Of a DNA stretch of 64,000 nt, positions 1 to 64,000 are shown one piece after another. Source of the stretch: Acidobacteriaceae bacterium KBS 83 (lineage in GTDB: Bacteria; Acidobacteriota; Terriglobia; Terriglobales; Acidobacteriaceae). A program made the translations under genes and the position numbers. Below the pieces are notes generated by a model that searched no databases, was not told the DNA's origin, and saw only the letters and a program-made list of their open reading frames with translations. Numbering within the stretch: position 1 is the stretch's first letter; the number at the start of each line of letters is the position of its first letter. The stretch is from positions 62,001 through 126,000 of the forward strand of contig KB906738.1 of assembly GCA_000381585.1 (NCBI GenBank), written 5' to 3'.

Positions 1-771
1 TCCCCAGCCGGCGCTCTGACCGAAGCTGCCGGAGCCTTCGCGGCGAATCTGTTCGAGATGCTTCTGGTCGATGGCTGCGTTGAACTGTGAGACGGAGACG
101 GCGGGACGCAGGCGGACGACACTCGAATAGAACTCGTTGTAGCGCTCACCTGGTCCGTAGGAGGTGGGCGCGAGACCGAGCGGCACCCACACGTCGCGGC
201 TGCGTGGCCAGTCGAAGTCGCTGCGGATCACGCCGATCACGCGATAGGGCTGGCCGTCGAGAACGAGTGATTTGCCAATGGCGTCGTGCTGGCCGCCGAA
301 GAGCCGCTGCCATGCGCCGTAACTGAGGACAACGACGCGGCTCGCGCCCTTTTGATCATCTTCCGGTTGGAAGGTGCGGCCGAGGATGGGCTGCGCGCCG
401 AAGGTGCGGAACCAGGGCCAGGTAACCTCGGCTGCGAGCAGATGAAGCGTGTGGCCGTCCTGCTGGGCGTTGAAGCTCTGCTCGTCATACATGGAGGATG
501 AGGAGACGAGCGAGGAGAGCGAGGCGGCATCCGCCTGATCGGGCGCGGAGACCCCGATGCTGGGCAGATTGAGCTGCGTGTAGCGCGCATGAAAGGAGAC
601 CAGGCTCGCCGGGTCTTCGACGCCTGCGGGATGCAGCAGCACGCCCTGAACAACGCTGAAGATGGCGGTGTTCGCTCCGATGCCAAGGGTGAGGGTGAGA
701 ATGGCGATGACGGTGAAGAGAGGGGCGTGAAGAAGACGAAGCAAAGCTTGCCGGAGATTGGTCAGGAGCAT
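1..771 (-). CDS. ADOP/MacB-type ABC transporter permease, N-terminal part (cut by window edge)
   Basis: The frame is open from an ATG at 771 to the window edge (257 codons), so only the N-terminus is visible. Residues about 17-45 form a hydrophobic segment with the motif LTLTLGIGANTAIFSVV, the hallmark first membrane helix of MacB/FtsX-like permeases of the acidobacterial ADOP family. It is followed by a periplasmic MacB_PCD-like region with the typical block TFGAQPILGRTF and later VVVLSYGAWQRLFGG. The family normally runs to about 800-880 residues with two permease modules and works with a separate ATPase in export or extracytoplasmic signalling. Identification is firm at family level; the substrate cannot be told. 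The gene stands alone here, with no ATPase in view. Confidence 0.88.
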   Translation of the reverse strand, partial: MLLTNLRQALLRLLHAPLFTVIAILTLTLGIGANTAIFSVVQGVLLHPAGVEDPASLVSFHARYTQLNLPSIGVSAPDQADAASLSSLVSSSSMYDEQSFNAQQDGHTLHLLAAEVTWPWFRTFGAQPILGRTFQPEDDQKGASRVVVLSYGAWQRLFGGQHDAIGKSLVLDGQPYRVIGVIRSDFDWPRSRDVWVPLGLAPTSYGPGERYNEFYSSVVRLRPAVSVSQFNAAIDQKHLEQIRREGSGSFGQSAGWG

Positions 772-878
772 GTGGACCTCAACACGGTACTTCTCTTTGC
801 TACGCGATCAGCAGCCGTGCAGTTCACGCAAAAAGCGGCGCCAGGGACAAACCGCCGGGTTTGTGGAACTTCGCGACG

Positions 879-1721
879 TTACTCGCTTTCGAGGATGTGG
901 ATGGCGTCCTTGTAGGTGAGCGCATTGCTGACCGGCCGGTGGTCGGAGCTGTCCTCGGTGGTTTGAAAGGTGACGTTGTGGACCATCAGGATCTTCCCGG
1001 TGAGGTTGAGCTTGAGGTGCAACGCTTCCCAGTGATTCTCACCGACGTCCTTCTGAATTACGAGGATGGTGCCGCCCTTGTAGAGGCGGCCGATGACGCC
1101 CCAGCCGAAGTTCACATCGGAAATGAGGTGAGCGTCGAGGCGGGACAGGCGTTTCTGCGTGCAGTCGATCCATAGTTGCCCGGCCATGCCGTGGTAGACC
1201 TGCGCCTCGCGGTCCGGGGGCAGGAATTTTTCATTAGGAACGAAATCCAGACGCCATGCCGGGCCGTTCGGCGTGTTCACTATGCCGTTGTAGGTGTAGA
1301 TGAAGGCGTCAGGGAGCAGGCGGACCATCTCGTTCTCGCGAGCGCTGTCCTCCTGCTCTTTCTTATGGCGGTGGGCCTGCAGCTCCGGATGCGCCAGCAA
1401 ATTGTCGAGCCGGTCGCGCTCGGCCTGGGCGCGCTCAGGAGTGAGTGGCTTGTCATTCACCGCGATGAGTCGCGCGATGTCGCCGTCTTTGGTTTCGATG
1501 ATGTCCTTGGTGGTGCTGCCGGTCTCGTCCTGCTTACGCAGGCGAAAGCGGAAGGGATGACCGCTGTTGGAGGAGTGGAGTTCGTTCCACGACGCGGCCC
1601 GCACCAGCGCCACCGGATCTTCCGGCGGCGGCTCCTGCGCGTAGAGACGCGCGGAACAAGAGACGAGGAGCATTGCCGGCAGAACAAATTGGAGGCAGCG
1701 AGGCAAGGCAATCTGAAACAA
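879..1721 (-). CDS. Secreted protein of unknown function
   Basis: A TTG start at 1721 is chosen because AGGAGAG lies seven bases upstream and because it puts a signal peptide at the N-terminus (hydrophobic stretch FVLPAMLLVSCSA, likely cleavage after YAQ). The frame stays open up to 1877, but the extra residues are arginine-rich and look non-coding. The mature protein of about 250 residues is charged, with a HRHKKEQEDS linker, followed by a half resembling outer-membrane lipoprotein-sorting folds (GPAWRLDFVPNEKFLPP, then GQLWIDCTQKRLSRLDAHLISDV split by turns). No catalytic motif is seen. It was probably exported to the periplasm. The role is unknown; similarity to LolA/LolB-like beta proteins is only an impression. 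Confidence 0.7.
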   Translation of the reverse strand: MFQIALPRCLQFVLPAMLLVSCSARLYAQEPPPEDPVALVRAASWNELHSSNSGHPFRFRLRKQDETGSTTKDIIETKDGDIARLIAVNDKPLTPERAQAERDRLDNLLAHPELQAHRHKKEQEDSARENEMVRLLPDAFIYTYNGIVNTPNGPAWRLDFVPNEKFLPPDREAQVYHGMAGQLWIDCTQKRLSRLDAHLISDVNFGWGVIGRLYKGGTILVIQKDVGENHWEALHLKLNLTGKILMVHNVTFQTTEDSSDHRPVSNALTYKDAIHILESE

Positions 1722-2159
1722 GCATTCTCTCCTGGAAGCTGGGACGCATCGTAAACCAGACCTGTGCGCGAGCCTACCCGCTGCTTTGAGCAAGGGTAGC
1801 AGCCCGCGGTGTAAGGGGCTTGGAAGAAGGGCCCTGAACGCGGATCTCTCCATTTCGTCCGTGCCGCTTCGTGCCACGCGCCGGTCGGGATGACGGCGAT
1901 GTTGTTTTGAGGCTCAGCAAGTCTTTTTAATTAGACAGCGCGATCGGATGGAGAGTTGTGGCGTGGTTGGCGGTTGCGTATATAGCGTCTTCGATATGGG
2001 CGTAGACCGGCCGACGATTGTGCTTGGGGCTATTTCTAAAGGAAAAGGCACGCCAAGTGGGGACTCTGCGGACTGCCGTGTTGCCGAAAATGCTATAGTT
2101 CGCTCAAGAACTTGACGCCGCGCGCAGGTGCGGTGGGAACCCCTCAGGAGACGTGACAT
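1722..2159. other. Intergenic region upstream of two divergent genes
   Basis: About 440 bases between the TTG start of the minus-strand secreted protein and the bactofilin start. It has longer AT-rich patches (1915-1935, 2030-2045) than its surroundings. TATAGT at about 2094-2099 could serve as a -10 box for bactofilin, but no good -35 is placed 17 bases before it. A CAGGAGACGTGACAT ribosome-binding region precedes the ATG at 2160. No RNA gene or open frame of quality is seen. Confidence 0.4.
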
Positions 2160-2531
2160 ATGGCGGCAGGCGAGTCCGGCGCAGCGGTTATCGGCAAATC
2201 AGTCCAGATCCGCGGCGAGGTGAATGGCAGCGAAGATTTGATAGTGGACGGTGTGGTTGAGGGCACGATCACGCTCAACGATAGCCGGCTGACCATCGGG
2301 CAGAACGCCAAGGTGTCGGCAAACATCTCCGCGCGCGACGTGGTGGTGGTTGGTTCCTTAAATGGCGATGTGCGCGCATCGGGCAAGGTAGAGCTGCGGC
2401 AGGGCTCGTCGCTCACTGGCGACCTTACGGCGGCGCGGCTGTCGATTGAAGAGAATGCAAATTTCAAGGGCAAGGTTGACCTAGTACAGAACGCCGCGCA
2501 GAAAGGCCAGCAGGCGCCGGAGAAGAAGTAG
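2160..2531 (+). CDS. Bactofilin family cytoskeletal protein
   Basis: A 123-residue protein consisting almost entirely of the bactofilin right-handed beta-helix domain: GKSVQIRGEVNGSEDLIVDG, GTITL, then repeating V/A-hydrophobic-G strands (NAKVSANISARDVVVVGS, GDVRASGKVELRQGSSL, GDLTAARLSIEENANFKG). Bactofilins polymerise without nucleotide and scaffold cell-shape or cell-wall enzymes at the membrane. The N-terminal tail is very short (MAAGESGAA) and the C-terminal tail is lysine-rich. The start has a GGAG Shine-Dalgarno nine bases upstream. The following gene begins 57 bases later on the same strand and is probably cotranscribed. No M23 peptidase partner, common beside bactofilins, is present. 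Confidence 0.93.
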   Translation: MAAGESGAAVIGKSVQIRGEVNGSEDLIVDGVVEGTITLNDSRLTIGQNAKVSANISARDVVVVGSLNGDVRASGKVELRQGSSLTGDLTAARLSIEENANFKGKVDLVQNAAQKGQQAPEKK

Positions 2532-2588
2532 GCGCGGCGAGGACCGCGAGAGCCTGCAGGGAAGTGGCGCCGGGGACGCCGATCATAC

Positions 2589-3242
2589 GTGTTCAAGAAC
2601 CCGTTTCAGAAATCCAAGGGTGAGGCGCAGTCCAGTTCGCCAACAGTGCTGACAGGACCGCGTATCGCGCGGCACTCGAGCGGATGGGCGAATCTGAAGA
2701 AGCAACTGCTGACCGAGAGCGGGCTGTACATCCTGGACATCGGCCCTACGTCCCCGACGAATATCAACCTGCTGACGAACGCCGGGCACAGCGTCTACAT
2801 GGCCGACCTGGTGCCGGAGGCGCAGAGTCCGGAGTGGATGAAGAAGCCGACAGAGGGCGGCGACCCGGTCTTCGACGTTGAAGGCTTCCTCGAACACAAC
2901 CTTAACTTTACCGGTCGCGAGTTCGATGCGGTGCTGCTTTGGGCAACGCTTGACTATCTGCCGGAGTCGCTGGTTCAGCCGACGGTGGACCGTCTGCACT
3001 CCTGCATGCGGCCCGGCGGCAAAGTGCTGGCGCTCTTCCACAACAAACAAACAGGCGAGAACACTGCGTATTGCCGCTATCACCTGAGCGAGACGGATGC
3101 GATTGACATGCAGGGAAGTGCGCCCATCCCACTTCGCCGCGCGTTCACTAACCGCAATATCGAGAAGACCTTTGAACGCTTCGCCAACTGCAAGTTCTTC
3201 CTCGCAAAGGACAATCTCTACGAAGTGATCATCACGCGTTAG
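2589..3242 (+). CDS. SAM-dependent methyltransferase-like protein
   Basis: 217 residues from a GTG start. The central part resembles a class I methyltransferase Rossmann fold: LYILDIGPTSPTNINLLTNA in the motif I position (residues about 45-65), an acidic end of strand 2 (VYMADL), FDAVLLWATLDYLPESLV at motif IV, and MRPGGKVLALFH at the post-motif strand. Motif I lacks the usual GxGxG (it reads DIGPTSP), so SAM binding is possible but not assured. It follows bactofilin directly and may belong to the same transcript, which would suggest a morphogenetic or envelope-linked role; that is inference. The target of methylation is unknown. Confidence 0.7.
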   Translation: MFKNPFQKSKGEAQSSSPTVLTGPRIARHSSGWANLKKQLLTESGLYILDIGPTSPTNINLLTNAGHSVYMADLVPEAQSPEWMKKPTEGGDPVFDVEGFLEHNLNFTGREFDAVLLWATLDYLPESLVQPTVDRLHSCMRPGGKVLALFHNKQTGENTAYCRYHLSETDAIDMQGSAPIPLRRAFTNRNIEKTFERFANCKFFLAKDNLYEVIITR

Positions 3243-3251
3243 ATCTGCTTA

Positions 3252-4715
3252 TCAGCTCGCCTCCGCCAGGCGCGAGCCATCCTCGGACATATCGTCACGC
3301 TGGAGCGATTCGAGGGAGCGGCCTTCGGCGGCGACACCCCAGATAGCCTGCACTGTGCCGGCGGCGATCATGGCAACGGCTCCAAGCCCATAACCGAAGA
3401 ACAGCAGACTGCGCGATCCGCTGCCGATGATTCGCCCGAAGAGGAATGGCCCGGCAATGCCGCCGAGCAGGGTGCCTGCAGTGTAGAAAAGGGCGATGGC
3501 TGACGCGCGCACTTCCTGAGGGAAGAGTTCGCTGGCACTGAGATAAGCGGCGCTGGCGCTGGCGGATGCGACAAAAAAGACAACCGTCCAGCATGCGATC
3601 TGCGTGGATGCGTTGAGACGCCCGAGCCAGAACAGCCACCCGGCGAGCAACAAAAGCAATCCTGAAAGCATGAAGGTGCCGCCGGTCATGGTGCGTCGTC
3701 CGACGGTATCGAAGAAGCGGCCGAGGAGTAGCGGACCAAGGAAATTCGCGAGCGCAATCGGCAGGAAGGCATAGCCGACGCGGCTGGCGGATGCTCCGTA
3801 GTAGCGCAGCAACACCAGAGTGAGAGAAAAGAAGACCGAGTTGTAAAAGAGAGCCTGCGCGGTCATGAGGCACATGGTGACGGCGGCGCGGCGTCGATAA
3901 CGTCCGATGAGCAGGCGGATGGTCTCAATCAGGCCTTCTCGGTTACGAAGTATTGAGGGGATCGGAATAAGGGAAGGCATGTACTCCCGGCCTTCCATCC
4001 TGGATAAGACCTGGGCGGCTTCGTTGACGCGTCCTCGTGCTAAAAGCCAACGCGGGCTTTCCGGCACATTGCGGCGAAGGATGAGCACCAACAGGCCGAT
4101 CGGTAATCCCGACAAATATGCGACACGCCAGCCCAGCGCCAAGGGAAAGAGGCGCCCGGAAAGGAAGGTGCTGGAGACCAGTGACCCGATCACGATTCCA
4201 ATCCAAAAGGTGCCGTTGATGGCGAGGTCTACGCGGCCGCGTAGTCGCGCCGGGATGAGTTCATCGATTGCCGAGTTCACCGCGGCATACTCGCCGCCGA
4301 TACCGGCTCCCGTGAAGAACCGGCAGGCGGTGAAACTTGCGAGGTTCCATGCCATGCCGGTTGCGGTAGTTGCCGCCAGATATCCGATTAGCGTCCAGAA
4401 GAAAATCTTCCTTCTTCCGAAGCGATCAGCCAGAACGCCCAACACGATGGAGCCGAGGACAGCACCCGCGAGGTAGATCGAAGAGCTGAGGCCTAGCTGC
4501 GCGTCTGAGAGAGACAGACCCTGGTGGGACTTGAGAGCGCCGGCGAGCGAGCCGCCGAGGCTGCCTTCCAGGCCGTCGAGGAGCCATGTGATGCCGAGCG
4601 CAAGAACGAAGCGGAGGTGCCATCGACTCCAGGTCAGCGCATCCATTCGCCTGGGGATTGTCAGTGAGTCCGGGGCTGTTGGCTCCTCCCGGAGGAGAAT
4701 GGAGTTGGCTGACAT
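3252..4715 (-). CDS. MFS transporter, metabolite:H+ symporter type
   Basis: 487 residues with twelve predicted membrane helices. It carries the MFS loop 2-3 signature GVLADRFGRRKIFF, the helix 4 motif GAGIGGEYAAVNSAIDEL, and after helix 6 the sugar-porter-like PESPRWLLARGR. The second half repeats the pattern (LGRFFDTVGRRTMTGG). This combination fits the sugar/organic-acid porter branch (SV2/AAHS-like). It is an inner membrane permease whose substrate cannot be told from sequence. The gene converges with the methyltransferase-like gene (10-base gap). The neighbouring radical SAM gene lies 42 bases upstream on the same strand. A start at 4715 places about 25 cytosolic residues before helix 1. 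Confidence 0.9.
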   Translation of the reverse strand: MSANSILLREEPTAPDSLTIPRRMDALTWSRWHLRFVLALGITWLLDGLEGSLGGSLAGALKSHQGLSLSDAQLGLSSSIYLAGAVLGSIVLGVLADRFGRRKIFFWTLIGYLAATTATGMAWNLASFTACRFFTGAGIGGEYAAVNSAIDELIPARLRGRVDLAINGTFWIGIVIGSLVSSTFLSGRLFPLALGWRVAYLSGLPIGLLVLILRRNVPESPRWLLARGRVNEAAQVLSRMEGREYMPSLIPIPSILRNREGLIETIRLLIGRYRRRAAVTMCLMTAQALFYNSVFFSLTLVLLRYYGASASRVGYAFLPIALANFLGPLLLGRFFDTVGRRTMTGGTFMLSGLLLLLAGWLFWLGRLNASTQIACWTVVFFVASASASAAYLSASELFPQEVRASAIALFYTAGTLLGGIAGPFLFGRIIGSGSRSLLFFGYGLGAVAMIAAGTVQAIWGVAAEGRSLESLQRDDMSEDGSRLAEAS

Positions 4716-4757
4716 GCGTTCTCAACGCCATCAGATGCCGCTTTTGCTTCGGAAGTA

Positions 4758-5846
4758 CTAGCGAAGCGCCACAGGCCGCGGAGGCTTGCGCGGCACGCCT
4801 GCCAGCGCGTTGAGCGGGAAGAGCTGGCTCTCTTCCTCACGCAGCGATGGCGGTATGCCGATGTTGCTGGTGAGCAGCTTGTCGTCCCTTCGCTGGCCGA
4901 TGCCGTGCTTTCCGCAGGCGGCGCGCAGCAGTTCGCGGCAGCGCTCGGCGTAGGCTTTGGGGACAAAGGCCGCGCTCTCATAGCGCGTGCGGTACATCGG
5001 CTCCAGCGCGGGGAAGTGCTCGCGGATGAAGGCGAGATAGGTTTCCTTCGAACATGGCTTCAGGAAGAGCGGGTTCGCGTGCAGGAAGCAGGCGCGGGAC
5101 TGGCGCGCGAGTTCGGCCATGCGGTTGAGCGCTGGGCCGGTATCGGTGATGCCGGGCAGCAGCGGCGCGCACATCACGCCGACGCGGAGACCGGCCTCGC
5201 GCAGCAGCCGCACGGTGGCAAAGCGAATGTCCGGGCGTGGCGCGCGAGGTTCGAGCAGCCGTGCGAGGGCGGCGTCGGGCGTAGTGATGGTCATGTGGAT
5301 CGTCAGCTCGTTACTGCTTGCGATCTGACAGAGGTAGCGCAGGTCACGAGCGATGAGCGCGGACTTAGTGACGATGCCGATTGAGAGGCCGCGCTGCTCG
5401 GCGAATACAGCGAGCAAGCTCTGGGTGATGCGCAGACGGCGCTCGATGGGTTGGTAGGGATCAGTGGCAGTCCCGATCGCGATCTCCTCGCCGGGGCGGA
5501 CCTGGCGCAACTCCTGGCGAAGGAGCCACGCGGCGTTGTCTTTGACGAAGATCTTCCGCTCGAAGTCGGCCGGGTTTCGCAACTCCATGAACTCGTGGGT
5601 GTAGCGGGCGTAGCAGTAGCGGCAGGCGAACTCGCAGCCGCGATACGGATTGATACCCCAGGCGAAGCGCAACCCGCGGCGGGAGACGACGCGATTCAGG
5701 ATGGAGCGGACAGGGAGGGAGCGGAACTCAACGAGATGGCCCTCGTCGACATCCACGGAGTCCGCGACCATGCGGGCGATGCCGACCACTGGAGCGGTGG
5801 GTAGGTCGGGAAACAGGGGGAGCGACGTGGCCTGCATATTCGCCAT
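4758..5846 (-). CDS. Radical SAM protein, Rv2578c / spore photoproduct lyase-like family
   Basis: The start at ATG 5846 is supported by AGAGG eight bases upstream and gives 362 residues; the frame is open further upstream, but that part overlaps the divergent glycosidase. The radical SAM cluster motif CxxxCxxC is seen as CEFACRYCYARY at about residues 80-90, in the family context RGLRFAWGINPYRGC and ATDPYQPIERR. These proteins use a 4Fe-4S cluster and SAM to generate radicals. This family (DNA-repair-photolyase-like in older annotation) has no firmly known reaction. It sits head to head with the secreted glycosidase gene, with 81 bases between starts that must hold both promoters. Confidence 0.88.
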   Translation of the reverse strand: MANMQATSLPLFPDLPTAPVVGIARMVADSVDVDEGHLVEFRSLPVRSILNRVVSRRGLRFAWGINPYRGCEFACRYCYARYTHEFMELRNPADFERKIFVKDNAAWLLRQELRQVRPGEEIAIGTATDPYQPIERRLRITQSLLAVFAEQRGLSIGIVTKSALIARDLRYLCQIASSNELTIHMTITTPDAALARLLEPRAPRPDIRFATVRLLREAGLRVGVMCAPLLPGITDTGPALNRMAELARQSRACFLHANPLFLKPCSKETYLAFIREHFPALEPMYRTRYESAAFVPKAYAERCRELLRAACGKHGIGQRRDDKLLTSNIGIPPSLREEESQLFPLNALAGVPRKPPRPVALR

Positions 5847-5927
5847 TTGTTCGCCTCTGGAATAAGAGTAGACCCGCGCCTGGGCGGCGTCAAGCAATGG
5901 AAGGGGGTGCTGATAAAGTGGGCTGCG

Positions 5928-7079
5928 ATGCGATGGTCTGTGCTGTGTGTGGCGTGGTTTTTGATCGCGGCGGGCGCTCCCAATCACGCCCAGCGGGGGG
6001 AACCACAACCGACGGCGTCGGAACGGGCGAGGGCGGCTCAATGGATTTTGGGGCCGTTCTCGCGCCCGGAGGATGCCCGGCCGGTGATTACGGCGCGGCG
6101 GGAGTCGGTCTTCTCCGATCCTATCCTCGACAAGCCGGTGAATTGGGAGGCGCTCCATACCTTCAACCCGGCGGCTGTGGTCCGAAACGGGAAGATCTAT
6201 GTTCTCTATCGCGCCGAGGACGACAGCGGCGCGATGCAGATCGGGATGCACACCTCGCGGCTTGGCCTTGCGGTGAGCGAGGACGGTGTGCATTTCGCGC
6301 GCGAGGCGGCGCCGGTGTTCTACCCGGCGAAGGACAGTGAGCAGGCGCGGGAGTGGCCAGGCGGCACGGAAGATCCTCGGATTGTCGAGTCGCCGGACGG
6401 CGGCTACGTCATCACCTACACGCAGTGGAACCGCGAGACGTACCGCGTCGGCATTGCGACGTCACCCGACCTACATACCTGGACCAAACATGGTCCGGCC
6501 TTCGGTATGGGCAAATGGGGCGGCCTGAAGTACAAGTCAGCTGGCATTGTCACCGCGTGTGTGATGAAAGGGCGGTGCATCGCGACGAGGATCGATGGCC
6601 ACTACCGGATGTATTGGGGTGAGGGTGAGATTCACCTGGCGACGTCAGACGACCTGGTGCACTGGACGCCGGTCGAAGACGCAAACCACCAGCCCAAAGT
6701 CCTGATGCGCGCTCGTCCGCGGAAGTTCGACAGCGGATTGCCGGAGGTAGGGCCGCCGCCGGTACTGACGAAGGACGGAATCGTCCTTTTGTACAACGGA
6801 AAAAACTCCGCGGGAGCGGATCTTGACCCGGCGCTTGCTGGCGGCACCTACTCGGTGGGGCAGGCGCTGTTTGCGGTCAACGATCCGGCGAAGCTGCTGG
6901 CACGGACGGAGAAGCCGTTCTTCCAACCGAAGCTTGCATGGGAGCAGAGTGGACAGTACGCGGCGGGCACCACCTTTGCTGAAGGATTGGTGTGGTTTGA
7001 GGATCACTGGCTGCTCTACTACGGCTGCGCGGATTCGCGTGTGGGTGTCGCGATGAGCGGCTCCGCGCCAGGCCGCTAG
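5928..7079 (+). CDS. Secreted glycosidase, GH130-like five-bladed beta-propeller
   Basis: From ATG 5928 the protein (383 residues) opens with a signal peptide (RWSVLCVAWFLIAAGAPNHA). A GTG at 5907 in the same frame is an alternative start. The catalytic domain shows propeller repeats (GKIYVLYRAEDD, LGLAVSEDGVHF, VGIATSPDLHTW, IHLATSDDLVHW) and the GH130 hallmark GGTEDPRIVES, where the Asp of EDPR is the general acid in mannoside phosphorylases. GH130 enzymes cleave beta-mannosides by phosphorolysis or hydrolysis; secretion argues for hydrolysis, since phosphate-dependent enzymes are usually cytosolic. Six bases before the end it runs almost directly into the SDR gene, so a shared transcript is likely. 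Confidence 0.85.
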   Translation: MRWSVLCVAWFLIAAGAPNHAQRGEPQPTASERARAAQWILGPFSRPEDARPVITARRESVFSDPILDKPVNWEALHTFNPAAVVRNGKIYVLYRAEDDSGAMQIGMHTSRLGLAVSEDGVHFAREAAPVFYPAKDSEQAREWPGGTEDPRIVESPDGGYVITYTQWNRETYRVGIATSPDLHTWTKHGPAFGMGKWGGLKYKSAGIVTACVMKGRCIATRIDGHYRMYWGEGEIHLATSDDLVHWTPVEDANHQPKVLMRARPRKFDSGLPEVGPPPVLTKDGIVLLYNGKNSAGADLDPALAGGTYSVGQALFAVNDPAKLLARTEKPFFQPKLAWEQSGQYAAGTTFAEGLVWFEDHWLLYYGCADSRVGVAMSGSAPGR

Positions 7080-7089
7080 AATCCAAGAT

Positions 7090-7815
7090 ATGTATTCACT
7101 GAGAGGGAAGACCGCGCTGGTGACGGGCGCGGCGAAGCGGATTGGGCGCAGCCTGGCGCTCGCGCTGGCGAACGAGGGGGCAGATGTAGCGATCACCTAC
7201 CGCAGCTCCGAGGCGGAGGCACAGGCTACGGTTGCGGCGATCCGGGAGTCCGGCGTGCGTGCGATGGCGGTTTATTGCGATCTGGGCGATCCGGCGTGCG
7301 TGCGGCGCGCTGTCGAAGCGACGATTGGGAAACTGGGGAAGATCGAACTGCTAGTGAATAACGCCGGGATGTTCGAGACGATGCCGCTGGAATCGATTGC
7401 GCTCGAACAATGGGACGCGATGCTGAACACGAATACGCGTGGACCGTTCCTGATGGCGCAGGCGGCGCACGCGGAGCTGAAGCAGCGACAGGGGCGCATT
7501 GTAAACATCGGCTCGTTGGGCGGGCTGCATCCGTGGGCGACGCATGGGCACTACTGCGTCTCCAAGGCTGCGGTTCATATGCTCACTAAGACGATGGCGA
7601 AGGCATGGGCGCCGGAGATCAGCGTGAACTGCGTGGCGCCGGGGATGATCGTGAACGGCGAAGTCGACCCGGATTACGAGCACTTCGCGGAGAGGACGCC
7701 GATGCGGCGTAACGGCACGCCGGAGGATGTGGCGGCGGCGGTGCTCTTTTTCGCGACCGGACCGAGGTTTATTACCGGACAGGTGCTGAGCGTGGATGGC
7801 GGATTGGGGCTCTGA
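7090..7815 (+). CDS. SDR family NAD(P)-dependent oxidoreductase
   Basis: 241 residues, the normal length of a classical short-chain dehydrogenase. Visible motifs are the cofactor loop TGAAKRIGRSLA (TGxxxxxG, with Lys-Arg suggesting NADP preference), NNAG at residues about 90-93, the catalytic Ser in VNIGSLGG, and YxxxK as YCVSK near residue 156-160. The TGxxKRIG form resembles pteridine-reductase-like and FabG-like SDRs. The substrate is unknown. It starts ten bases after the glycosidase stop and probably shares its transcript, but a functional link with glycan breakdown is not evident. Confidence 0.9.
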   Translation: MYSLRGKTALVTGAAKRIGRSLALALANEGADVAITYRSSEAEAQATVAAIRESGVRAMAVYCDLGDPACVRRAVEATIGKLGKIELLVNNAGMFETMPLESIALEQWDAMLNTNTRGPFLMAQAAHAELKQRQGRIVNIGSLGGLHPWATHGHYCVSKAAVHMLTKTMAKAWAPEISVNCVAPGMIVNGEVDPDYEHFAERTPMRRNGTPEDVAAAVLFFATGPRFITGQVLSVDGGLGL

Positions 7816-8115
7816 GGAGGGAAACAGGGATCAGAAACGTCCGCCCGTTGCTTCACCCAGTGGCACCCGTAGTCCACTTGCGAGGCGAAGCCTGAAGGGA
7901 AATCGCACAAGGCACACGGCGAGTAGCCGACGAGGGCGTGCGGTATCGAGCGTCACACCGGAGAACCAAAGCAGAATCGTTCAACAGATCAGCAGTGTTT
8001 GCGGCAGGGGGGGGAGAATCTGAGTTCTCATGCTGCCTTTCCAGAGACCACAATTACGTCAGAAAGCACACACAACAGGAGGGAAGGCTACGAACAGGTC
8101 CCGGTCCTCAAAAAG
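7816..8115. other. Intergenic region, nothing recognised
   Basis: About 300 bases between the SDR gene and the XRE regulator, which converge on it. It holds a run of eight G residues at about 8011-8018. No strong hairpin with a T-tract, no RNA gene and no convincing small reading frame were seen. Confidence 0.4.
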
Positions 8116-8376
8116 CTAAGAAGCTGCTCGATCTTCACGGATCAATGCAGGGAAGCTCATTACCTTCTCCCGTTCGAAGAGCCAGTCGACCTCAGAGTGC
8201 AGCGCGTTGGCAATGGCCTGCCGCAATGCATCTCCGGGCTCCCGGCTTCCGTTTACGATCCGGCTGAGATAGGCCTCATGAATGCCAACCATCTTGGCAA
8301 GTCGATTCTGCCGGATCCCAGTCTTGTAGATAGTCAGCTTCAAGTTAGGGTAAATAGATCTCTCGTCGAGTTTCAC
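8116..8376 (-). CDS. Small XRE-family helix-turn-helix regulator
   Basis: An 86-residue protein from a GTG start. Residues about 12-65 fit the Cro/C1 helix-turn-helix: LKLTIYKTGIRQNRLAKMVG for helices 1-2, IHEAYLSRIVNGSREP for the recognition helix and turn, and LRQAIANALHSEVDWLFE closing the fold. Free-standing proteins of this size act as DNA-binding repressors, antitoxins or phage-type regulators. No toxin-like gene is next to it: the flanks of 300 and 350 bases are empty, so it is isolated. Base composition around it is lower in GC than the operons nearby, compatible with a transferred or decayed locus. Confidence 0.85.
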   Translation of the reverse strand: MKLDERSIYPNLKLTIYKTGIRQNRLAKMVGIHEAYLSRIVNGSREPGDALRQAIANALHSEVDWLFEREKVMSFPALIREDRAAS

Positions 8377-8723
8377 TTTTTACTCGCCCCTTTGGACTTC
8401 GCAGCAAAAAGACGCGGCTGCGATGATCCCAAAAGTACAACCAGTCAAAAAAACTTGCCACGGTGCAATGGTACTCATTTAGTCACCACATGCTCGCCGA
8501 GGTAATCAAAGATGTGATTTTCTCCCTGCGAGCATGTCTTCTTAGACCGGCGACGAGCAGGTTTCGCATGGCGGCTAGTAGCTGTGGGTCTGAAAAAAAT
8601 TCGGACCTGACCCGGCAAGGATTTCCACGGGCTCGGCGCCCGCAAGTGGTGTAAATCCTTCATCGTAGGTCGTGTGCATGACAGAGATACTGATCCGTTT
8701 GAGCGGACCCGGGCCACCGCAGG
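8377..8723. other. Intergenic region flanking the XRE gene
   Basis: About 350 bases, AT-richer than the average, with poly-A patches (8406-8412, 8448-8456, 8594-8601). It must contain the promoter of the minus-strand XRE gene in its left part. No gene, tRNA-like fold or clear repeat is visible. It may be remnant DNA of a decayed element, but no sequence proves that. Confidence 0.4.
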
Positions 8724-9383
8724 TCAGGTTCCGTCACCGGACTTTAGAACGAAGGTGACGATCGTCGAGCCTGCCGGCTCACCCGCGGTGATTGCGGCCT
8801 GGTCGAGAGCTTCGGAGAGCTCTTCAGCAGGTGGCCGGATCGCTGCGCGCGCGATTTCGTCCGCATTTGCACTCTGAAAGCAGAGCTCACAGATGCCATA
8901 ACCTTTGCCGGTGGCGATGGGTGGTCCAAAGACACGACAGGTTTGCGGTCGCGAGGGGTAGAGATCGCAGGTGCCTTGTTGGGGGTCAAGTGCGGGACAG
9001 GGCTCGTGATTGGCGAACTCATAAAAGTCGGCGACGGGATCGCCGTTGGCGTCTAAGTCGAGGGCGCCGGAGGTAGAGTCTCCCGGAAAATCGGAGGCGA
9101 GGCGCGACCAGGATGCAGCAGAACGCTGTTGGACACGAGCGGCACGTTCGGGATCCGAGGACTTGAGTTCAGTAAGACCCTGGCGCAGCCTGAGGGCGTC
9201 TGCCGGACCGATGGCGAAGGCTCCGATGCAGCACTGGATGCATCCGGGACGACAGAGGAGATGGGGGCCGCTTCGTTGAGCGGCATCGGCGAATGCGCCA
9301 TCCACTAGAGCAACGAAGGAGCTGTCCTGGGCGCGAAAGTGTGTGTCGGAGTGGTTCGCAGCGCTCATGCACTTGGAACCCAT
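8724..9383 (-). CDS. YkgJ family cysteine cluster protein
   Basis: 219 residues. The diagnostic eight-cysteine pattern of the CxxCxxCC family is present: LLCRPGCIQCCIGAF at about residues 43-57, then EPCPALDPQQGTCDLYPSRP and QTCRVFG, with two further cysteines in GICELCF. The pattern suggests a metal site, Fe-S or Zn. The biochemical role of the family is not established. The protein has no signal peptide or membrane segment and should be cytosolic. A second Met at residue 6 is an alternative start. It stands alone between intergenic spacers. Confidence 0.88.
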   Translation of the reverse strand: MGSKCMSAANHSDTHFRAQDSSFVALVDGAFADAAQRSGPHLLCRPGCIQCCIGAFAIGPADALRLRQGLTELKSSDPERAARVQQRSAASWSRLASDFPGDSTSGALDLDANGDPVADFYEFANHEPCPALDPQQGTCDLYPSRPQTCRVFGPPIATGKGYGICELCFQSANADEIARAAIRPPAEELSEALDQAAITAGEPAGSTIVTFVLKSGDGT

Positions 9384-9530
9384 GGCGTCATGGTAGAGCT
9401 ACCGGGCACCGTAGTGCGGATTTTGTGGTGGGGACTCGGGCAGAAATGAACGGTCTATGGTCGATCTTGTGGCGAAATGGCGCCTCTGGGGCAGAACCAG
9501 CGACGCCGCTTGCCGGGGCCTGACGGCGAT

Positions 9531-9815
9531 TCAGAAACCTTCCGCGACTTTGTTTGCCTTCTTCGAGACTTGCCGGGCGAAGGAATCGGCTTGCGAGGCA
9601 ACATCGTCTGCGACGTCGCGAGCACGCGAATAGACCTTGGTGGCGTGCTTGCTGAAGTCATCAGCGGTATCGCGGATGTAGTCGCTGGTGTCGTCGAACT
9701 TCCGTTTCCACTGCTTGCGGGTCTTCTCTCCCGTGCGCGGCGCATATGCCAGAGCAACGGCTGTTCCGGCAGCTACTCCCAAAGAGAAAGCCGTCCAGTA
9801 TTTGAACACGCTCAT
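9531..9815 (-). CDS. YtxH domain-containing protein
   Basis: 94 residues from the ATG at 9815, which has a perfect AGGAGG nine bases upstream; the frame can be extended three codons to a GTG, but that codon abuts the ribosome-binding site. One N-terminal membrane helix (FSLGVAAGTAVALAYAPRTG, ending in the typical glycine/AP-x-TG of YtxH) is followed by an amphipathic helical tail rich in Asp, Lys and Ala (residues 30-94) that resembles LEA/coiled-coil stress proteins. YtxH proteins are membrane-anchored general stress proteins of unknown mechanism. Confidence 0.85.
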   Translation of the reverse strand: MSVFKYWTAFSLGVAAGTAVALAYAPRTGEKTRKQWKRKFDDTSDYIRDTADDFSKHATKVYSRARDVADDVASQADSFARQVSKKANKVAEGF

Positions 9816-9980
9816 GCTGTACACCCTCCTGTTTTACCTGGCTCTCTCGTTCGGACGGCAACCTCCCGAGAAGCCGGGTCGTTGCAGGATAAGAAGGGAT
9901 CGAGACCCTATAGGTTGTAGCGAGAGGACGAGTTGTTCAGCGTGCTTGGCTATAGCCGCAGGCGATAGAAGAGATTGAGT

Positions 9981-10358
9981 TTAGCGGGTGTGATGAGTAG
10001 AGAGGGGGGAATCGCCGCCGCCATCCAGCACAAAGAATTCGATCGGGGCATTGGGCAGCAGAGGCCGGATGACCACGGTGTGCCTGGAGAGGTGAAAGAA
10101 TCCGCGGCGGGGATGGGATGCTGCCTCCACCCGCTGTAAAACCTGGGGCGAGACCTGTGGGTAGGCTGTGCGCAGGGCCTCGGGGTCGAAGGTTGGAGTC
10201 TCTGACGAGAAGGCAAGAAAGCCGGAATGCTGCGGAGCAACCTGAAAGAGCAGGTGATTCTGGGAGGGAAGCGGCTCGGCGTACACGAAGCAGACAGACA
10301 TGAGCAGCATGAACGCGGCGAGATAGATCAAGAATCGAAAGCGGTAGGTGGTTTCCAT
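9981..10358 (-). CDS. Small exported or membrane-anchored protein, unknown function
   Basis: 125 residues with an N-terminal hydrophobic segment (FRFLIYLAAFMLLMSVCFVYA) that serves as a signal peptide or anchor. The rest is a small domain with SQNHLLFQVAPQHSGFLAFS and the stretch FFHLSRHTVVIRPLLPN, with no known motif. A GGGGGCTTTC sequence lies just before the ATG. The neighbours offer no functional clue. Called a gene because the signal peptide, length and codon use look real; the function is not recognised. Confidence 0.6.
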   Translation of the reverse strand: METTYRFRFLIYLAAFMLLMSVCFVYAEPLPSQNHLLFQVAPQHSGFLAFSSETPTFDPEALRTAYPQVSPQVLQRVEAASHPRRGFFHLSRHTVVIRPLLPNAPIEFFVLDGGGDSPLSTHHTR

Positions 10359-10785
10359 GAAAGCCCCCGGAAATCGCGTCTGCTGGTGTTGCCTTCTCTG
10401 ATTCCTCGTGTCTAGTGAGGTTCATCCACAAGCCGTGCATGGTGAATCGCACGCAGGTTGTAGCGAGGGGTTTTTCCGTTGTAGCCCGAATTGGGAAGCA
10501 CTCGTTATGGTGCAGTATTGGAAGGTGATCCGCGTAACGGATCGGTCGCCATTTGAGGCGGCGAAAAGGGGTACAGTTGTTCCTGCGGTTGTTAGCATCC
10601 GATGTATCAAGATGAGTTATCCAGGCACAGGAGAATCCCGGTAAGTCCTTGCCTGACATTGATTTTTGGATAAAAAACGGGTAAGATAGTTAAGGATCAA
10701 GGGAGTGGCACAGCCTCTATGTGCCGAGGCCAGGAGCATGGCCAGATTCAGGTCCGATTACTCTCCACGTTGAGGAATACTACGC
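10359..10785. other. Intergenic regulatory region
   Basis: About 430 bases between divergent genes. The right part contains a plausible promoter for the small gene at 10786 (listed separately), leaving an untranslated leader of roughly 90 bases. The left part must carry the promoter for the minus-strand exported protein. No RNA structure or coding frame could be supported. Confidence 0.4.
10659..10687 (+). promoter_or_regulatory. Predicted sigma70-type promoter
   Basis: TTGATT at 10659-10664 and TAAGAT at 10682-10687 are separated by exactly 17 bases, in a locally AT-rich stretch that stands out from the GC-rich surroundings. It would drive the 75-residue protein gene from a start point near 10694, giving a leader of about 90 bases. 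Confidence 0.55.
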
Positions 10786-11013
10786 ATGGCGAAGCGTCGC
10801 GGAAATCCTAATTGGGGGAAGCCGGAGCCAATTGGTCCGGTTGTGCCCACCGTTACATCGTTTGAGCAGGTGGTAAAGGAGTTCAAGCTAACCCCCGATC
10901 AGTACGTTCGGTCGACCCGTCTTCGTGAGTGGGCACGGCGGAACAAGAACTCCAAGTACATCCCAGAAGCCTTGCTTGAGGCCTGGGGTTTTGAGATCGA
11001 GTCCACCCTGTAA
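10786..11013 (+). CDS. Small conserved-looking protein, unknown function
   Basis: 75 residues, basic N-terminus (AKRRGNPNWGKPEP) and a C-terminal helical part (FEQVVKEFKLTPDQYVRSTR, then REWARRNKNSKYIPEALLEA). The ending with an acidic-hydrophobic tail and the PEALL helix resembles small acidobacterial DNA- or ribosome-associated proteins, but no family is recognised. A well-formed promoter upstream and a strong terminator directly downstream make it an independent, probably highly expressed transcript. No membrane segment or signal peptide is present, so it is cytosolic. Confidence 0.8.
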   Translation: MAKRRGNPNWGKPEPIGPVVPTVTSFEQVVKEFKLTPDQYVRSTRLREWARRNKNSKYIPEALLEAWGFEIESTL

Positions 11014-11033
11014 GTTCACTGAACTGTTCGAAA

Positions 11034-11064
11034 GAAAACGCCATCCTTCGGGATGGCGTTTTTC
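11034..11064. terminator. Bidirectional Rho-independent terminator
   Basis: An 11-bp stem AAACGCCATCC / GGATGGCGTTT with a TTCG tetraloop. The T-tract is GTTTTTC on the plus strand and GTTTTCTTTC on the minus strand. It separates the small plus-strand gene (ends 11013) from the RibBA-type gene (ends 11099), which converge here. Confidence 0.9.
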
Positions 11065-11098
11065 ATTGTGATGCGATCTGGAAGTGGCTGGACCGGCG

Positions 11099-12292
11099 TT
11101 AGAAGGCAGCGTGTTTCGTTCTCACTTCGTCGAGGATCAGCACCTGTTCCACGATCTCCAGATCGAACCCTTCGAGCGCTGGAACGTGGGTGGGCGTGTT
11201 GGAGAGCAGGCGAATCTTGCGGATGTTGAGATCGGCGAGGATCTGGCCGCCGATGCCGACCTGACGCAGCACACGCTGGTGGCGATCTTCATGCATGGGA
11301 TCGGGATGCATTTCACGGGCGCGCGTTTCGCGGTGCAGCACGATGCGGGATGGCGCTTCGCGGCGATCCAGTTCAAAGCCAGGACTGTTGTTGTGCAGAT
11401 AGATGAGTGCGCCGCGGCCCTCCTGCGCGATACGTTCGAGTGAGCGCTCGAGCAACTCGCGGCAGTCGCATGTCGTGGCGCCGAAGACATCGCCCGCGAG
11501 GCAGTGCGAGTGCACGCGAACCAGTGTCGGCCTGTCGCCGGCATTCTCGCCTATCGGCCCGCGAACCAGGGCCAGATGACTCTCGCCGCCATTCACCTCG
11601 CTTTCGTACGCGATCATGGTGAAGTCGCCGTAATGGGTGTGGACGGGCGACTCGGCGACGCGATGAATGTAGCGCTCGTGACGCAAGCGGTAGCGGATCA
11701 TCTCCGCGACGGTCAGAATTTTCAGGCCGTGCGTCGCGCAGAAGCGCTCGAGATCGGGAACGCGTGCCATGGTGCCATCGTCATTCATGATTTCGCAGAT
11801 GACACCGGCGGGTATAAGCCCGGCCATGCGCGCGAGGTCCACGGAGGCCTCGGTCTGGCCGGCGCGTACCAGGACGCCGCCTTTGCGTGCGCGCAACGGA
11901 AAGACATGGCCGGGACGCGCAAGGTCTGCCGCGGTGCTAGAGGAGTCGATGGCGACGCGGATGGTGTGAGCGCGGTCGGCCGCGGAGATGCCGGTAGTGA
12001 CGCCTTCGCGGGCTTCGATGGTCTCGGTGAAGGCGGTACCAAAGCGCGAGGTGTTCTCCTGCGACATGGGCGGCAGGCGCAGGTAGTCGGCGCGTTCCTC
12101 GGTGAGGGTGAGGCAGATAAGGCCGCGGCCGTAGCGCGCCATGAAATTGATGGCTTCGGGAGTGACAAACTCGGCGGCGAGCGTCAGGTCGCCTTCGTTC
12201 TCGCGATCTTCATCATCCACCACGACGACCATGCGGCCGGCCTGGATTTCGGCGATTGAGCCGGGTACATCGGTGAATGGAGAATGGGCCAT
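11099..12292 (-). CDS. ribBA: RibBA-type protein: DHBP synthase with degenerate GTP cyclohydrolase II domain
   Basis: 397 residues. The N-terminal half (about 1-205) is 3,4-dihydroxy-2-butanone-4-phosphate synthase: [40 protein letters not shown] and the acidic/histidine block for metal binding are intact. It makes the four-carbon unit of riboflavin from ribulose 5-phosphate. The C-terminal half has the GTP cyclohydrolase II fold with its zinc ligands (C-x10-C-x-C in [15 protein letters not shown]). However, the catalytic loop RQEGRGIGL is replaced by HNNSPGFEL, and the late TNNPKK-like segment reads SNTPTHV. So GTP cyclohydrolase activity is doubtful. No FMN riboswitch is seen in the short upstream region. 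It ends at a bidirectional terminator. Confidence 0.88.
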
Positions 12293-12406
12293 CGTGTACG
12301 GTACCTTTCGTGCTGCATGAAGGATGCCGCGTCCAGGGCGTACGGTGCAAGGATTGACTCCTCGCGCCCCCCAGGCAGCCGTTCACTACGATGGTAGACT
12401 TCGCTG

Positions 12407-13159
12407 GTGACAGATGTTCTTGCCAAGGTCCGCAGGCGGACCCGAAGGCTTTGGAATTACCGCCGCATTGAGCGGGCCTTAAAGGGGAAACGTGGTCTGG
12501 AGATCGGCGGCCCCAGCGCCATATTTTCCCCGACAACACCCAACGGTTTTATCCCACCGGTCTACGCGATAGCGGCTTCGGTCGACAATTGCAACTTCGC
12601 CACCAGCACGACGTGGTCCCACGGCGAAGCGGGGCGGACCTTTCGCTATCTTCCGGATCGAGAGCCGGGGATGCAGTACATCCACGATGCGACGGAGCTC
12701 GCTTCTATCGCGGATGGTACCTATGATTTTCTGCTGGCGTCGCACATTCTGGAGCACGTCGCCAATCCGCTCCGTGCGCTCCGGGAGTTCCATCGCGTGC
12801 TAAAGCCGAAAGGACATGTGCTGGTCGCGGTGCCGAATCGGGTCCACACCTTCGATCATCGGCGACCCCTGACGGCGTTTGCGCACCTTGAGGCGGATCT
12901 TGCGGCAGGCACCGACGAGAGCGATATGACGCATCTCGAGGAGATCCTGGCGCTGCATGATCTGGAGAAGGACAAGCCCGCGGGAACACCCGAGGAGTTT
13001 CGCAAGAGATGCTTGGTCAATCGCGAGACGCGCTGCATGCATCACCATGTCTTCGATCTGGCGTTGCTCGACCGCTCGCTTCGGCATGCGGGATTTCATC
13101 CGCTCTATGGCACGGACGTGTGGGAGATTCACGTGCTGATCTTGGCGCGGCGTGCTTAA
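12407..13159 (+). CDS. Class I SAM-dependent methyltransferase
   Basis: 250 residues from a GTG start. Motif I appears as GKRGLEIGGPSAIF (about residues 27-40), and the strand 4 region as YDFLLASHILEHVANPLRAL, the signature of the Methyltransf_11 group, followed by HRVLKPKGHVLVAVPNR. A later histidine-rich block (CMHHHVFDLALLDRSLRHAG) is typical of methyltransferases found in glycan or lipid biosynthesis loci. It overlaps the convergent HAD gene by four bases at their stop codons. The substrate is unknown. Confidence 0.82.
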   Translation: MTDVLAKVRRRTRRLWNYRRIERALKGKRGLEIGGPSAIFSPTTPNGFIPPVYAIAASVDNCNFATSTTWSHGEAGRTFRYLPDREPGMQYIHDATELASIADGTYDFLLASHILEHVANPLRALREFHRVLKPKGHVLVAVPNRVHTFDHRRPLTAFAHLEADLAAGTDESDMTHLEEILALHDLEKDKPAGTPEEFRKRCLVNRETRCMHHHVFDLALLDRSLRHAGFHPLYGTDVWEIHVLILARRA

Positions 13160-13824
13160 TCGACCTTCGGTAATGGCAACTTGCCGGCGAGGCCGCGGGC
13201 TTCGAGATCGCGGCGTAGCTGTTCGACGGAGGTGAACTGAATGCCGTCGATACCGAGCGCACGGGCGGCGGCGATGTTGGCCGGGATGTCGTCGACGAAG
13301 ATGGCCTCCTGCGCTCCGACGCCAAGGTTTTCCAGCGTGTGCTGGTAGATGACGGGATCCGGCTTAGCAGTGAGCAGCTCACAGGACCACGTGAGGTAGG
13401 TGAAGCCGGAGAGCCAGTCGAAATGTTCGCGCATGTAGGCGAGGTTCACGTCGCCCATGTTGGAGAGGATCGCGGTCTTGACGCCCGCCTTCTGGAGCGC
13501 GAAGGCCCATTCGAGCATGGAGCTGTTCAGGTTGGCCCACATGAGCGCGTCGTGATAATGGAAGGCGGCGAGGCGCTCCGATGTGAGCTCAAAGCCGGCC
13601 CCTTGGGCGACGTTCTGCCAGTAGGTCTGGCCGTTGAGTGTGCCTGCGTCGTAGGCATGGCGGTGTGCCCAGTAGTGCTCTTCGAAGACCTCGTCCGGCA
13701 CGCCGGCGGTGGTGACAAGGGCCGTGTGGGCGTCGACGTCAGGATGCATGCTGAGCACGCGGCCGAAGTCGAAGATGACGGCACGGGGTGCAGCTGCGGT
13801 AGCGGAGGGAGTGGAAGTGGTCAC
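13156..13824 (-). CDS. HAD superfamily hydrolase
   Basis: 222 residues from a GTG at 13824, which has a weak AGAGAG just upstream; the frame is open another 130 codons, but that part overlaps the aminotransferase gene. HAD motif I is AVIFDFGRVLSMHP. The usual DxD nucleophile pair reads DFG, i.e. the second Asp is replaced, as in epoxide-hydrolase/haloacid-like HADs. Motif II is TAILSNMGD, motif III lies near AKPDPVIYQHTL, and motif IV is AIFVDDIPANIAAARALGI. It is most like the HAD-IA branch whose members are often annotated as phosphatases. The starts of this gene and the aminotransferase are 36 bases apart, divergent. Confidence 0.85.
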   Translation of the reverse strand: MTTSTPSATAAAPRAVIFDFGRVLSMHPDVDAHTALVTTAGVPDEVFEEHYWAHRHAYDAGTLNGQTYWQNVAQGAGFELTSERLAAFHYHDALMWANLNSSMLEWAFALQKAGVKTAILSNMGDVNLAYMREHFDWLSGFTYLTWSCELLTAKPDPVIYQHTLENLGVGAQEAIFVDDIPANIAAARALGIDGIQFTSVEQLRRDLEARGLAGKLPLPKVD

Positions 13825-13859
13825 CTCTCTATTATGAAGGGCGGAAGGAAGCGCGCACA

Positions 13860-15059
13860 GTGCGGTTTGCCAATCGAACTGAGTGGACGACGGATGAGAC
13901 AGCGTGGTCGCGCGCGCTCGAGGCGCGGCGGCGAAGCGGTCTGTCCATCCTGGATCTGACTGCCTCGAACCCAACGCAGTGTGGTTTTCGCTACGAGGCG
14001 AATTTGCTGACGGAGCTGTCGGCCGAAGGAGCACGTACGTATGATCCTGATCCGCGCGGGATGCTCGCTGCGCGCGAGGCGGTGTGCGGTTACTACGGAG
14101 ACCACGGCGCGCTCGTGGATCCAGAGCAGGTGGTGCTGACGACGAGCACGAGCGAGGGCTATAGCTGGCTCTTCCGGCTGCTATGCGATCCGGGGGACGA
14201 GGTACTGATCGCGCAGCCAAGTTATCCGCTCTTCGAACTGTTGGCGACGATTGACGATGTGAAGCTGGTGCCTTACGCGCTGTTCTTTGATCCGGGTGGG
14301 GATCCTGGCGGCAGTCAGGGCTGGAGTGTCGACTTCCACGGACTGCGCGGACGCATCACGCCGCGCACGCGGGCGATCATCGTGGTGCATCCGAACAATC
14401 CAACCGGGCACTTCACCACGACGGCGGAACGTGCCGCGCTGTCCGAGCTTTGCCGTGAGCGCGGGTTGGCACTGATTGTCGATGAGGTCTTTCTCAACTA
14501 TCCGTTTGCCCGGAATGAATCGCAGGCAAGTTTTGCGCGAGGCGAAGAAGCTGCGCTGACGTTTGTCCTGAGCGGGCTGAGCAAGATCGCCGCGCTGCCG
14601 CAGATGAAGGCTTCGTGGATTGTGTGTCGCGGACCGGAGGAGATGCGGAGGGAGGCGATGTGGCGGCTGGAGATCATCGCGGATACTTTCCTTTCAATGA
14701 ATGCGCCAGTACAGCACGCTCTGCCGGGCTGGCTTCGCGGACGGCATGCGATCCAGCGTCAGATACGCGAGCGAGTGCAGGAGAACCTCAACGAGCTCGA
14801 TCGTGTGCTTACGCGAGAGGACAAGATCGCCAGGCTGGCCTGCGAGGGCGGCTGGTATGCGACGCTGCGCACGCCCTCCTATGCGAGCGGCGACGAACTA
14901 GCGATCCGGCTGCTCGAAAGACACGGCGTCGCGGCACATCCGGGAAGCTTCTTCGGATTTCGCGAGCAGAACCGGCTGGTGGTTAGTCTGATGACGCGGC
15001 CGGAGGATTTTGCTGAGGGAATTGCGAGGCTGATTGCCGAGAGCAGCCAGGTAACGTGA
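13860..15059 (+). CDS. PLP-dependent class I/II aminotransferase
   Basis: 399 residues from a GTG start with GGAAGGAAG about nine bases upstream. The fold type I motifs are clear: LDLTASNPTQ at the N-terminus, TTSTSEGYSWLFRLLCDPGD for the phosphate cup, IIVVHPNNPTGHF (the NP of the substrate-binding Asn), LIVDEVFLNYPF (Asp binding the pyridine ring), and SGLSKIAALPQMKASW with the Schiff-base lysine at about residue 240. The C-terminal Arg for the carboxylate lies in NRLVVSLMTRPEDF. It is annotated in relatives as aspartate or alanine aminotransferase; the exact substrate is not fixed by sequence. Confidence 0.9.
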   Translation: MRFANRTEWTTDETAWSRALEARRRSGLSILDLTASNPTQCGFRYEANLLTELSAEGARTYDPDPRGMLAAREAVCGYYGDHGALVDPEQVVLTTSTSEGYSWLFRLLCDPGDEVLIAQPSYPLFELLATIDDVKLVPYALFFDPGGDPGGSQGWSVDFHGLRGRITPRTRAIIVVHPNNPTGHFTTTAERAALSELCRERGLALIVDEVFLNYPFARNESQASFARGEEAALTFVLSGLSKIAALPQMKASWIVCRGPEEMRREAMWRLEIIADTFLSMNAPVQHALPGWLRGRHAIQRQIRERVQENLNELDRVLTREDKIARLACEGGWYATLRTPSYASGDELAIRLLERHGVAAHPGSFFGFREQNRLVVSLMTRPEDFAEGIARLIAESSQVT

Positions 15060-15138
15060 CCCCCCACCCCTCCCCCCTCTGGTGCCGGAGGGCCTTGTCT
15101 AACTCGCACCGAATCATGGATTTAGGTGCCTTCCCGAG

Positions 15139-15195
15139 GCGCAAATATGTCCATCCATTGGAGTTACGCGTAAATATGTCCTGGCTAAGGAGTTA
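15139..15195. repeat. Imperfect tandem repeat, two units of about 28-29 bp
   Basis: Unit 1 (15139-15166) and unit 2 (15167-15195) share AAATATGTCC near their start and GGAGTTA at their end, with seven variable bases between. A partial resemblance (GCAAATATGTC) occurs again at about 24351. The origin is unknown. Confidence 0.7.
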
Positions 15196-15234
15196 GCGAA
15201 CACCCGTAGGCGGCTGACTTCATGGCTGCAGGCA

Positions 15235-15262
15235 AAAACGCCACCGTTGTGGTGGCGTTTTG
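15235..15262. terminator. Bidirectional Rho-independent terminator
   Basis: Stem AAAACGCCACC / GGTGGCGTTTT with a GTTGT loop, T-rich on the plus side (GTTTTGGTTTTG) and GTTTTTGCC on the minus side. It lies between the aminotransferase end (15059) and the sensor kinase end (15387). Confidence 0.88.
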
Positions 15263-15386
15263 GTTTTGTCTCTATTTCCAGTGTAGCGAATGGAGTGGAT
15301 ATAAATGGCAGGATTTTGCGGTGATTGTCCGAAATGGAACTACAACTCATCTCAGCTCATAAAGCATACCGCTGAGGGTTAGGTGG

Positions 15387-17681
15387 CTAATGCCGATATT
15401 TCGCCGAAGCCCTGTGTTCTTGGGGTTCAACTTGCTTGCTATTAATGACGGTGAATGGCAGCCAGGCGTCAATTCTAGTGCCTTCCATGGGTCGCGCTTG
15501 AATCTGGAGGCTGCCTCCCAACAGCCGCACGCGTTCCTCCATGCTCCGAATACCAATGCCAGCTTCGCGTGAACGCACTTTGGTGTCAAAACCTCTTCCC
15601 CAATCAGCGATTGAGAGATGAAGGTTCTCGCCTACCACTTCCAGCCGAATCTCGGCCCGGTCGGCCCCGCTGTGCTTCTTTACGTTTCGCAGTCCCTCCT
15701 GAAGAATGCGGAAAAGACAGAGCGACACATCTTTTGAAATGTCAGATGGAACATCGTTGTGTGTAAAGTTGACCCGTATTTCCTGCTGATCCGTAAACTC
15801 CTCACAGAAAGCTCTCAGCCCTGCAACAAGTCCCAGACTCTCAAGCGTGGAAGAATGGAGGCGGTGGGACAATATACGCAGGTCGGCGGCGAGTTCAGCG
15901 GCAATTTCACCAAATTCACGGAGGTGCTGACTTGTCTCTGTATCGAGATGCCCAATGCGATTGGCTAGGGTTTCAAGATCAATGACAAGCACCGCGAGCC
16001 GTTGACTGTAGTCATCATGGATCTCGCGCGCGATCCGCCGGCGTTCTTCCTCCTGGGCCTCGATCAATCGCCCGCTCAAGCTCGTGAGGGCTTCTTCCGC
16101 CTGCTTACGCTCGGTGATGTCCACCGCCATGCCGAGCATACGCACGGCGTCGCTGTGGTCTGTGTAGTAGAACTTCCCCCTGGCAACTATCCAGCGCACG
16201 GTTCCATCGGTTCGCACGACGCGGAATTCTGCTGTGAATGGTCTCTGACTCTGTTTGGCATCTGCAAACGCGCTCCATACCATTCCTTGATCCGCCGGGT
16301 GTACTTGGCGGCGGAAGTCCTCAAAATCACCGGAATAGGTGTCCGATGTTATTCCGAAAATAGTTTGCAGATCTCCGAACCGGCGATCTCGCCCGCGCTT
16401 AAGGTCCCAATCCCACCCTACAGACCCTCCGGCTTCAACAGTCAGGCGAAGGCGGTCGTTGCTAATAGCTAACTCGCTCTCCACCTTTCTTCGTCTCGCT
16501 CGCTGCCACAGCAGCCCGCCAATTAGCAACGCCTCCAATAAGATCAGAGAAACGGCGCCAATGAGGTAGTTCTTGTAAGACTCCCAGACCGTCGGCTGCC
16601 AGTTGAGGACAATACTGCCAGGGGGGATTTCGGTCTTTTCCAGGCCCCAGCGGTTCACCGCACGCCAATCGAACATGAAGGTGTTTACGCCTTTTACCCT
16701 GTTGATGTCCTGCGGCTTTTCACCTCGGAGTATCCTCAGCGCCATTCCTCCAGCTACCTTCCCTTGCTCATTCAGGTTTGAAAGGTAGCCTCCCACTTCT
16801 CCGTGACCTACGTAAACATCGTACAAACTAAAAACCGGCGCATTTGCCGCAGCGGCAACCAGCGGACCTATTTCGTTCGATTTGAACGGGACTCCTTGCG
16901 CATCCCTTGCAACGGAGAGCAGGAGGACGAGAGTGTGGCGTGGCAGGTGCTTCAGATGTTCGAGCAAATCAGGCACAGCCATATCCGTCATATAAGTGAT
17001 TTCGAGGTGGTCAGTGACTCCTTTGATTTGCCGCCTGGCGAGGGCTAGCTGCTGTTTGTCAAAATCGGACACGCCCGCCACCACGACCACGTGCTCTGTG
17101 CCGGGCTGGAGCCGCAATGCTATTTCCAGAGTCTTGGCCGGGGCCATATCACTTTCGACTCCGGTAAAGTCGGGGCCCAATTCGCGGGCACTCGGCACCT
17201 TTCCAACAGGCAAACAGAAAACAATCGGAACGCCGGGAAAGGCGCTTTGGTGCACCTCTTGCATAAATCTGAGCGGGGATAGCCCGACCGTGATAATCAC
17301 ATCCGGTTGGCGATTCTGATATTTCCGAATGTAGAAATTGCGGAACTCCTGCTGAGCGGCTGGATCGGGGAACAATCCGGTATCAAAGTACTCGGAATAG
17401 AACTCAAGGTGATAGGGCGAATTCGATAGCGCAGCTTGGATTCCCTGGCTGATGATGGGGATCGCGGGATACGAGGGGTTTACTTCGTTCAGAATCAGAA
17501 TCCGTCGGATGGGTTTGATTTGCGCGCTAGCAACGCCCTGAATCAGAAGGCAAGACAGAAACAGAACGAAAACGGCGAAGTCGCACGGCTGGACTCCACC
17601 TTGCTCCTGGATGCTCTCTCCGAAAGGACGTTGAATAACTCGACAATTTCGATCTCGCAATCCACGGAAAGCGAATGACAT
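15387..17681 (-). CDS. Hybrid-sensor histidine kinase with ABC substrate-binding-like periplasmic domain, NarL type
   Basis: 764 residues. N-terminal signal/membrane segment (about 35-53), then an extracytoplasmic domain (55-365) of the ABC_sub_bind type: RRILILNEVNPSYPAIP, QPDVIITVGLSPLRFMQEV, PGVPIVFC, and a late GYLSNLNEQGKVAGGMALRI. A second membrane helix (372-393) leads to a PAS domain (405-525, ending in the PAC motif MLGMAVDITERKQAEE). Then comes a HisKA_3 dimerisation helix with phospho-acceptor His at about 555 (RRRIAREIHDD) and a HATPase_c domain ending near 745 (N-box RILQEGLRNVKKH, GIGIRSMEERVRLLGG). The kinase therefore should sense a small ligand outside the membrane. No NarL-type response regulator lies next to it, so it is an orphan here. 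Confidence 0.92.
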   Translation of the reverse strand: MSFAFRGLRDRNCRVIQRPFGESIQEQGGVQPCDFAVFVLFLSCLLIQGVASAQIKPIRRILILNEVNPSYPAIPIISQGIQAALSNSPYHLEFYSEYFDTGLFPDPAAQQEFRNFYIRKYQNRQPDVIITVGLSPLRFMQEVHQSAFPGVPIVFCLPVGKVPSARELGPDFTGVESDMAPAKTLEIALRLQPGTEHVVVVAGVSDFDKQQLALARRQIKGVTDHLEITYMTDMAVPDLLEHLKHLPRHTLVLLLSVARDAQGVPFKSNEIGPLVAAAANAPVFSLYDVYVGHGEVGGYLSNLNEQGKVAGGMALRILRGEKPQDINRVKGVNTFMFDWRAVNRWGLEKTEIPPGSIVLNWQPTVWESYKNYLIGAVSLILLEALLIGGLLWQRARRRKVESELAISNDRLRLTVEAGGSVGWDWDLKRGRDRRFGDLQTIFGITSDTYSGDFEDFRRQVHPADQGMVWSAFADAKQSQRPFTAEFRVVRTDGTVRWIVARGKFYYTDHSDAVRMLGMAVDITERKQAEEALTSLSGRLIEAQEEERRRIAREIHDDYSQRLAVLVIDLETLANRIGHLDTETSQHLREFGEIAAELAADLRILSHRLHSSTLESLGLVAGLRAFCEEFTDQQEIRVNFTHNDVPSDISKDVSLCLFRILQEGLRNVKKHSGADRAEIRLEVVGENLHLSIADWGRGFDTKVRSREAGIGIRSMEERVRLLGGSLQIQARPMEGTRIDAWLPFTVINSKQVEPQEHRASAKYRH

Positions 17682-17927
17682 GCTACGCCTTTGTCCCCCG
17701 GGGAAGATGAGAGCTTGTCGGGAGCAGCCGACAAGAAACTAGAATCGCCACACTGCTGACTGGGAGCTTACCCGAGAGGATTGCCATGGTGCCAGCGGTT
17801 TGAATCCACGCGTGATGCCCTGGCGTGTGGAGGCCCGAGGTCGAGATCGGCGGATGGCAGTGATGATGTGTCGAGCAGTACGCCTTCTCGCGCCAAGTCC
17901 GTCTTCTAAAGATCCGCACGCCTTTTT

Positions 17928-18006
17928 CCGAGAATGGATCGGGAACTTCAGCGAAGATACGGGTGAAGTGACTGAGTGGAATGCGGTCCGGTTAGTTCTC
18001 GATACC
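17928..18006. repeat. Direct repeat flanking the sulfatase gene, left copy
   Basis: About 80 bases aligning with 20083-20161 with one two-base gap; identical blocks include CGAGAATGGA, GTGAAGTGACTGAGTG, ATGCGGTC and TCTCGATACC. In the right copy the last part is the 3' end of a gene coding for GIEK-stop, and in this copy it would read GIEN-stop. Confidence 0.75.
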
Positions 18007-18047
18007 AAAGGCTGCTACTAAAGGCGTTTCTGTTGAACAGAAAGAAA

Positions 18048-18083
18048 AAGGGAGACGCGCGGAATGCGCGTCTCCCTTGAGTT
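18048..18083. terminator. Rho-independent terminator of the sulfatase gene
   Basis: A 13-bp stem AAGGGAGACGCGC / GCGCGTCTCCCTT with a GGAAT loop. On the minus strand it is followed by CTTTTTCTTT, as expected for the gene ending at 18105. On the plus strand the tail is GAGTTTTTG, so it may work both ways. Confidence 0.9.
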
Positions 18084-18104
18084 TTTGATGGTTCGGACGA
18101 TTCG

Positions 18105-20009
18105 TCAGAATTGCCCTCCGTAGCCGAGCAGCTCGCGCAGGCCATTGCCGGTTCGCCATGTGGAATCTGGCTCGTTCTTGATGAGGTCGCGGTAGATGAG
18201 GTGCTCGGCCTCGGATTTGAGCTGCTGGAAGCGCAACGAGTTGGGATTGAATGGACTGCCGGGGAGATGTGCGGCGAGCTCATTGGGAATGTAGTTGTTG
18301 ACGAGCGCCTCGTAGCCCTGTTCGGCACGGGGGTCGTTGGGGTGGCTGATGAGCTCGAGCTGACCGGCCCCTGTGGAGTAGTCATAGAACTCGAGCTGTA
18401 CAGTCCTGGGGTCGATGCGGGTGGTAGCTGGCAACCAGTCGGAATAGACACCGACCTTTGTGTCGCTGGTGCGGAGGGCGACGATGTTGGTTGGGGAGTT
18501 ATTGAAGTCGAAGAAGCCCGGAGCGATCTCGTCGGTGGAGAAGAGAAGGTAAGATCTGCCGGGAGCCCATTGCGACTTGAGCATGGAATACATGTCGAGC
18601 CGGTTGGCGTAGATCTGGTTATTGGGAGACTGCGTTAGCCATGTTGTGTCGCCCTTGTGCCCGAGAGTGACGAACATGTTCAGCAGGTCGACGGAGGAGC
18701 AGAAGCCGGTACGGATGGCATGGGTGTCGTCGGTGAAGCGGCCGCTGGGGTCCATGACGATGAGCGGGATGTGCATGCACTCCTCGTAGACGGTGCCGAT
18801 CTTGCCCTGAACGAAGCCGTGCGCGCCGTTGTATTCCCCGTGGTCGGAGGCAAAGATGATGACCGTGTTCTCGATGATGCTCCGCGGCAGTTGGTGGAAC
18901 TGATCGAGGACAGCACCGATCTGCTGATCGAGGATCTGGGTGATTTGGATATAGCTGTCGAGGCCGCGTTGCCAGTAGTAGAAGGGCGCATATCCGACGC
19001 CGAAGCCAGTATCTCCGTTGCCGTAGGGCCTGACCCTAAAGCCGCGCTGACGTGGGTTAGCGGTGACACCTCCCCAGACGGCCTCTTGAAACTGCTGAAT
19101 GAAGGTATGGGTGGTGGGTTTGCCGGTTGCGGCGTAGCTGCTGGGGTTCTGCCAGTTAGGCGGAAGGACGGGGTTGCGGAAGGAGGGAGGAGATTTGAGC
19201 TGGTTGGTGTCCCAGTCCACGATCGGCGGAGTGGTTGTATAGTCCAGGACCTGATTCAGCTGGGCGTTTGGGTGGCTCTGGTTGTAGTTCGCAAAGAGGT
19301 TGGTGTAGGTGAGGAACTCGGTGCCGGCGGGGAAGAACTCGCGGTCGTGCGGGTTGACGTAGCCGACTGTCAGGCACCATGGGCCATCGGTGGTCTTGAC
19401 GTTCTGCAGGTAGGCGAGGGTCTGGTTGGTGGTGTAGGCGTCGTTGTGGAATTGGGGATCGCTGTTGAAATCGCCGTAGGTGCCCTGGAGGTTGTACCCG
19501 CTGGGATCGGGGGGACTGTTCCAGTCGAATCCGTACGGAGCGGTGTCGCTGGGGCCGCTGGGGACGGAGACGTGCCACTTGCCAAAGTAAGGCGTGGAGT
19601 AGCCGGCTGCCTGAAGCAGCTTGCCGTAGGTAGGGTATGCAGGATTGAGGACCGGTACGTTGGGATTGGTCGTTATGGTGGTCATGAGCCAGCTCTGATG
19701 GGCATAGAGGCCGGTGATGATGGTGCCGCGAGCAGGTGTACAGGCGCATGCTGCGGTGTAGTAGTTGGAGAACTTTACGCCGCGCTTCCAGATGTGTTTG
19801 TAGAGATTCGGCATGAAGCGCCTGAAGTATTGTTCGGGGGTGTGGACGCCGACGGGAAAGACGGAGGGCCAACGCAGCTCATCGACGAGGATGAAGAGGA
19901 TGTTGGGCTGAGGGCCCGATTCGGTTGTGCGTCTAGCGAACCCCAGACGGCTCGCCATACTAGCGCCAGCGGCAACGGCGCTGGATTTCAGGAAGTCTCT
20001 GCGTTTCAT
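18105..20009 (-). CDS. Tat-exported sulfatase (arylsulfatase/choline-sulfatase-like)
   Basis: 634 residues. The N-terminus KRRDFLKSSAVAAGASMAS is a twin-arginine signal. The sulfatase active-site signature C-T-P-A-R lies at residues 90-94, so Cys90 should be matured to formylglycine. Metal ligands are seen in NILFILVDELRWPSV (the first Asp) and in IIFASDHGEYNGAHG (second Asp-His pair). LSE-type motifs such as QSWLMTTI and FGKWHVSVP complete the S1 family pattern. Length is slightly above average. It hydrolyses sulfate esters outside the cytoplasm, probably from sulfated polysaccharides; the exact substrate is unknown. It lies between two copies of an 80-bp repeat and ends at its own terminator, so it looks like a single-gene unit. 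No maturase gene (FGE or anSME) is in the window. Confidence 0.93.
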   Translation of the reverse strand: MKRRDFLKSSAVAAGASMASRLGFARRTTESGPQPNILFILVDELRWPSVFPVGVHTPEQYFRRFMPNLYKHIWKRGVKFSNYYTAACACTPARGTIITGLYAHQSWLMTTITTNPNVPVLNPAYPTYGKLLQAAGYSTPYFGKWHVSVPSGPSDTAPYGFDWNSPPDPSGYNLQGTYGDFNSDPQFHNDAYTTNQTLAYLQNVKTTDGPWCLTVGYVNPHDREFFPAGTEFLTYTNLFANYNQSHPNAQLNQVLDYTTTPPIVDWDTNQLKSPPSFRNPVLPPNWQNPSSYAATGKPTTHTFIQQFQEAVWGGVTANPRQRGFRVRPYGNGDTGFGVGYAPFYYWQRGLDSYIQITQILDQQIGAVLDQFHQLPRSIIENTVIIFASDHGEYNGAHGFVQGKIGTVYEECMHIPLIVMDPSGRFTDDTHAIRTGFCSSVDLLNMFVTLGHKGDTTWLTQSPNNQIYANRLDMYSMLKSQWAPGRSYLLFSTDEIAPGFFDFNNSPTNIVALRTSDTKVGVYSDWLPATTRIDPRTVQLEFYDYSTGAGQLELISHPNDPRAEQGYEALVNNYIPNELAAHLPGSPFNPNSLRFQQLKSEAEHLIYRDLIKNEPDSTWRTGNGLRELLGYGGQF

Positions 20010-20082
20010 GGATCGCTCTCCAATGGATGAAATGCGTTGTTGCTGAGATTGAAATCAGAGAGGCCCCGGACTGACTTCTCTC

Positions 20083-20161
20083 CCGAGAATGGAGCGGGGA
20101 CGGCTGAGCGGAACACACAGTGAAGTGACTGAGTGATGCGGTCTGTCTATTTCTCGATACC
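20083..20161. repeat. Direct repeat flanking the sulfatase gene, right copy
   Basis: Partner of 17928-18006. It overlaps the last five codons of the gene ending at 20147 and covers most of the interval to the sulfatase start. Its minus-strand orientation is the same as that of the left copy. Confidence 0.75.
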
Positions 20162-20707
20162 GATTGCGAGAGACTCGGTGTAGGCGATATCGATGCTGTC
20201 GCCGACCTGGAGTTGATCAAGGTTAGTGATTTTTTTGCTGACCTTGAGAGTCTTCTTATGACCGTTGGCCTCTTCGAGAGTCACCTTATGCTTCTTCAGG
20301 TCGACTGCGAGAACCTTTCCGGATGTCGATGAGGTGTCCACCATGAAAGCCCCGGGCTTTGCGCCCTTGGCAGCAACACTCACGAGCTCACCGCCACTCG
20401 AACTGGGCGCCTGGCCTGTTTTGCCAACAAAGATTGCGAGCTCATCTGTGTAGGTCATCTTCAATTTGTCTCCCACTTTGACTTGATCCAGATTCTGCAC
20501 GCTCTTGTCGACTTTGAAGGTCTTAGACCTCCCATTCTCAAGAAGCAGGGTCGCCTTGCGATGTGCCAGGTCAACTTTCTCCACAGTGGCCGTGGTACTG
20601 ACGACATCGACGGCGTCCATTCCTCCTTCCACGCCCGCCTGGGCAGCCAACATGTATGAAGGGCTGATTGCAAAAGACAGTCCCAGCGCCAGGTGCATGA
20701 GTTTCAT
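20147..20707 (-). CDS. Secreted protein with two copies of a ~55-residue beta domain
   Basis: The ATG at 20707 has AAGGAGGAG about five bases upstream and opens a signal peptide (HLALGLSFAISPSYMLAAQA); the longer frame to 20797 is rejected. The mature protein is an internal duplication. The first unit, VEKVDLAHRKATLLLENG then NLDQVKVGDKLKMTYTDELAI, aligns with VLAVDLKKHKVTLEEANG then NLDQLQVGDSIDIAYTESLAI in the second. Each unit resembles a small OB- or SH3-like barrel found in acidobacterial and proteobacterial exported proteins of unknown role. It precedes the sulfatase on the same strand (137-base gap) and might be cotranscribed with it. Confidence 0.8.
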   Translation of the reverse strand: MKLMHLALGLSFAISPSYMLAAQAGVEGGMDAVDVVSTTATVEKVDLAHRKATLLLENGRSKTFKVDKSVQNLDQVKVGDKLKMTYTDELAIFVGKTGQAPSSSGGELVSVAAKGAKPGAFMVDTSSTSGKVLAVDLKKHKVTLEEANGHKKTLKVSKKITNLDQLQVGDSIDIAYTESLAIGIEK

Positions 20708-21238
20708 CGTTCTCCTCCTTCGGTACGATTCGCCAAAAAAAAAGGTTTTGACTGCGGCTAAGGAGTCGGCCTGTCCTGGAAGGCCGAACACCGCCAAAGT
20801 TCAGGCCCCAATCCAAATCAAAACGAGACCTTGTCCGAAGACGCTTATAAGCTCCTTACAGTGGGCGAGGCAGTCAGAGCAAACTATGATCAGCGTTTTG
20901 ACACATACGCCTTTGCACGGGGAATTCGGGATTACTCTCCGCAAAGGGATGCTTCAGCAACGCAGAAGATAACACCCACCCCGATTTACGGGATACTGGC
21001 AAAACTCACAGAGACGTTTACCGAACAGCGATGAGAAGGATATTCCCACTCTGCGTTCGTCGAGGTGGTTATGTTCGCTGGGTTCAGGTGCTATTCATGA
21101 CCCAGGCGGTGAGCCTTCCGTGGCGCAACAGCGCTCATGAGGTTGATGTTCCAGATCCAGGCATGCCTACAACATTATGTGTATAAGCGACATGCGTTTC
21201 CGTGCCATGTCTGGTTCCGTGGTATAGAACTCTGAACA
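20708..21238. other. Intergenic region, nothing recognised
   Basis: About 530 bases between divergent genes. It contains a run of nine A residues at about 20735-20743 and a locally AT-rich stretch before the GTG at 21239, with no clear -35/-10 pair. A 67-codon frame (20831-21034) was considered and not accepted. No tRNA or other RNA gene was seen. Confidence 0.4.
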
Positions 21239-22252
21239 GTGCTCAATTTCGAGAAAACCCGAACGGAATTCCAGGAGATACTCGCCAAGCCCATTCGCGA
21301 ACTCGGGCTCAAGCTCGAGGGTTCTCCGCTCGAACGATTCGTTCAGCAGCTTTATCGCGAACTGGAAGCCAAAGGCCTCCACAAGTTCCGTCCGCCTTGT
21401 TATCTCACCGATGAATGGGGATGTCCCTCTGGCGAACCCGTCATCGGCATTCCGTTTTATCTGGCCAATTCGGACCTGGCACAGCTTGAGCGCGATATGA
21501 ACGACCTGGAAGACGCTCGCGAGATCATGATGTACATGCGTCATGAGGCCGGACACGCCTTCAATTACGCATACCAGCTATACAAGGCGGCGGAGTGGCG
21601 CGATCTCTTCGGTCCGTTTCGCCGCGCCTATCGCGACAACTATCGTCCCATCCCGTTTTCGCGGAAGTTTGTTCGCCACATGGCCGGGTGGTACGCGCAG
21701 AAGCATCCGGATGAGGATTTCGCCGAAACGTTTGCGGTCTGGCTCACGCCTCGCTCGCAGTGGCGAAAGCGCTACAAAGGTTGGGGTGCGCTGGCCAAGC
21801 TCCAATACGTCGATCGCGTGGCGCGAAGAGTCGGAAATGTCGACCCTATCCGGCGCCGCGGCCGCACCGACATCACCGTCGATGAGATGGAATCGACGGT
21901 CGGCGAATTCTATCGTCTCAGCCTGCCGGAGGAGATTCCGCTGCAGGAACTCGCGCTCGATACCGACCTGGCGGACATCTTCAATATTTCCCGCAAGCGA
22001 AGCAATGGCGTGCGCCCCGCGCATGAGATGTTGCGTGAGCACCGCAAGCTCATTGTCGACAAGGTTGCGTATTGGAGCGGCGTGCAGCGTCCGATCGTGA
22101 AGCGACTGGTGGAAGCTATTTGCAAGCGCGTTGAAGATTTGGGATTGCGCGTGGACGTTCAACGCGAGTCTGATTACCTCACGGAGTTCACGGTGTACAC
22201 AACCGCACTCTCAATGAATTACCTGGTCCGTGGAAAGTTCATTCACCCCTGA
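21239..22252 (+). CDS. Putative zinc metallopeptidase paired with an ATP-grasp ligase
   Basis: 337 residues from a GTG start. The zincin motif HEAGH lies at residues 102-106 in the context MMYMRHEAGHAFNYAY, and a third ligand is likely Glu163 in EDFAETFAVWL, the gluzincin-like spacing. Conserved features include RPPCYLTDEWGCPSGEPVIG near residues 51-70. There is no signal peptide or membrane segment, so it should act in the cytoplasm. The next gene starts 39 bases downstream on the same strand and encodes an ATP-grasp ligase. The pair recurs in families annotated as 'putative zinc-binding metallopeptidase' with a D-Ala-D-Ala ligase-like partner. Its substrate is not known to me; peptide processing is inferred from the motif. 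Confidence 0.82.
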   Translation: MLNFEKTRTEFQEILAKPIRELGLKLEGSPLERFVQQLYRELEAKGLHKFRPPCYLTDEWGCPSGEPVIGIPFYLANSDLAQLERDMNDLEDAREIMMYMRHEAGHAFNYAYQLYKAAEWRDLFGPFRRAYRDNYRPIPFSRKFVRHMAGWYAQKHPDEDFAETFAVWLTPRSQWRKRYKGWGALAKLQYVDRVARRVGNVDPIRRRGRTDITVDEMESTVGEFYRLSLPEEIPLQELALDTDLADIFNISRKRSNGVRPAHEMLREHRKLIVDKVAYWSGVQRPIVKRLVEAICKRVEDLGLRVDVQRESDYLTEFTVYTTALSMNYLVRGKFIHP

Positions 22253-22291
22253 GGCGCGCCGGCAGCGGCCGTCACTCGGATTGGAGTTCGC

Positions 22292-23341
22292 ATGACTGCA
22301 ACAAAGTTGAAGGTTTCCGTGCTGTACGACGTGTGGGAAGAAGAACCCGTTGAAGTGCAGGAAGAAGTTCCTGCACCGCGCAAACGCAAAGGGCAGACGA
22401 AACGCAGGAAGAAGGTGGTAAAGCAGGACCGCGAAGAGATCTTCGAAGCCCTGGAGAAGCTGGGTCATGAGCCGTCGTATTACATCCTCGACGGCCGCCG
22501 ACAATCACTGCTCGGACTGGCCAAGTGTGGCGCCGATCTCGTTTTCAACCTCACGGAATCCTATGCGGGCGATGACACCAAGGAGATGAACGTCACTGCA
22601 TTTCTGGATATGCTGGAGATCCCTTACACCGGCTCGGGGCCGCACGCGAACGTTCTTGCGCAGGACAAATCGATCGCCAAGAAGATGTTCGCCTTTTACG
22701 GGATTCAGTCGCCCTACTTCGCGACGTCCTATCGCGGCGCTCTCGACCACGCACATGACATCTCGTTTCCGCTGATCGTGAAACCCACCTCCGAAGATGG
22801 ATCCATCGGCATCGATGCCGCTGCCGTGGTTACCAATGTGAAGGAGTTGATGGAGCGCGTCCACTATATACAGACCGAATTTGATTCTCCTGCGTTGATC
22901 GAGGAGTACATCGAGGGACGTGAGATCTACGCCGCCATCCTTGGCAGTTACGAAAACGCATATGCGCTTCCGCTTGTAGAGCTTGATCTTTCCAAGCTTC
23001 CGAAGGGCATGCCCAGGATCGCGAGCCAGGATGTGAAATTCGAGAAGAACACGGAAGCCTATAAGCTGACGAAGTCTGCGATCGCCGAAGACCTCGACGA
23101 AGAAACCACCACCAAGCTCAGCGAGATCGCGCTCAAGGCTTATCGCGCCGTCAAGCTTCGCGATTATGGGCGCATCGACATGCGCGTATCGAGCAAGGGC
23201 GAGGTGTATGTCATCGAAGCGAATCCGAACCCATGGCTCTCCAGCGGACAGGAGTTTGCCATGGCCGCGAAGAAATCCGGTCTCTCCTATACCCAAATGA
23301 TCGGGGAGATCGTGGATCTTGCGATGGCTCGGCACGCGTGA
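22292..23341 (+). CDS. ATP-grasp ligase, D-Ala-D-Ala ligase-like
   Basis: 349 residues. An unusual N-terminal part (residues 15-50) has acidic then very basic stretches (EEEPVEVQEEVPAPRKRKGQ, then TKRRKKVVKQD). The ATP-grasp core follows: ADLVFNLTESYAGDD and LEIPYTGSGPHANVLAQDKS (pre-ATP-grasp, as in Ddl), PLIVKPTSEDGSIGID (phosphate-binding loop), ALIEEYIEGREIYAAILGS and VIEANPNPWLSS (metal ligands Glu and Asn). It lacks the complete Ddl substrate signature and is not the housekeeping Ddl. Such enzymes form amide bonds by acyl-phosphate chemistry. Together with the upstream metallopeptidase it suggests a small peptide or peptide-modification pathway; the substrate is unknown. Confidence 0.85.
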   Translation: MTATKLKVSVLYDVWEEEPVEVQEEVPAPRKRKGQTKRRKKVVKQDREEIFEALEKLGHEPSYYILDGRRQSLLGLAKCGADLVFNLTESYAGDDTKEMNVTAFLDMLEIPYTGSGPHANVLAQDKSIAKKMFAFYGIQSPYFATSYRGALDHAHDISFPLIVKPTSEDGSIGIDAAAVVTNVKELMERVHYIQTEFDSPALIEEYIEGREIYAAILGSYENAYALPLVELDLSKLPKGMPRIASQDVKFEKNTEAYKLTKSAIAEDLDEETTTKLSEIALKAYRAVKLRDYGRIDMRVSSKGEVYVIEANPNPWLSSGQEFAMAAKKSGLSYTQMIGEIVDLAMARHA

Positions 23342-23392
23342 AGATTGGCGAATGTGCAGGTGAATTTCAGGATTGCTGATGCTCTACGCTCA

Positions 23393-24262
23393 TCATTGAA
23401 TGTATTTGATGAGCAGCACGTCATTTCCTTTTTCTCCGTAGAACAACTCATCGACCAGATTCTTGGCCAACAAAATCCCATATCCGCCCGGACGCATGCC
23501 CTGCGCCTCGCGGTGCTTCAGATGACGCAAAGGATCATCCTGCGGGCTGTTCACAGCGGTATCCAGATTTTCCTTTAAGGAGAATCCTTCGCCCGGATCC
23601 TTGATGCGGATGAGCACCACGCGGCGCGCGCGGAGGTAGGCAATCTCGATACGCCGTTCGGGATCGAACTTCCCGCCATGCTCCATCGCGTTGAGCAGCA
23701 TTTCTCTGGACGCTGTCGCTACTTTATCCTCTTCAATTTCCGGCAAATCCAGAAATTCGCGCACGAACTGCTGCAGGCGATTGGCCGTAGATACATCACA
23801 ACGCACCGAAAGACGTATCCACGCATCCGTCCCGGAGAGCATTTCAATCGCTTCTTCCCAGGCAGGACTCTCCATCGCCAGTTGCAGCGCCTCCTCCAGA
23901 GCTTGTGTCGAAAGCGGCTTTGTAACATAACCGAAAGCTCGCGCGCGGATCGCGGCGATCACGTCCGCGGGCGTACTCTTGTCCGCAACGATGATCAGAC
24001 GAGTATGTGGCCTAACCAGCTGTACCTTGCGAAGCAGTTCAGCATTTTCCCGGCCTGAACTGTCCTGGTCGGTGATAACAAGGTCGAAAGCAGACTTCTC
24101 CACCAGCGCAAGCGCTTCCTCGCTATCCTGCGCGCACTCCAGCTTCCACGAGGACAGAACTCTCGACACCGCACTCGTCACCTGCGAGTCCGAACACCCA
24201 ACCACAAGTACCGTTTTCTGCAACTGCGAATTAGCGTGGGTCATGAGAATCGGATGGACCAT
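23393..24262 (-). CDS. Response regulator receiver fused to an RsbW-like ATPase
   Basis: 289 residues. Residues about 16-130 form a receiver domain with phospho-acceptor Asp65 (FDLVITDQD), Thr/Ala switch and Lys115 (GYVTKPL). Residues 145-289 are a GHKL ATPase of the anti-sigma type: N-box with Asn191 (REMLLNAMEHGG), G1 with Asp222 (IRIKDPGEGF), and G2 GMRPGGYGILLAKNLVDEL. A partner-switching module is likely, in which phosphorylation controls an RsbW-like serine kinase that binds a sigma factor or anti-anti-sigma protein. No such partner is next to it. A second Met at residue 7 is a possible start. It converges on the ATP-grasp gene. Confidence 0.88.
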   Translation of the reverse strand: MVHPILMTHANSQLQKTVLVVGCSDSQVTSAVSRVLSSWKLECAQDSEEALALVEKSAFDLVITDQDSSGRENAELLRKVQLVRPHTRLIIVADKSTPADVIAAIRARAFGYVTKPLSTQALEEALQLAMESPAWEEAIEMLSGTDAWIRLSVRCDVSTANRLQQFVREFLDLPEIEEDKVATASREMLLNAMEHGGKFDPERRIEIAYLRARRVVLIRIKDPGEGFSLKENLDTAVNSPQDDPLRHLKHREAQGMRPGGYGILLAKNLVDELFYGEKGNDVLLIKYIQ

Positions 24263-24379
24263 GATAGTCCGGGGAAGACACTACGGCGTTCGATCACGAA
24301 CTAAGCCGCACCCGCGTGCGCAGACGGCAACGCGTCGTCAAATCATCGGTCGCAAATATGTCTGCTCTTCGCGGAGCCT

Positions 24380-25033
24380 TTAAGGCTGCATACCCGGCTG
24401 CAGGAAGGGATTGGTTTCGCTTTCCTGCCCGAGTGTTGTTTCCTCCCCGTGGCCGGGCACGACCAGGGTGTGTTCCGGCAAGGTCATGAGGCGGGTGTGG
24501 ATGGAGCGCAGCAGGGCGCGGGTGTCGCCGCCGGGCAGGTCGGTGCGGCCTACGCTTCCCGCGAAGAGTGTGTCACCGGCGAGTAGTAATTCCTGCTTTG
24601 GGAAATAGAGACAGAGACTGCCGGGGGTGTGACCGGGGGTGTGGATGACTTCGGCTTCGAGGCCGGGGATGCCGGCGGCGATGCCATCGTCCGCGCTCTG
24701 GTCGAGCGCGACCTTCTCCGGCGTGGGGACGCCGAGCCAGGCGGCCTGCATCTCCATCATGCCGAGGATGGGCAGGTCGGCCTGGTGAAAGAGGACGGGC
24801 GCGCCCGTGACACGGCGGAGCTGCGCAGCGCCGCCGATGTGGTCGATGTGCGCGTGCGTGACGATGATCTGCTTTAGGGTGAGCTGGCGGCGCGCGAGCC
24901 GGGTGAGGATGTCGGTGATCTCATCTCCGGGGTCGATGATGATGGCTTCGCGGGTCTCGAGGTTCGCCAGCAGGGTGCAGTTGCAGCGGAGCGGACCGAC
25001 AGGGAAGGTCTCACGCAGGAGCTCGGACGGCAT
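24380..25033 (-). CDS. MBL-fold metallo-hydrolase, glyoxalase II-like
   Basis: 217 residues, full length for the small glyoxalase II-like group. The dinuclear metal motif is THAHIDHIGG (HxHxDH) near residues 59-68, the third His is in EVIHTPGHTPGSLCLY, Asp in LLLAGDTLFAGSVGRTDLPG, and the last His in VVPGHGEET. The GRTDLPGG block is typical of YcbL/PP2A-like hydroxyacylglutathione hydrolases without the C-terminal domain. It probably hydrolyses a thioester in the cytosol; the natural substrate is not fixed. Its start faces the NRPS-like gene with about 275 bases between. Confidence 0.92.
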   Translation of the reverse strand: MPSELLRETFPVGPLRCNCTLLANLETREAIIIDPGDEITDILTRLARRQLTLKQIIVTHAHIDHIGGAAQLRRVTGAPVLFHQADLPILGMMEMQAAWLGVPTPEKVALDQSADDGIAAGIPGLEAEVIHTPGHTPGSLCLYFPKQELLLAGDTLFAGSVGRTDLPGGDTRALLRSIHTRLMTLPEHTLVVPGHGEETTLGQESETNPFLQPGMQP

Positions 25034-25308
25034 ACCTGGATAGTAGCGCGATGCGACGCCGATCTGCCCCCTCCGTAACAGAGCGGCATTACTGCGAGAT
25101 TACTAATTGCAGGTCTGCACATCCGGTGTTGCAGGTTATAAACAGCAAAACGCACAGACTCTTCAGAAGCGCCAAAAGCCTCAAGCAGGTGCGAGGAAGC
25201 GCCCTGGAGAGCCGATCGTTCCGCCCATACAGGCGGACCCCCTTGCGGTTGCGGTCTTGTAGGACTTGCGTCAAGGTTCATGCTGTTCGAGTTGTGAGAG
25301 GCCGCATC

Positions 25309-27210
25309 ATGCCGCTGGGACAGCCCGGAAGTCCAAGGTCCATGCGCCCACCGGGCGCTGATCAAGCGGCCGAGATCCCTGTTCGCACGACGCTCGATGT
25401 GCTGCTGCTGGAAAGCACAGTGCTGTGGGCGAGCGCCACGGCGCTGCTGGGGGACGAGGGGCGTCTTTCCTATAGCGACCTGATGGTGCGCGCACAGAAT
25501 ATTGCTGCGGAGCTGCGGCGGAAGGGGATGCGGCACGGCGACCTGGTGGGTGTGGTCGGTCTGCGTACCTTCAGCTCGATCAGCAGCATTCTTGGAGTCT
25601 TGTTCGCAGGCGGCGTGTATGTGCCGTTCGATGTGCACGGTCTTTCTTCGGAGAAGCTGGCACGCCAACTGGACGAGAGCGCGATCCGGCTGCTGGTGAC
25701 GGACCGCACGGACAGCGCGGGCATGGCGCTGCCGTGGGCACGCCGGACCACGGTCATCGATGCATCGACCGTCGAACGAGAGTTCATGCCGGTCTTCCGC
25801 GAGTTGAAGCTGTCACATCGGTTGCCAGATGATCCGGCTGCGGTGGTCTTCAACGCTGCTGGCCATGGCGTGCTGGTGACACACGCGGGCATTGTGCGGC
25901 TGGTGACCACGGCAGCGCTGATGGAGTTTCGATCTGCGGACACGGTGCTGATGCACTCCGGCGCGCAGGAGCATACGTTCCAGATGGAGTTGTGGGGTCC
26001 ACTGCTGGCGGGCGGCACCGTCGCTCTTGCGCCGCAGGGCTGGATCAGCTCTGCGATGCCTGCGCATGAGTATGCGAGGGTGATGCGACGATTCCGCGTC
26101 TCCGCGATCTGTGCGAGGCCAGCGTTGCTCGAGGAACTGGCAAAAGATCCGCTTGCGCCGCTTGATCAGGTGCAGCAGGCGGTGGTGAACGCGGCGGATC
26201 TGGATCCGGCGCATCTGGAAGCAACGCTGCGGCGCTCGGGCAATTGCCGGCATGCCATGCGAGTCACGGGTGGGCTTGGCGCGGCGGAAACCACGAGCTA
26301 TGCGGTGAGTGTGCGGGTGAATGTTGAGGAGCCGGGGGCTGCGGTGCCGTTGCCGGGCAGTGGCGCGATGGTCGTTCTACCGAATGGGCACGAGGCTGCG
26401 CCGGGTGCGCTGGGCGCGCTTGCGATCACTGGCGATGCTCTGGCGATCGGCTATCTGGGTCAGCCAGAAGCGACGATGTCGGCCTTTCCCGAGGCGCAGC
26501 GGGAAAACAGCCAACGGCTGCGATGCTTTCGCCTGCCGGTGCAGGCGACCCGGATGCCGGATGGGAGTCTGCTGACCGGTCCCGCTGCTGTGGCAGCGGC
26601 TGCGGCTGTGAAGGCAGGCGAGGCGAAGAAGTCGACTGCCGAAAAGGTGGAAGCGCTGCTGTTGCAGCATCCGCTGGTGCGAGAGTGCGTAGCGGTGGCG
26701 CCTGCACCTGACGAACGGGTGAGTTGCGTCTTTGCGACGCTGAAGCAGGGGCAGGATCCGCGCGCCGAGCGAGCGCTGCGTGAACATCTGGAGAGCCATC
26801 TTCCGCGGGAGTTGCAACCGGCAGCTCTGGTATTGCTGCCGCGCATTCCGTCGAACGGAGATGGCAAACCGGACCTTGTTCACCTGACAGAACAATGCGA
26901 GGCTGTGCTGCGGCGTTTTACAGGCGACCCGCCGCCTGAGGTGCGGCCGGAACGGCAGGTCGACGCCGTCCGCAGCATCTGGCAACGTCTGCTGCATCGT
27001 ATGCAGGTGGATCCGGATGAGGACTTTTACGCGAGTGGCGGCACGTCGGTGCAACGGATTCGTCTGTACGCGGAGCTGAACCAGCGATTTCCCGGCGCCT
27101 TCACGATGGCTGACCTACCCTCGCTGAACACCATTCGCAAGGTCGTCGATCATTTGAACAGCGATGTGGCGCGTGAACGCATGCTGGCAGCGGAGCATCG
27201 GGGTGCCTGA
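25309..27210 (+). CDS. NRPS-like adenylation-thiolation didomain protein with lost adenylation motifs
   Basis: The ATG at 25309 has GAGAGG nine bases upstream and gives 633 residues; the longer frame from 25051 has an unlikely arginine-rich prefix. Residues about 25-530 align with the ANL/adenylation fold (YSDLMVRAQNIAAELRRKGM, DLVGVVGLRTFSSISSILGV, GGVYVPFD for core A2). But A3, normally TSGSTGxPKG, reads VFNAAGHGVLVTH. The TGD of A7 and the GRxDxQVKxRGxRIE of A8 are missing, although the GK-x-D of A10 is partly kept (NGDGKPDL). Residues about 555-620 form a carrier domain with the phosphopantetheine Ser in DEDFYASGGTSVQRIRL. No condensation or thioesterase domain is present. The adenylation half is probably non-catalytic. 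Confidence 0.82.
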   Translation: MPLGQPGSPRSMRPPGADQAAEIPVRTTLDVLLLESTVLWASATALLGDEGRLSYSDLMVRAQNIAAELRRKGMRHGDLVGVVGLRTFSSISSILGVLFAGGVYVPFDVHGLSSEKLARQLDESAIRLLVTDRTDSAGMALPWARRTTVIDASTVEREFMPVFRELKLSHRLPDDPAAVVFNAAGHGVLVTHAGIVRLVTTAALMEFRSADTVLMHSGAQEHTFQMELWGPLLAGGTVALAPQGWISSAMPAHEYARVMRRFRVSAICARPALLEELAKDPLAPLDQVQQAVVNAADLDPAHLEATLRRSGNCRHAMRVTGGLGAAETTSYAVSVRVNVEEPGAAVPLPGSGAMVVLPNGHEAAPGALGALAITGDALAIGYLGQPEATMSAFPEAQRENSQRLRCFRLPVQATRMPDGSLLTGPAAVAAAAAVKAGEAKKSTAEKVEALLLQHPLVRECVAVAPAPDERVSCVFATLKQGQDPRAERALREHLESHLPRELQPAALVLLPRIPSNGDGKPDLVHLTEQCEAVLRRFTGDPPPEVRPERQVDAVRSIWQRLLHRMQVDPDEDFYASGGTSVQRIRLYAELNQRFPGAFTMADLPSLNTIRKVVDHLNSDVARERMLAAEHRGA

Positions 27211-27414
27211 TTGCTTGGCGCCTGATTGTTCGATGAAACCCGCATAGTTCATTCGACCCATCGCGCCGCAGCTTCCCCTCATGTACAAACAGAACGCGCG
27301 AGCTTCACATGTGCTTGCGCGCAATCGTGGGCCGTCTGCAAGGCTTCAGGCACACGTTTGACGATGCTGGTATTTGGGGTGACCAGCGCAATTCTGGAGG
27401 AGACTGGAGGCCAG

Positions 27415-28590
27415 ATGAGTTGGATGCGCGCTCTCTTCGTGTTGCTGTTCCTCGTGTTGTCCGGGGCAGGTGGAGTGATCAGCCAGTTGCATGCAGCGCC
27501 CGCGCGCTGGAGCGAGGGAAAGGCGCAGGAGTGGTATGCCGCACAGCCGTGGTTGGTGGGCGCAAACTTCATGCCGGCAGATGCGATCAACCAACTGGAG
27601 ATGTGGCAAGCGGAGAGCTTCGATCCGGCGGAGATCGATAAGGAGCTGGGGTGGGCCGAAGGACTGGGCATGAACACGATGCGCGTGTTCCTGCATGACC
27701 AGCTCTGGCAGCAGGATGGGCCGGGCTTTCAGAAACGCATCGATACGTTTCTCACCATCGCCGCGAAGCACCACATCAAGCCGATGTTTGTGCTGTTCGA
27801 TTCGTGCTGGGACCCGGATTTCTATCTGGGACCGCAGCGGCCGCCGATTCCGGGCGTGCACAATTCCGGATGGGTGCAGAGCCCGGGCGCGAAGGCGCTC
27901 GAAGATGCAGCGGAGTATCCGCGGCTGAAAGCGTTCGTACAGGGAGTGGTGGGGGCGTTCGCAAACGATGAACGCATCCTCGCATGGGATTTGTGGAACG
28001 AGCCGGACAACGAAGGCGGCGGGGACTATAAGAAGCGCGAGCCGAAAAACAAGGAAGAGCTGGTAGCGAAGCTGATGCCCCAGGTCTTCGCGTGGGCGCG
28101 CGAAGAGCATCCGGTGCAGCCGTTGACGTCACCGCTGTGGAAGGGGCCACGCTGGGATGAGGAAGGTGGCCTGAATGCGGTGGAGCGGACGCAGATTGAA
28201 GAGTCGGATGTGATCAGCTTTCACAACTACGGGTGGCCGGAAGATTTCGCGCAGCGCGTGCATGAACTGGAGAAATATCATCGTCCGCTGATCTGCACGG
28301 AGTACATGGCGCGGCCAATGGGCAGCACGTTTGACACAATCCTTCCGCTGGCGAAGCAACTGCATGTGGCGGCGATCAACTGGGGATTCGTGCAGGGCAA
28401 ATCGCAAACGTATATCCCATGGGACAGCTGGAAGCGGCCCTATGTGGAAGAGCAGCCGCCGGTGTGGTTTCACGATGTGCTCTATCCGGATGGACGGCCG
28501 TATCGCGAACGCGAGGCGGAGGTTCTGCGCGAGGAGACGGGGCGAGGTACTGGCCGTACGGGCACACTCGTTGTCAGCGCCAGCCGCTAA
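27415..28590 (+). CDS. Secreted cellulase-family glycoside hydrolase (GH5-like)
   Basis: 391 residues from ATG 27415 with GGAGG four bases upstream; a second ATG three codons later is equally possible. A signal peptide covers residues 1-28 (RALFVLLFLVLSGAGGVISQ). The catalytic barrel of clan A shows the acid/base Glu196 in AWDLWNEPDN and the nucleophile Glu296 in PLICTEYMARP. Further conserved blocks are ELGWAEGLGMNTMRVFLHD and HIKPMFVLFDSCWDP. Relatives are named cellulase or 1,4-beta-xylanase, but the substrate of this subgroup is not established. It lies 204 bases behind the NRPS-like gene and may have its own promoter. Confidence 0.88.
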   Translation: MSWMRALFVLLFLVLSGAGGVISQLHAAPARWSEGKAQEWYAAQPWLVGANFMPADAINQLEMWQAESFDPAEIDKELGWAEGLGMNTMRVFLHDQLWQQDGPGFQKRIDTFLTIAAKHHIKPMFVLFDSCWDPDFYLGPQRPPIPGVHNSGWVQSPGAKALEDAAEYPRLKAFVQGVVGAFANDERILAWDLWNEPDNEGGGDYKKREPKNKEELVAKLMPQVFAWAREEHPVQPLTSPLWKGPRWDEEGGLNAVERTQIEESDVISFHNYGWPEDFAQRVHELEKYHRPLICTEYMARPMGSTFDTILPLAKQLHVAAINWGFVQGKSQTYIPWDSWKRPYVEEQPPVWFHDVLYPDGRPYREREAEVLREETGRGTGRTGTLVVSASR

Positions 28591-28609
28591 GTTCGCTTCC
28601 GTTAGTCGC

Positions 28610-29407
28610 TCACTGTTGCAATTTAATAGGGGGTGGAGAGGGAAGGCTTTCCATGTATTGGAGTAGGGATTCCATCTGTGCCGGATTCGCCAACAAGTCG
28701 TTGGCGAAATTACTTTCCCATTCCGCCTGCTGATTCGAACTATCGAACCCCGACGCAAATGGCTTCAGGACATGAGCCGGATCTTCGTTGTCGACCATTG
28801 CCTTCCGGACCACATGGGCGATATGGATAGCAGCCGCTTTTCGCGCTGTTAGCCGCTTGTCGAGCCCGCAGGCATTTGGTCCCCAAATCGTGCCATCCCC
28901 GTAGATGATGCTGTCGAGGGAGACAGTGACGGATTGAGCATCCGTAAGCCGCGTCGCGAGTCGGGTATCGCTGGTGCCTGAACCGACACTGATTCCTTGC
29001 TCTGGCATTGGCAATACAAACCCGCTGGGAGCCACCGAGATTTTGCCATGGGGAGCAATCGCTACACTCCTCACAGTGGTAAGGTACTCATCCATCGTCA
29101 GGGTGATAGTGGAAGTCTTGCCGAGTGGGTTTGTGATTGTCCAGAGCACGCACACGGCGACCACTTCCCGGTCATCATCGTTATGTATGGTGAATGCCGC
29201 TTTGCGAAGTGGCTCTAACTCCGGGCCCGGGAAGGGGTCGTGCGCGGTGGATGGCTCATCTGCAAAAGGGGTAATCCGGATATGCTCGGCTGGACTTTTC
29301 GGGATATCCATACTTGCCTGTGGAGTGGCAGGAATGCCGATGAGCAGCTGGCGGCAGCATACAACAGCACTCTCCGGCAGCTCATCGAATGCATGATTCT
29401 CCTTCAC
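28610..29407 (-). CDS. Probable exported protein of unknown function, likely frameshifted near the 5' end
   Basis: The longest frame gives 265 residues from a GTG. The region from about residue 30 (IPATPQASMDIPKSPAEHIR) onward is a normal beta-rich protein with repeated TITLTMDEYLTTVRS and VTVSLDSIIYGDGTIWGPNA segments. The first 30 residues (KENHAFDELPESAVVCC) do not look like a start. A second frame from ATG 29394 or 29385 reads MSCRRVLLYAAASC, a good signal-peptide beginning, and it joins the main frame if one base is added near 29355. That would give a complete signal peptide ending in PQA. The ribosome-binding site AAGGAG precedes the second frame. No family is recognised. Confidence 0.6.
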   Translation of the reverse strand: MKENHAFDELPESAVVCCRQLLIGIPATPQASMDIPKSPAEHIRITPFADEPSTAHDPFPGPELEPLRKAAFTIHNDDDREVVAVCVLWTITNPLGKTSTITLTMDEYLTTVRSVAIAPHGKISVAPSGFVLPMPEQGISVGSGTSDTRLATRLTDAQSVTVSLDSIIYGDGTIWGPNACGLDKRLTARKAAAIHIAHVVRKAMVDNEDPAHVLKPFASGFDSSNQQAEWESNFANDLLANPAQMESLLQYMESLPSPPPIKLQQ

Positions 29408-29511
29408 TCGAACTAGGTGTTGTACCTCAGAGTACTTATCTCCGACAAGACAATTGCAGGTCCTTCGCTTCGCTCAGGATGACATCCCATCAGTTACATA
29501 TCCATTCCGTG

Positions 29512-31050
29512 TCAAGGCGCGAGGATTGCCGTCTTGAGGAAGTCGTAGCTGCCGGAGGCTGAGACCTCGATGTGCTGGAGGCGGCGAGTGTGCACGACCA
29601 CATTGTCCTGATACCAGAGGGGGATGGTGGGGACATCTCTGGCGACGATCTGCTGCACCTTCACGTAGTCGTCCCGATCCCGGTCGCGATCGGTCGAGGC
29701 GGCTGCGTCGGCCATGAGCCGATCGAGTTCCGGATTCACATAGTGGCCGCGATTTGCGCCGTGCGGCGGCAGGCTCGCGGTGGCGTAGGCGAGGCGGAAG
29801 ATATCGGGGCTCTCGTTGCCGCCGATCCAGCGCAGCGCGTACATGCCGAAGGCGCCTTTGGTCACATCGGCGAAGAAGGTGCCGAACTCGTAGATGCGCA
29901 CGTCCATCGCGATGCCGACGGCGCGCAGCTCCTGCTGAATCACGAGCGCCATCAGCCGCGTGGGATTGTTGGCGTTCGAGATCTTCATTTCGACGTGAAA
30001 GCGAGTGCCATCGGGACCGGGCCGGTACCCGGCAGCGTCCAGCAGCGCCGTTGCCTTTGCGGGGTCGTACGGGTAATGCGCGATGTCATCGGTGCGTGCC
30101 CAGTGCCCGGGGGGTAGAAGATCATCGGCGAGCCGCGCCTGGCCGCGCCAGATGGTATCGAGGATGAGCTTGCGATTGATGGCCATCGCGACGGACTGAC
30201 GCACGCGGACGTCACGGAGGTAGGGATCGCGCAGATTGAGATTGATGTAGTTGACGATGGTGCCGGGCGTGCTCTGGATGGCGAGGAGCGGATTCGAGCG
30301 AAGTGCGTGAACCGTGTCCGGCTCGAGCGCGTTGATGGCCGCATCGGCTGAGCCCTTCTGCAGTTCGAGGGCACGGGTAGTGTCGTCGGGAACGACGTTG
30401 AAGCGGAGGTGCGGGATGGGTGGCTTCGGCTGCCAACTGTCCTCGTTACGCGCGAGGATAACGTCCTTGTCCTGCTGCTGCGAGATGAACTTGTATGCGC
30501 CGGTCCCGATGGGGCGGCGCCAGAAGTCTTTGCCGCTGCCGGCGGGCACAATGCCGAGTGCGCCGTCGGAGAGATTCCACAACAGAAACGGATCAGGTCT
30601 CTTGAGGTGCACGACGCAGGTAAGCGGGTCGGGCGCATCGACGTGATCGACCTGGATGAAGGCGCCTGATTTCGCGGTGATGACGGTGCCGTTGTGCGTC
30701 GAGTCGATGGACCACTTGACGTCGGCGGAGGTGAGCGGCTGGCCGTTGTGGAAGCGTACGCCGGGGCGGAGATGGAAGACGTAGGTGACGGGGTCCGGCT
30801 GGGCCCAGCTTTTCGCGAGCCAGGGTTGTACTTCGTAGCTCTCGTCTTTTTTGACGAGCGAGTCGAAGATGAGCATGTCGATGCGCTCGGACTGGGCGTC
30901 GAGGCCGATGCGAGGGTCGAGGTTGACAGGGCTTGATTCGATCAGCATGACCGCGACGTTCGGGTCGGGTTTTCCGCCGCATCCGGCCAACGAAAGCGTG
31001 CACACGGCAAAGGCCGCGTACAAGAGACCGCGACAGCTACGTTTAGACAT
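29512..31050 (-). CDS. ABC-type oligopeptide-binding lipoprotein (SBP_bac_5)
   Basis: The ATG at 31050 yields 512 residues; the frame continues upstream through the anmK gene but that part is not used. A lipoprotein signal peptide with lipobox LAGC (about residues 21-24) starts the protein. The family 5 solute-binding domain is evident: ESSPVNLDPRIGLDAQSERI, FHLRPGVRFHNGQPLTSADV, IGTGAYKF, and VRQSVAMAINRKLILDTIW. These proteins bind peptides or, in some species, murein peptides and feed an Opp/Dpp-type permease; no permease or ATPase gene is adjacent. It overlaps the end of anmK by eight bases, so it is translationally linked to nagZ-anmK. Confidence 0.92.
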   Translation of the reverse strand: MSKRSCRGLLYAAFAVCTLSLAGCGGKPDPNVAVMLIESSPVNLDPRIGLDAQSERIDMLIFDSLVKKDESYEVQPWLAKSWAQPDPVTYVFHLRPGVRFHNGQPLTSADVKWSIDSTHNGTVITAKSGAFIQVDHVDAPDPLTCVVHLKRPDPFLLWNLSDGALGIVPAGSGKDFWRRPIGTGAYKFISQQQDKDVILARNEDSWQPKPPIPHLRFNVVPDDTTRALELQKGSADAAINALEPDTVHALRSNPLLAIQSTPGTIVNYINLNLRDPYLRDVRVRQSVAMAINRKLILDTIWRGQARLADDLLPPGHWARTDDIAHYPYDPAKATALLDAAGYRPGPDGTRFHVEMKISNANNPTRLMALVIQQELRAVGIAMDVRIYEFGTFFADVTKGAFGMYALRWIGGNESPDIFRLAYATASLPPHGANRGHYVNPELDRLMADAAASTDRDRDRDDYVKVQQIVARDVPTIPLWYQDNVVVHTRRLQHIEVSASGSYDFLKTAILAP

Positions 31051-32212
31051 AGGTGACTTGACCGAGAATTGCCGGGTGCGCGGCACCCGTGGCGGCAGGG
31101 ACGTTGCCCGGGACGCGATGCCAGGTGTGCCACGCGAGCAATGCGAAGGCCACTGCTTCCTTGGCTTCGGAGGGTATACCGAGGTCGTCGGTGGTCTGGA
31201 TGCGGCAGTGGAACGGTGCGAGATCGGTGGCGAGCATGCGCATGAGGGTTTGATTGCGCGCGCCGCCACCGGCAACGATGTAGTCGACGGATGTGCCGGC
31301 AAGGTGTGGAGCAAGAAATAGACGCCATGCGAGCGCGATGCTCCGGGAGGTGAGTGCGGTTGCAGCGGCGAGGGTGTCGTGCGGAGATAGGCGACGTTGC
31401 CGTGCGAGTGCGAGAAGGCGCTCGACAAAGGACGTGCCGTACTGTTCGCGGCCTGCGCTTTTTGGTGGGCGGAGACGATAGTAGGGATCGCGCAGCAGAG
31501 TGGTCAGGACGGGCTCACTTGGAGTGCCGGCGGCTGCGAGACGGCCACCGCGATCATAGGGTTTGCCGAAGAGACGCTGGGCGAGCGCGTCGATGACCAT
31601 ATTGGCCGGGCCGGTGTCGAAGGCGATTAACTGATCGAGATTGCCGCCTGCGGGCACCAGCGTGAGGTTGGCGATGCCGCCGAGGTTCTGTAGCACGCGC
31701 GCGCGGCGGGGATGTGCGAAGAGGGTGGCATCGAGCAGCGGAACCAGGGGCGCGCCTTGTCCGCCGGCAACCATGTCCGCAGGGCGGAAGTTGGAGACGA
31801 CGGGCGCATGGGCGGCGGCGGCAATCAGGGCGGGTTCCCCGAACTGCCAAGTGCAGGCGATACTGCGGCCTCCGTATGGCTTCGCGATGCCTTGATGGTA
31901 GATGGTCTGACCATGACAACCGACGAGGTCGAGCGCGTATCCCTGCGCAGCGGCCTGGACCGCGTCACCGTAGGCCTCGCCGAGGCGCCAGTTGAGCCGC
32001 GCAAGCTCGGCAGCCGATGTCTTCGGCGCGTTCATTGCAGCAAGGACCGCTTTGCGCAGCACTGCGGGATAGGGAAAGGCGCGATGGCGGACCAGCTCGA
32101 TGCGGGGTCGAGGGCGTGCGGGAGAGATGCGGCAGAGCGCGACGTCGATGCCGTCGGCGGAGGTGCCGCTCATGATGCCGGCGACGAGCATCGATTTCTT
32201 CTTCGCGGTCAC
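31043..32212 (-). CDS. anmK: Anhydro-N-acetylmuramic acid kinase
   Basis: 389 residues, the usual length. The N-terminal phosphate-binding motif is GIMSGTSADGIDVAL. Also visible are DLVGCHGQTIYHQG, ACTWQFGEPALIAAA, VSNFRPADMVAGGQGAPLVP, and FDTGPANMVIDA, all typical of AnmK. The ASKHA C-terminal block is DYIVAGGGARNQTLMRML. The enzyme opens and phosphorylates 1,6-anhydro-MurNAc to MurNAc-6-phosphate in peptidoglycan recycling. The gene overlaps nagZ by four bases and the lipoprotein gene by eight, indicating one operon. No murQ is visible in the window, so the next step is encoded elsewhere. Confidence 0.95.
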   Translation of the reverse strand: MTAKKKSMLVAGIMSGTSADGIDVALCRISPARPRPRIELVRHRAFPYPAVLRKAVLAAMNAPKTSAAELARLNWRLGEAYGDAVQAAAQGYALDLVGCHGQTIYHQGIAKPYGGRSIACTWQFGEPALIAAAAHAPVVSNFRPADMVAGGQGAPLVPLLDATLFAHPRRARVLQNLGGIANLTLVPAGGNLDQLIAFDTGPANMVIDALAQRLFGKPYDRGGRLAAAGTPSEPVLTTLLRDPYYRLRPPKSAGREQYGTSFVERLLALARQRRLSPHDTLAAATALTSRSIALAWRLFLAPHLAGTSVDYIVAGGGARNQTLMRMLATDLAPFHCRIQTTDDLGIPSEAKEAVAFALLAWHTWHRVPGNVPAATGAAHPAILGQVTYV

Positions 32213-33315
32213 GCGATCGCCTGCGGAGTTGTCGCGTTAACCGTTTCGGTGAAAGCGAGAACAGCTTCGCGCATCGCGGCGAGTTCCGCGGCACGCGGCG
32301 GCGGCGACAGCGTCGAATGACGGAGCAGCTTCTGACGGTGGGTGCGCACGATGGCGGCGGACTGCTCGACGGTGGCACGGAAGCTGCGGGAGTGCTCAGC
32401 CTCGCTCAGGATGGCTTCGTATGCAGCGAGAACGAGAGCCGGGTCCTTGCAGATTTCGATGAGGTGGGTGCCCGCGGCGATGGCGGCGACAGAGGCTTCT
32501 TCGATGGGCGCATGATGCAGGATTCCGCCCATCTCCATGTCGTCGGAGACGATGAGGCCACGGAAGCCGAGCTTGTGCCTGAGCGTGCGGTCGATCCAGA
32601 AGGGCGAGATAGATGCGGGCAGCGGCCTCGCGTCCGGCTTGCTGAAGGCACTGGGATAGGTGGCGTGCGAGACCATGATGAACGGCAGCGCGCGATGCAG
32701 TTTGCGATAGGGAAGCATGTCTTCTTCCCAAAGCTCTTTCCATGTGCGGTCGATGGCGGGAGTGGCGTGGTGCGAGTCGAGCGCGCTGCTGCCGAGGCCG
32801 GGGAAGTGTTTGCCGCAGCCGAGTGCGCCCGCTTTGCTGAGGCCGGTGAGGAAGGCTTCCGCGTAGGCGATGACGCCTTTCGGATCGCCGGAGACGACAC
32901 GGGTGCGCATCACTTCATCGGAGGCGGTAGTGCGCAGATCGAGCACCGGCGCAAACGCAACGTTGAAGCCGAGCAGGCGAAGCTCGGAGCCGATGAGATA
33001 GCCGTGCTCGCGATAGAGTTTCCGGTTGCGTGTCGCCGCGACTACTGCGGGCGCTGGCATGGGCGCGATCAGGTCGCGAAGACGATCGACCAGTCCGCCT
33101 TCGACGTCGACTGCATGAAAGAGAGGACCGTCGCTGATCAGACTTTCGACGCTCTCGAGCAGCGCGTGTATCTGGACGGCTTCCTCGATGTTGCGGCGGA
33201 AAAGGATGGTGCCGGCGGGCCGGATCAGGCGCAGCCAGGCGCGCTCGGCGGCATCGAGTTCTGTTCCGGCGAGACCGATAAGCAGTAGCTGACCAACGTC
33301 ATGGCGCAGGCTCAT
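32209..33315 (-). CDS. nagZ: Beta-N-acetylhexosaminidase (GH3)
   Basis: 368 residues. GH3 features are FHAVDVEGGLVDRLRD (substrate pocket), GFNVAFAPVLDL, KHFPGLGSSALDSHHATP, and GFRGLIVSDDMEMGGI with the nucleophile Asp. The Asp-x-His dyad that serves as acid/base in NagZ is kept in LDSHH; the usual KHFPGHG is altered to KHFPGLG. It removes GlcNAc from GlcNAc-anhydroMurNAc peptides. NagZ is usually cytosolic and no signal peptide is visible here. The C-terminal 40 residues are an extension beyond the catalytic barrel. It is the first gene of the recycling trio and starts 24 bases after the membrane protein gene. Confidence 0.94.
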   Translation of the reverse strand: MSLRHDVGQLLLIGLAGTELDAAERAWLRLIRPAGTILFRRNIEEAVQIHALLESVESLISDGPLFHAVDVEGGLVDRLRDLIAPMPAPAVVAATRNRKLYREHGYLIGSELRLLGFNVAFAPVLDLRTTASDEVMRTRVVSGDPKGVIAYAEAFLTGLSKAGALGCGKHFPGLGSSALDSHHATPAIDRTWKELWEEDMLPYRKLHRALPFIMVSHATYPSAFSKPDARPLPASISPFWIDRTLRHKLGFRGLIVSDDMEMGGILHHAPIEEASVAAIAAGTHLIEICKDPALVLAAYEAILSEAEHSRSFRATVEQSAAIVRTHRQKLLRHSTLSPPPRAAELAAMREAVLAFTETVNATTPQAIA

Positions 33316-33339
33316 TGTGCTGTGTCGTAAGGTAACACC

Positions 33340-33819
33340 CTATAGCGCCTGTTTTGAGGCGGTCGTCAGGCGATGGACCAACTTAAGTGCCGTTACATAC
33401 AGGATCGTCGTTAGCGACCCAACAATGGCGGCAAAGATGAGAAATGCCACCATTCCGAATGGGGAAGCTTCATCGCGTTCAAAAGCGTGAGGATCGCCTC
33501 CTCCCGCAATCAGTGTCCGAAGCAGCAGATACGCAGGCCCAATCACGAACCCGCAGCCTACGATAACCCACGCCCTCCCTTCCTCTGCATCTCTCTGCTT
33601 GATCACGATGGGCAGAAACAAGAATGCAACCGGCAGCGCGATTTTCATGGTGATTAGAAAATCACGCGCAAGGGCGTCCGGACTCCAACCAAAGAGACGT
33701 GCAAAGGCCAAGCTGAAAAGGCCGACAGAAAGCAGTACGGATAGGAACCAAAGGCTAATGTTTCTTGCAGCTATGACGAGGGTCACGCCCTTTCTGGCGT
33801 TGGGAGTCATACGGATCAT
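33340..33819 (-). CDS. Small membrane protein, unknown function
   Basis: 159 residues with four predicted membrane helices: about 23-43 (ISLWFLSVLLSVGLFSLAFA), 57-75 (MKIALPVAFLFLPIVI), 85-105 (AWVIVGCGFVIGPAYLLLR) and 125-148 (MVAFLIFAAIVGSLTTILYV). The start is set by an ATGA overlap with the mutS stop, which implies translational coupling. Its C-terminus is 24 bases before nagZ. No family is recognised and no catalytic motif is visible. It ties mutS and the recycling genes into one probable transcript. Confidence 0.75.
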   Translation of the reverse strand: MIRMTPNARKGVTLVIAARNISLWFLSVLLSVGLFSLAFARLFGWSPDALARDFLITMKIALPVAFLFLPIVIKQRDAEEGRAWVIVGCGFVIGPAYLLLRTLIAGGGDPHAFERDEASPFGMVAFLIFAAIVGSLTTILYVTALKLVHRLTTASKQAL

Positions 33820-36521
33820 GGTACTGGCTTGTTGATCGGAGCAGCATCAGGGTTTGCGGCGGCTCGTATCTCAGTCTTCAACTCTTCGAGCAGATTCAGG
33901 GCCTGCAGCGGGGTGAGGCTGTTGGTGTCGAGCTCGGTGATGCGGTCGAGAATGCGCTGGGAGAGCGGAGTGAAGATGGTCAGTTGCAGCGGCGCGGAGG
34001 CGTCCTCTGCTTCGAGTGCGACGTTGCGCTTCTCGGATTTTTCGTGCTGCGAGAGGACGCGGCGGGCGCGGTCGATGACGGAAGCCGGCAGACCGGCGAG
34101 GCGGGCAACGTCGATGCCATAGCTTTTGCTGGCGGCGCCGGGCTCGATGGTGTGCAGGAAGGCGATGCCGGCGGGCGATTCCTTAACGGCAACGCGCAGG
34201 TTGCTGAGGCGAGGAAGCTGGTCGGCCAGCAGGGTGAGCTCGTGATAGTGAGTGGCGAAGAGCGTGCGCGCGCCGATGCGGCCGTGGATGTACTCGAGGG
34301 TGGCCCACGCGAGCGACAGGCCATCAAAGGTGGCGGTGCCGCGGCCCATTTCGTCGAGTAGGATGAGTGATTGCCTGGTTGCGGTGTTGAGGATGGTGGC
34401 GGTCTCGGTCATCTCGACCATGAAGGTGGAGCGGCCGCGGGCGACGTTGTCGCTGGCACCGATGCGGGTGTAGACGCGGTCGACGAGGCCGAAGCGCATG
34501 GTTGCTGCCGGGACGAAGCAGCCCATCTGCGCCATGATGACGAGGAGCGCAGCCTGGCGAAGATAGGTGGATTTGCCACCCATGTTGGGACCGGTGAGCA
34601 GCAGGACAGCCGGGCCTTCGGTGGTGAGATAGATGTCGTTGGGAACGAAGCGGCCTTCGGCATTCTCCTCCATACGGCACTCGACGACGGGGTGACGCGC
34701 TGCCGCAGCTTCGAGCACGCACTCGTCAACGAGCACGGGACACGTGTAATTGCGCATGGCGGCGACGTGGGCGAAGTTTGCCAGCAGGTCGAGCTCAGCG
34801 ACCACGGCAGCACTGCGGCGAATGCGCGCGGCGGCAGAGAGGATGGTGGCGCGCAGTTCGGCAAAGAGGCGGCGCTCGATTTCGATGGCGCGCTCGTGCG
34901 CGGTGAGGATGCGGGTCTCGTAGTCTTTTAGCTCCGGGGTGGTGAAGCGTTCGGCGTTGACCAGGGTCTGCTTGCGCTCGTAGTCGGCGGGTACGGACTT
35001 GAGATTGGCCTTCGTGATCTCGATGTAGTAGCCGAAGACATTGTTAAAGCGAACCTTTAAGGATCCGATCCCGGTGCGCTGGCGTTCGCGCTCCTCGATG
35101 GCGGCAATGGACTGGCGGCCGCTTTGACTCAGGGTGCGGAGCTCATCGAGTTCCGTGTGGACGCCGGCGGCGATCACGCCGCCGTCGGCGAGGGTCAGGG
35201 GTGGTTCATGGACCAGCGATGTATCGATCGCGCGGTGAACGTCTTCCAACGGATCGAGTTGCTGGTGTGCCTGCTGCCAGCGTGGCGAGTGCAGCGGCGC
35301 GGCAGCCGCGGCGATCAGCGGCAGGCGGGCCAGCGAAGCGCCGAGGGCGATCACATCACGCGGCCCGGCGGAATCGAGCGAGACACGGCCGAGGAGGCGC
35401 TCCATGTCGAGTACACCGTTGAGCGCACGACGCAGCTCCTCGCGAGGTTGCAGGGCGATGTGCAGCTCCGCTACTGCGGCGAGGCGGGCTTCGATCTCCC
35501 CTCGATCCAACAGCGGCCGCAGCAGATTCGACCGAAGCAGGCGCTTGCCCATTGGGGTCTGGCAGCAGTCGAGTGTGTGGAAGAGGGTGGTGCGGGCAGA
35601 GGCGTCTGCAAACAGCGGCTCAACGACCTCGAGGTTGCGCACGCTAACTGGATCCAGCTCGAGATGCTCGGCTCGCTCGTAGTAGCGCAATCCATCGATG
35701 TGCGAGAGATCGCCGGCCTGGGTGGAACGCACATAATGCAATGCTGCGCCGGCGGCGATGGCAGCGGCTGTATGGCCGGCAAGGCCAAAGCCGTCAAGCG
35801 AACGCGCCTGAAGCTGGCGCTCGAGGAGGGGAATTGCGTAGTCGGCGCTGAAGGCCCAAGCATCGAGGCGAGTCTTAGTGCGGATGGGGTCGAGAGCGGC
35901 GCCGAGAGTTTCGCTTGGAAGCGCGGGGAAGAGGCTGGCCTCTGCTGCCAGCAATAACTCGGCGGGTTGCTGGCGGGTCAGCTCATCGAGGGAGAGCGCA
36001 GCGGCCGACTTGCCGCTGAACTCGGTGGCACGGAACTCGCCGGTCGAGAGATCGAGGAGCGCGAGGCCGACGCGATCTTCTGTGGCATGCAGCGCGGCCA
36101 GGTAGTTGTTGCGCTCTGAGCGTTGTGCCGGGTCGAGTGCGGTGCCGGGCGAGAGGACACGGGTGACTTCGCGGCGGACAATCTTTTTGGCGAGCTTCGG
36201 GTTCTCCATCTGCTCGCAGATGGCGATGCGGTAGCCTTTGTGGAGCAGGCGGCCGATGTAGCCTTCGACCGCGTGATAGGGGACGCCGCACATCGGCACC
36301 TGGCGTTCGCGATCGCGGGCGGTGAGGGTGATCTCGAGCTCCCTGGCGGCGGTTTTCGCGTCGTCATAAAAGAGCTCGTAGAAGTCGCCCATGCGGAAGA
36401 AGAGCAGGGCGTCCGGGTGCTGGGCCTTTGCGGCAAAGTACTGCCGCATGAGGGGCGTCTGGACCGCATCGGTGGATTCAGTTGTGGTGCCGGCAGACAC
36501 AGAAACGCCAGCATAGAGCAT
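33816..36521 (-). CDS. mutS: DNA mismatch repair protein MutS
   Basis: 901 residues from the ATG at 36521; a GTG at 36596 in frame adds 25 residues, and neither has a good ribosome-binding site. The N-terminal mismatch-recognition motif GDFYELF (Phe-x-Glu) is near residue 45. Domain V has Walker A TGPNMGGKSTYLRQ, and the signature DEMGRGTATFDG and ATHYHEL for the ATPase. The lever and clamp regions are of normal length. MutS dimers recognise mispairs and recruit MutL; mutL is not in the window. The end overlaps the membrane protein start (ATGA). Confidence 0.97.
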   Translation of the reverse strand: MLYAGVSVSAGTTTESTDAVQTPLMRQYFAAKAQHPDALLFFRMGDFYELFYDDAKTAARELEITLTARDRERQVPMCGVPYHAVEGYIGRLLHKGYRIAICEQMENPKLAKKIVRREVTRVLSPGTALDPAQRSERNNYLAALHATEDRVGLALLDLSTGEFRATEFSGKSAAALSLDELTRQQPAELLLAAEASLFPALPSETLGAALDPIRTKTRLDAWAFSADYAIPLLERQLQARSLDGFGLAGHTAAAIAAGAALHYVRSTQAGDLSHIDGLRYYERAEHLELDPVSVRNLEVVEPLFADASARTTLFHTLDCCQTPMGKRLLRSNLLRPLLDRGEIEARLAAVAELHIALQPREELRRALNGVLDMERLLGRVSLDSAGPRDVIALGASLARLPLIAAAAAPLHSPRWQQAHQQLDPLEDVHRAIDTSLVHEPPLTLADGGVIAAGVHTELDELRTLSQSGRQSIAAIEERERQRTGIGSLKVRFNNVFGYYIEITKANLKSVPADYERKQTLVNAERFTTPELKDYETRILTAHERAIEIERRLFAELRATILSAAARIRRSAAVVAELDLLANFAHVAAMRNYTCPVLVDECVLEAAAARHPVVECRMEENAEGRFVPNDIYLTTEGPAVLLLTGPNMGGKSTYLRQAALLVIMAQMGCFVPAATMRFGLVDRVYTRIGASDNVARGRSTFMVEMTETATILNTATRQSLILLDEMGRGTATFDGLSLAWATLEYIHGRIGARTLFATHYHELTLLADQLPRLSNLRVAVKESPAGIAFLHTIEPGAASKSYGIDVARLAGLPASVIDRARRVLSQHEKSEKRNVALEAEDASAPLQLTIFTPLSQRILDRITELDTNSLTPLQALNLLEELKTEIRAAANPDAAPINKPVP

Positions 36522-36696
36522 TTTGGGTGTGGTTGCCGGGGTGGGGGTGGAATCCCACCCTTTCCCGTGGAGAAGCTCAGGGGTCAGGATGGGCACCCTC
36601 GGTTTGCCGTCGTGATGCTATGAACAGCAGGTTTCTCCGCTACGCGCCTGCGGCGTTTCCGTCGATATGACGCGGTGCGAATGCGGTAGCGCCCTT

Positions 36697-36963
36697 CTAG
36701 TCCTTTTCGTTGTAAATCGCGTCGGAGCCGTGCAGCTTCACCATTTTGTTATAGATACCCAGCAGCAGGAACGGCGCCGCCCACTGACCAAAGAAGAGAG
36801 CATTGTGATTTTTGCCCTGGAGCTTGGCGATGAGCGACAGAATGATGGAAGCGCCGGCGGCGCCAAGGTAGAAGCTTGAGGGCAGTTGAGCGGAATAGCT
36901 CTCCATCAACGAAGTTACCTGATCCTCTTCAATGTCCCCAGCGCGTACTCGATAATCCGTCAT
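36697..36963 (-). CDS. Small membrane protein, unknown function
   Basis: 88 residues with AAGGAG ten bases before the ATG. An acidic N-terminal part (YRVRAGDIEEDQVTSLMESY) precedes two helices at about residues 29-48 (PSSFYLGAAGASIILSLIA) and 56-74 (ALFFGQWAAPFLLLGIYNK). The C-terminus is charged. The form resembles small acidobacterial membrane proteins of unknown role. Flanked by about 130 and 175 bases of intergenic DNA, it looks like a monocistronic gene. Confidence 0.75.
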   Translation of the reverse strand: MTDYRVRAGDIEEDQVTSLMESYSAQLPSSFYLGAAGASIILSLIAKLQGKNHNALFFGQWAAPFLLLGIYNKMVKLHGSDAIYNEKD

Positions 36964-37094
36964 GCGAAATGTCTCCTTCGACCGCGGCTGGAGTGTGACT
37001 CCGCGGCCCTGTGACAGAAGATGCGACGGGGAGCGAGGAAGTCAACCGGGGGAGAGGATTGCATTCGATCTCGCGAAGGTGGCGGATCAGCCCT

Positions 37095-37814
37095 TCAGGC
37101 GGGCGGGGATGTAGGGCTTGTGGGATTCTGGAGCCGCGACAACCGTTCCTCAAAGAGTGCGAGGCATTCACAGCAGCCATCCTTAAGAGCTTGTTTGTCC
37201 AGGACACGGACGTAGTGGTCGCGATATTCGATAAGCCCGGCTTGTTCTAGGATTCGCAGCGAGAGCAGCGCGGTGTTCGGCTTGGTGTTGAGCAGGGTTG
37301 CCGCAAGCGATTCGGAGAGAGGAAAGCGATCGTGTCCTGGCGCGCGGAGTTGGATCATTTGCAGCCAGCGGCAGAGCCTCTCCTCAGGAGGGTGGCTTTG
37401 AAGGCATACGGCCATCTGCGCACCCATGGTGACGAAGTTGAATACGTAGTCGCCGAGCACCTGATTTAAGGGTGACCGCCGGCCCAGCACCTCATGCGTG
37501 AGGTCGTCGGCATTCATGCGCAGAGCATCGCCGCCCACTTCGGCGACGGTGGCAAGAGGCGAAAGATTGCGGCCAAGCCAGAGCTCGAAGCCGGCGACGC
37601 CGTCATTTCCCGCCAGGCCCGCGGGAATGTGCCGACCATTGAGGAGCGGTTGAAAGGTGAAGATGACGGCGTTCTCGATAAACCAGATCGAACCGATCGG
37701 CTCCCCAGCACGCACGAGTTCTTCGCCGTCGTTGAGGTGCACCTTTTCGAAGAAGGGCTCGAGACGGTTCTGCTCTGCGGCGGGCAAGCCAGAGATGAGC
37801 AGATTGGCAGCCAT
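37095..37814 (-). CDS. Crp/Fnr family transcriptional regulator
   Basis: 239 residues. The cNMP-binding-like beta barrel covers residues about 15-120 (FFEKVHLNDGEELVRAGEPI, then GSIWFIENAVIFTFQPLLNG). The cAMP-contact residues of CRP (the RxS motif) are not preserved, so the ligand is unknown or absent. The C-terminal winged helix (about 145-215) carries PPEERLCRWLQMIQLR and LSESLAATLLNTKPNTALLS for the recognition helix region. A cysteine pair near the C-terminus (GCCECLALFEE) could be metal- or redox-active. It lacks the N-terminal FNR-type cysteines. Confidence 0.85.
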   Translation of the reverse strand: MAANLLISGLPAAEQNRLEPFFEKVHLNDGEELVRAGEPIGSIWFIENAVIFTFQPLLNGRHIPAGLAGNDGVAGFELWLGRNLSPLATVAEVGGDALRMNADDLTHEVLGRRSPLNQVLGDYVFNFVTMGAQMAVCLQSHPPEERLCRWLQMIQLRAPGHDRFPLSESLAATLLNTKPNTALLSLRILEQAGLIEYRDHYVRVLDKQALKDGCCECLALFEERLSRLQNPTSPTSPPA

Positions 37815-37930
37815 AGCGTCTCAACCTCGAGGGCATGTTCGACCGGAAGAACAGTCAAGGGTGCAACTCCGATAGTTTAGAACGTTGCTAACAATCGAGA
37901 GTATGTCCGCGCTACAAAGAAAGTTTCCTG

Positions 37931-38728
37931 TTATTCGCCCAGCATCAGACGTTGGACGGAGGTGGCACGGCCGGTTGTAGCATTGGCTTCTATCAGCAGG
38001 GCGCAGAGGCGGGCGTCGCCCCGTGCCGGCTCAAACTTACCAGGCATGCCGCTTAAGAATCGCTGAAGGACGAGCCCTTTCTCCACACCGATGACGCTGT
38101 CGTAGGGACCGCTCATTCCCACATCTGTCTGGTAGGCAGTGCCGTTTGGTAACACTCGTTCGTCCGCAGTAGGCACATGAGTATGCGTGCCGAGCACAGC
38201 AGTAACCCGACCATCAAGATACCAACCGAGTGCCATTTTCTCCGATGTGGCCTCGGCGTGAAAGTCGACCAGGATGACTTTGGCACGGACTCCGGCGAGC
38301 AGACGGTCCGCGGTACGGAAGGGGTCGTCATTCGATTGCATGAAGACTCGCCCCTGCAGATTAAGGACCGCGTAAGGGACGCCCGAGGGGAGCGTTCCCT
38401 CATAGAGGCCGAAGCCGGGGGTGCCCGCAGGGTAGTTGGCAGGCCGTACGATGCGGCGTGGCCGATCGTGACTTTCAGAGGGAACGGAGGCGAGATAGTC
38501 GATGATTTCGCGCTTGTCCCACACGTGGTTGCCGGTAGTAAGGACGTGGGCGCCAAGGTCAAACAGGTCCTCGGCGATAGGGGGAGTGAGGCCGAATCCC
38601 CCGGCGGCATTTTCCGCATTCACGACGACCAGGTCAACTTGGCGTTCCTGGATAAGGTGGGGCAGATGTTCCCGGACAACGCGTCTCCCAGGACTACCAA
38701 AAACGTCCCCGACAAAGAGTAATTTCAC
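37931..38728 (-). CDS. YmdB-type metallophosphoesterase (TIGR00282)
   Basis: The GTG at 38728 with AGAAAGG about nine bases upstream gives 265 residues; the longer frame from 38863 adds unrelated sequence. Metal-site motifs are LLFVGDVFGSPGRRVV (GDxxG), VVVNAENAAGGFG (NxEN), TTGNHVWDKRE (GNHxxD), ILVDFHAEATSEKMA and VLGTHTHVPTADERVL (GTHTHVxT). This family is a cyclic-nucleotide phosphodiesterase in Bacillus and is involved in late adaptive programmes; here the substrate is inferred only from homology. It is divergent from the Rrf2 gene with 172 bases between starts. Confidence 0.92.
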   Translation of the reverse strand: MKLLFVGDVFGSPGRRVVREHLPHLIQERQVDLVVVNAENAAGGFGLTPPIAEDLFDLGAHVLTTGNHVWDKREIIDYLASVPSESHDRPRRIVRPANYPAGTPGFGLYEGTLPSGVPYAVLNLQGRVFMQSNDDPFRTADRLLAGVRAKVILVDFHAEATSEKMALGWYLDGRVTAVLGTHTHVPTADERVLPNGTAYQTDVGMSGPYDSVIGVEKGLVLQRFLSGMPGKFEPARGDARLCALLIEANATTGRATSVQRLMLGE

Positions 38729-38900
38729 AAATTTATTACCTTTCTTGAGTAACCATGACAGTTCGATAGAGGACGTTTGGAAGCGGTCCGGAATGCAACT
38801 GACGCCGTATCGTGGGCGATGACTTCCGGTATTAACCGCAAACCAACGTGCCAGCTTCATCACGAGTGACAGAAGTCTTTTTTATGGTAGCGTTTCGCTT

Positions 38901-39308
38901 ATGGCAGCCAACACACGCTTCGTGACTGGGGTACATATCCTGGCCATTCTTTCTCAGAATGACACGTTGAAGACTTCCGCCGATCTCGCTGAGGTGCTTC
39001 ACACCAACCCTGTGGTCATTCGCAGAATCCTGTCATCTCTGCAGCAGGCTGATCTTATCGTGAGTCAGAAAGGGCCCTCCGGTGGATCGAAGCTGACTCG
39101 TCCCGCTAAGTCAATCACGCTGGCCGAGGTGCATCGCGCGCTTGATACGAGCAGCAAGCTGAACCTGCCCAAGAGCAGCGGCGCTGTGGCTTCAAAGATC
39201 CACAACGCTATTTCCAAGGCATATCGTGATTGTCACCGTGCCTTCGAGACTGAGCTGGACAAAGTGACGCTGGCGACACTGGTGAAGCGGGCAGGGAAAT
39301 CGCGCTAG
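38901..39308 (+). CDS. Rrf2 family transcriptional regulator
   Basis: 135 residues. An N-terminal winged helix (FVTGVHILAILSQND, SADLAEVLHTNPVVIRRILS, LIVSQKGPSGGSKLTRPA) is diagnostic of Rrf2/IscR-type proteins. The three cysteines that hold a 2Fe-2S cluster in IscR/NsrR are absent, so a redox-cluster sensing role is unlikely. It may respond to another ligand, like the CymR group. Its target genes are not evident; lysS is convergent 13 bases downstream and the YmdB-type gene is divergent. Confidence 0.9.
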   Translation: MAANTRFVTGVHILAILSQNDTLKTSADLAEVLHTNPVVIRRILSSLQQADLIVSQKGPSGGSKLTRPAKSITLAEVHRALDTSSKLNLPKSSGAVASKIHNAISKAYRDCHRAFETELDKVTLATLVKRAGKSR

Positions 39309-39321
39309 GATTTTGCTGTGG

Positions 39322-40893
39322 TCATCGACCGTTCTCTTTATCAGAGGACGGCGCTGCCGCTTTCTCTGAAACCTGTCGCGACGGACGCATGAGCGGGAAC
39401 AGAATCACGTCGCGGATAGAGCGGGCGCCGGTGAGGACCATAGTCAGGCGGTCGATGCCCACACCTTCTCCGGCGGTTGGTGGAAGACCATAGGCCAGTG
39501 CCCGCACGTAATCTTCATCAGGCTGGTGGGCTTCCTCGTCGCCGCGCTGCCGCTCGGCTAGCTGCTGGGTAAAGCGGCGTTCCTGATCGACGGGATCGTT
39601 CAGCTCGCTGAAGGCGTTGCCCAGCTCGAAACCCCCTATATAAAACTCAAAGCGCTCGACCCAGTCGGGCTCGTCCGGCTTCACTTTCGACAGTGGTGAG
39701 ACTGCGAGTGGGAAGTCGTAGATGATGGTTGGCTGGATGAGGTGCTCTTCGGCGACGGCCTCGAAGAGAGTGGCGATGGTCTTGCCAACTGGCTCGCCCG
39801 CTTGCAGTGCCATATGGATGCCTGCAGCGCGGGCACGATCTACCAGATTGTGCACACAGGTTGCGTCTGCAAAGTCTTCGAGCCGGGGAGCAGCACCTGC
39901 AGCCGTTGGCCAAAAAGCGGCAATGGCTTCGCGCATCGAGTAGCGCTTCCACTGCGACAGGTCGATGGTCGTGCCGTTGAACTCGGAGGTCAGCGTGCCG
40001 TTGACCTCCAGCGCGACGAACTTCACCAGCTCCTCGGTCAGGTCCATCAGGTCGTAATAGTTCGAATAGGCCTGGTAGAACTCGAGCATTGTGAACTCGG
40101 GATTGTGCTGGGTGGAGACGCCTTCGTTGCGGAAGTTGCGATTGATCTCGTAGACGCGATCCAGGCCGCCGACGACCAGGCGCTTCAGGTAAAGCTCCGG
40201 GGCGATGCGCAGGAAGAGCGGGATATCCAGGGCGTTGTGGTGCGTGGTGAAGGGCCGGGCCATCGCGCCGCCAGCAATGGACTGCATCATGGGCGTCTCG
40301 ACTTCGAGATAACCGCGTTCATCGAAGAAGCGGCGGATGGCTCGAAGCACCTGCGCGCGCTTGACGAAGACTGCGCGCACATCGGCGTTGATGAAGAGAT
40401 CGAGATACCGCTGGCGATAGCGTAGCTCCACGTCCTCGAGGCCGTGGTACTTCTCCGGCAGGGCGAGCATGGACTTGGTGAGAAAGGTGATGGTATCGAC
40501 GTGCACCGTGAGCTCGCCTGTGCGCGTGCGGAAGAGATAGCCGGTGACGCCGATGTGGTCGCCGAGGTCGAGCAGCTTGTAAAGCTGAAATGCCTGCTCG
40601 CCTACGGCATCGAGCCGAACGTAGATTTGCAGCCGCTGGCCGCCCTGCTGGAGCTGCGTAAAACCGGCCTTGCCTTGGGCACGGATGGCCATGATGCGTC
40701 CGGCGATGGATACCTGAGGGCGTTCGGACTCCAGTTGCTCGCTGGTCGAGCCGTCATAGAGCGCGCGCAGTACGGGGACGTCGTGAGTGGTGCGGTAGTG
40801 ATTGGGGTAGGCGGAGTGACCCAGGGTTGCGATCTGCTGCAGCTTCTCCTGCCGCAGCGCAAACAGGCTGCGCTCGAACTCTGACTCGAACAC
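39322..40893 (-). CDS. lysS: Lysyl-tRNA synthetase, class II
   Basis: 523 residues from a GTG at 40893, preceded by GGAAGG at a seven-base distance; an ATG 30 bases earlier is possible but less well placed. The OB-fold anticodon domain ([15 protein letters not shown], then [18 protein letters not shown]) is followed by the class II catalytic core with motif 1 ([16 protein letters not shown]), motif 2 ([20 protein letters not shown]) and motif 3 ([11 protein letters not shown]). It charges tRNA-Lys. The C-terminal tail with [11 protein letters not shown]-like residues is a short extension. It converges on the Rrf2 gene. Confidence 0.97.
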
Positions 40894-41112
40894 TATGCTT
40901 CCTTCCAGATGAACCGTTTTCACAAATACGGGTAGCTACCCATATCTGCGAGGAGCAGCTTTTCTTAACGGAAAAGCTGCGTTGAAAAGCTTCTTACCAG
41001 CCTGCACCTTTTGTGAAAAACGGTCGAGTGGTTGAAAAGGTCAGTATAGCGAGTGGGAAAGGCTGTCCTGCGATGATGTATAACAACGCAGGATCGAAGG
41101 GGATCAGACGCG

Positions 41113-41376
41113 ATGGCGAACGACAGCGAGAACAAAGAGGGCGCTGGCGATTCGAAGCTGGAGAAAGACGGCGCGATGAAGTCGCTGGTCCAGGTGGAGA
41201 GTCTGATCCAGCTTGCGCTCATGCTGCCTGTTGCGACCGTGGTGGGCTGGCTGATCGGCGTGGGACTGGACAAGTGGCTGCATCAGCACTGGATTTACAT
41301 CCCGGGCTTGATCCTGGGTGCCACGGCTGGATTTGTAGAGATCTTTCGCGTGATTCTGGCGCACAGCAAAGAGTGA
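41113..41376 (+). CDS. atpZ: AtpZ, ATP synthase-associated protein
   Basis: 87 residues with AAGGGGA nine bases before the ATG. A charged N-terminus (SENKEGAGDSKLEKDG) leads to two membrane helices (IQLALMLPVATVVGWLIGVG and IYIPGLILGATAGFVEIFRV) joined by a GLDKWLHQH loop, the AtpZ/AtpI pattern. These small proteins accompany Fo genes and have been linked with Mg2+/Ca2+ transport or c-ring assembly. It heads the Fo cluster; the next gene begins 37 bases later. Confidence 0.88.
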   Translation: MANDSENKEGAGDSKLEKDGAMKSLVQVESLIQLALMLPVATVVGWLIGVGLDKWLHQHWIYIPGLILGATAGFVEIFRVILAHSKE

Positions 41377-41413
41377 GCGACTGCAGCCTCGACTCCCATT
41401 AGAGGCAGTGACA

Positions 41414-41839
41414 ATGACGGAACCCAACGCCCCTCCATTGAGTGACTTTACCGAGCAGGACCTGAAGGCGACGCTGAATCACGCGCTCGGCTGGGTAGGT
41501 GCGTTTGGCATCGCGGGTTTCGTCGCGACCTGGCTGGCAGCGGGATGGCAGTCGGCTGTGTTGTTTCTGGTTGGCGCCGCGATCGCCGCGACCGGGCTCT
41601 ACGAATCGAAACGGCTGATGCTGGCGGTGCTGAGCCGCTTCAATCACGGACGCCAGGGCAAGCCGGTGGCTGGGGTGCTGATCTGGTTTTTCCTGCGGCT
41701 CATCCTCGCCGGGGTCGTTCTATATGTTAGCCTTAGGAGTTTGGAGGGCTCGGTGTACGCGCTTTGCGCGGGCCTGGGGCTGGCCGTGGTAGCGCTGTTA
41801 ATCGAGTCCGTTCGACTGCTGCGCGCCTGGACTCTCTAG
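41414..41839 (+). CDS. AtpI-like ATP synthase assembly protein
   Basis: 141 residues from ATG 41414, chosen since AGAGG lies eight bases upstream; a GTG six bases earlier is in frame. Four membrane helices are predicted, arranged as two hairpins (about 28-47, 50-67, 83-105, 108-132). The Fo position between atpZ and atpB and the size fit AtpI, which helps c-ring assembly in other bacteria. Sequence similarity to classical AtpI is weak, so the name rests mainly on context. Confidence 0.75.
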   Translation: MTEPNAPPLSDFTEQDLKATLNHALGWVGAFGIAGFVATWLAAGWQSAVLFLVGAAIAATGLYESKRLMLAVLSRFNHGRQGKPVAGVLIWFFLRLILAGVVLYVSLRSLEGSVYALCAGLGLAVVALLIESVRLLRAWTL

Positions 41840-41887
41840 GTCTCTCACCAAATCCTCAAGTTTTACTTGAACTTTTACGATCCAGCT

Positions 41888-42619
41888 ATGCCAGTTCAGC
41901 TTCCATTCACAGCCTTCCTAAATCACTACCTTGCCGGCGTGGCGAACGCCGTGTTGGCGCTGTTTCACGTACACGTCAAGTATCCGCAGGCCCCTATCGA
42001 CAACATCTTCGCGATGGAGATAGCGGTCGCACTGGTGCTGCTGCTGTTTTTCGTAGCGGTGCGGATGACGCTTAGCGTAGAGAAGCCCACGCCTGTGCAG
42101 CACGTGGCAGAGATGCTGCACGGATTGGTCAGCGATCAGGCGGAGTCGATCATCGGCCACGGCTATGAACGGTTTGTACCCTACGTCACGGTCGTCTTCA
42201 TCTTCATTCTGCTGTGCAATGTGATCGGTCTGATTCCCGGTTTCATCACGCCAACAGGGAAGCCATGGGTGCCGCTCGGACTGGCCGCGCTGACCTTTCT
42301 CTACTACCAGTACCAGGGCATCCGTGCAAACGGGTTTGGGTATATCAAGCAGTTCCTGGGACCGATCTGGTGGATTGCGCCGTTGATGTTGCCCATCGAG
42401 ATCATTTCGCATCTGGCTCGCGTCCTCTCGCTCACTGTCCGTCTCTACGCGAACATGTTTGCCAGCGATATGGTGATCCTGGTCTTCTTCTCGTTGATCC
42501 CAATTTTGGGGTCGGTGCCCTTTCTCGCTCTCCACCTGGGAGTTTCGATTATTCAGGCAGTGGTGTTCATGCTGCTCACGTTGATTTACCTCTCCCAGGC
42601 GGTATCGCACGAGCACTAG
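41888..42619 (+). CDS. atpB: F1Fo ATP synthase subunit a
   Basis: 243 residues from ATG 41888; a TTG seven codons upstream is possible. The essential Arg of helix 4 is in LTVRLYANMFA, followed by the conserved last helix with LGVSIIQAVVFMLLTLIYLSQAV, where Gln faces the proton path. An early HVAEMLHGLVSDQAESIIG and the VIGLIPGFITPTG loop are typical. This is the stator channel subunit facing the c-ring in the inner membrane. No atpF, atpH or F1 genes follow, so they are encoded elsewhere. Confidence 0.96.
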   Translation: MPVQLPFTAFLNHYLAGVANAVLALFHVHVKYPQAPIDNIFAMEIAVALVLLLFFVAVRMTLSVEKPTPVQHVAEMLHGLVSDQAESIIGHGYERFVPYVTVVFIFILLCNVIGLIPGFITPTGKPWVPLGLAALTFLYYQYQGIRANGFGYIKQFLGPIWWIAPLMLPIEIISHLARVLSLTVRLYANMFASDMVILVFFSLIPILGSVPFLALHLGVSIIQAVVFMLLTLIYLSQAVSHEH

Positions 42620-42776
42620 AGTTTTCCGGCCGCTTCGCGGAGCGCGCGGCCGAATCGACATTTCAGGCAGGGAGCCGCTCCGCCCTGTCTGCATCGACCG
42701 TGAGCGTGAGGGTGCCAGCACGGTGAGCATCAACCACCCACTGACGGTACATTTTCGGGAGCTACGGAGAAACACA

Positions 42777-43094
42777 ATGCGGAAACTGCAAATCCTCTTC
42801 ACCATGCTGAGCGTGCTCTTTTTGGCCGCTCCGGCATTCGCGCAGGAAGCCGGCGGCGGTAATGGCATGGCTATCGGCTTGACCTCAATTGCTGCCGGCA
42901 TCGGCATGGGACTGGCGGCCGGCCTTTGCGGCCTGGGCCAGGGCCGGGCGACTGCTTCAGCAACTGAGGCACTGGCGCGCAATCCAGGCGCACGGCCGGG
43001 CATCCTGCTGCTGCTGACTCTTGGTCTCGCGTTCATCGAGTCACTGTCACTGTTCACGCTGGTCATCATCTTCGTGAAGGTACAGTCGCACTAA
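42777..43094 (+). CDS. atpE: F1Fo ATP synthase subunit c
   Basis: 105 residues from ATG 42777 (GGAG eight bases upstream). The first 22 residues form a signal-peptide-like extension with AFA-Q ending. The hairpin follows: helix 1 GLTSIAAGIGMGLAAGLCGLGQG, polar loop ATEALARNPGARP (conserved Arg, Asn, Pro), and helix 2 with the ion-binding Glu88 in GLAFIESLSLFTLV. Gln55 in helix 1 and Ser89 next to Glu88 resemble part of the Na+ ligand set of known Na+-c-rings, but the following Thr is Leu here. It ends the Fo cluster just before a terminator. Confidence 0.95.
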   Translation: MRKLQILFTMLSVLFLAAPAFAQEAGGGNGMAIGLTSIAAGIGMGLAAGLCGLGQGRATASATEALARNPGARPGILLLLTLGLAFIESLSLFTLVIIFVKVQSH

Positions 43095-43111
43095 GTGCTT
43101 GCAGTTTCTAG

Positions 43112-43144
43112 AAAGGCCCCCGGTCATTCGGCCGGGGGCTTTTG
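43112..43144 (+). terminator. Rho-independent terminator of the Fo cluster
   Basis: Stem GCCCCCGG / CCGGGGGC (43116-43123 with 43132-43139) with an eight-base loop and TTTT after it, 18 bases behind the atpE stop. Confidence 0.92.
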
Positions 43145-43179
43145 CTTTTCTTGCCAAAGAATCCGGCTAGGATTCTGAT

Positions 43180-44061
43180 ATGCCGGCGCTTGTCCTGGAC
43201 CATGTCTCGAAGCATTTTGGGAAGGCAGAAGCGCTCAATGACGTGAGCTTTGCTGTCGACGCGGGCCAGATCGTTGGACTTGTCGGTCCGAACGGGGCGG
43301 GCAAGACGACGGCGATGCAGATTGCAGTTGGCTTTCTACTGCCGAGTTCCGGGGGCGGATGGCTGATGGGGCATCGCTTCGGAGACGCTAAGGCGCGGCA
43401 GTTGCTTGGCTTCGTGCCGGATGCGCCGGTCTTCTTTGCAGGGAACGCGTTCGACTCGTTGCGTTTTGCGGCGCAGTTACAGGACGTGACGCCTACGCGG
43501 GAAGCGATGGAACGGGTGCTGACGCGCGTGGGATTGACGGAGTGGAAGCGCGATGTGCGGCGCTTCTCCCGCGGGATGCAGCAACGGCTGGCACTGGCGC
43601 AGGCATTGGTGCACTCGCCACGGATGCTCATCCTGGACGAGCCTGCCTCCGCTCTCGATCCGCAGGGAGTGCTCGAGGTGCGTGCACTGCTGAAGGAATT
43701 GCGCGCAGAGGGCGCTGCGATCCTGCTGAGTTCGCATCAGCTCAGCGAAGTGGCGCTGGTGAGCGATCGCATTGCTATCCTGCACGAGGGACGGTTGCTC
43801 CGCTATGGCCAGCTGGACGAACTGATCGGATCGACTGAGCAGGTTGAAATGGTGCTGCGGAGCTTCACCCCGGACGCGGAGTTCGTAGCGCGATGGGGCG
43901 AGCCGAATGGAGCGGGGGCATGGCGCATTCCATCCAAGGGAACGAGAGATTTTCTGGAAGACGTGTGGGCACTCGGCGCAGAGCTAATGAGCGCGACGCC
44001 GGTGCGTGGTGATTTGACCAGCCTGTTTCTGGAGTGGACCGGCAGCGAGGTTCGACAATGA
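43180..44061 (+). CDS. ABC transporter ATP-binding protein
   Basis: 293 residues. Walker A GPNGAGKTTAMQ at about residue 38, signature FSRGMQQRLALAQAL at about 128, Walker B MLILDEPASALD, and the H-loop LLSSHQLSEV. The type is that of ABC-2/CcmA-like export systems (DrrA/NatA class). A C-terminal regulatory tail of about 80 residues follows. Its stop overlaps the next gene by four bases (ATGA), so the two form an exporter pair. The substrate is unknown. Confidence 0.95.
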   Translation: MPALVLDHVSKHFGKAEALNDVSFAVDAGQIVGLVGPNGAGKTTAMQIAVGFLLPSSGGGWLMGHRFGDAKARQLLGFVPDAPVFFAGNAFDSLRFAAQLQDVTPTREAMERVLTRVGLTEWKRDVRRFSRGMQQRLALAQALVHSPRMLILDEPASALDPQGVLEVRALLKELRAEGAAILLSSHQLSEVALVSDRIAILHEGRLLRYGQLDELIGSTEQVEMVLRSFTPDAEFVARWGEPNGAGAWRIPSKGTRDFLEDVWALGAELMSATPVRGDLTSLFLEWTGSEVRQ

Positions 44062-44750
44062 AACCCCTGATGAAGAGCCTTCGGATTGCTCGGCAATTGC
44101 TGTGGATGAATCGCTGGCTGTGGCTGCTGCTGGTGTTGTGGCCGTGGGGCATGGCAGCGATGTTGCTGGCTGGCGGGCTGCATCCCGCGCCTGAAGATGT
44201 GGAGGCCGCGCTTGAGCAGCAGAGTATTTATGGACTGGCGCTGGTGGCATTTACGGGCGGCGCACTGCTGGGCAATGAGCAGCGGTCGCGGCGCATTGTG
44301 CTGGTGCTGTCGCGGGCAGTGAGCCGTCGGGAGTATCTGGGGGCGCTGTGGCTGGCGTCATTTCTGCCGCTGGTGCTCTACGTGCTCGACTTGGCGCTCA
44401 CGGGGCCAATGCTGGGTGTGTCTGCGCTCGTGTTGTGGCAGGCCCTGGGGGCGCTGCTGCTGCTGAGCTTGATGACGGCGTCGCTGGCTGTGCTGGCATC
44501 GCTGACGCTTCCGGGGGTGGTGGCGGGAATGGTAAGCCTGGTTGTGCTCAGCGTACCTCTGCTGTTGCCACCGGGCTGGCAGATGGCGCAGACGCGTCTG
44601 CTGCAGGTTCTGCTGAGCGGGCCCGCAACCGACCATGTGCGGATCGCTTTTGGCGCAGGTTTGCTGGAGACGGTGGTGTTGAGCGCGGCGATCTTCGAAT
44701 CGGCAGTGCGGATCTTCGAAAGACGCGATCTGCGATTAAAGAGCGAGTGA
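44058..44750 (+). CDS. Membrane component of the ABC exporter
   Basis: 230 residues starting at ATG 44058, which overlaps the ATPase stop and has GAGG eight bases upstream. Six membrane helices are predicted (about 20-43, 58-75, 95-117, 123-141, 145-166, 195-213). After helix 2 there is GNEQRSRRIVLVLSRAVSRR, resembling the cytosolic coupling-helix region of ABC-2-type permeases. The protein is short for this class, so it probably dimerises. The name rests on gene order and topology. Confidence 0.8.
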   Translation: MKPLMKSLRIARQLLWMNRWLWLLLVLWPWGMAAMLLAGGLHPAPEDVEAALEQQSIYGLALVAFTGGALLGNEQRSRRIVLVLSRAVSRREYLGALWLASFLPLVLYVLDLALTGPMLGVSALVLWQALGALLLLSLMTASLAVLASLTLPGVVAGMVSLVVLSVPLLLPPGWQMAQTRLLQVLLSGPATDHVRIAFGAGLLETVVLSAAIFESAVRIFERRDLRLKSE

Positions 44751-44768
44751 GAATTAAAGAGCGAGTGA
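44735..44768. repeat. Short tandem duplication, 16-base unit twice
   Basis: ATTAAAGAGCGAGTGA occurs at 44735-44750 and 44753-44768 separated by GA. The first copy contains the stop codon of the ABC permease gene. The second lies between that stop and the convergent nuoN stop. Confidence 0.85.
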
Positions 44769-44769
44769 C

Positions 44770-46266
44770 CTACTGGCTCGGGGCGTCGTTGACGACCTGT
44801 ACTGCTGCCTGCGCAGGATGCCCGGTCTGGAAGAGCGTACCCGCGCCGCGCTGGGCGAGATCGAGCGAGCTGCGTGGGACGACGCCAAGCAGCAGTGTGG
44901 CTGAGGCGGAAAGCAGGATGGCGAGGCCGAGCGTGATCGACATGCGGGGGACGGCGAGGACCGGCGAGCCCTGCGCTGGCTTCGAGTAGAGCGCGGTCAA
45001 CAGGCGCAAGTAGTAGAAGGCGGCGATGCCGCTGTTGATGAGCCCGATGATGGCGAGTCCGAACATGCCCTGCTGCAGCGCGGCCGAGAAGACGTAGAAC
45101 TTGGCAAAGAATCCGCCTGTGAAGGGAATGCCGATGAGCGAGAGCAGGAAGAAGGCCATCGCACCGCAGAGTACGGGTGAGCGGTAGGCGAGGCCGCGAT
45201 AGTCGGTGATGGACCAGAGATGGTCGTCGTAACCGCCGACGTGGCTGATGACAGCGAAGATGCCGACGTTCATCGCGACGTAGCACAGCGCATAGAAGCT
45301 GGCAGCGGCGATGCCCTGAAGCGAGAAGCTGGTGAAGGCGACCAGCAGATAACCGGCGTGCGCAATGGAGGAGTAAGCCAGCATGCGCTTGACGCTCTGC
45401 TGGCGTAGGGCAGCCAGGTTGCCGAGCGTCATGGAGACAGCCGCGAGAACCCAGAAGAGGCTCCACCAGTGCTGTTGGATGGAGGGATATGCGCCGTAGA
45501 AGATGCGCAGCAGCACGGCAAAGGCTGCTGCCTTGGGCGCAGTGGACATGAGGGCGACAACAGGCGACGGGGCCCCCTCGTAGACATCCGGTGTCCAGAC
45601 ATGGAATGGCGCGGCGGAGACCTTGAAGCCGAGACCGATAAGGATGAGGCCGACGGCGGTCCAGGCGAGGATTGGGGTGGTGGTGTGCGGGAGCGCTGCC
45701 GCGATCGCAGCGATGCGGGTGGTGCCAGTGGCGCCGAAGGTAAGCGCGATGCCGTAGAGGAAAAATGCGGTGGCAAAGGACCCGAGCAGGAAGTACTTGA
45801 TTGAGGCTTCGATACTTTTGCCACTGCGCCTGCGGAATCCGGCGAGGATGTAGGTGGAGATGGACGAGATCTCGAGGCCGATGAAGACGAGCAAGAGCTC
45901 GACGGCCGAGGTCATGAGCAGCATGCCGACAGTGCCGAGGAGGATGAGGGCGAAGAACTCACCCATATCGTGCGCTTCCGGACGCACAGAATCGATCGCG
46001 GCGAGCAGAGCAACGAGCACGGTACCGCAGATGAGCAGGTGGAAGAAGACGCTGAAGGCGTCGGTCTGCACGACGCCGTAGTAGGCGGTGCCTGGCGCGA
46101 GGTGAAGCTGCCAGGCGCTGGCTGCAAAGGCTGCCACCATGGCCAGGACGCTGAACCAGCCGGTGGGTTTGCGGCTTGCGGTGCGCGGCAGCAGGGGATC
46201 GACCAGCATGATGAGGACGCCGGCGAGGGTGAGGATGACTTCGGGGAGGATGCATGCGAGGTGCAT
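44770..46266 (-). CDS. nuoN: NADH-quinone oxidoreductase subunit N
   Basis: 498 residues from ATG 46266 (GAGG nine bases upstream), three bases after the nuoM stop; a longer frame upstream is rejected since it overlaps nuoM. About fourteen membrane helices are present. Key residues of the antiporter-like fold are a Glu in [18 protein letters not shown] (helix 5) and a Lys in the [20 protein letters not shown] segment (helix 7 and loop), with a broken-helix Lys in [21 protein letters not shown]. It forms one proton channel of complex I. It is the last gene of the operon; no clear terminator hairpin was seen behind it. Confidence 0.95.
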
Positions 46267-46268
46267 GG

Positions 46269-47816
46269 TTATTGGGCCTCCCCTTCGTGCGACTGGCTGG
46301 AGAGGAGCGCGGCGCCCGGATGGTTCAAGGCCGGCGTATTGCTCAACGAGTGCACGCCGCGGTCGATGGCGCGAATCCAGTAGGGAGAGAAGACACCCAT
46401 GATCACCATGAGAACGGCCATCGGCCATAGTGCAAGGTGTTCGCGAGGGGCGAGATCGTGCGCGGGGGAGCGATGGACTAGCGGCGACTCGGGACCGTAG
46501 AAGACACGCTGCACCATCCAGAGCATGTAGGCGGCGCTGAGGATGACGCCTACCGTGCCGAGCGCACCCCACAGATGGCTGGTCGCGAAACCGCTTGAAA
46601 GAGTGAGGAACTCGCCGACGAAGCCGTTGAGGATGGGCAAGCCGATGAGGGCAAGCATGGTGACGACGAAGAGCGTGGCGAGCTGCGGCGTTCGGGCTGC
46701 GAGGCCGCCGTAGCGCTCGATGTCGTACGTGCCGTAGCGCTCATACATGACGCCGAGAAGTACCAGGAGAGCGCCACCGGTGATGGATTCGCTGAGGATA
46801 TGGAAGACGGCACCGTCAAGGCCATTGATGGCGAAGGTGTAGATGCCGAGCGTGCAGAAGCTGAGGCTGGAGACGGTCCCGAAGGCGAGCAGGCGTTTGA
46901 GGTCGTTCTGGACGAGTGCGACGAGGGCGCCGTAGAGGATACCGAGGACAGCCAGCATGATCATCCAGTGCGCGACACGGCGCGACTCAAAAGGAAAGAG
47001 GCCGATGTGAAAGCGGATGAGCGAATAGAGTCCAAGCTTGCCGGCGACAACCATGGCCATCGCGGTAGGCGCCTCGCTGAAGACATCTCCGAGCCAGCCA
47101 TGCAGCGGGAAGACCGGGACCTTGACGGCAAAGGCGACGAGGAAGGAGAGCGAGATAACCCAGAGCGCTGGGGGCGAGAAGAGCGTCGGGTTCTGAATGA
47201 GTGCGGCTTTCAGCTCAACGTAGTCGAAGGTACCGGTGCGCGCATAGAGCGCGAGGATGCCGACGAGGAAGAGCGCCGAGGGGATGAAGGTGTAGAGGAA
47301 GAATTTGATGGCTGCGCGCGAGCTGGTGCGGCTGCCAGGATCGCGCCCGAACATCGCGATGAGAATCGCCATGGGAACGAGCGAGAGCTCCCAGAAGGCG
47401 TAGTAGACCATCAGATCAAGCGCGAGGAAGACACCGAGCATTGCGGTCTGCTGCAGCAGAAAGAGCGAATAGAACTCTTTGATTCGCGTATCGATCACGC
47501 GCCAGGAAGCGAGCACGCCGATGGGTGCGAGGAAGCCGGTGAGGACCACGAGCCAAACGGAGAGGCCATCGACGCCGAGGTGATAGCGAATCGGCGGAGA
47601 GACGATCCAGAGGCGATTGATTTCGAACTGAAAGCCGCCGTGGCTGTAATCGAAGTGCGCGGGCAGGTGGAGCGTGAGTCCAAAGGTGGCGAGCGCGATG
47701 AGCAAGGTCCAGCTCTGCACCAGTTTGCCTCGCTCCGGCAGCAGGGCGGCAACGACGGCGCCGAAGGCGGGGAGGAGCAGAATCCAGGTGAGGACGGAAT
47801 GATCGATAGAGGCCAT
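46269..47816 (-). CDS. nuoM: NADH-quinone oxidoreductase subunit M
   Basis: 515 residues with about fourteen helices. The helix 5 Glu is in [16 protein letters not shown]. The proton-channel Lys/His region is [27 protein letters not shown], followed by [10 protein letters not shown] and [17 protein letters not shown]. These fit antiporter-like subunits between NuoN and NuoL in the membrane arm. It begins two bases after the nuoL stop. Confidence 0.96.
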
Positions 47817-47818
47817 GG

Positions 47819-49924
47819 CTAGCGGACCCCCATGTGGATATGCGCGCCGAAGCCGAAGAAGGCGAGCAACAGAATGGCGGCCGCGCCGATGGCGAGCCAG
47901 CCGGCGTAAGAGCGGATATTGCCGGACTGAATGCGGCGCAGCACCGCGCCGACGCCTTGCGTTCCGCCGGCGAGGACACGGCCGCCGCCGCCGATGATGC
48001 CGCGGTCGACCCCACCCCAGAGGATGTAGCGGGAGATGATCAGCAGTGGCTTCACGATGAGGAAGCCATAGATCTCGTCAATCCAGTATTTGTTGACCAC
48101 AAGACCGTAGATCGCACGAGAGCCGGCAGCCATTCTGGCGGGGAGCTGGGGCTTGCGGCGGTACAGAGTGTCTGCAAGCAGCAGGCCGAGCAGGGCGGCG
48201 AGAACGGAGCAGCCACTCAGCATGCGCTCGGTCTGGGGATCTTCGAGCTTGCTGGGTGGCTCGGTGGTCGGTATCGGCGCACCGGTGCGCATGGCGATCG
48301 AGACCTGCTCGAAAGATGCGGGGACGCCGGTGCCATGTGTCACCGGATCCAGGAAACGTGCGAAGCGATCGCTGCCACCGAGAGAGTGTGGAATGCCGAT
48401 CCAGCCGCCTGCGACGGAGAGGACAGCAAGCAGCACCAGCGGAATCAGCATCGACCGCGGGCTCTCATGAATGCCGTGTCCATGCGGCTGGCCGTGTGCG
48501 TGTTGTCCATTGGTCGAGTGCCCCGTAGCAAGTAGTTCGTCATCCAGTCCGACCGGCAGCGTGACGTGATGCGTGGTCTCCCGCTGCAGCCGAAGGTGGC
48601 CGAAGAAGGTCATGTACCAGAGGCGGAACATGTAGAAGGAGGTGATCGCCGCAGTGACGATTCCAACAGTCCATAGCAGCGGACCGCCGTTGGGGGAGCG
48701 GAAGACTTCGGCGAGGATAGCGTCCTTGGAGAAGAAGCCGGCGAAGGGCGGGAAGGCGGAGATGGCGAAGACCGCCATGGTCATGGTCCAGAAGGTGACG
48801 GGAATATATCGGCGCAGTCCGCCCATGAGGCGCATGTCCTGCTCACCACCGACGGCGTGGATGACGGAGCCAGCCGCGAGGAAGAGCAGCGCCTTGAAGA
48901 AGGCGTGCGTGACCAGATGAAAGATGGCGGCGGAATATGCAGCCGCGCCGCAAGCCAGGAACATGTAGCCAAGCTGGGAGATGGTGGAGTAGGCGAGGAC
49001 CCGTTTGATGTCCGTCTGCAGGATGCCGACGGTGGCGGCGAAGAATGCTGTGGCTGCGCCGATGACAGCCACAACGCTGAGCGCGAGCGGCGCGCGGTCA
49101 AAGAGCGCGTGCGTGCGCACCACCATATAGACGCCTGCGGTCACCATGGTGGCGGCGTGGATAAGCGCTGAGACGGGTGTGGGGCCTTCCATGGCGTCCG
49201 GGAGCCAGACGTACAGCGGAATCTGCGCGGATTTGCCGGTAGCGCCGAGGACCAGCAACAGTGCGATGGCGGTGAGGACTCCACCATGCCAATCGGGATG
49301 CTGGGCGATCTGGCTGCCGACCTCGATGAAGCTGAGGGTGCCGAAATGGATGATCAGCAGGAACATTGCCAGCAGAAAGCCGAAGTCACCGATACGGTTG
49401 ACGACGAAGGCCTTCATGCCGGCGCGGACGGCTGAGTGCTTCTTGAAGTAGAAGCCGATCAGCAGATAGGAAGCGAGTCCCACGCCCTCCCACCCGACGA
49501 ACATGAGCAGGAAGTTCTCGGCGAGCACCAGCGTGAGCATGAAGAACATGAAGAGGTTGAGATAGGCGAAGAACCGCCAGTAGCCCTCCTCGTGCGCCAT
49601 GTAGCCTACGGAGTAGATGTGGATGAGAAAGCCGACGCCGGTGACGACCAGCAGCATGACGAGCGTGAGCTGATCGAGTGCGAAGGCAAAGTCGGCGTGA
49701 AAGGTGGAGGTCGCGATCCAGGAGGTATGCCGCTCAATGTAGGGAAGTGAGAGCGCGGAGAAGCTAGTGTAGACGTGCAGGACCAGCAGGAAGGGCGCCG
49801 CGGAGAAGACGAGCGCGATGGTCGAGACAAGTGCCTTAGGTGAGCGACGACCGAGAAGGCCGTTCAGCACAAAGCCGACGAGAGGCAGGACCGGGATAAG
49901 CCAGAGATGGAGGCCGTCGTTCAT
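47819..49924 (-). CDS. nuoL: NADH-quinone oxidoreductase subunit L
   Basis: 701 residues from ATG 49924, which overlaps the nuoK stop (ATGA). The distal antiporter-like core shows [20 protein letters not shown] (helix 5 Glu), [21 protein letters not shown] (helix 7 Lys), and [20 protein letters not shown]. After the core comes a His-rich loop ([13 protein letters not shown]) at about residue 525-540, which is a variable insertion, and a long lateral amphipathic helix and anchor at the C-terminus. The His-rich loop is unusual and could bind metal. Confidence 0.96.
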
Positions 49925-50226
49925 AGTTTCATCAGGTTGACCTGGTCCACGTTGAGCGTGTTCCGGGCACGGAAGATTGCGATGATGATGGCCAGCCCCA
50001 CAGCGGCTTCGGCCGCCGCCACCACCATGACGAAGAAGACAAAGATCTGTCCGCTGACCTGATGCCATTGATGGGCGAAGGCCACGAAGGTCAGGTTGAC
50101 GGCATTGAGCATCAGCTCAATCGACATAAAGACAGTGATGATGTTGCGCTTGATGAGGAAGGCGGCAACGCCGATCGAGAAAAGGATCGCGCTGAGGACG
50201 AGATAGTAGGCGATAGGGACGACCAT
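49921..50226 (-). CDS. nuoK: NADH-quinone oxidoreductase subunit K
   Basis: 101 residues with three membrane helices. The conserved Glu in [16 protein letters not shown] (helix 2) and the second Glu in [20 protein letters not shown] (helix 3) belong to the central proton path. Length and pattern match NuoK closely. It starts one base after nuoJ ends and overlaps nuoL by four bases. Confidence 0.96.
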
Positions 50227-50227
50227 C

Positions 50228-50740
50228 TCAGGACTCCTCCTTTCGCGCCAGGGCTACGGCGCCGAGGATGGCAACCAGGATGAGGATAGAAGTGACTTCG
50301 AAAGGAAGCAGCAGGTCGCGGAAGAGAACGCGGCTGAGGTCGGAGGTGGTGACCAGCGTGCCGCCGCCGAGTTGTGCATTCCCGAGCGGCATGCGGACGG
50401 AGAGGAAGATATATGTCAGCAGACCGAGCAGAGCCGCGACACCCGGAAATCCGACAAGATAGGCAGCACGGCTGCCGCGCGTGCGTTCTTCTTCCCCTGC
50501 GTTCAACAGCATGATGACGAAGGTGAACAGCACCATGATGGCGCCTGAATAGACGATGACCTGCGCGGCAGCGAGGAACTCCGCGCCGAGCAGCAAGTAG
50601 AGGACGGCGAGTGACGTCATGACCACGATCAACGAAAGCGCACTGTTGATCGGATGCCGCTGCAGCAGCAAGTTCAATGCGCCGGCGATACAAAGTGCTC
50701 CGAAGATAAGAAAGATGACTAGATACATGTCGAAAGCCAT
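50228..50740 (-). CDS. nuoJ: NADH-quinone oxidoreductase subunit J
   Basis: 170 residues with five helices. The conserved helix 3 region is [23 protein letters not shown] with the Tyr and pi-bulge glycine near residue 58-62. The start used is the first Met; a Met five codons later is possible. About 60 bases separate it from nuoH, too short to hold nuoI, which normally lies here. Confidence 0.95.
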
Positions 50741-50800
50741 TCACCAGCAGGAAGGACGGCAGACCGCGGAAGTTTCATAGTAAATCACCGTCGCGCTCCT

Positions 50801-51847
50801 TCATCGTGGTGCATAAATCAGAGCGGCGACGATGATGTTGGCGATTGCGAGCGGCACAAGGAACTTCCAGCCGAAGCCCATCAACTGGTCGTAGCGAAAA
50901 CGTGGCGTCGTGCCGCGGACCCAGATGTAGAGAAAGACGAAGAAAAAGACCTTGATGACAAACCAGAAGATCGGCAGCAGCGCCTGAATCACGATGTTGT
51001 TCGGAGCAGGCAGCAGGTTGCCGAAGGGGCTGCTCCAGCCACCGAAGAAGAGCAACGTGGCGACGCAGCCGACGGTGATCATGTTGGCATACTCGGCCAT
51101 GAAGAACATTGCGAACTTCATGGAGCTGTACTCAGTGTGATAACCGCCGGTGAGTTCGCTCTCCGCTTCGACGAGATCGAAGGGAGCGCGGTTGGTCTCG
51201 GCGTAGGCGGCGATCAGATAGATGAAGAAAGCGACGATCTGGAATCCGCCAAAGACGTTCCAGGAAAGAATGCCGTGAGTTGCCTGCACGTCTACTATGT
51301 CGCGGAGCCGCAATGAGCCGGCGCGGATGACGACGCCAACCAACGAAAGGCCGAGAGCGAGTTCGTAGCTGACCATCTGGGCGCTGGAGCGCAGGGAGCC
51401 CAGCAGTGAATATTTGTTGTTCGAGGCCCAGCCGGAGAGCGCAATGCCGTAGACGCCTACAGAGGTGACACCGAGGATCACCAGCAGACCGATGTTGAGG
51501 TCGGAGATCTGGAAGAGATCGATGCCGCGGTACTGGATGTTTGCGCCGAATGGGACAACCGCGATGGAGAGTAGCGCGCAGGCCAGGGCAATGACGGGCG
51601 CCAGGATGTAGAGGGGCCGATATACCGACGTCGGCATGATGTCTTCCTTGAGGAAGAGCTTCAGTCCGTCGGCGAGGGGCTGCAGCAGGCCGAAGGGGCC
51701 GACGCGGCTTGGGCCAAAGCGATTCTGAATGCGACCGACAACCTTCCGCTCCAGCAAAACGGTGTAGGCCACGCACATCAGCAGAACTACCGTTACAACC
51801 GCGACCTTGGCGATGCTCAGCAGCACGTATATCAGCAGCGGACTCAC
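50801..51847 (-). CDS. nuoH: NADH-quinone oxidoreductase subunit H
   Basis: 348 residues from a GTG. Eight helices. The quinone-chamber motifs are ERKVVGRIQNRFGPSRVGPF (loop 1), SELALGLS-like helix 5 (MVSYELALGLSLVGVVIRAG), and AETNRAPFDLVEAESELTGG, which lines the quinone entry. This subunit links the peripheral arm to the membrane arm. It is one gene before the missing nuoI position. Confidence 0.97.
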   Translation of the reverse strand: MSPLLIYVLLSIAKVAVVTVVLLMCVAYTVLLERKVVGRIQNRFGPSRVGPFGLLQPLADGLKLFLKEDIMPTSVYRPLYILAPVIALACALLSIAVVPFGANIQYRGIDLFQISDLNIGLLVILGVTSVGVYGIALSGWASNNKYSLLGSLRSSAQMVSYELALGLSLVGVVIRAGSLRLRDIVDVQATHGILSWNVFGGFQIVAFFIYLIAAYAETNRAPFDLVEAESELTGGYHTEYSSMKFAMFFMAEYANMITVGCVATLLFFGGWSSPFGNLLPAPNNIVIQALLPIFWFVIKVFFFVFLYIWVRGTTPRFRYDQLMGFGWKFLVPLAIANIIVAALIYAPR

Positions 51848-51894
51848 TCAGGCTCTCTTTTCTTTCAATCTCAACTGCCAGTGCTTCGTTGGGT

Positions 51895-54237
51895 TCAGTC
51901 GGCTGCGGTTTCCGCAGGGGATTTGCGATGGGATTCGTGAACTTCGGCTAGTTTGGCGCTGTAGCGGCCCAGTGTGCCGGAGGTGAATAGGGCGTCCTGC
52001 GCCGGCAGCACAAGATCGCGACGTGTCGTGGAAGCAGCGGGTTCGATGGACACCAGCTTGGTGCGCACATCGTTGCCGGCGAGCAGGTTCATGCGCTCCA
52101 CGTCGTAGCCGGGGACAAGGCGAGCGATCTCGTCGAGCACGGCGTAGGGATCGAAGGGGCTGACCTTGGGCTCGATCTGCCGCGATGCAAGCCAGATGGA
52201 GTGGCGATCGGCCTCCCCGGACTGTGCGCCACGCGATTGACCGGTGTCGGCGCGCAGTCCCCGACCGAAGGGAACAAGCTGCTGCGGTTTGGCGCCCATG
52301 CGATCGGCGATTCGAACGATGAGCTCGAGGTCGGAGCGCACGCCGGCGCGGTCCCCGGCCTTCTTCACCAGTTGAAGATCGCCATAGCTATTGGTGACCG
52401 AGCCGCCTTTCTCATATAAGTTGGCAGCGGGCAGGACGACATCCGCGATCTGCGCGGTTTCGGTGAGGAACATCTCCTGCACGATGACGAAGGTGTTCTT
52501 CAGCGATGCGGGATCGACGTTGTAGCGTTCGACTGGATTCGCACCGACCACGTAGAGGGCGCCCAACTCCCCACGCTCGGCTGCGTCGAACATTTCGATG
52601 AGGTCCTTGCCAGGTTTCTGCGGCAGATTGGGATATTCCTCGGCGAAGGGACCCGGGGCAGCGACCGGACGGTAGCCGGGCAGCAGATCAGGCAGCAGAC
52701 CCATGTCGGCCGCGCCACGTGAATTGGCGTAGTCGGCGAGGCAGGCGAAGCGAGCGTCCGGCAGGGACAGGCCGAAGGAGACAAGCGCATCGATGTCGTG
52801 CCCGCGGAACTCAGATCCGAAGAGGATGAGCAGTTTCGGCTCTGCCCGCAGCGCATCGCGGAAGTCCGCTGCGCCCTCGATGCCGTGGAAGTCGGCATCA
52901 TTCGAGCCGAGGAAGCGCACAGCATCTGCATAACCGCCTTCGGGGATGTGGAGGAAGGCTTTAGCCTGGCGACGAAGCTTGATGTCACTCGTGTTCACGA
53001 GGAAGAGCTTCGCCTTGTTGAGCCGGACATTGGTACGGAGCGCCCACGCGAGCGCCGGATGCTGCTCCGTGGGATCGTTGCCGAGCAGCAGAATGGCCGG
53101 AGCGGTCCCGGCATCGCGCAGGGAAGCGGCACGGTCGGCCTTGCCGGCCAGCGCGCGAACGAAGCTGACGTAGTCGGCGGTGCGGTGATGGTCGATGTTG
53201 TTCGTGCCCAACACCGTGCGCGCGAACTTCTGCAGCAGGTAGTTCTCTTCGTTGGTGGTGCGATTGGAGCCGATGACGCCGATGGCGTCCGGGCCTTTTG
53301 TATCGCGCACTTCCTTCAGCTTCTTTGCTGCGAGCTCGAGCGCTTGCTCCCATGTCGCGGTGGCGAAGCTTCTGTCGGCTTGGCGGATGAGCGGCTTGGT
53401 AAGGCGGTCGGGGTGGTTGGCAAAATCGAAGGCGTAACGGCCCTTGATGCAGAGGAAGTCTTCGTTGATGCCGCTCTTATCACGGTTGTCGCCGCGGACA
53501 ATCTCCATGCCGTCATCTGCGCGGCGAACGCCAAGCGTGGTCTTACAGCCATCGCCGCAGTGGGTGCAGACGGTGGCGACGTGGTTCATCTCCCAGGGCC
53601 GGGTCTTATAGCGGTAGGTGTCGGAGGTAAGCGCGCCGACCGGGCAGATGTCGATGCACATGCCGCATTCTTCGCAGTCCAGGTGATCCTGGCGGTTGGG
53701 GGCGATGACCGAGCCTGCACCGCGGTTCTGAACGCCGAGGGCCCAGACGTCCATGCCTTCGCCGCACACGCGGACGCAGCGGTAGCACATGATGCAGCGG
53801 GGGCGATCGAAGTAGACGACGGGCGACCATTGCTGCTCTTCGCGATGCTGCTTGATTTCGACATACTGCGAGGTCGGCGCACCGTATTTGAACGTCATAT
53901 CCTGCAGCTCGCATTCACCGCCCGCGTCACAGACGGGGCAATCGAGCGGGTGGTTTCCCAGCAGCAGTTCAACAGTGGCTTTGCGCGCCTGCGCGATCTC
54001 CGGGGTCTCGGTGTGGACCGTCATGCCCTCGGCGACCGGCGTGGTGCATGCGGTCTGCAGCTTGGGCATCTTTTCGATGCGAACCATGCACATGCGGCAG
54101 GCCCCACACAGCGACAGCCCCGGGTAGTAGCAGAAGGCGGGCACCTCGATGCCTGCCGCGCGGCATGCTTCAATCAGCAGCGTCCCCGCGGGCACGGTCA
54201 CCTTCTTGCCGTCGACGGTCAGATTTACGTCAGCCAT
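51895..54237 (-). CDS. nuoG: NADH-quinone oxidoreductase subunit G
   Basis: 780 residues. The N-terminal 2Fe-2S domain (FCYYPGLSLCGACRMC and later a fourth Cys, residues about 35-65), the His-Cys N5 cluster (HPLDCPVCDAGGECEL), and the N4 4Fe-4S region with two CxxCxxC sets (CIMCYRCVRVC, CEECGMCIDICP) follow each other. Then comes the N7-type set CTHCGDGC with a fourth Cys 27 residues on, as in E. coli and Thermus, and a molybdopterin-like domain without cofactor. The last 130 residues are less conserved. It works in the peripheral arm with NuoE and NuoF. Confidence 0.97.
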   Translation of the reverse strand: MADVNLTVDGKKVTVPAGTLLIEACRAAGIEVPAFCYYPGLSLCGACRMCMVRIEKMPKLQTACTTPVAEGMTVHTETPEIAQARKATVELLLGNHPLDCPVCDAGGECELQDMTFKYGAPTSQYVEIKQHREEQQWSPVVYFDRPRCIMCYRCVRVCGEGMDVWALGVQNRGAGSVIAPNRQDHLDCEECGMCIDICPVGALTSDTYRYKTRPWEMNHVATVCTHCGDGCKTTLGVRRADDGMEIVRGDNRDKSGINEDFLCIKGRYAFDFANHPDRLTKPLIRQADRSFATATWEQALELAAKKLKEVRDTKGPDAIGVIGSNRTTNEENYLLQKFARTVLGTNNIDHHRTADYVSFVRALAGKADRAASLRDAGTAPAILLLGNDPTEQHPALAWALRTNVRLNKAKLFLVNTSDIKLRRQAKAFLHIPEGGYADAVRFLGSNDADFHGIEGAADFRDALRAEPKLLILFGSEFRGHDIDALVSFGLSLPDARFACLADYANSRGAADMGLLPDLLPGYRPVAAPGPFAEEYPNLPQKPGKDLIEMFDAAERGELGALYVVGANPVERYNVDPASLKNTFVIVQEMFLTETAQIADVVLPAANLYEKGGSVTNSYGDLQLVKKAGDRAGVRSDLELIVRIADRMGAKPQQLVPFGRGLRADTGQSRGAQSGEADRHSIWLASRQIEPKVSPFDPYAVLDEIARLVPGYDVERMNLLAGNDVRTKLVSIEPAASTTRRDLVLPAQDALFTSGTLGRYSAKLAEVHESHRKSPAETAAD

Positions 54238-54256
54238 GAACTCTCTTTCGTGCGCG

Positions 54257-55570
54257 CTAGGCGCCCACCAACTCGACCAGCGCTTGCGACTCAGGCGCCG
54301 ATGGATTTGCCCGGATGTACTCCTCGAACTCGTCGCGGAATTTTTTGAAGAAGCCGATCATCGGCATGGCCGCGGCGTCGCCGAGCGGGCAGAAGGTGCG
54401 CCCCAGCATGTTTTCGGCGAGGTAGCGCATGTTGTCGATGTCCTTCGTGGTGCCGTAGCCCTCGTAGAAGCGCGTCATGGTCTTCTTCAGCCAGTCGGTG
54501 CCCTCACGGCAGGGGATGCACCAGCCGCAGCTCTCGTGCTGGTAGAACTTGATGGTGCGGAGAGCAAATTCGACGATGGAGACGGTCTCGTCGAGGACGA
54601 CGACGCCGGCCGAGCCGAGCATGGTGCCGGCCTTGCCCATCTGGTCGAAGTCCATGCCGACATCGATCTCATCGGCGCGCAGGATGGGACACGAAGCACC
54701 GCCGGGAACAACGGCTTTCAAGGCCTTTCCATTAGGAATGCCGCCGGCTACTTCATAGATCATCTTTTTGAGGTTGTAGCCCATGGGCAGCTCGTAGACG
54801 CCCGGGCGATTGACCTTCCCGCTGATGCCGAAGAGGCGAGTTCCACCATTGCGTTCCGTGCCAAGCTTTGCGTATGCAGCGCCGCCCATCTCGATGATGA
54901 AGGGCACGCTGGCGATGGTCTCCGCATTGTTGATCACGGTGGGGCCGCCGTAGAGCCCGACCACCGCAGGGAAGGGCGGCTTGATGCGCGGAACACCGCG
55001 CTTGCCTTCGAGCGACTCCATCAAGGCGGACTCTTCGCCGACCTCATAGGCGCCTGCGCCGGTATGAGAGAGGGCATCGAAATCGAAGCCGGTGCCGAAG
55101 ATGTTCTTCCCCAGAATGCCGCGCTCGTAGCACTGTGCCAGCGCGCGCTCCATGATCTCGATGAGGTAGCGATACTCACCGCGCAGGTAGATGAAGCCGA
55201 CCTTCGCGCCTATGGCGAGACCGGCGATCATCGTGCCTTCGATGACGGAGTGCGGATCGTGCAGGAAGATCAGATGGTCCTTGCAGGTGCCCGGCTCGCT
55301 TTCGTCACCATTGACGAGGACGTATTTCGGTTTCTCGCTCTGCTTGGGCACGAAAGACCACTTCATGCCGGTAGGAAAGCCAGCGCCGCCGCGACCGCGG
55401 AGGCCGGAGGTCTTCATCTCGTTGATGACCCATTCCGGACCTTGCTCGATGCACTTACGCAGAGCCGCGTACCCGCCCAGCTCGATGTATTTGTCGATGT
55501 CGGCAGCGCCCTGGCCCCAGCGGCGGGAGATGACCTTGACTTCTTCGGGATGCGAGACGAGCTCAGGCAT
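54257..55570 (-). CDS. nuoF: NADH-quinone oxidoreductase subunit F
   Basis: 437 residues. The FMN/NADH fold shows LRGRGGAGFPTGMKWSFVPK and YVLVNGDESEPGTCKDH. The N3 cluster ligands are in SCGWCIPCREGTDWLKK with a fourth Cys about 40 residues further (FCPLGDAAAMP). It oxidises NADH. The start shares one base with the nuoE stop (TGATG), so the pair is translationally coupled. Confidence 0.97.
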   Translation of the reverse strand: MPELVSHPEEVKVISRRWGQGAADIDKYIELGGYAALRKCIEQGPEWVINEMKTSGLRGRGGAGFPTGMKWSFVPKQSEKPKYVLVNGDESEPGTCKDHLIFLHDPHSVIEGTMIAGLAIGAKVGFIYLRGEYRYLIEIMERALAQCYERGILGKNIFGTGFDFDALSHTGAGAYEVGEESALMESLEGKRGVPRIKPPFPAVVGLYGGPTVINNAETIASVPFIIEMGGAAYAKLGTERNGGTRLFGISGKVNRPGVYELPMGYNLKKMIYEVAGGIPNGKALKAVVPGGASCPILRADEIDVGMDFDQMGKAGTMLGSAGVVVLDETVSIVEFALRTIKFYQHESCGWCIPCREGTDWLKKTMTRFYEGYGTTKDIDNMRYLAENMLGRTFCPLGDAAAMPMIGFFKKFRDEFEEYIRANPSAPESQALVELVGA

Positions 55571-56085
55571 CAGCTTTTGCCCGCTTTCTGCCGGTAGTTT
55601 TCAAACACGGCATCCATCTTTTCCGTTGTCAGGTTGTCGTGGAAGTCGTAGTTGACCTGTACGGCGGGCGCCCAGCAACAGGCTCCGATGCACTCTACTT
55701 CTTCGAGCGAGAAGATGCCGTCGGGTGTCGTTTCCTTGTTGCCAATGCCAAGCTTTTCCTTGCAGTGAGCAAGCATCTCGTTGCCGCCCCGCAGCATGCA
55801 GGAGATGTTGGTGCAGACCTGAACGTGGAACTTGCCGTGAGGCTTGGTATGCAGAAGTGAGTAGTAACTGATGACGTTGCGAACGTCGAGCTCCGTGATG
55901 CCGATGCGCTGGGCAATTTCAGCGATGACGGCGTCGTTGACCGCGCCAACCTCATCCTGCGCGTAGAGCAGCATGGGAATCAGCGCCGAACGCCGCGCAG
56001 GATAGAGCGTCACCAGCTTGTCGAAGCGCGCTGCCAGTTCCGGGGAAAAGATTGTGTTCGGTACTGAATTCATCTCAGGGCTCAT
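55570..56085 (-). CDS. nuoE: NADH-quinone oxidoreductase subunit E
   Basis: 171 residues. The thioredoxin-like 2Fe-2S fold has its four ligands as C-x4-C in VCTNISC and C-x3-C in ECIGACCWAP. The N-terminal helical part (RRSALIPMLLYAQDEVGAV) is typical. It overlaps the upstream small gene by four bases (ATGA). Confidence 0.96.
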   Translation of the reverse strand: MSPEMNSVPNTIFSPELAARFDKLVTLYPARRSALIPMLLYAQDEVGAVNDAVIAEIAQRIGITELDVRNVISYYSLLHTKPHGKFHVQVCTNISCMLRGGNEMLAHCKEKLGIGNKETTPDGIFSLEEVECIGACCWAPAVQVNYDFHDNLTTEKMDAVFENYRQKAGKS

Positions 56086-56399
56086 CGCATGATCTCCCGC
56101 GCCAGCCGCTCTGCCGCCATGTCCATCTCTTCTGTCTCGCCGTTCACAATGACGCGGCCGTGCTCGTCGAGCGTGAACTCGGCCGCTGCGCCTGACTCGC
56201 GCTTCCAGCTACCGCGCCCGCCATCAAAACGAACTGTCAGCAGGCGATCGCCGGCGCGGACAAGGAGGTGATCTTCACTGACTTCCAGCACTGCCTGTCT
56301 CGATCCGTTCAGCCCGTGCGCCGCTGTGTAGCTGCGAATGAGCGAGATGAAGGACGCCCACAGCTCCCGTGCGACTGCCGCATCCGCCTGGCTGCTCAT
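56082..56399 (-). CDS. Small protein inserted between nuoD and nuoE, unknown function
   Basis: 105 residues from the ATG at 56399; a GTG at 56414 overlapping the nuoD stop (GTGA) is an alternative start. No membrane helix or cysteine is present. The N-terminal half is helical (ADAAVARELWASFISLIRSY) and the C-terminal half is a beta sandwich-like region (HLLVRAGDRLLTVRFDGGRG, then EFTLDEHGRVIVNGETEEMD). Tight overlap with nuoD and nuoE shows it is translated as part of the operon. No match with a known complex I subunit is recognised; it might be an accessory or assembly protein. Confidence 0.8.
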   Translation of the reverse strand: MSSQADAAVARELWASFISLIRSYTAAHGLNGSRQAVLEVSEDHLLVRAGDRLLTVRFDGGRGSWKRESGAAAEFTLDEHGRVIVNGETEEMDMAAERLAREIMR

Positions 56400-56410
56400 G
56401 ATGGCTACAC

Positions 56411-57733
56411 TCACCGGTCGATCTCTCCGAGGACGATGTCGATGGAACCGATCACCGCAACCACGTCGGCGAGCAGGCGCCCGGCGCACATCTTGTCGAC
56501 AGCCTGCAAGGTGGCGAAGGAAGGATTGCGCATATGCACGCGATAGGGCTTGGCTGTGCCATCCGAGACGACGTAGTAGGCCATCTCACCGCGTGGCGAT
56601 TCAATAGCCTGATAGACCTCGCCTGCTGGAACGGCGAATCCTTCGGTCACAATCTTAAAGTGATAGATGAGAGATTCCATCTGCGTCTTCATCACTTCCC
56701 GATCAGGCAGAACCACCTTCGGTGCATCCGCTTTGAGCGGTCCCCCGGGCATCCCGTCGAGCGCCTGCTGGCAGATCTTTACTGACTCGCGCATCTCGTC
56801 CATGCGAATGACGTAGCGCGCCCAGACGTCGCAGTCGTTCGAGATCGGCACCTTGAACTGGAAGTTTTCATAGCCGGAGTAGGGCATGTCGCGACGCAGA
56901 TCCCAATCGACGCCCGAGGCGCGGAGGGGAGGACCGGTGACGCCAAGCGCGATGGCGTCTTCAGCCGACAGATGACCGACTCCCTTGGTGCGGCTGATCC
57001 AGATGGGGTTGCCTGTAAGCAAGTTCTGGTACTCGTCGATCTTCGACGGCATGATGTTGAGCAGGTTCTGCACCCGCTCATAGAAGTCGACTGGCGGCTC
57101 CATCGAAACGCCACCCACACGGAAGTAGGAACCCATCATGCGCTGGCCGGAGACATGCTCGAAGATTTTCAGCAGCTCCTCGCGCTCGCGGAAGCAGTAG
57201 AGGAAGACGGTGAGCGCGCCGATATCCATGGCGTGCGTGCCCAGCCATACCAAGTGTGACTGAAGGCGAGTCAGTTCGTTGAGCAAGACGCGTAGGTACT
57301 GCGCTCGCGGCGGCAATTCAAGTTGCAGAAGCTTTTCGACCGCAAGGCAATAGCAAAGGTTGTTCGTCATCGGACAGAGATAGTCGATGCGATCGGTCAT
57401 CGGAACGACCTGCTGGTAGAACTTTGCCTCGCAGGTCTTCTCGATGCCGGTGTGGAGGAAGCCGATGTCGGGCACCACGCGCAGCACGGTCTCGCCGTCG
57501 ATCTCGAGCACCAGGCGGAGCACGCCATGCGTCGACGGGTGCTGCGGGCCCATGTTCAGGATCATGGTGCGGTCGCGAGCACCTTCTTCCAAACGCGGTT
57601 CGAGCAGGGGCGCTATGGCGAAGTTGGCCGCATAGGGCATGACCGGCGTCGGTTCGTTTGGACCGGCGAAGGTCGAGCTCTCGGACTTCGCGTTCGTAAC
57701 TTCAGCGACCGGGGTTTCGGGTGTTGTTGCCAT
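56411..57733 (-). CDS. nuoD: NADH-quinone oxidoreductase subunit D
   Basis: 440 residues from ATG 57733, sharing one base with the nuoC stop (TAATG). A 45-residue N-terminal extension is poorly conserved. The hydrogenase-like core follows: MILNMGPQHPSTHGVLRLVLE with the quinone-site His, FLHTGIEKTCEAK, RQ-like RVGGVSMEPP, and the SPRGEMAYYVVSDG block. The quinone-binding Tyr lies in QQVVPMTDRIDYLCPMTNN. It is separate from nuoC, unlike in E. coli. Confidence 0.97.
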   Translation of the reverse strand: MATTPETPVAEVTNAKSESSTFAGPNEPTPVMPYAANFAIAPLLEPRLEEGARDRTMILNMGPQHPSTHGVLRLVLEIDGETVLRVVPDIGFLHTGIEKTCEAKFYQQVVPMTDRIDYLCPMTNNLCYCLAVEKLLQLELPPRAQYLRVLLNELTRLQSHLVWLGTHAMDIGALTVFLYCFREREELLKIFEHVSGQRMMGSYFRVGGVSMEPPVDFYERVQNLLNIMPSKIDEYQNLLTGNPIWISRTKGVGHLSAEDAIALGVTGPPLRASGVDWDLRRDMPYSGYENFQFKVPISNDCDVWARYVIRMDEMRESVKICQQALDGMPGGPLKADAPKVVLPDREVMKTQMESLIYHFKIVTEGFAVPAGEVYQAIESPRGEMAYYVVSDGTAKPYRVHMRNPSFATLQAVDKMCAGRLLADVVAVIGSIDIVLGEIDR

Positions 57734-58224
57734 TAACGGTAGCCCTCCACCGGATAGTCCTTGCGCAGCGGGTGACCTTCCCATTCATCCGGCATCATGA
57801 TGCGGCGCAGGTTGGGGTGTCCGCCGAACCGGATGCCGAAGAGATCGAAGACCTCGCGCTCGTAGAAGTCAGCGGAAGGCCAGACCGGCGTGATGCTGTC
57901 GACCTCCGGATCGATGCTCTCCACGGGAACAGCCAATCGAACGCGTGCCTTCAGGCGGTGGGAGAGGATGTGATAGATGACCTGGAAGCGCGGCTCAAGC
58001 GGATAGTAGTCCACGCACGTTACATCTTCGAGGAAGTTATAGCCGGCTTTTTGTACCAACGTTGCCGCGGCGCGAATGTGTTCGCGGGCGATCTTCAGTG
58101 TCAGCTCGCCGCGGTCGAATTTGGCGTCCAGCAAAGCATCCGGCTGTGCAGCCTGGATGGCCTGAATCGCCGGATTGGCGCCATACTTGGCAAGAACTGC
58201 GGCTTTGTCATAGGCATCCTGCAT
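57733..58224 (-). CDS. nuoC: NADH-quinone oxidoreductase subunit C
   Basis: 163 residues, a normal length for stand-alone NuoC. The signature of the family is EREVFDLFGIRFGGHPNLRR followed by IMMPDEWEGHPLRKDYPVEG at the C-terminus. It starts three bases after the nuoA stop, leaving no room for nuoB, which usually lies between nuoA and nuoC. Confidence 0.96.
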   Translation of the reverse strand: MQDAYDKAAVLAKYGANPAIQAIQAAQPDALLDAKFDRGELTLKIAREHIRAAATLVQKAGYNFLEDVTCVDYYPLEPRFQVIYHILSHRLKARVRLAVPVESIDPEVDSITPVWPSADFYEREVFDLFGIRFGGHPNLRRIMMPDEWEGHPLRKDYPVEGYR

Positions 58225-58227
58225 GAG

Positions 58228-58635
58228 TTAGAGATCCCCCCGGTCGGCGGCCCAGTTGAGTACACCCTTCTTGAGGATGTAGAAGAAGCCCACCAGCACA
58301 AAGCCGAGGTAAACCACCATCTCCCAGAAGCCGAAGTAGCGCGAGCCTGTGATCGCCGGCAGATGGCGGTAGATCACCGCCCAGGGCAGCAGGAAGACCA
58401 CCTCCACATCGAACAGGATGAAGAGCATGGCGACCATATAGAAGCGGACCGAGAAACGGCCCCGTGCGTCGCCCTCGGCGACGATACCGCACTCATAGGT
58501 TTCGAGCTTCGAGATGGTGCGGCGATGTTTGCCGATAAGGAAGGAGCCGGCCACCATGCCCGCGCCCAATCCAACCGCCGCCAGGATCTGCAGGAGAAGG
58601 GGAAGGTAATTCCAGAAGTAATGAGTTGTCTGCAT
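58228..58635 (-). CDS. nuoA: NADH-quinone oxidoreductase subunit A
   Basis: 135 residues from ATG 58635 with AAGGA five bases upstream. A GTG at 58668 in the same frame is possible but would leave only about a 12-base leader from the predicted promoter. Three helices; the conserved loop is TYECGIVAEGDARGRFSVRFY with the quinone-arm Cys, then LFILFDVEVVFLLPWAVIY. It is the first gene of the operon. Confidence 0.95.
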   Translation of the reverse strand: MQTTHYFWNYLPLLLQILAAVGLGAGMVAGSFLIGKHRRTISKLETYECGIVAEGDARGRFSVRFYMVAMLFILFDVEVVFLLPWAVIYRHLPAITGSRYFGFWEMVVYLGFVLVGFFYILKKGVLNWAADRGDL

Positions 58636-58686
58636 GCGGTCCTTACTCGGGGAGGCCGTATCCTTCACCGCGCGGCGTCTCCTTCG

Positions 58687-58715
58687 AGATTAGGGTGACG
58701 TTCGAACTCAGTCAA
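58687..58715 (-). promoter_or_regulatory. Predicted sigma70-type promoter of the nuo operon
   Basis: On the minus strand TTGACT (58715-58710) and TAATCT (58692-58687) are spaced by exactly 17 bases. The start point would be near 58680, giving a 45-base leader for nuoA. No other promoter-like pair is as good in this interval. Confidence 0.7.
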
Positions 58716-58921
58716 GCGAGCGTGCCTAAGTCACCTGTTTCCAGTGAAAGCGAGCGCGTTGCGCGCTTCGGGCATGGCTGGTTATAGGGATTCGAGTATT
58801 CCCGTTTCGAATGCATGCTTCCCATACAGGGATTGGCGAAGAAAAAAGGAAGACAATTCCTTCTCGCGCCCCGAGAACTGCCGATATGGTGCAAGAGATT
58901 CAAGGTTCCCGGAGGACCCCA

Positions 58922-59305
58922 ATGGCAGCATCCCCCAATCTTCCTAGCGCAAAAGTAACGCCGCTGACCACTCGCGTCGCAGGCGCGACTTGTCCTCAGC
59001 AGCCTGTAGTCGTGCGGACGGAGGTGCATGCGATGCCCACCGGCCTGGGGTCGCGGTCCGTTCGGCGTCGCACCACGCCGGAAGCTGGGTTTGCGCTGGA
59101 GGTTCTCGGGCACGCGATCGAGTATCTGGCGGATGAGTATGTGCACGAAAGAGGGATACTGTCTTCCATCGACAGCCCTGACCCGCGGGTGGAAGCGCTG
59201 CGGCTCCTGATGGCAGCCAATCGCGAGGTCTACTTTGCGTGCCCGGTAATTCCTTCGCTCTACGAGCGTGTTGTCGGCCGCCTCTTTGGGGGCTCGCACG
59301 CATGA
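58922..59305 (+). CDS. Small protein, unknown function
   Basis: 127 residues from ATG 58922 with GGAGG six bases upstream, the best ribosome-binding site nearby; a longer frame upstream is rejected. The first 50 residues are polar and probably disordered. The C-terminal half is helical: FALEVLGHAIEYLADEYVHE, PRVEALRLLMAANREVYFAC and PSLYERVVGRLFGG. No motif is recognised. It is divergent from the nuo operon, with a possible promoter in the 230-base gap. The following genes run in the same direction. Confidence 0.78.
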   Translation: MAASPNLPSAKVTPLTTRVAGATCPQQPVVVRTEVHAMPTGLGSRSVRRRTTPEAGFALEVLGHAIEYLADEYVHERGILSSIDSPDPRVEALRLLMAANREVYFACPVIPSLYERVVGRLFGGSHA

Positions 59306-59347
59306 GCGACCGGCTTTGGTTAAGGCAGCGGCTGATACTCTCGAAAG

Positions 59348-59560
59348 ATGGAGATCGTGCTCAACGGCCGGCCGCGCGAGGTTGGTCTTGATCCACAAGC
59401 GTCGACAGTGGACGCCCTGATTGTGGCACTGGAGATGAAGGCGGATCGCATCGCGGTGGAACGCAACGGAGATATCGTGCGGCGGAACGAATGGGCGACG
59501 ACGGCTGTTCAGAGCGGGGACCGATTTGAGATCGTCCACTTCGTTGGCGGAGGAATTTAA
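59348..59560 (+). CDS. thiS: Sulfur carrier protein ThiS
   Basis: 70 residues with the beta-grasp fold of ThiS: EIVLNGRPREVG, STVDALIVALEMKADRIAVE and RNGDIVRRNEWATTAVQSGD. It ends in HFVGGGI rather than a bare Gly-Gly, so one residue follows the glycines and may need trimming before adenylation, if the glycine tail acts as usual. ThiS delivers sulfur for the thiazole ring of thiamine. No thiG, thiF or thiO gene is adjacent; the downstream gene codes for a phosphoesterase. Confidence 0.88.
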   Translation: MEIVLNGRPREVGLDPQASTVDALIVALEMKADRIAVERNGDIVRRNEWATTAVQSGDRFEIVHFVGGGI

Positions 59561-59565
59561 GCAGG

Positions 59566-60558
59566 ATGGCTCCGCTCCGATGGCCGGGAACGGCATTTGC
59601 TCTGGTTGTCTTCGCCTCTCTCGCATCGCTTGGCTCGGTGGGAAACGCGCAGAATGTGCTCGACCTACCGGACCAGCCGACCTTTGTTGTTCCCGGAGTC
59701 AGCCCGCAGCAGGAGCTGCGCATTCTGGTCTACGGAGACATGCGATTCACCGATCCTTCAAATACGAAGTCCACAAATCCTCGGGCGCGGAAGTGGCTGG
59801 CAGAGAAGGTTGGGACCGAGCACGCGGACGCAATGCTGATCACCGGAGACATACCCTTCCATGGCAGCAATCCGCAGGACTGGGCGGTCTTTGAACGCGA
59901 GGCGTCGTCGTGGGCCCGGGGACCGCGAGTGTATCCGACGATTGGGAATCACGAACTGCGGCTCGATTGGCGGCCGGGCCGGATAAACTGGGCTGCTGCA
60001 TTTCCGCACCTGCAAGGAAACGGCTTCTACTCGGTGCTGCTGGGAAATGTGTTCATCTTGAACCTGAACTCGACCGAACCGATATGGCCACGTGGACTGC
60101 AGGCCGATTGGTTGCGAACGCAGCTCGATCACATTCCGGAGCAGGCGGACTTCGTCATCCTGCAGATGCACATCCCGCTGATCGCTGACACGCAGAGCGA
60201 GTTCATCGCCAACATCCCGTCCCCGGAATCGGTCGTGTTGCGGCGTTATCTGGAGACGCGCGCGCAAACCTCGCGACAAAAATTCATCGCGGTGTATGGG
60301 CACATCCACAACTACGAGCGTTTTGAATTCAACGGGATCACGCACATCATCAGCGGGGGAGGGGGAGCGACGCCCTATCCGGTCTTCGTGCGCGGACCGC
60401 AGGACCAGTACCGCGACCCGGCCTTTCCGGTCTTCAACTACGTCATCATGACGATCCACGGGAAGAGGGCGGAAGGGACGATGTACAAGATCGCTGATCC
60501 GAACGCGGCAGAGTACAGCGTGGTAGCGAAGGATCACTTTGTCGAGACCGCGAAGTAG
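59566..60558 (+). CDS. Secreted metallophosphoesterase
   Basis: 330 residues. A signal peptide covers residues 1-28 (GTAFALVVFASLASLGSVGNA). Calcineurin-like metal-site motifs follow: ILVYGDMRFTDP (GDxR), ITGDIPFHG (GDxx), TIGNHELRLD (GNHE), ILQMHIPLIAD and VYGHIHNYERFEFNG (GHxHxYER). The GHIHNYER ending is like purple-acid-phosphatase/PhoD-like exported enzymes. It probably acts on phosphate esters in the periplasm or outside. It starts five bases after thiS and may be cotranscribed. Confidence 0.9.
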   Translation: MAPLRWPGTAFALVVFASLASLGSVGNAQNVLDLPDQPTFVVPGVSPQQELRILVYGDMRFTDPSNTKSTNPRARKWLAEKVGTEHADAMLITGDIPFHGSNPQDWAVFEREASSWARGPRVYPTIGNHELRLDWRPGRINWAAAFPHLQGNGFYSVLLGNVFILNLNSTEPIWPRGLQADWLRTQLDHIPEQADFVILQMHIPLIADTQSEFIANIPSPESVVLRRYLETRAQTSRQKFIAVYGHIHNYERFEFNGITHIISGGGGATPYPVFVRGPQDQYRDPAFPVFNYVIMTIHGKRAEGTMYKIADPNAAEYSVVAKDHFVETAK

Positions 60559-60691
60559 AGAGCGTTGCGACTCCTGGCGCGCTCTGCCCTCCTTAGATTT
60601 CCACCGTCCCAAGAAGTAAGTGGATTTTGCTTTTCGTGGAGAGTCGAGTGACAGTTAAGGTTGAGGTCACTCATCTACTAAGGAGTGCGAT

Positions 60692-61178
60692 ATGCCTGCC
60701 GAGCCCTTGCCGCGAAGTGTGGCTGAAGCCGACGATCCGGCCTACTGGTTTCTCAACACTCTCAATATTGTGAAAGCAACCACCGAATCCACGCGCGGCG
60801 CTTATTCGATGATTTGCAGCATATCGCCTCCTGGCCATGAGACGCCCTATCATCTCCACCACGAAGAGGATGAGGCGTTCTATGTCCTGGACGGAGAGTT
60901 CACCTTTTTTAGCGAGGGCAAGAAGACAATCCTTTGTTCAGGCGGCTACATCTTCCTGCCGCGTGGTATTCCGCATGGCATTCGCTGCACGGGTTCAGCT
61001 CCTTCTTCGATGCTTATTCTGGGCGATGCCCGGCGGCGGCTTTGTGGGAATGATGTTAGAGATGGCGGAGCCTGCGAAGGAGCGCGTGATGCCGCCGCCT
61101 ACGGCACCGGATATTGAGAAGCTGACAGGGCTCTGCGCCAAGTACAAGATCGACATTCTTGGGCCGCTGCCGGAGTGA
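60692..61178 (+). pseudogene. Cupin-domain protein interrupted by a frameshift
   Basis: The first frame from ATG 60692 codes for a complete cupin barrel beginning (GAYSMICSISPPGHETPYHL, HHEEDEAFYVLDGEFTFFSEG, and FLPRGIPHGIRCTG with metal-binding His/Glu). It leaves the family pattern after SSMLIL near 61020. A second frame resumes with AMPGGGFVGMMLEMAEPAKE and runs to the stop at 61178. Removing one base of the GGG at about 61020-61024 would restore one protein of about 161 residues. Either a real frameshift or a sequencing error. The upstream ATG has AAGGAG about eight bases before it. Confidence 0.82.
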
Positions 61179-61360
61179 GGCGGGCCCGTCAGAGATCGCT
61201 TTTTTTCGCGATTTTCATATATTGGCTATATCAATGCGTCTGTTTGCCGTTTCTGCGTCTTTGATATGAACTCGGACGTGCTGGGGAGACGGATACAAAG
61301 GTGCGGGCAATCCAAATGCGATACTTCGGAAAGATGAGAATCGTGGAGCGAGATTGACGA

Positions 61361-62428
61361 ATGGATGGACCCAACGAGCTGAACGAAGTTGTTCTTCCTC
61401 AGACGGTGGTCGCTCCGCTCACTCGCGCGGCGATCTTTCTGGTGGTCAGTATTCGCCAGGACCAGGATTCCTACGCGCTTCTGCGCTCATTCTTTGCCGA
61501 CCTTGCCGGACTCATACGCGCCGTTGAATTTCGCGACATTGAGGCGGGCCTTACGTGCATCGCGGGCATCGGTTCTGATGCCTGGGACAAACTCTTTGGA
61601 TCGCCCCGCCCCGCTGAACTTCACCCGTTTCGAGAGATTCGTTCCGGTGACCGGCACGCCATTTCTACTCCTGGCGACATCTTGTTCCACATCCGAGCCA
61701 AACGCATGGATCTCTGTTTTGAGTTAGCGGCTCAAATCATGGAGAGGATCGGTGACACCGTTTCCGTTGCCGACGAGGTTCATGGCTTTCGATATTTTGA
61801 GGATCGCGATGTCATCGGGTTCGTTGATGGCACGGAGAATCCACGTGGGGACGCGGCGCGCGAGGCTGTGATTATCGGTGACGAAGATCCGACCTTTGCA
61901 GGCGGCAGCTATGTCATCGTGCAGAAGTACCTGCACGACATGAAGGGATGGAATGCGCTTCCGGTTGAGGCGCAGGAACGGATTATTGGCCGCAGGAAGC
62001 TTTCAGACATCGAGTTAGACGATGCCGAGAAACCTGCGTCGGCCCATAATGCGCTGACTGTCATCGAGGAGAATGGAAAAGAACTCAAGATTTTGAGAGA
62101 TAACATGCCCTTCGGTCGGCCAGGCCACGGCGAATTCGGGACGTACTTCATCGGCTATAGCCGCACTCCGCGCATCACAGAGACGATGCTTCAGAACATG
62201 TTCGTCGGTCGGCCTCCCGGCAATTATGACCGGCTGCTCGATTTCAGCCGCGCGGTTACTGGTAGCTTGTTTTTTGTGCCGTCCGCAACGTTTCTCGACA
62301 ACTTGGGCGAGGCGGCGCCGGATATCACGGCGATCACTGAGTCGCTTACTTCCGACACGCTTCAAGCATCGTCCGCGCCGGATACATCACTCAGAATAGG
62401 ATTACTTAAAGGAGAGAAGGATGAATAA
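61361..62428 (+). CDS. DyP-type heme peroxidase, encapsulin cargo
   Basis: 355 residues. The family signature GFVDGTENP carries the distal Asp156; the proximal heme ligand is probably His229 (EKPASAHNAL), and the distal Arg is Arg246 (ILRDNMPFG). The length and the IFLVVSI start fit the DyP B group. The C-terminal tail (about 321-355) is flexible and ends with TSLRIGLLKGEKD, an encapsulin cargo-loading peptide in the style of SLxIGSLKG. It therefore should be packed into the shell made by the next gene, which overlaps by eight bases. A leaderless or distant promoter in the 180-base gap upstream is not clear. Confidence 0.95.
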   Translation: MDGPNELNEVVLPQTVVAPLTRAAIFLVVSIRQDQDSYALLRSFFADLAGLIRAVEFRDIEAGLTCIAGIGSDAWDKLFGSPRPAELHPFREIRSGDRHAISTPGDILFHIRAKRMDLCFELAAQIMERIGDTVSVADEVHGFRYFEDRDVIGFVDGTENPRGDAAREAVIIGDEDPTFAGGSYVIVQKYLHDMKGWNALPVEAQERIIGRRKLSDIELDDAEKPASAHNALTVIEENGKELKILRDNMPFGRPGHGEFGTYFIGYSRTPRITETMLQNMFVGRPPGNYDRLLDFSRAVTGSLFFVPSATFLDNLGEAAPDITAITESLTSDTLQASSAPDTSLRIGLLKGEKDE

Positions 62429-63230
62429 CCTCCATCGGGGGCTAGCGCCAATCTCTGATGCTGCATGGTCGCAGATTGAAGAAGAGACAACGAGGACGGT
62501 GAAGCGGTATCTGGCCGGACGACGGGTTGTTGACGTTCCTCCGCCGGGAGGAATTGCCTTACCTGGAGTTGCGACTGGGCACGTGCGGTCGATCTCCGCT
62601 CCCGGAGAGGGCATCATCGCAGGGCGGCGCGAGGTCAAACCGCTCGTGGAGCTACGGGTGCCCTTTGAACTATCCCGTCAGGCAATCGATGACGTGGAGC
62701 GTGGATCAAATGACTCCGATTGGCAGCCCGCAAAGGCGGCCGCGAAGACGCTCGCCTTTGCCGAAGACCGCGCCATCTTCAACGGATACCACGAAGCCGA
62801 GATCGAGGGCATTCGTGAAGGGTCCAACAATCAGATCGTCACACTTCCCGCGGATGTGCGCGATTATCCGGACGCGGTGGCACAGGCACTGAGCCAATTA
62901 CGCCTTGTAGGTGTAAATGGACCTTATTCGGTTTTGCTTGGAGCCGATGAGTATACGGCACTCGCCGAGATACGCGATCACGGATATCCCGTCCTCGAAC
63001 ACGTCAAGCGCATCGTTGATGGCAACCTCGTCTGGGCACCGGCGATCGAGGGTGCGTTCGTCTTGACTACACGAGGCGGTGATTTCGAGCTCAACATCGG
63101 GCAGGACATTTCGATCGGATATCTGAGCCATACCGATTCGCATGTAAGGCTGTATCTCCAGGAGACATTTGTTTTCCGAGTCCTTACCAGCGAAGCCTCT
63201 GTTGTGTTGTCGCCGTCGCAGAAATCTTGA
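62421..63230 (+). CDS. Family 1 encapsulin nanocompartment shell protein
   Basis: 269 residues, the standard length for family 1 encapsulins with an HK97-like fold. Diagnostic segments are the start MNNLHRGLAPISDAAWSQIE, ARTVKRYLAGRRVVDVPPPG-like region, VELRVPFELSRQAIDDVERG, and AAKTLAFAEDRAIFNGY. The E-loop and A-domain segments follow, with SVLLGADEYTALAE and FVLTTRGGDFELNIGQDISIGYLSH, then the C-terminal LYLQETFVFRVLTSEA. The overlap with the DyP gene (ATGAATAACC within the DyP end) couples their translation. It assembles into a hollow capsid that holds the peroxidase. Confidence 0.96.
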   Translation: MNNLHRGLAPISDAAWSQIEEETTRTVKRYLAGRRVVDVPPPGGIALPGVATGHVRSISAPGEGIIAGRREVKPLVELRVPFELSRQAIDDVERGSNDSDWQPAKAAAKTLAFAEDRAIFNGYHEAEIEGIREGSNNQIVTLPADVRDYPDAVAQALSQLRLVGVNGPYSVLLGADEYTALAEIRDHGYPVLEHVKRIVDGNLVWAPAIEGAFVLTTRGGDFELNIGQDISIGYLSHTDSHVRLYLQETFVFRVLTSEASVVLSPSQKS

Positions 63231-63547
63231 AAGGTGCGAGTGTTGCAAGAAGGTGTGCCCATCTGACGCGTTACCGCCGCCTGCCCTCGACGCATAGCCA
63301 TACAAGAAGCTGCCATGCATCTGCAGTCTGTCTCATGTTCCATTCTTGACAAACGGGTGAAGCCGCCGTAGCTTCCCATCACATCCGGTTTTGCGGGCAC
63401 AAGATCCGCTGGCCGCTGCTGGGTTTTAGAGTCTTCTTCTCAGGCTCCGTTCCCAATCACTCAGCGATCTATGGAGGTTGTACCTCCTATCGTCGATCTG
63501 GATCGAGCGGGATGATTTTGCCCACCATGATCTAACCGGAGATCCTT
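63231..63547. other. Intergenic region before the last gene
   Basis: About 320 bases. A TTGACA-like hexamer occurs at 63347-63352 (TTGACA) but no good -10 sits 17 bases behind it. No hairpin terminator for the encapsulin operon was seen. GGAG lies six bases before the ATG at 63548. Confidence 0.4.
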
Positions 63548-64000
63548 ATGGCGCCGCCCTCTGAGAATTCTGGAAACAGCTCTGAGAAGAATTACAGATT
63601 TTCCATTCAAAAAGCCGCGGAAAGCCATGTCGATGAAATTCTGGCACGCCGCGAGCGGGCCCGTGCTACCCGTGCGGCAGCACTTGCGTCGCATACTGAA
63701 CCGATCTCGATCAAGACAGAACTGACGAGAGTTCGGCCGACCGAAGGCGTAACTGACGCGGCTGCGGCGCCCACCGCAGTCAACAGCGCGCAGACGGCGG
63801 GCTATCTGCTTGCCGTTGGCGACTCCTGGTTCGACTATCCCATCCATGATGTGTTGACCAGGCTGGACGACAACTACGGTTACAACATCGAATCCGCCGC
63901 TCACAAAGGTGATCCGATTGAGGCGATGGTTTCGCACTCCGGGCAACTGGACAAATTTGCGCGCTGCATGGACAAACTCGTCGCCATCGGCGCAAGTCCA
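63548..64000 (+). CDS. SGNH/GDSL hydrolase-like protein (N-terminal part, cut by window edge)
   Basis: The frame is open from ATG 63548 (GGAG six bases upstream) to the window edge, 151 codons. Residues 1-85 are charged, helical and probably disordered (AAESHVDEILARRERARATR). From about residue 87 the block GYLLAVGDSWFDYPIHDVLT appears, with the Gly-Asp-Ser of SGNH hydrolases, followed by YGYNIESAAHKGDPIEAMV. No signal peptide is present. It follows the encapsulin gene, but the 317-base gap does not support cotranscription. Function beyond the fold hint is open. Confidence 0.75.
   Translation, partial: MAPPSENSGNSSEKNYRFSIQKAAESHVDEILARRERARATRAAALASHTEPISIKTELTRVRPTEGVTDAAAAPTAVNSAQTAGYLLAVGDSWFDYPIHDVLTRLDDNYGYNIESAAHKGDPIEAMVSHSGQLDKFARCMDKLVAIGASP

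Follow-up and report, generated by a model that had tools for sequence, protein, structure and literature searches.

Two adjacent genes of Acidobacteriaceae bacterium KBS 83, called A and B here, may form a ligase-peptidase module that makes and cuts one amide-linked product. This is our best explanation of the locus, held with a little less than even confidence. In the manner of a D-Ala:D-Ala ligase (Ddl), B would form an acyl phosphate from a carboxylate at the expense of ATP and link the activated carboxylate to an amine, acting on substrates other than D-alanine. A would cut the product of B, for trimming, substrate supply or reversal of the ligation. The conserved pairing of the genes, the conservation of their catalytic residues and the loss of Ddl sequence features in B are supported directly; the reaction classes we infer.

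The window, i.e. the whole stretch of DNA analysed, comprises 64,000 nucleotides of contig KB906738.1, and the features of the locus are listed in Table 1. The original prediction described a cytosolic HEAGH protein and a Ddl-like enzyme 39 bases apart on one strand, and coordinates, Pfam matches and hydropathy agree with this. The short gap is consistent with A and B lying on a single transcript.

Table 1. Features of the A-B locus (positions in the window)
Feature	Position	Strand	Basis or remark
Conserved block TGGTATAGAACTCTGA (TGGTATAGAACTCT over 21220-21238)	21220..21235	+	Comparison of relatives; ends 3 bases 5' of the GTG of A
Gene A, putative soluble zinc peptidase (Peptidase_Mx, PF15887), 337 aa	21239..22252	+	GTG start; Pfam match
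HEAGH motif of A, residues 102-106	21542..21556	+	Alignment of 69 A proteins
EDFAETF motif of A, residues 159-165	21713..21733	+	Alignment of 69 A proteins
A-B intergenic gap, 39 bases	22253..22291	+	Open reading frame coordinates; 11-252 bases in relatives
Gene B, Ddl-like putative ATP-grasp ligase, 349 aa	22292..23341	+	Under all Ddl cut-offs shown
Acidic-then-basic loop of B, ~residues 14-45, strand 1 to helix 1	22331..22426	+	Charge pattern, pLDDT
EANPNP motif of B, residues 309-314	23216..23233	+	Alignment of 62 B proteins; own Ddl reads EINTMPGFTSISM there
Receiver-ATPase gene	23393-24262	-	Converges on B

Gene A encodes a putative soluble zinc peptidase

The A protein passed the gathering cut-off of Pfam family PF15887 (Peptidase_Mx; 36.1 bits, cut-off 27), which Pfam labels as putative, and stayed under that of PF15890 (Peptidase_Mx1; 15.3 bits, cut-off 25.6). 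Its sole NCBIfam match, a lipoprotein family, was far under the cut-off (16.6 bits, cut-off 75). The hallmark of Peptidase_Mx, HExxH with a downstream acidic residue, is present in A as HExGH and EDxAExF: H102, E103, G105 and H106 as well as E159, D160, A162, E163 and F165 were invariant in 69/69 aligned A proteins (69 of 74 sequences, five of 300 residues or less being left out). The probable third zinc ligand lies within EDFAETF, at E159 or E163. A has no membrane-type hydrophobic stretch (highest mean hydropathy over 19 residues, 0.63), and we regard it as a putative soluble zinc peptidase.

The protein consists of a catalytic core (~residues 14-200) followed by a C-terminal, mostly helical region. 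Its structure was predicted with a pLDDT of 79.3 and a pTM of 0.69. Foldseek found nothing with this model at E <= 0.001, and a sequence search of solved structures gave no convincing match (best E-value 0.071). Among the families that it lists, VIA-align placed ~residues 1-201 on LF-type metalloprotease domains (Z 9.3, rmsd 6.4, 158 residues), on PPEP-type metalloprotease domains (Z 7.7, rmsd 3.8, 133 residues) and, weakly, on structure 4l7a (Z 6.0, rmsd 6.0, 170 residues). We claim no relation to any of the three, since these scores are weak against the guidance values of the program, by which models without a clear match score 7 to 8 and helical ones higher. A thus shares with Peptidase_Mx and Peptidase_Mx1 (PF15887, PF15890; 4l7a) the HExxH core, the PF15887 score above cut-off and the weak 4l7a match, but it extends ~135 residues past the matched core and is soluble.

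Gene B belongs to a branch distinct from D-Ala ligases

The B protein matched the C-terminal Ddl domain (Dala_Dala_lig_C, PF07478) at 3.3e-30 (105.6 bits) and, like A, has no membrane-type hydrophobic stretch (highest 19-residue mean hydropathy 0.77). Its score against TIGR01205 (Ddl) was 124.8 bits, where the cut-off is 245.65, and that against NF002378 was 145.8 bits (cut-off 243). It was under the cut-off of every Ddl or Van model among the best 25 of 57 matches. The N-terminal Ddl domain, PF01820, gave no match to B up to E 1, whereas the genome's own Ddl scored 125.1 bits. That separate, true Ddl is encoded on another contig of the same genome, carries both Pfam domains (PF07478 and PF01820) and clears the cut-offs of TIGR01205 (360.1 bits against 245.65) and NF002528 (453.3 against 262).

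We aligned 62 of 67 B sequences, leaving out five of 300 residues or less. K126, K249, R294, D296, E309 and N311 were present in 62/62, and the own Ddl has the identical letters there. Its N-terminal GEHEVS loop is absent from the B relatives, and its acceptor motif EINTMPGFTSISM is replaced in them by EANPNP or a near variant (E309 and N311 in 62/62, N313 and P314 in 61/62). We take the (S/G)xExEVS-type loop and the EINTMPGFTSISM stretch of Ddl to be its D-Ala-binding sites. The predicted structure of B (pLDDT 84.6, pTM 0.83) was closest to Ddl structures, the best being P. aeruginosa DdlA (Z 29.0, rmsd 2.8, 291 residues).

B therefore resembles Ddl in overall fold, ATP-grasp catalytic residues and C-terminal domain, but it lacks PF01820, has a charged loop in place of the Ddl loop and EANPNP in place of the acceptor motif. 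A housekeeping D-Ala ligase, the identity against which the original prediction had been set, is ruled out for B by the sub-cut-off Ddl scores, the loss of loop and acceptor motif and the true Ddl elsewhere in the genome. B would catalyse a Ddl-type ligase reaction on substrates other than D-alanine.

B carries an N-terminal loop with a conserved charge order

The acidic-basic N-terminal segment noticed in the original prediction is real and occupies the site of the GEHEVS-type loop of the own Ddl. Its letters vary among relatives while the order of charges is conserved: in 42/44 B proteins encoded on the same strand as A (type I), the first half of the segment is acidic and the second basic. 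In 2000 rounds of shuffling within the segment, the pattern occurred in 8.8 of 44 on average and 18 at most, and its conservation thus goes beyond mere composition. It was kept in 6/6 when the type I proteins were thinned to six diverged ones, and occurred in 0/16 B proteins of other types, which were cut at fixed positions as controls. The test covered type I proteins with the anchor motif (three of 47 were dropped for want of it), and convergently encoded B proteins were outside it. Residues 16-41 of the B model had a pLDDT under 50; the segment probably forms a loop that is disordered and keeps its order of charges.

In type III B proteins, which are likewise paired with A (L079, L085, L204, L206, L211 and others), the charged loop is absent and a PP-containing motif, e.g. 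LVPP, stands at about the same place.

The A-B adjacency is conserved in two phyla

The original prediction had proposed counting conserved adjacency, and the pair proved not to be confined to this strain. A was found in 79/297 Acidobacteriota genomes (87 matches), and at least 65 of the 87 matches are directly adjoined by a B-like gene, 55 on the same strand and 10 convergent. The count comprises the 87 A matches and the B matches listed on A-bearing contigs and some others, and 65/87 is a lower bound. The same-strand genes lie directly downstream of A with gaps of 11-252 bases; eight of the convergent ones have gaps of 93-105 bases, and the other two came from tblastn of loci. Among 38 loci of the genome collection, B adjoins A in 37, and the remaining locus ends inside A. 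The other phylum is Eiseniibacteriota, judged by the label of locus L068, and there A was detected in 29/47 genomes; 26 of these 29 were examined for B (G345, G346 and G347 being left out), and 25/26 have it downstream on the same strand, the exception being an A at a contig end. With so few B-like genes in a background of thousands, we reason that chance alone would place one beside A in far fewer than one case.

A was called in 92 loci, and at least 76 of these have B nearby. The next commonest family occurs in 11/92, i.e. there is no third recurring gene family among open reading frames of 60 aa or more. Locus labels are rough, as the open reading frame caller misses genes: L036, L040 and L068 are labelled A-less though tblastn detects A, and B was missed in L205, L209 and L210 though detected by tblastn. 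The sets of loci behind the alignment, neighbourhood and distance results contain some genomes in duplicate (e.g. L061/L094 and L064/L101).

For 22/87 A matches no adjoining B was found. They include ten of family f28, two contig-end fragments (G258, G230) and three cases with a B-like gene 4-18 kb off on the same contig (G151, G134, G014). In the three f28 loci inspected, A stands alone in a common neighbourhood with a NuoN-like gene (one sequence, by eye). Conversely, at least three B-like genes have no adjoining A (G028, 58% identity; G199, 53%; G131, 45%). B-like matches at E <= 1e-15 occurred in 169/297 genomes as against 79/297 for A, a tally that takes in other ATP-grasp branches.

Distances among A proteins and among B proteins were correlated over 67 pairs (rho 0.85, uncorrected for shared descent). 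Two diverged pairs occur together in genome G042, with mutual identities of ~35% (A) and ~32% (B); within each pair the nearest relatives of A and B are of the same type, so the partners have not been swapped. In a quick tree, all 59 same-strand B sequences fell inside one group of 69 (SH-aLRT 95). Four convergent B sequences and one more formed a separate group (100), which joined a KamA-linked ATP-grasp sequence at 85. If this topology is true, A acquired an ATP-grasp neighbour more than once; the tree carries a warning of long branches. The conservation of A and B side by side in two phyla suggests that both probably act on a shared target molecule.

Start region, neighbouring genes and mobile context

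The first 14 bases of the block TGGTATAGAACTCTGA upstream of A recur in 8/13 relatives, either unchanged or with a single substitution, the other five being more diverged. A consensus promoter scan did not report the block, and no obvious ribosome-binding site precedes the GTG start. The block is a possible extended -10 element, and the message of A may be nearly leaderless. An Rfam scan of the window gave no family.

The receiver-ATPase gene converges on B and stands outside the A-B unit, as the original prediction had it, but the regulatory role that the prediction allowed it is rejected, because the gene is not conserved beside A-B. Among loci of 3-11 kb, tblastn matched it in the window's own two loci alone; in wider regions no more than two further matches were seen, both weak (22% and 27% identity) and within a few genes of A. 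Further along the window, the gene at 25051-27210 encodes a protein that stands alone and combines AMP-binding and phosphopantetheine-site domains; it gave no condensation domain match.

No PADLOC family matched A, B or the receiver-ATPase at E <= 0.1, and an anti-phage defence system was rejected on this ground. The only PHROGs match of B had an E-value of 0.045. A had no match in the plasmid and phage records searched, and a plasmid- or phage-borne cassette was likewise rejected. A scan of viral contigs with A gave four loci, and B is present in only one of them (L212). There a tRNA-Phe gene (3622-3696) separates the pair from the rest of the locus, which is why the pair is probably the host flank of an integrated element. 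The other three viral contigs (L213, 3965-4582; L214, 3539-4702; L215, about 4001-4567) have the catalytic core of A only; neither the C-terminal part of A nor B was matched. The L213 and L214 proteins exceed the Peptidase_Mx cut-off, and residues 1-94 of the latter match a PHROG labelled phosphoheptose isomerase.

Relatives of B stand beside enzymes of amino acid modification

In six Acidobacteriota loci (L147, L148, L150, L151, L157 and L158), two Ddl-like ATP-grasp genes lie in tandem with a GNAT-type gene behind them. Four of these loci (L148, L150, L151, L158) also have a lysine 2,3-aminomutase-like gene. The GNAT and aminomutase domains were confirmed in L148, in which the first tandem gene reads ELNPLP and the second EVNPNP. 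These loci have the appearance of a peptide-synthesis operon. The tandem genes are ~31-41% identical to B, and relatives on plasmids ~30-35%. The Thioflavicoccus plasmid relative lies beside genes for diaminobutyrate and diaminopropionate synthesis and KamA, that of Bradyrhizobium beside KamA, a gamma-glutamyltransferase and a 7TM protein, and that of Sinorhizobium near CapA.

The tandem genes and the Rhizobiales and Chromatiaceae plasmid relatives belong to the wider ATP-grasp group of B. They differ from B in having amino-acid-modifying enzymes of their own and no Peptidase_Mx beside them in the loci inspected, and in the quick tree the tandem genes fall outside the A-paired group. Their neighbourhoods support amino acid ligation for the wider group. 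They do not name the substrate of B, as they represent other branches and the genome of the window gave no KamA match.

In L163 (8566-10566) and L164 (2780-4750), an apparent methyltransferase domain is fused to a B-like ATP-grasp domain (by eye).

Possible functions of the pair

Modules of a ligase and a peptidase are already known, such as VanA/VanX, RimK/RimB and the cyanophycin enzymes. If B makes and A cuts one amide-linked product, a short non-ribosomal peptide would be the likeliest, because B is compact and Ddl-shaped and its relatives lie beside enzymes of beta- or diamino-acids. The best fold matches of A, weak as they are, are endopeptidases; they lean towards a polypeptide substrate and speak against this explanation. 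On balance, we consider a small peptide somewhat likelier as the product than a protein tail.

Alternatively, B could put a single amino acid or a short tag on the tail of a protein, from which A would remove it. Tubulin is a known case of ligation undone by a zinc peptidase: its tyrosine ligase is countered by detyrosinating metallopeptidases. The A-B pair would be analogous in that a ligase is functionally paired with a zinc peptidase undoing its product; the tubulin enzymes, however, are eukaryotic. The charged, probably disordered loop of B, with its conserved pattern, could tether a protein. Against this, B is compact and Ddl-shaped, a form known for small substrates, and no protein target is visible. 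Because A has its weak endopeptidase matches and no recurring gene beside the pair would supply an unusual substrate, we regard such editing as unlikely but still to be reckoned with. A more specific form of the idea, for which we would give slightly less, is a bacterial reversible modification of protein or peptide tails in which B writes an amino-acid tag and A erases it, with the charged loop either seizing the target or itself undergoing modification or cleavage by A.

In a reading of the RiPP maturation type, B would cross-link or extend a ribosomal precursor whose gene lies elsewhere, and A would take off its leader. A survey of graspetide loci describes two ATP-grasp branches that are tied to peptidases and whose precursors are undetectable in the loci (PMC8939145). 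Here, the A-B gaps are just 11-252 bases, the nearest structures of B are Ddl, and the lack of a third recurring family among open reading frames of 60 residues or more makes this maturation less likely; we rate it as quite improbable. That A and B are functionally unrelated and share at most a transcript fits the 22/87 A matches for which no adjoining B was found and the three viral contigs that carry the catalytic core of A without the ligase. We consider this marginally more improbable, as the two genes stay adjacent in both phyla and in diverged pairs, and also lie side by side in a second layout, the convergent one.

Editing of peptidoglycan precursors of the VanA/VanX type, in which B would make an altered D-Ala-D-X end and A destroy D-Ala-D-Ala, is suggested by the layout, since Van-type clusters likewise have a Ddl-like ligase adjoining a zinc peptidase, but is highly improbable and was rejected: A had no VanX/VanY-type Pfam match up to E 1, B reached no more than 93.1 bits against the Van-type models among its best 25 of 57 matches (cut-offs of 495 or more), and the Ddl loop and acceptor motif are missing from B.

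We found no description of the A-B or Peptidase_Mx pairing in the literature searched, to which the amidoligase survey by Iyer et al. (2009) did not belong, and we claim no priority. The accessible parts of PMC4431377, PMC8939145 and PMC2922099 do not describe the pair.

Ddl-like ATP-grasp proteins are readily annotated as D-Ala ligases by default; B represents a separate branch, which is tied in two phyla to an uncharacterised zinc peptidase and has no other recurring partners. Identifying the product of the make-and-cut module proposed here would show what Peptidase_Mx, a putative peptidase family in Pfam, does. It would also tell whether these bacteria keep a dedicated system for making and cutting a peptide or a protein tag.
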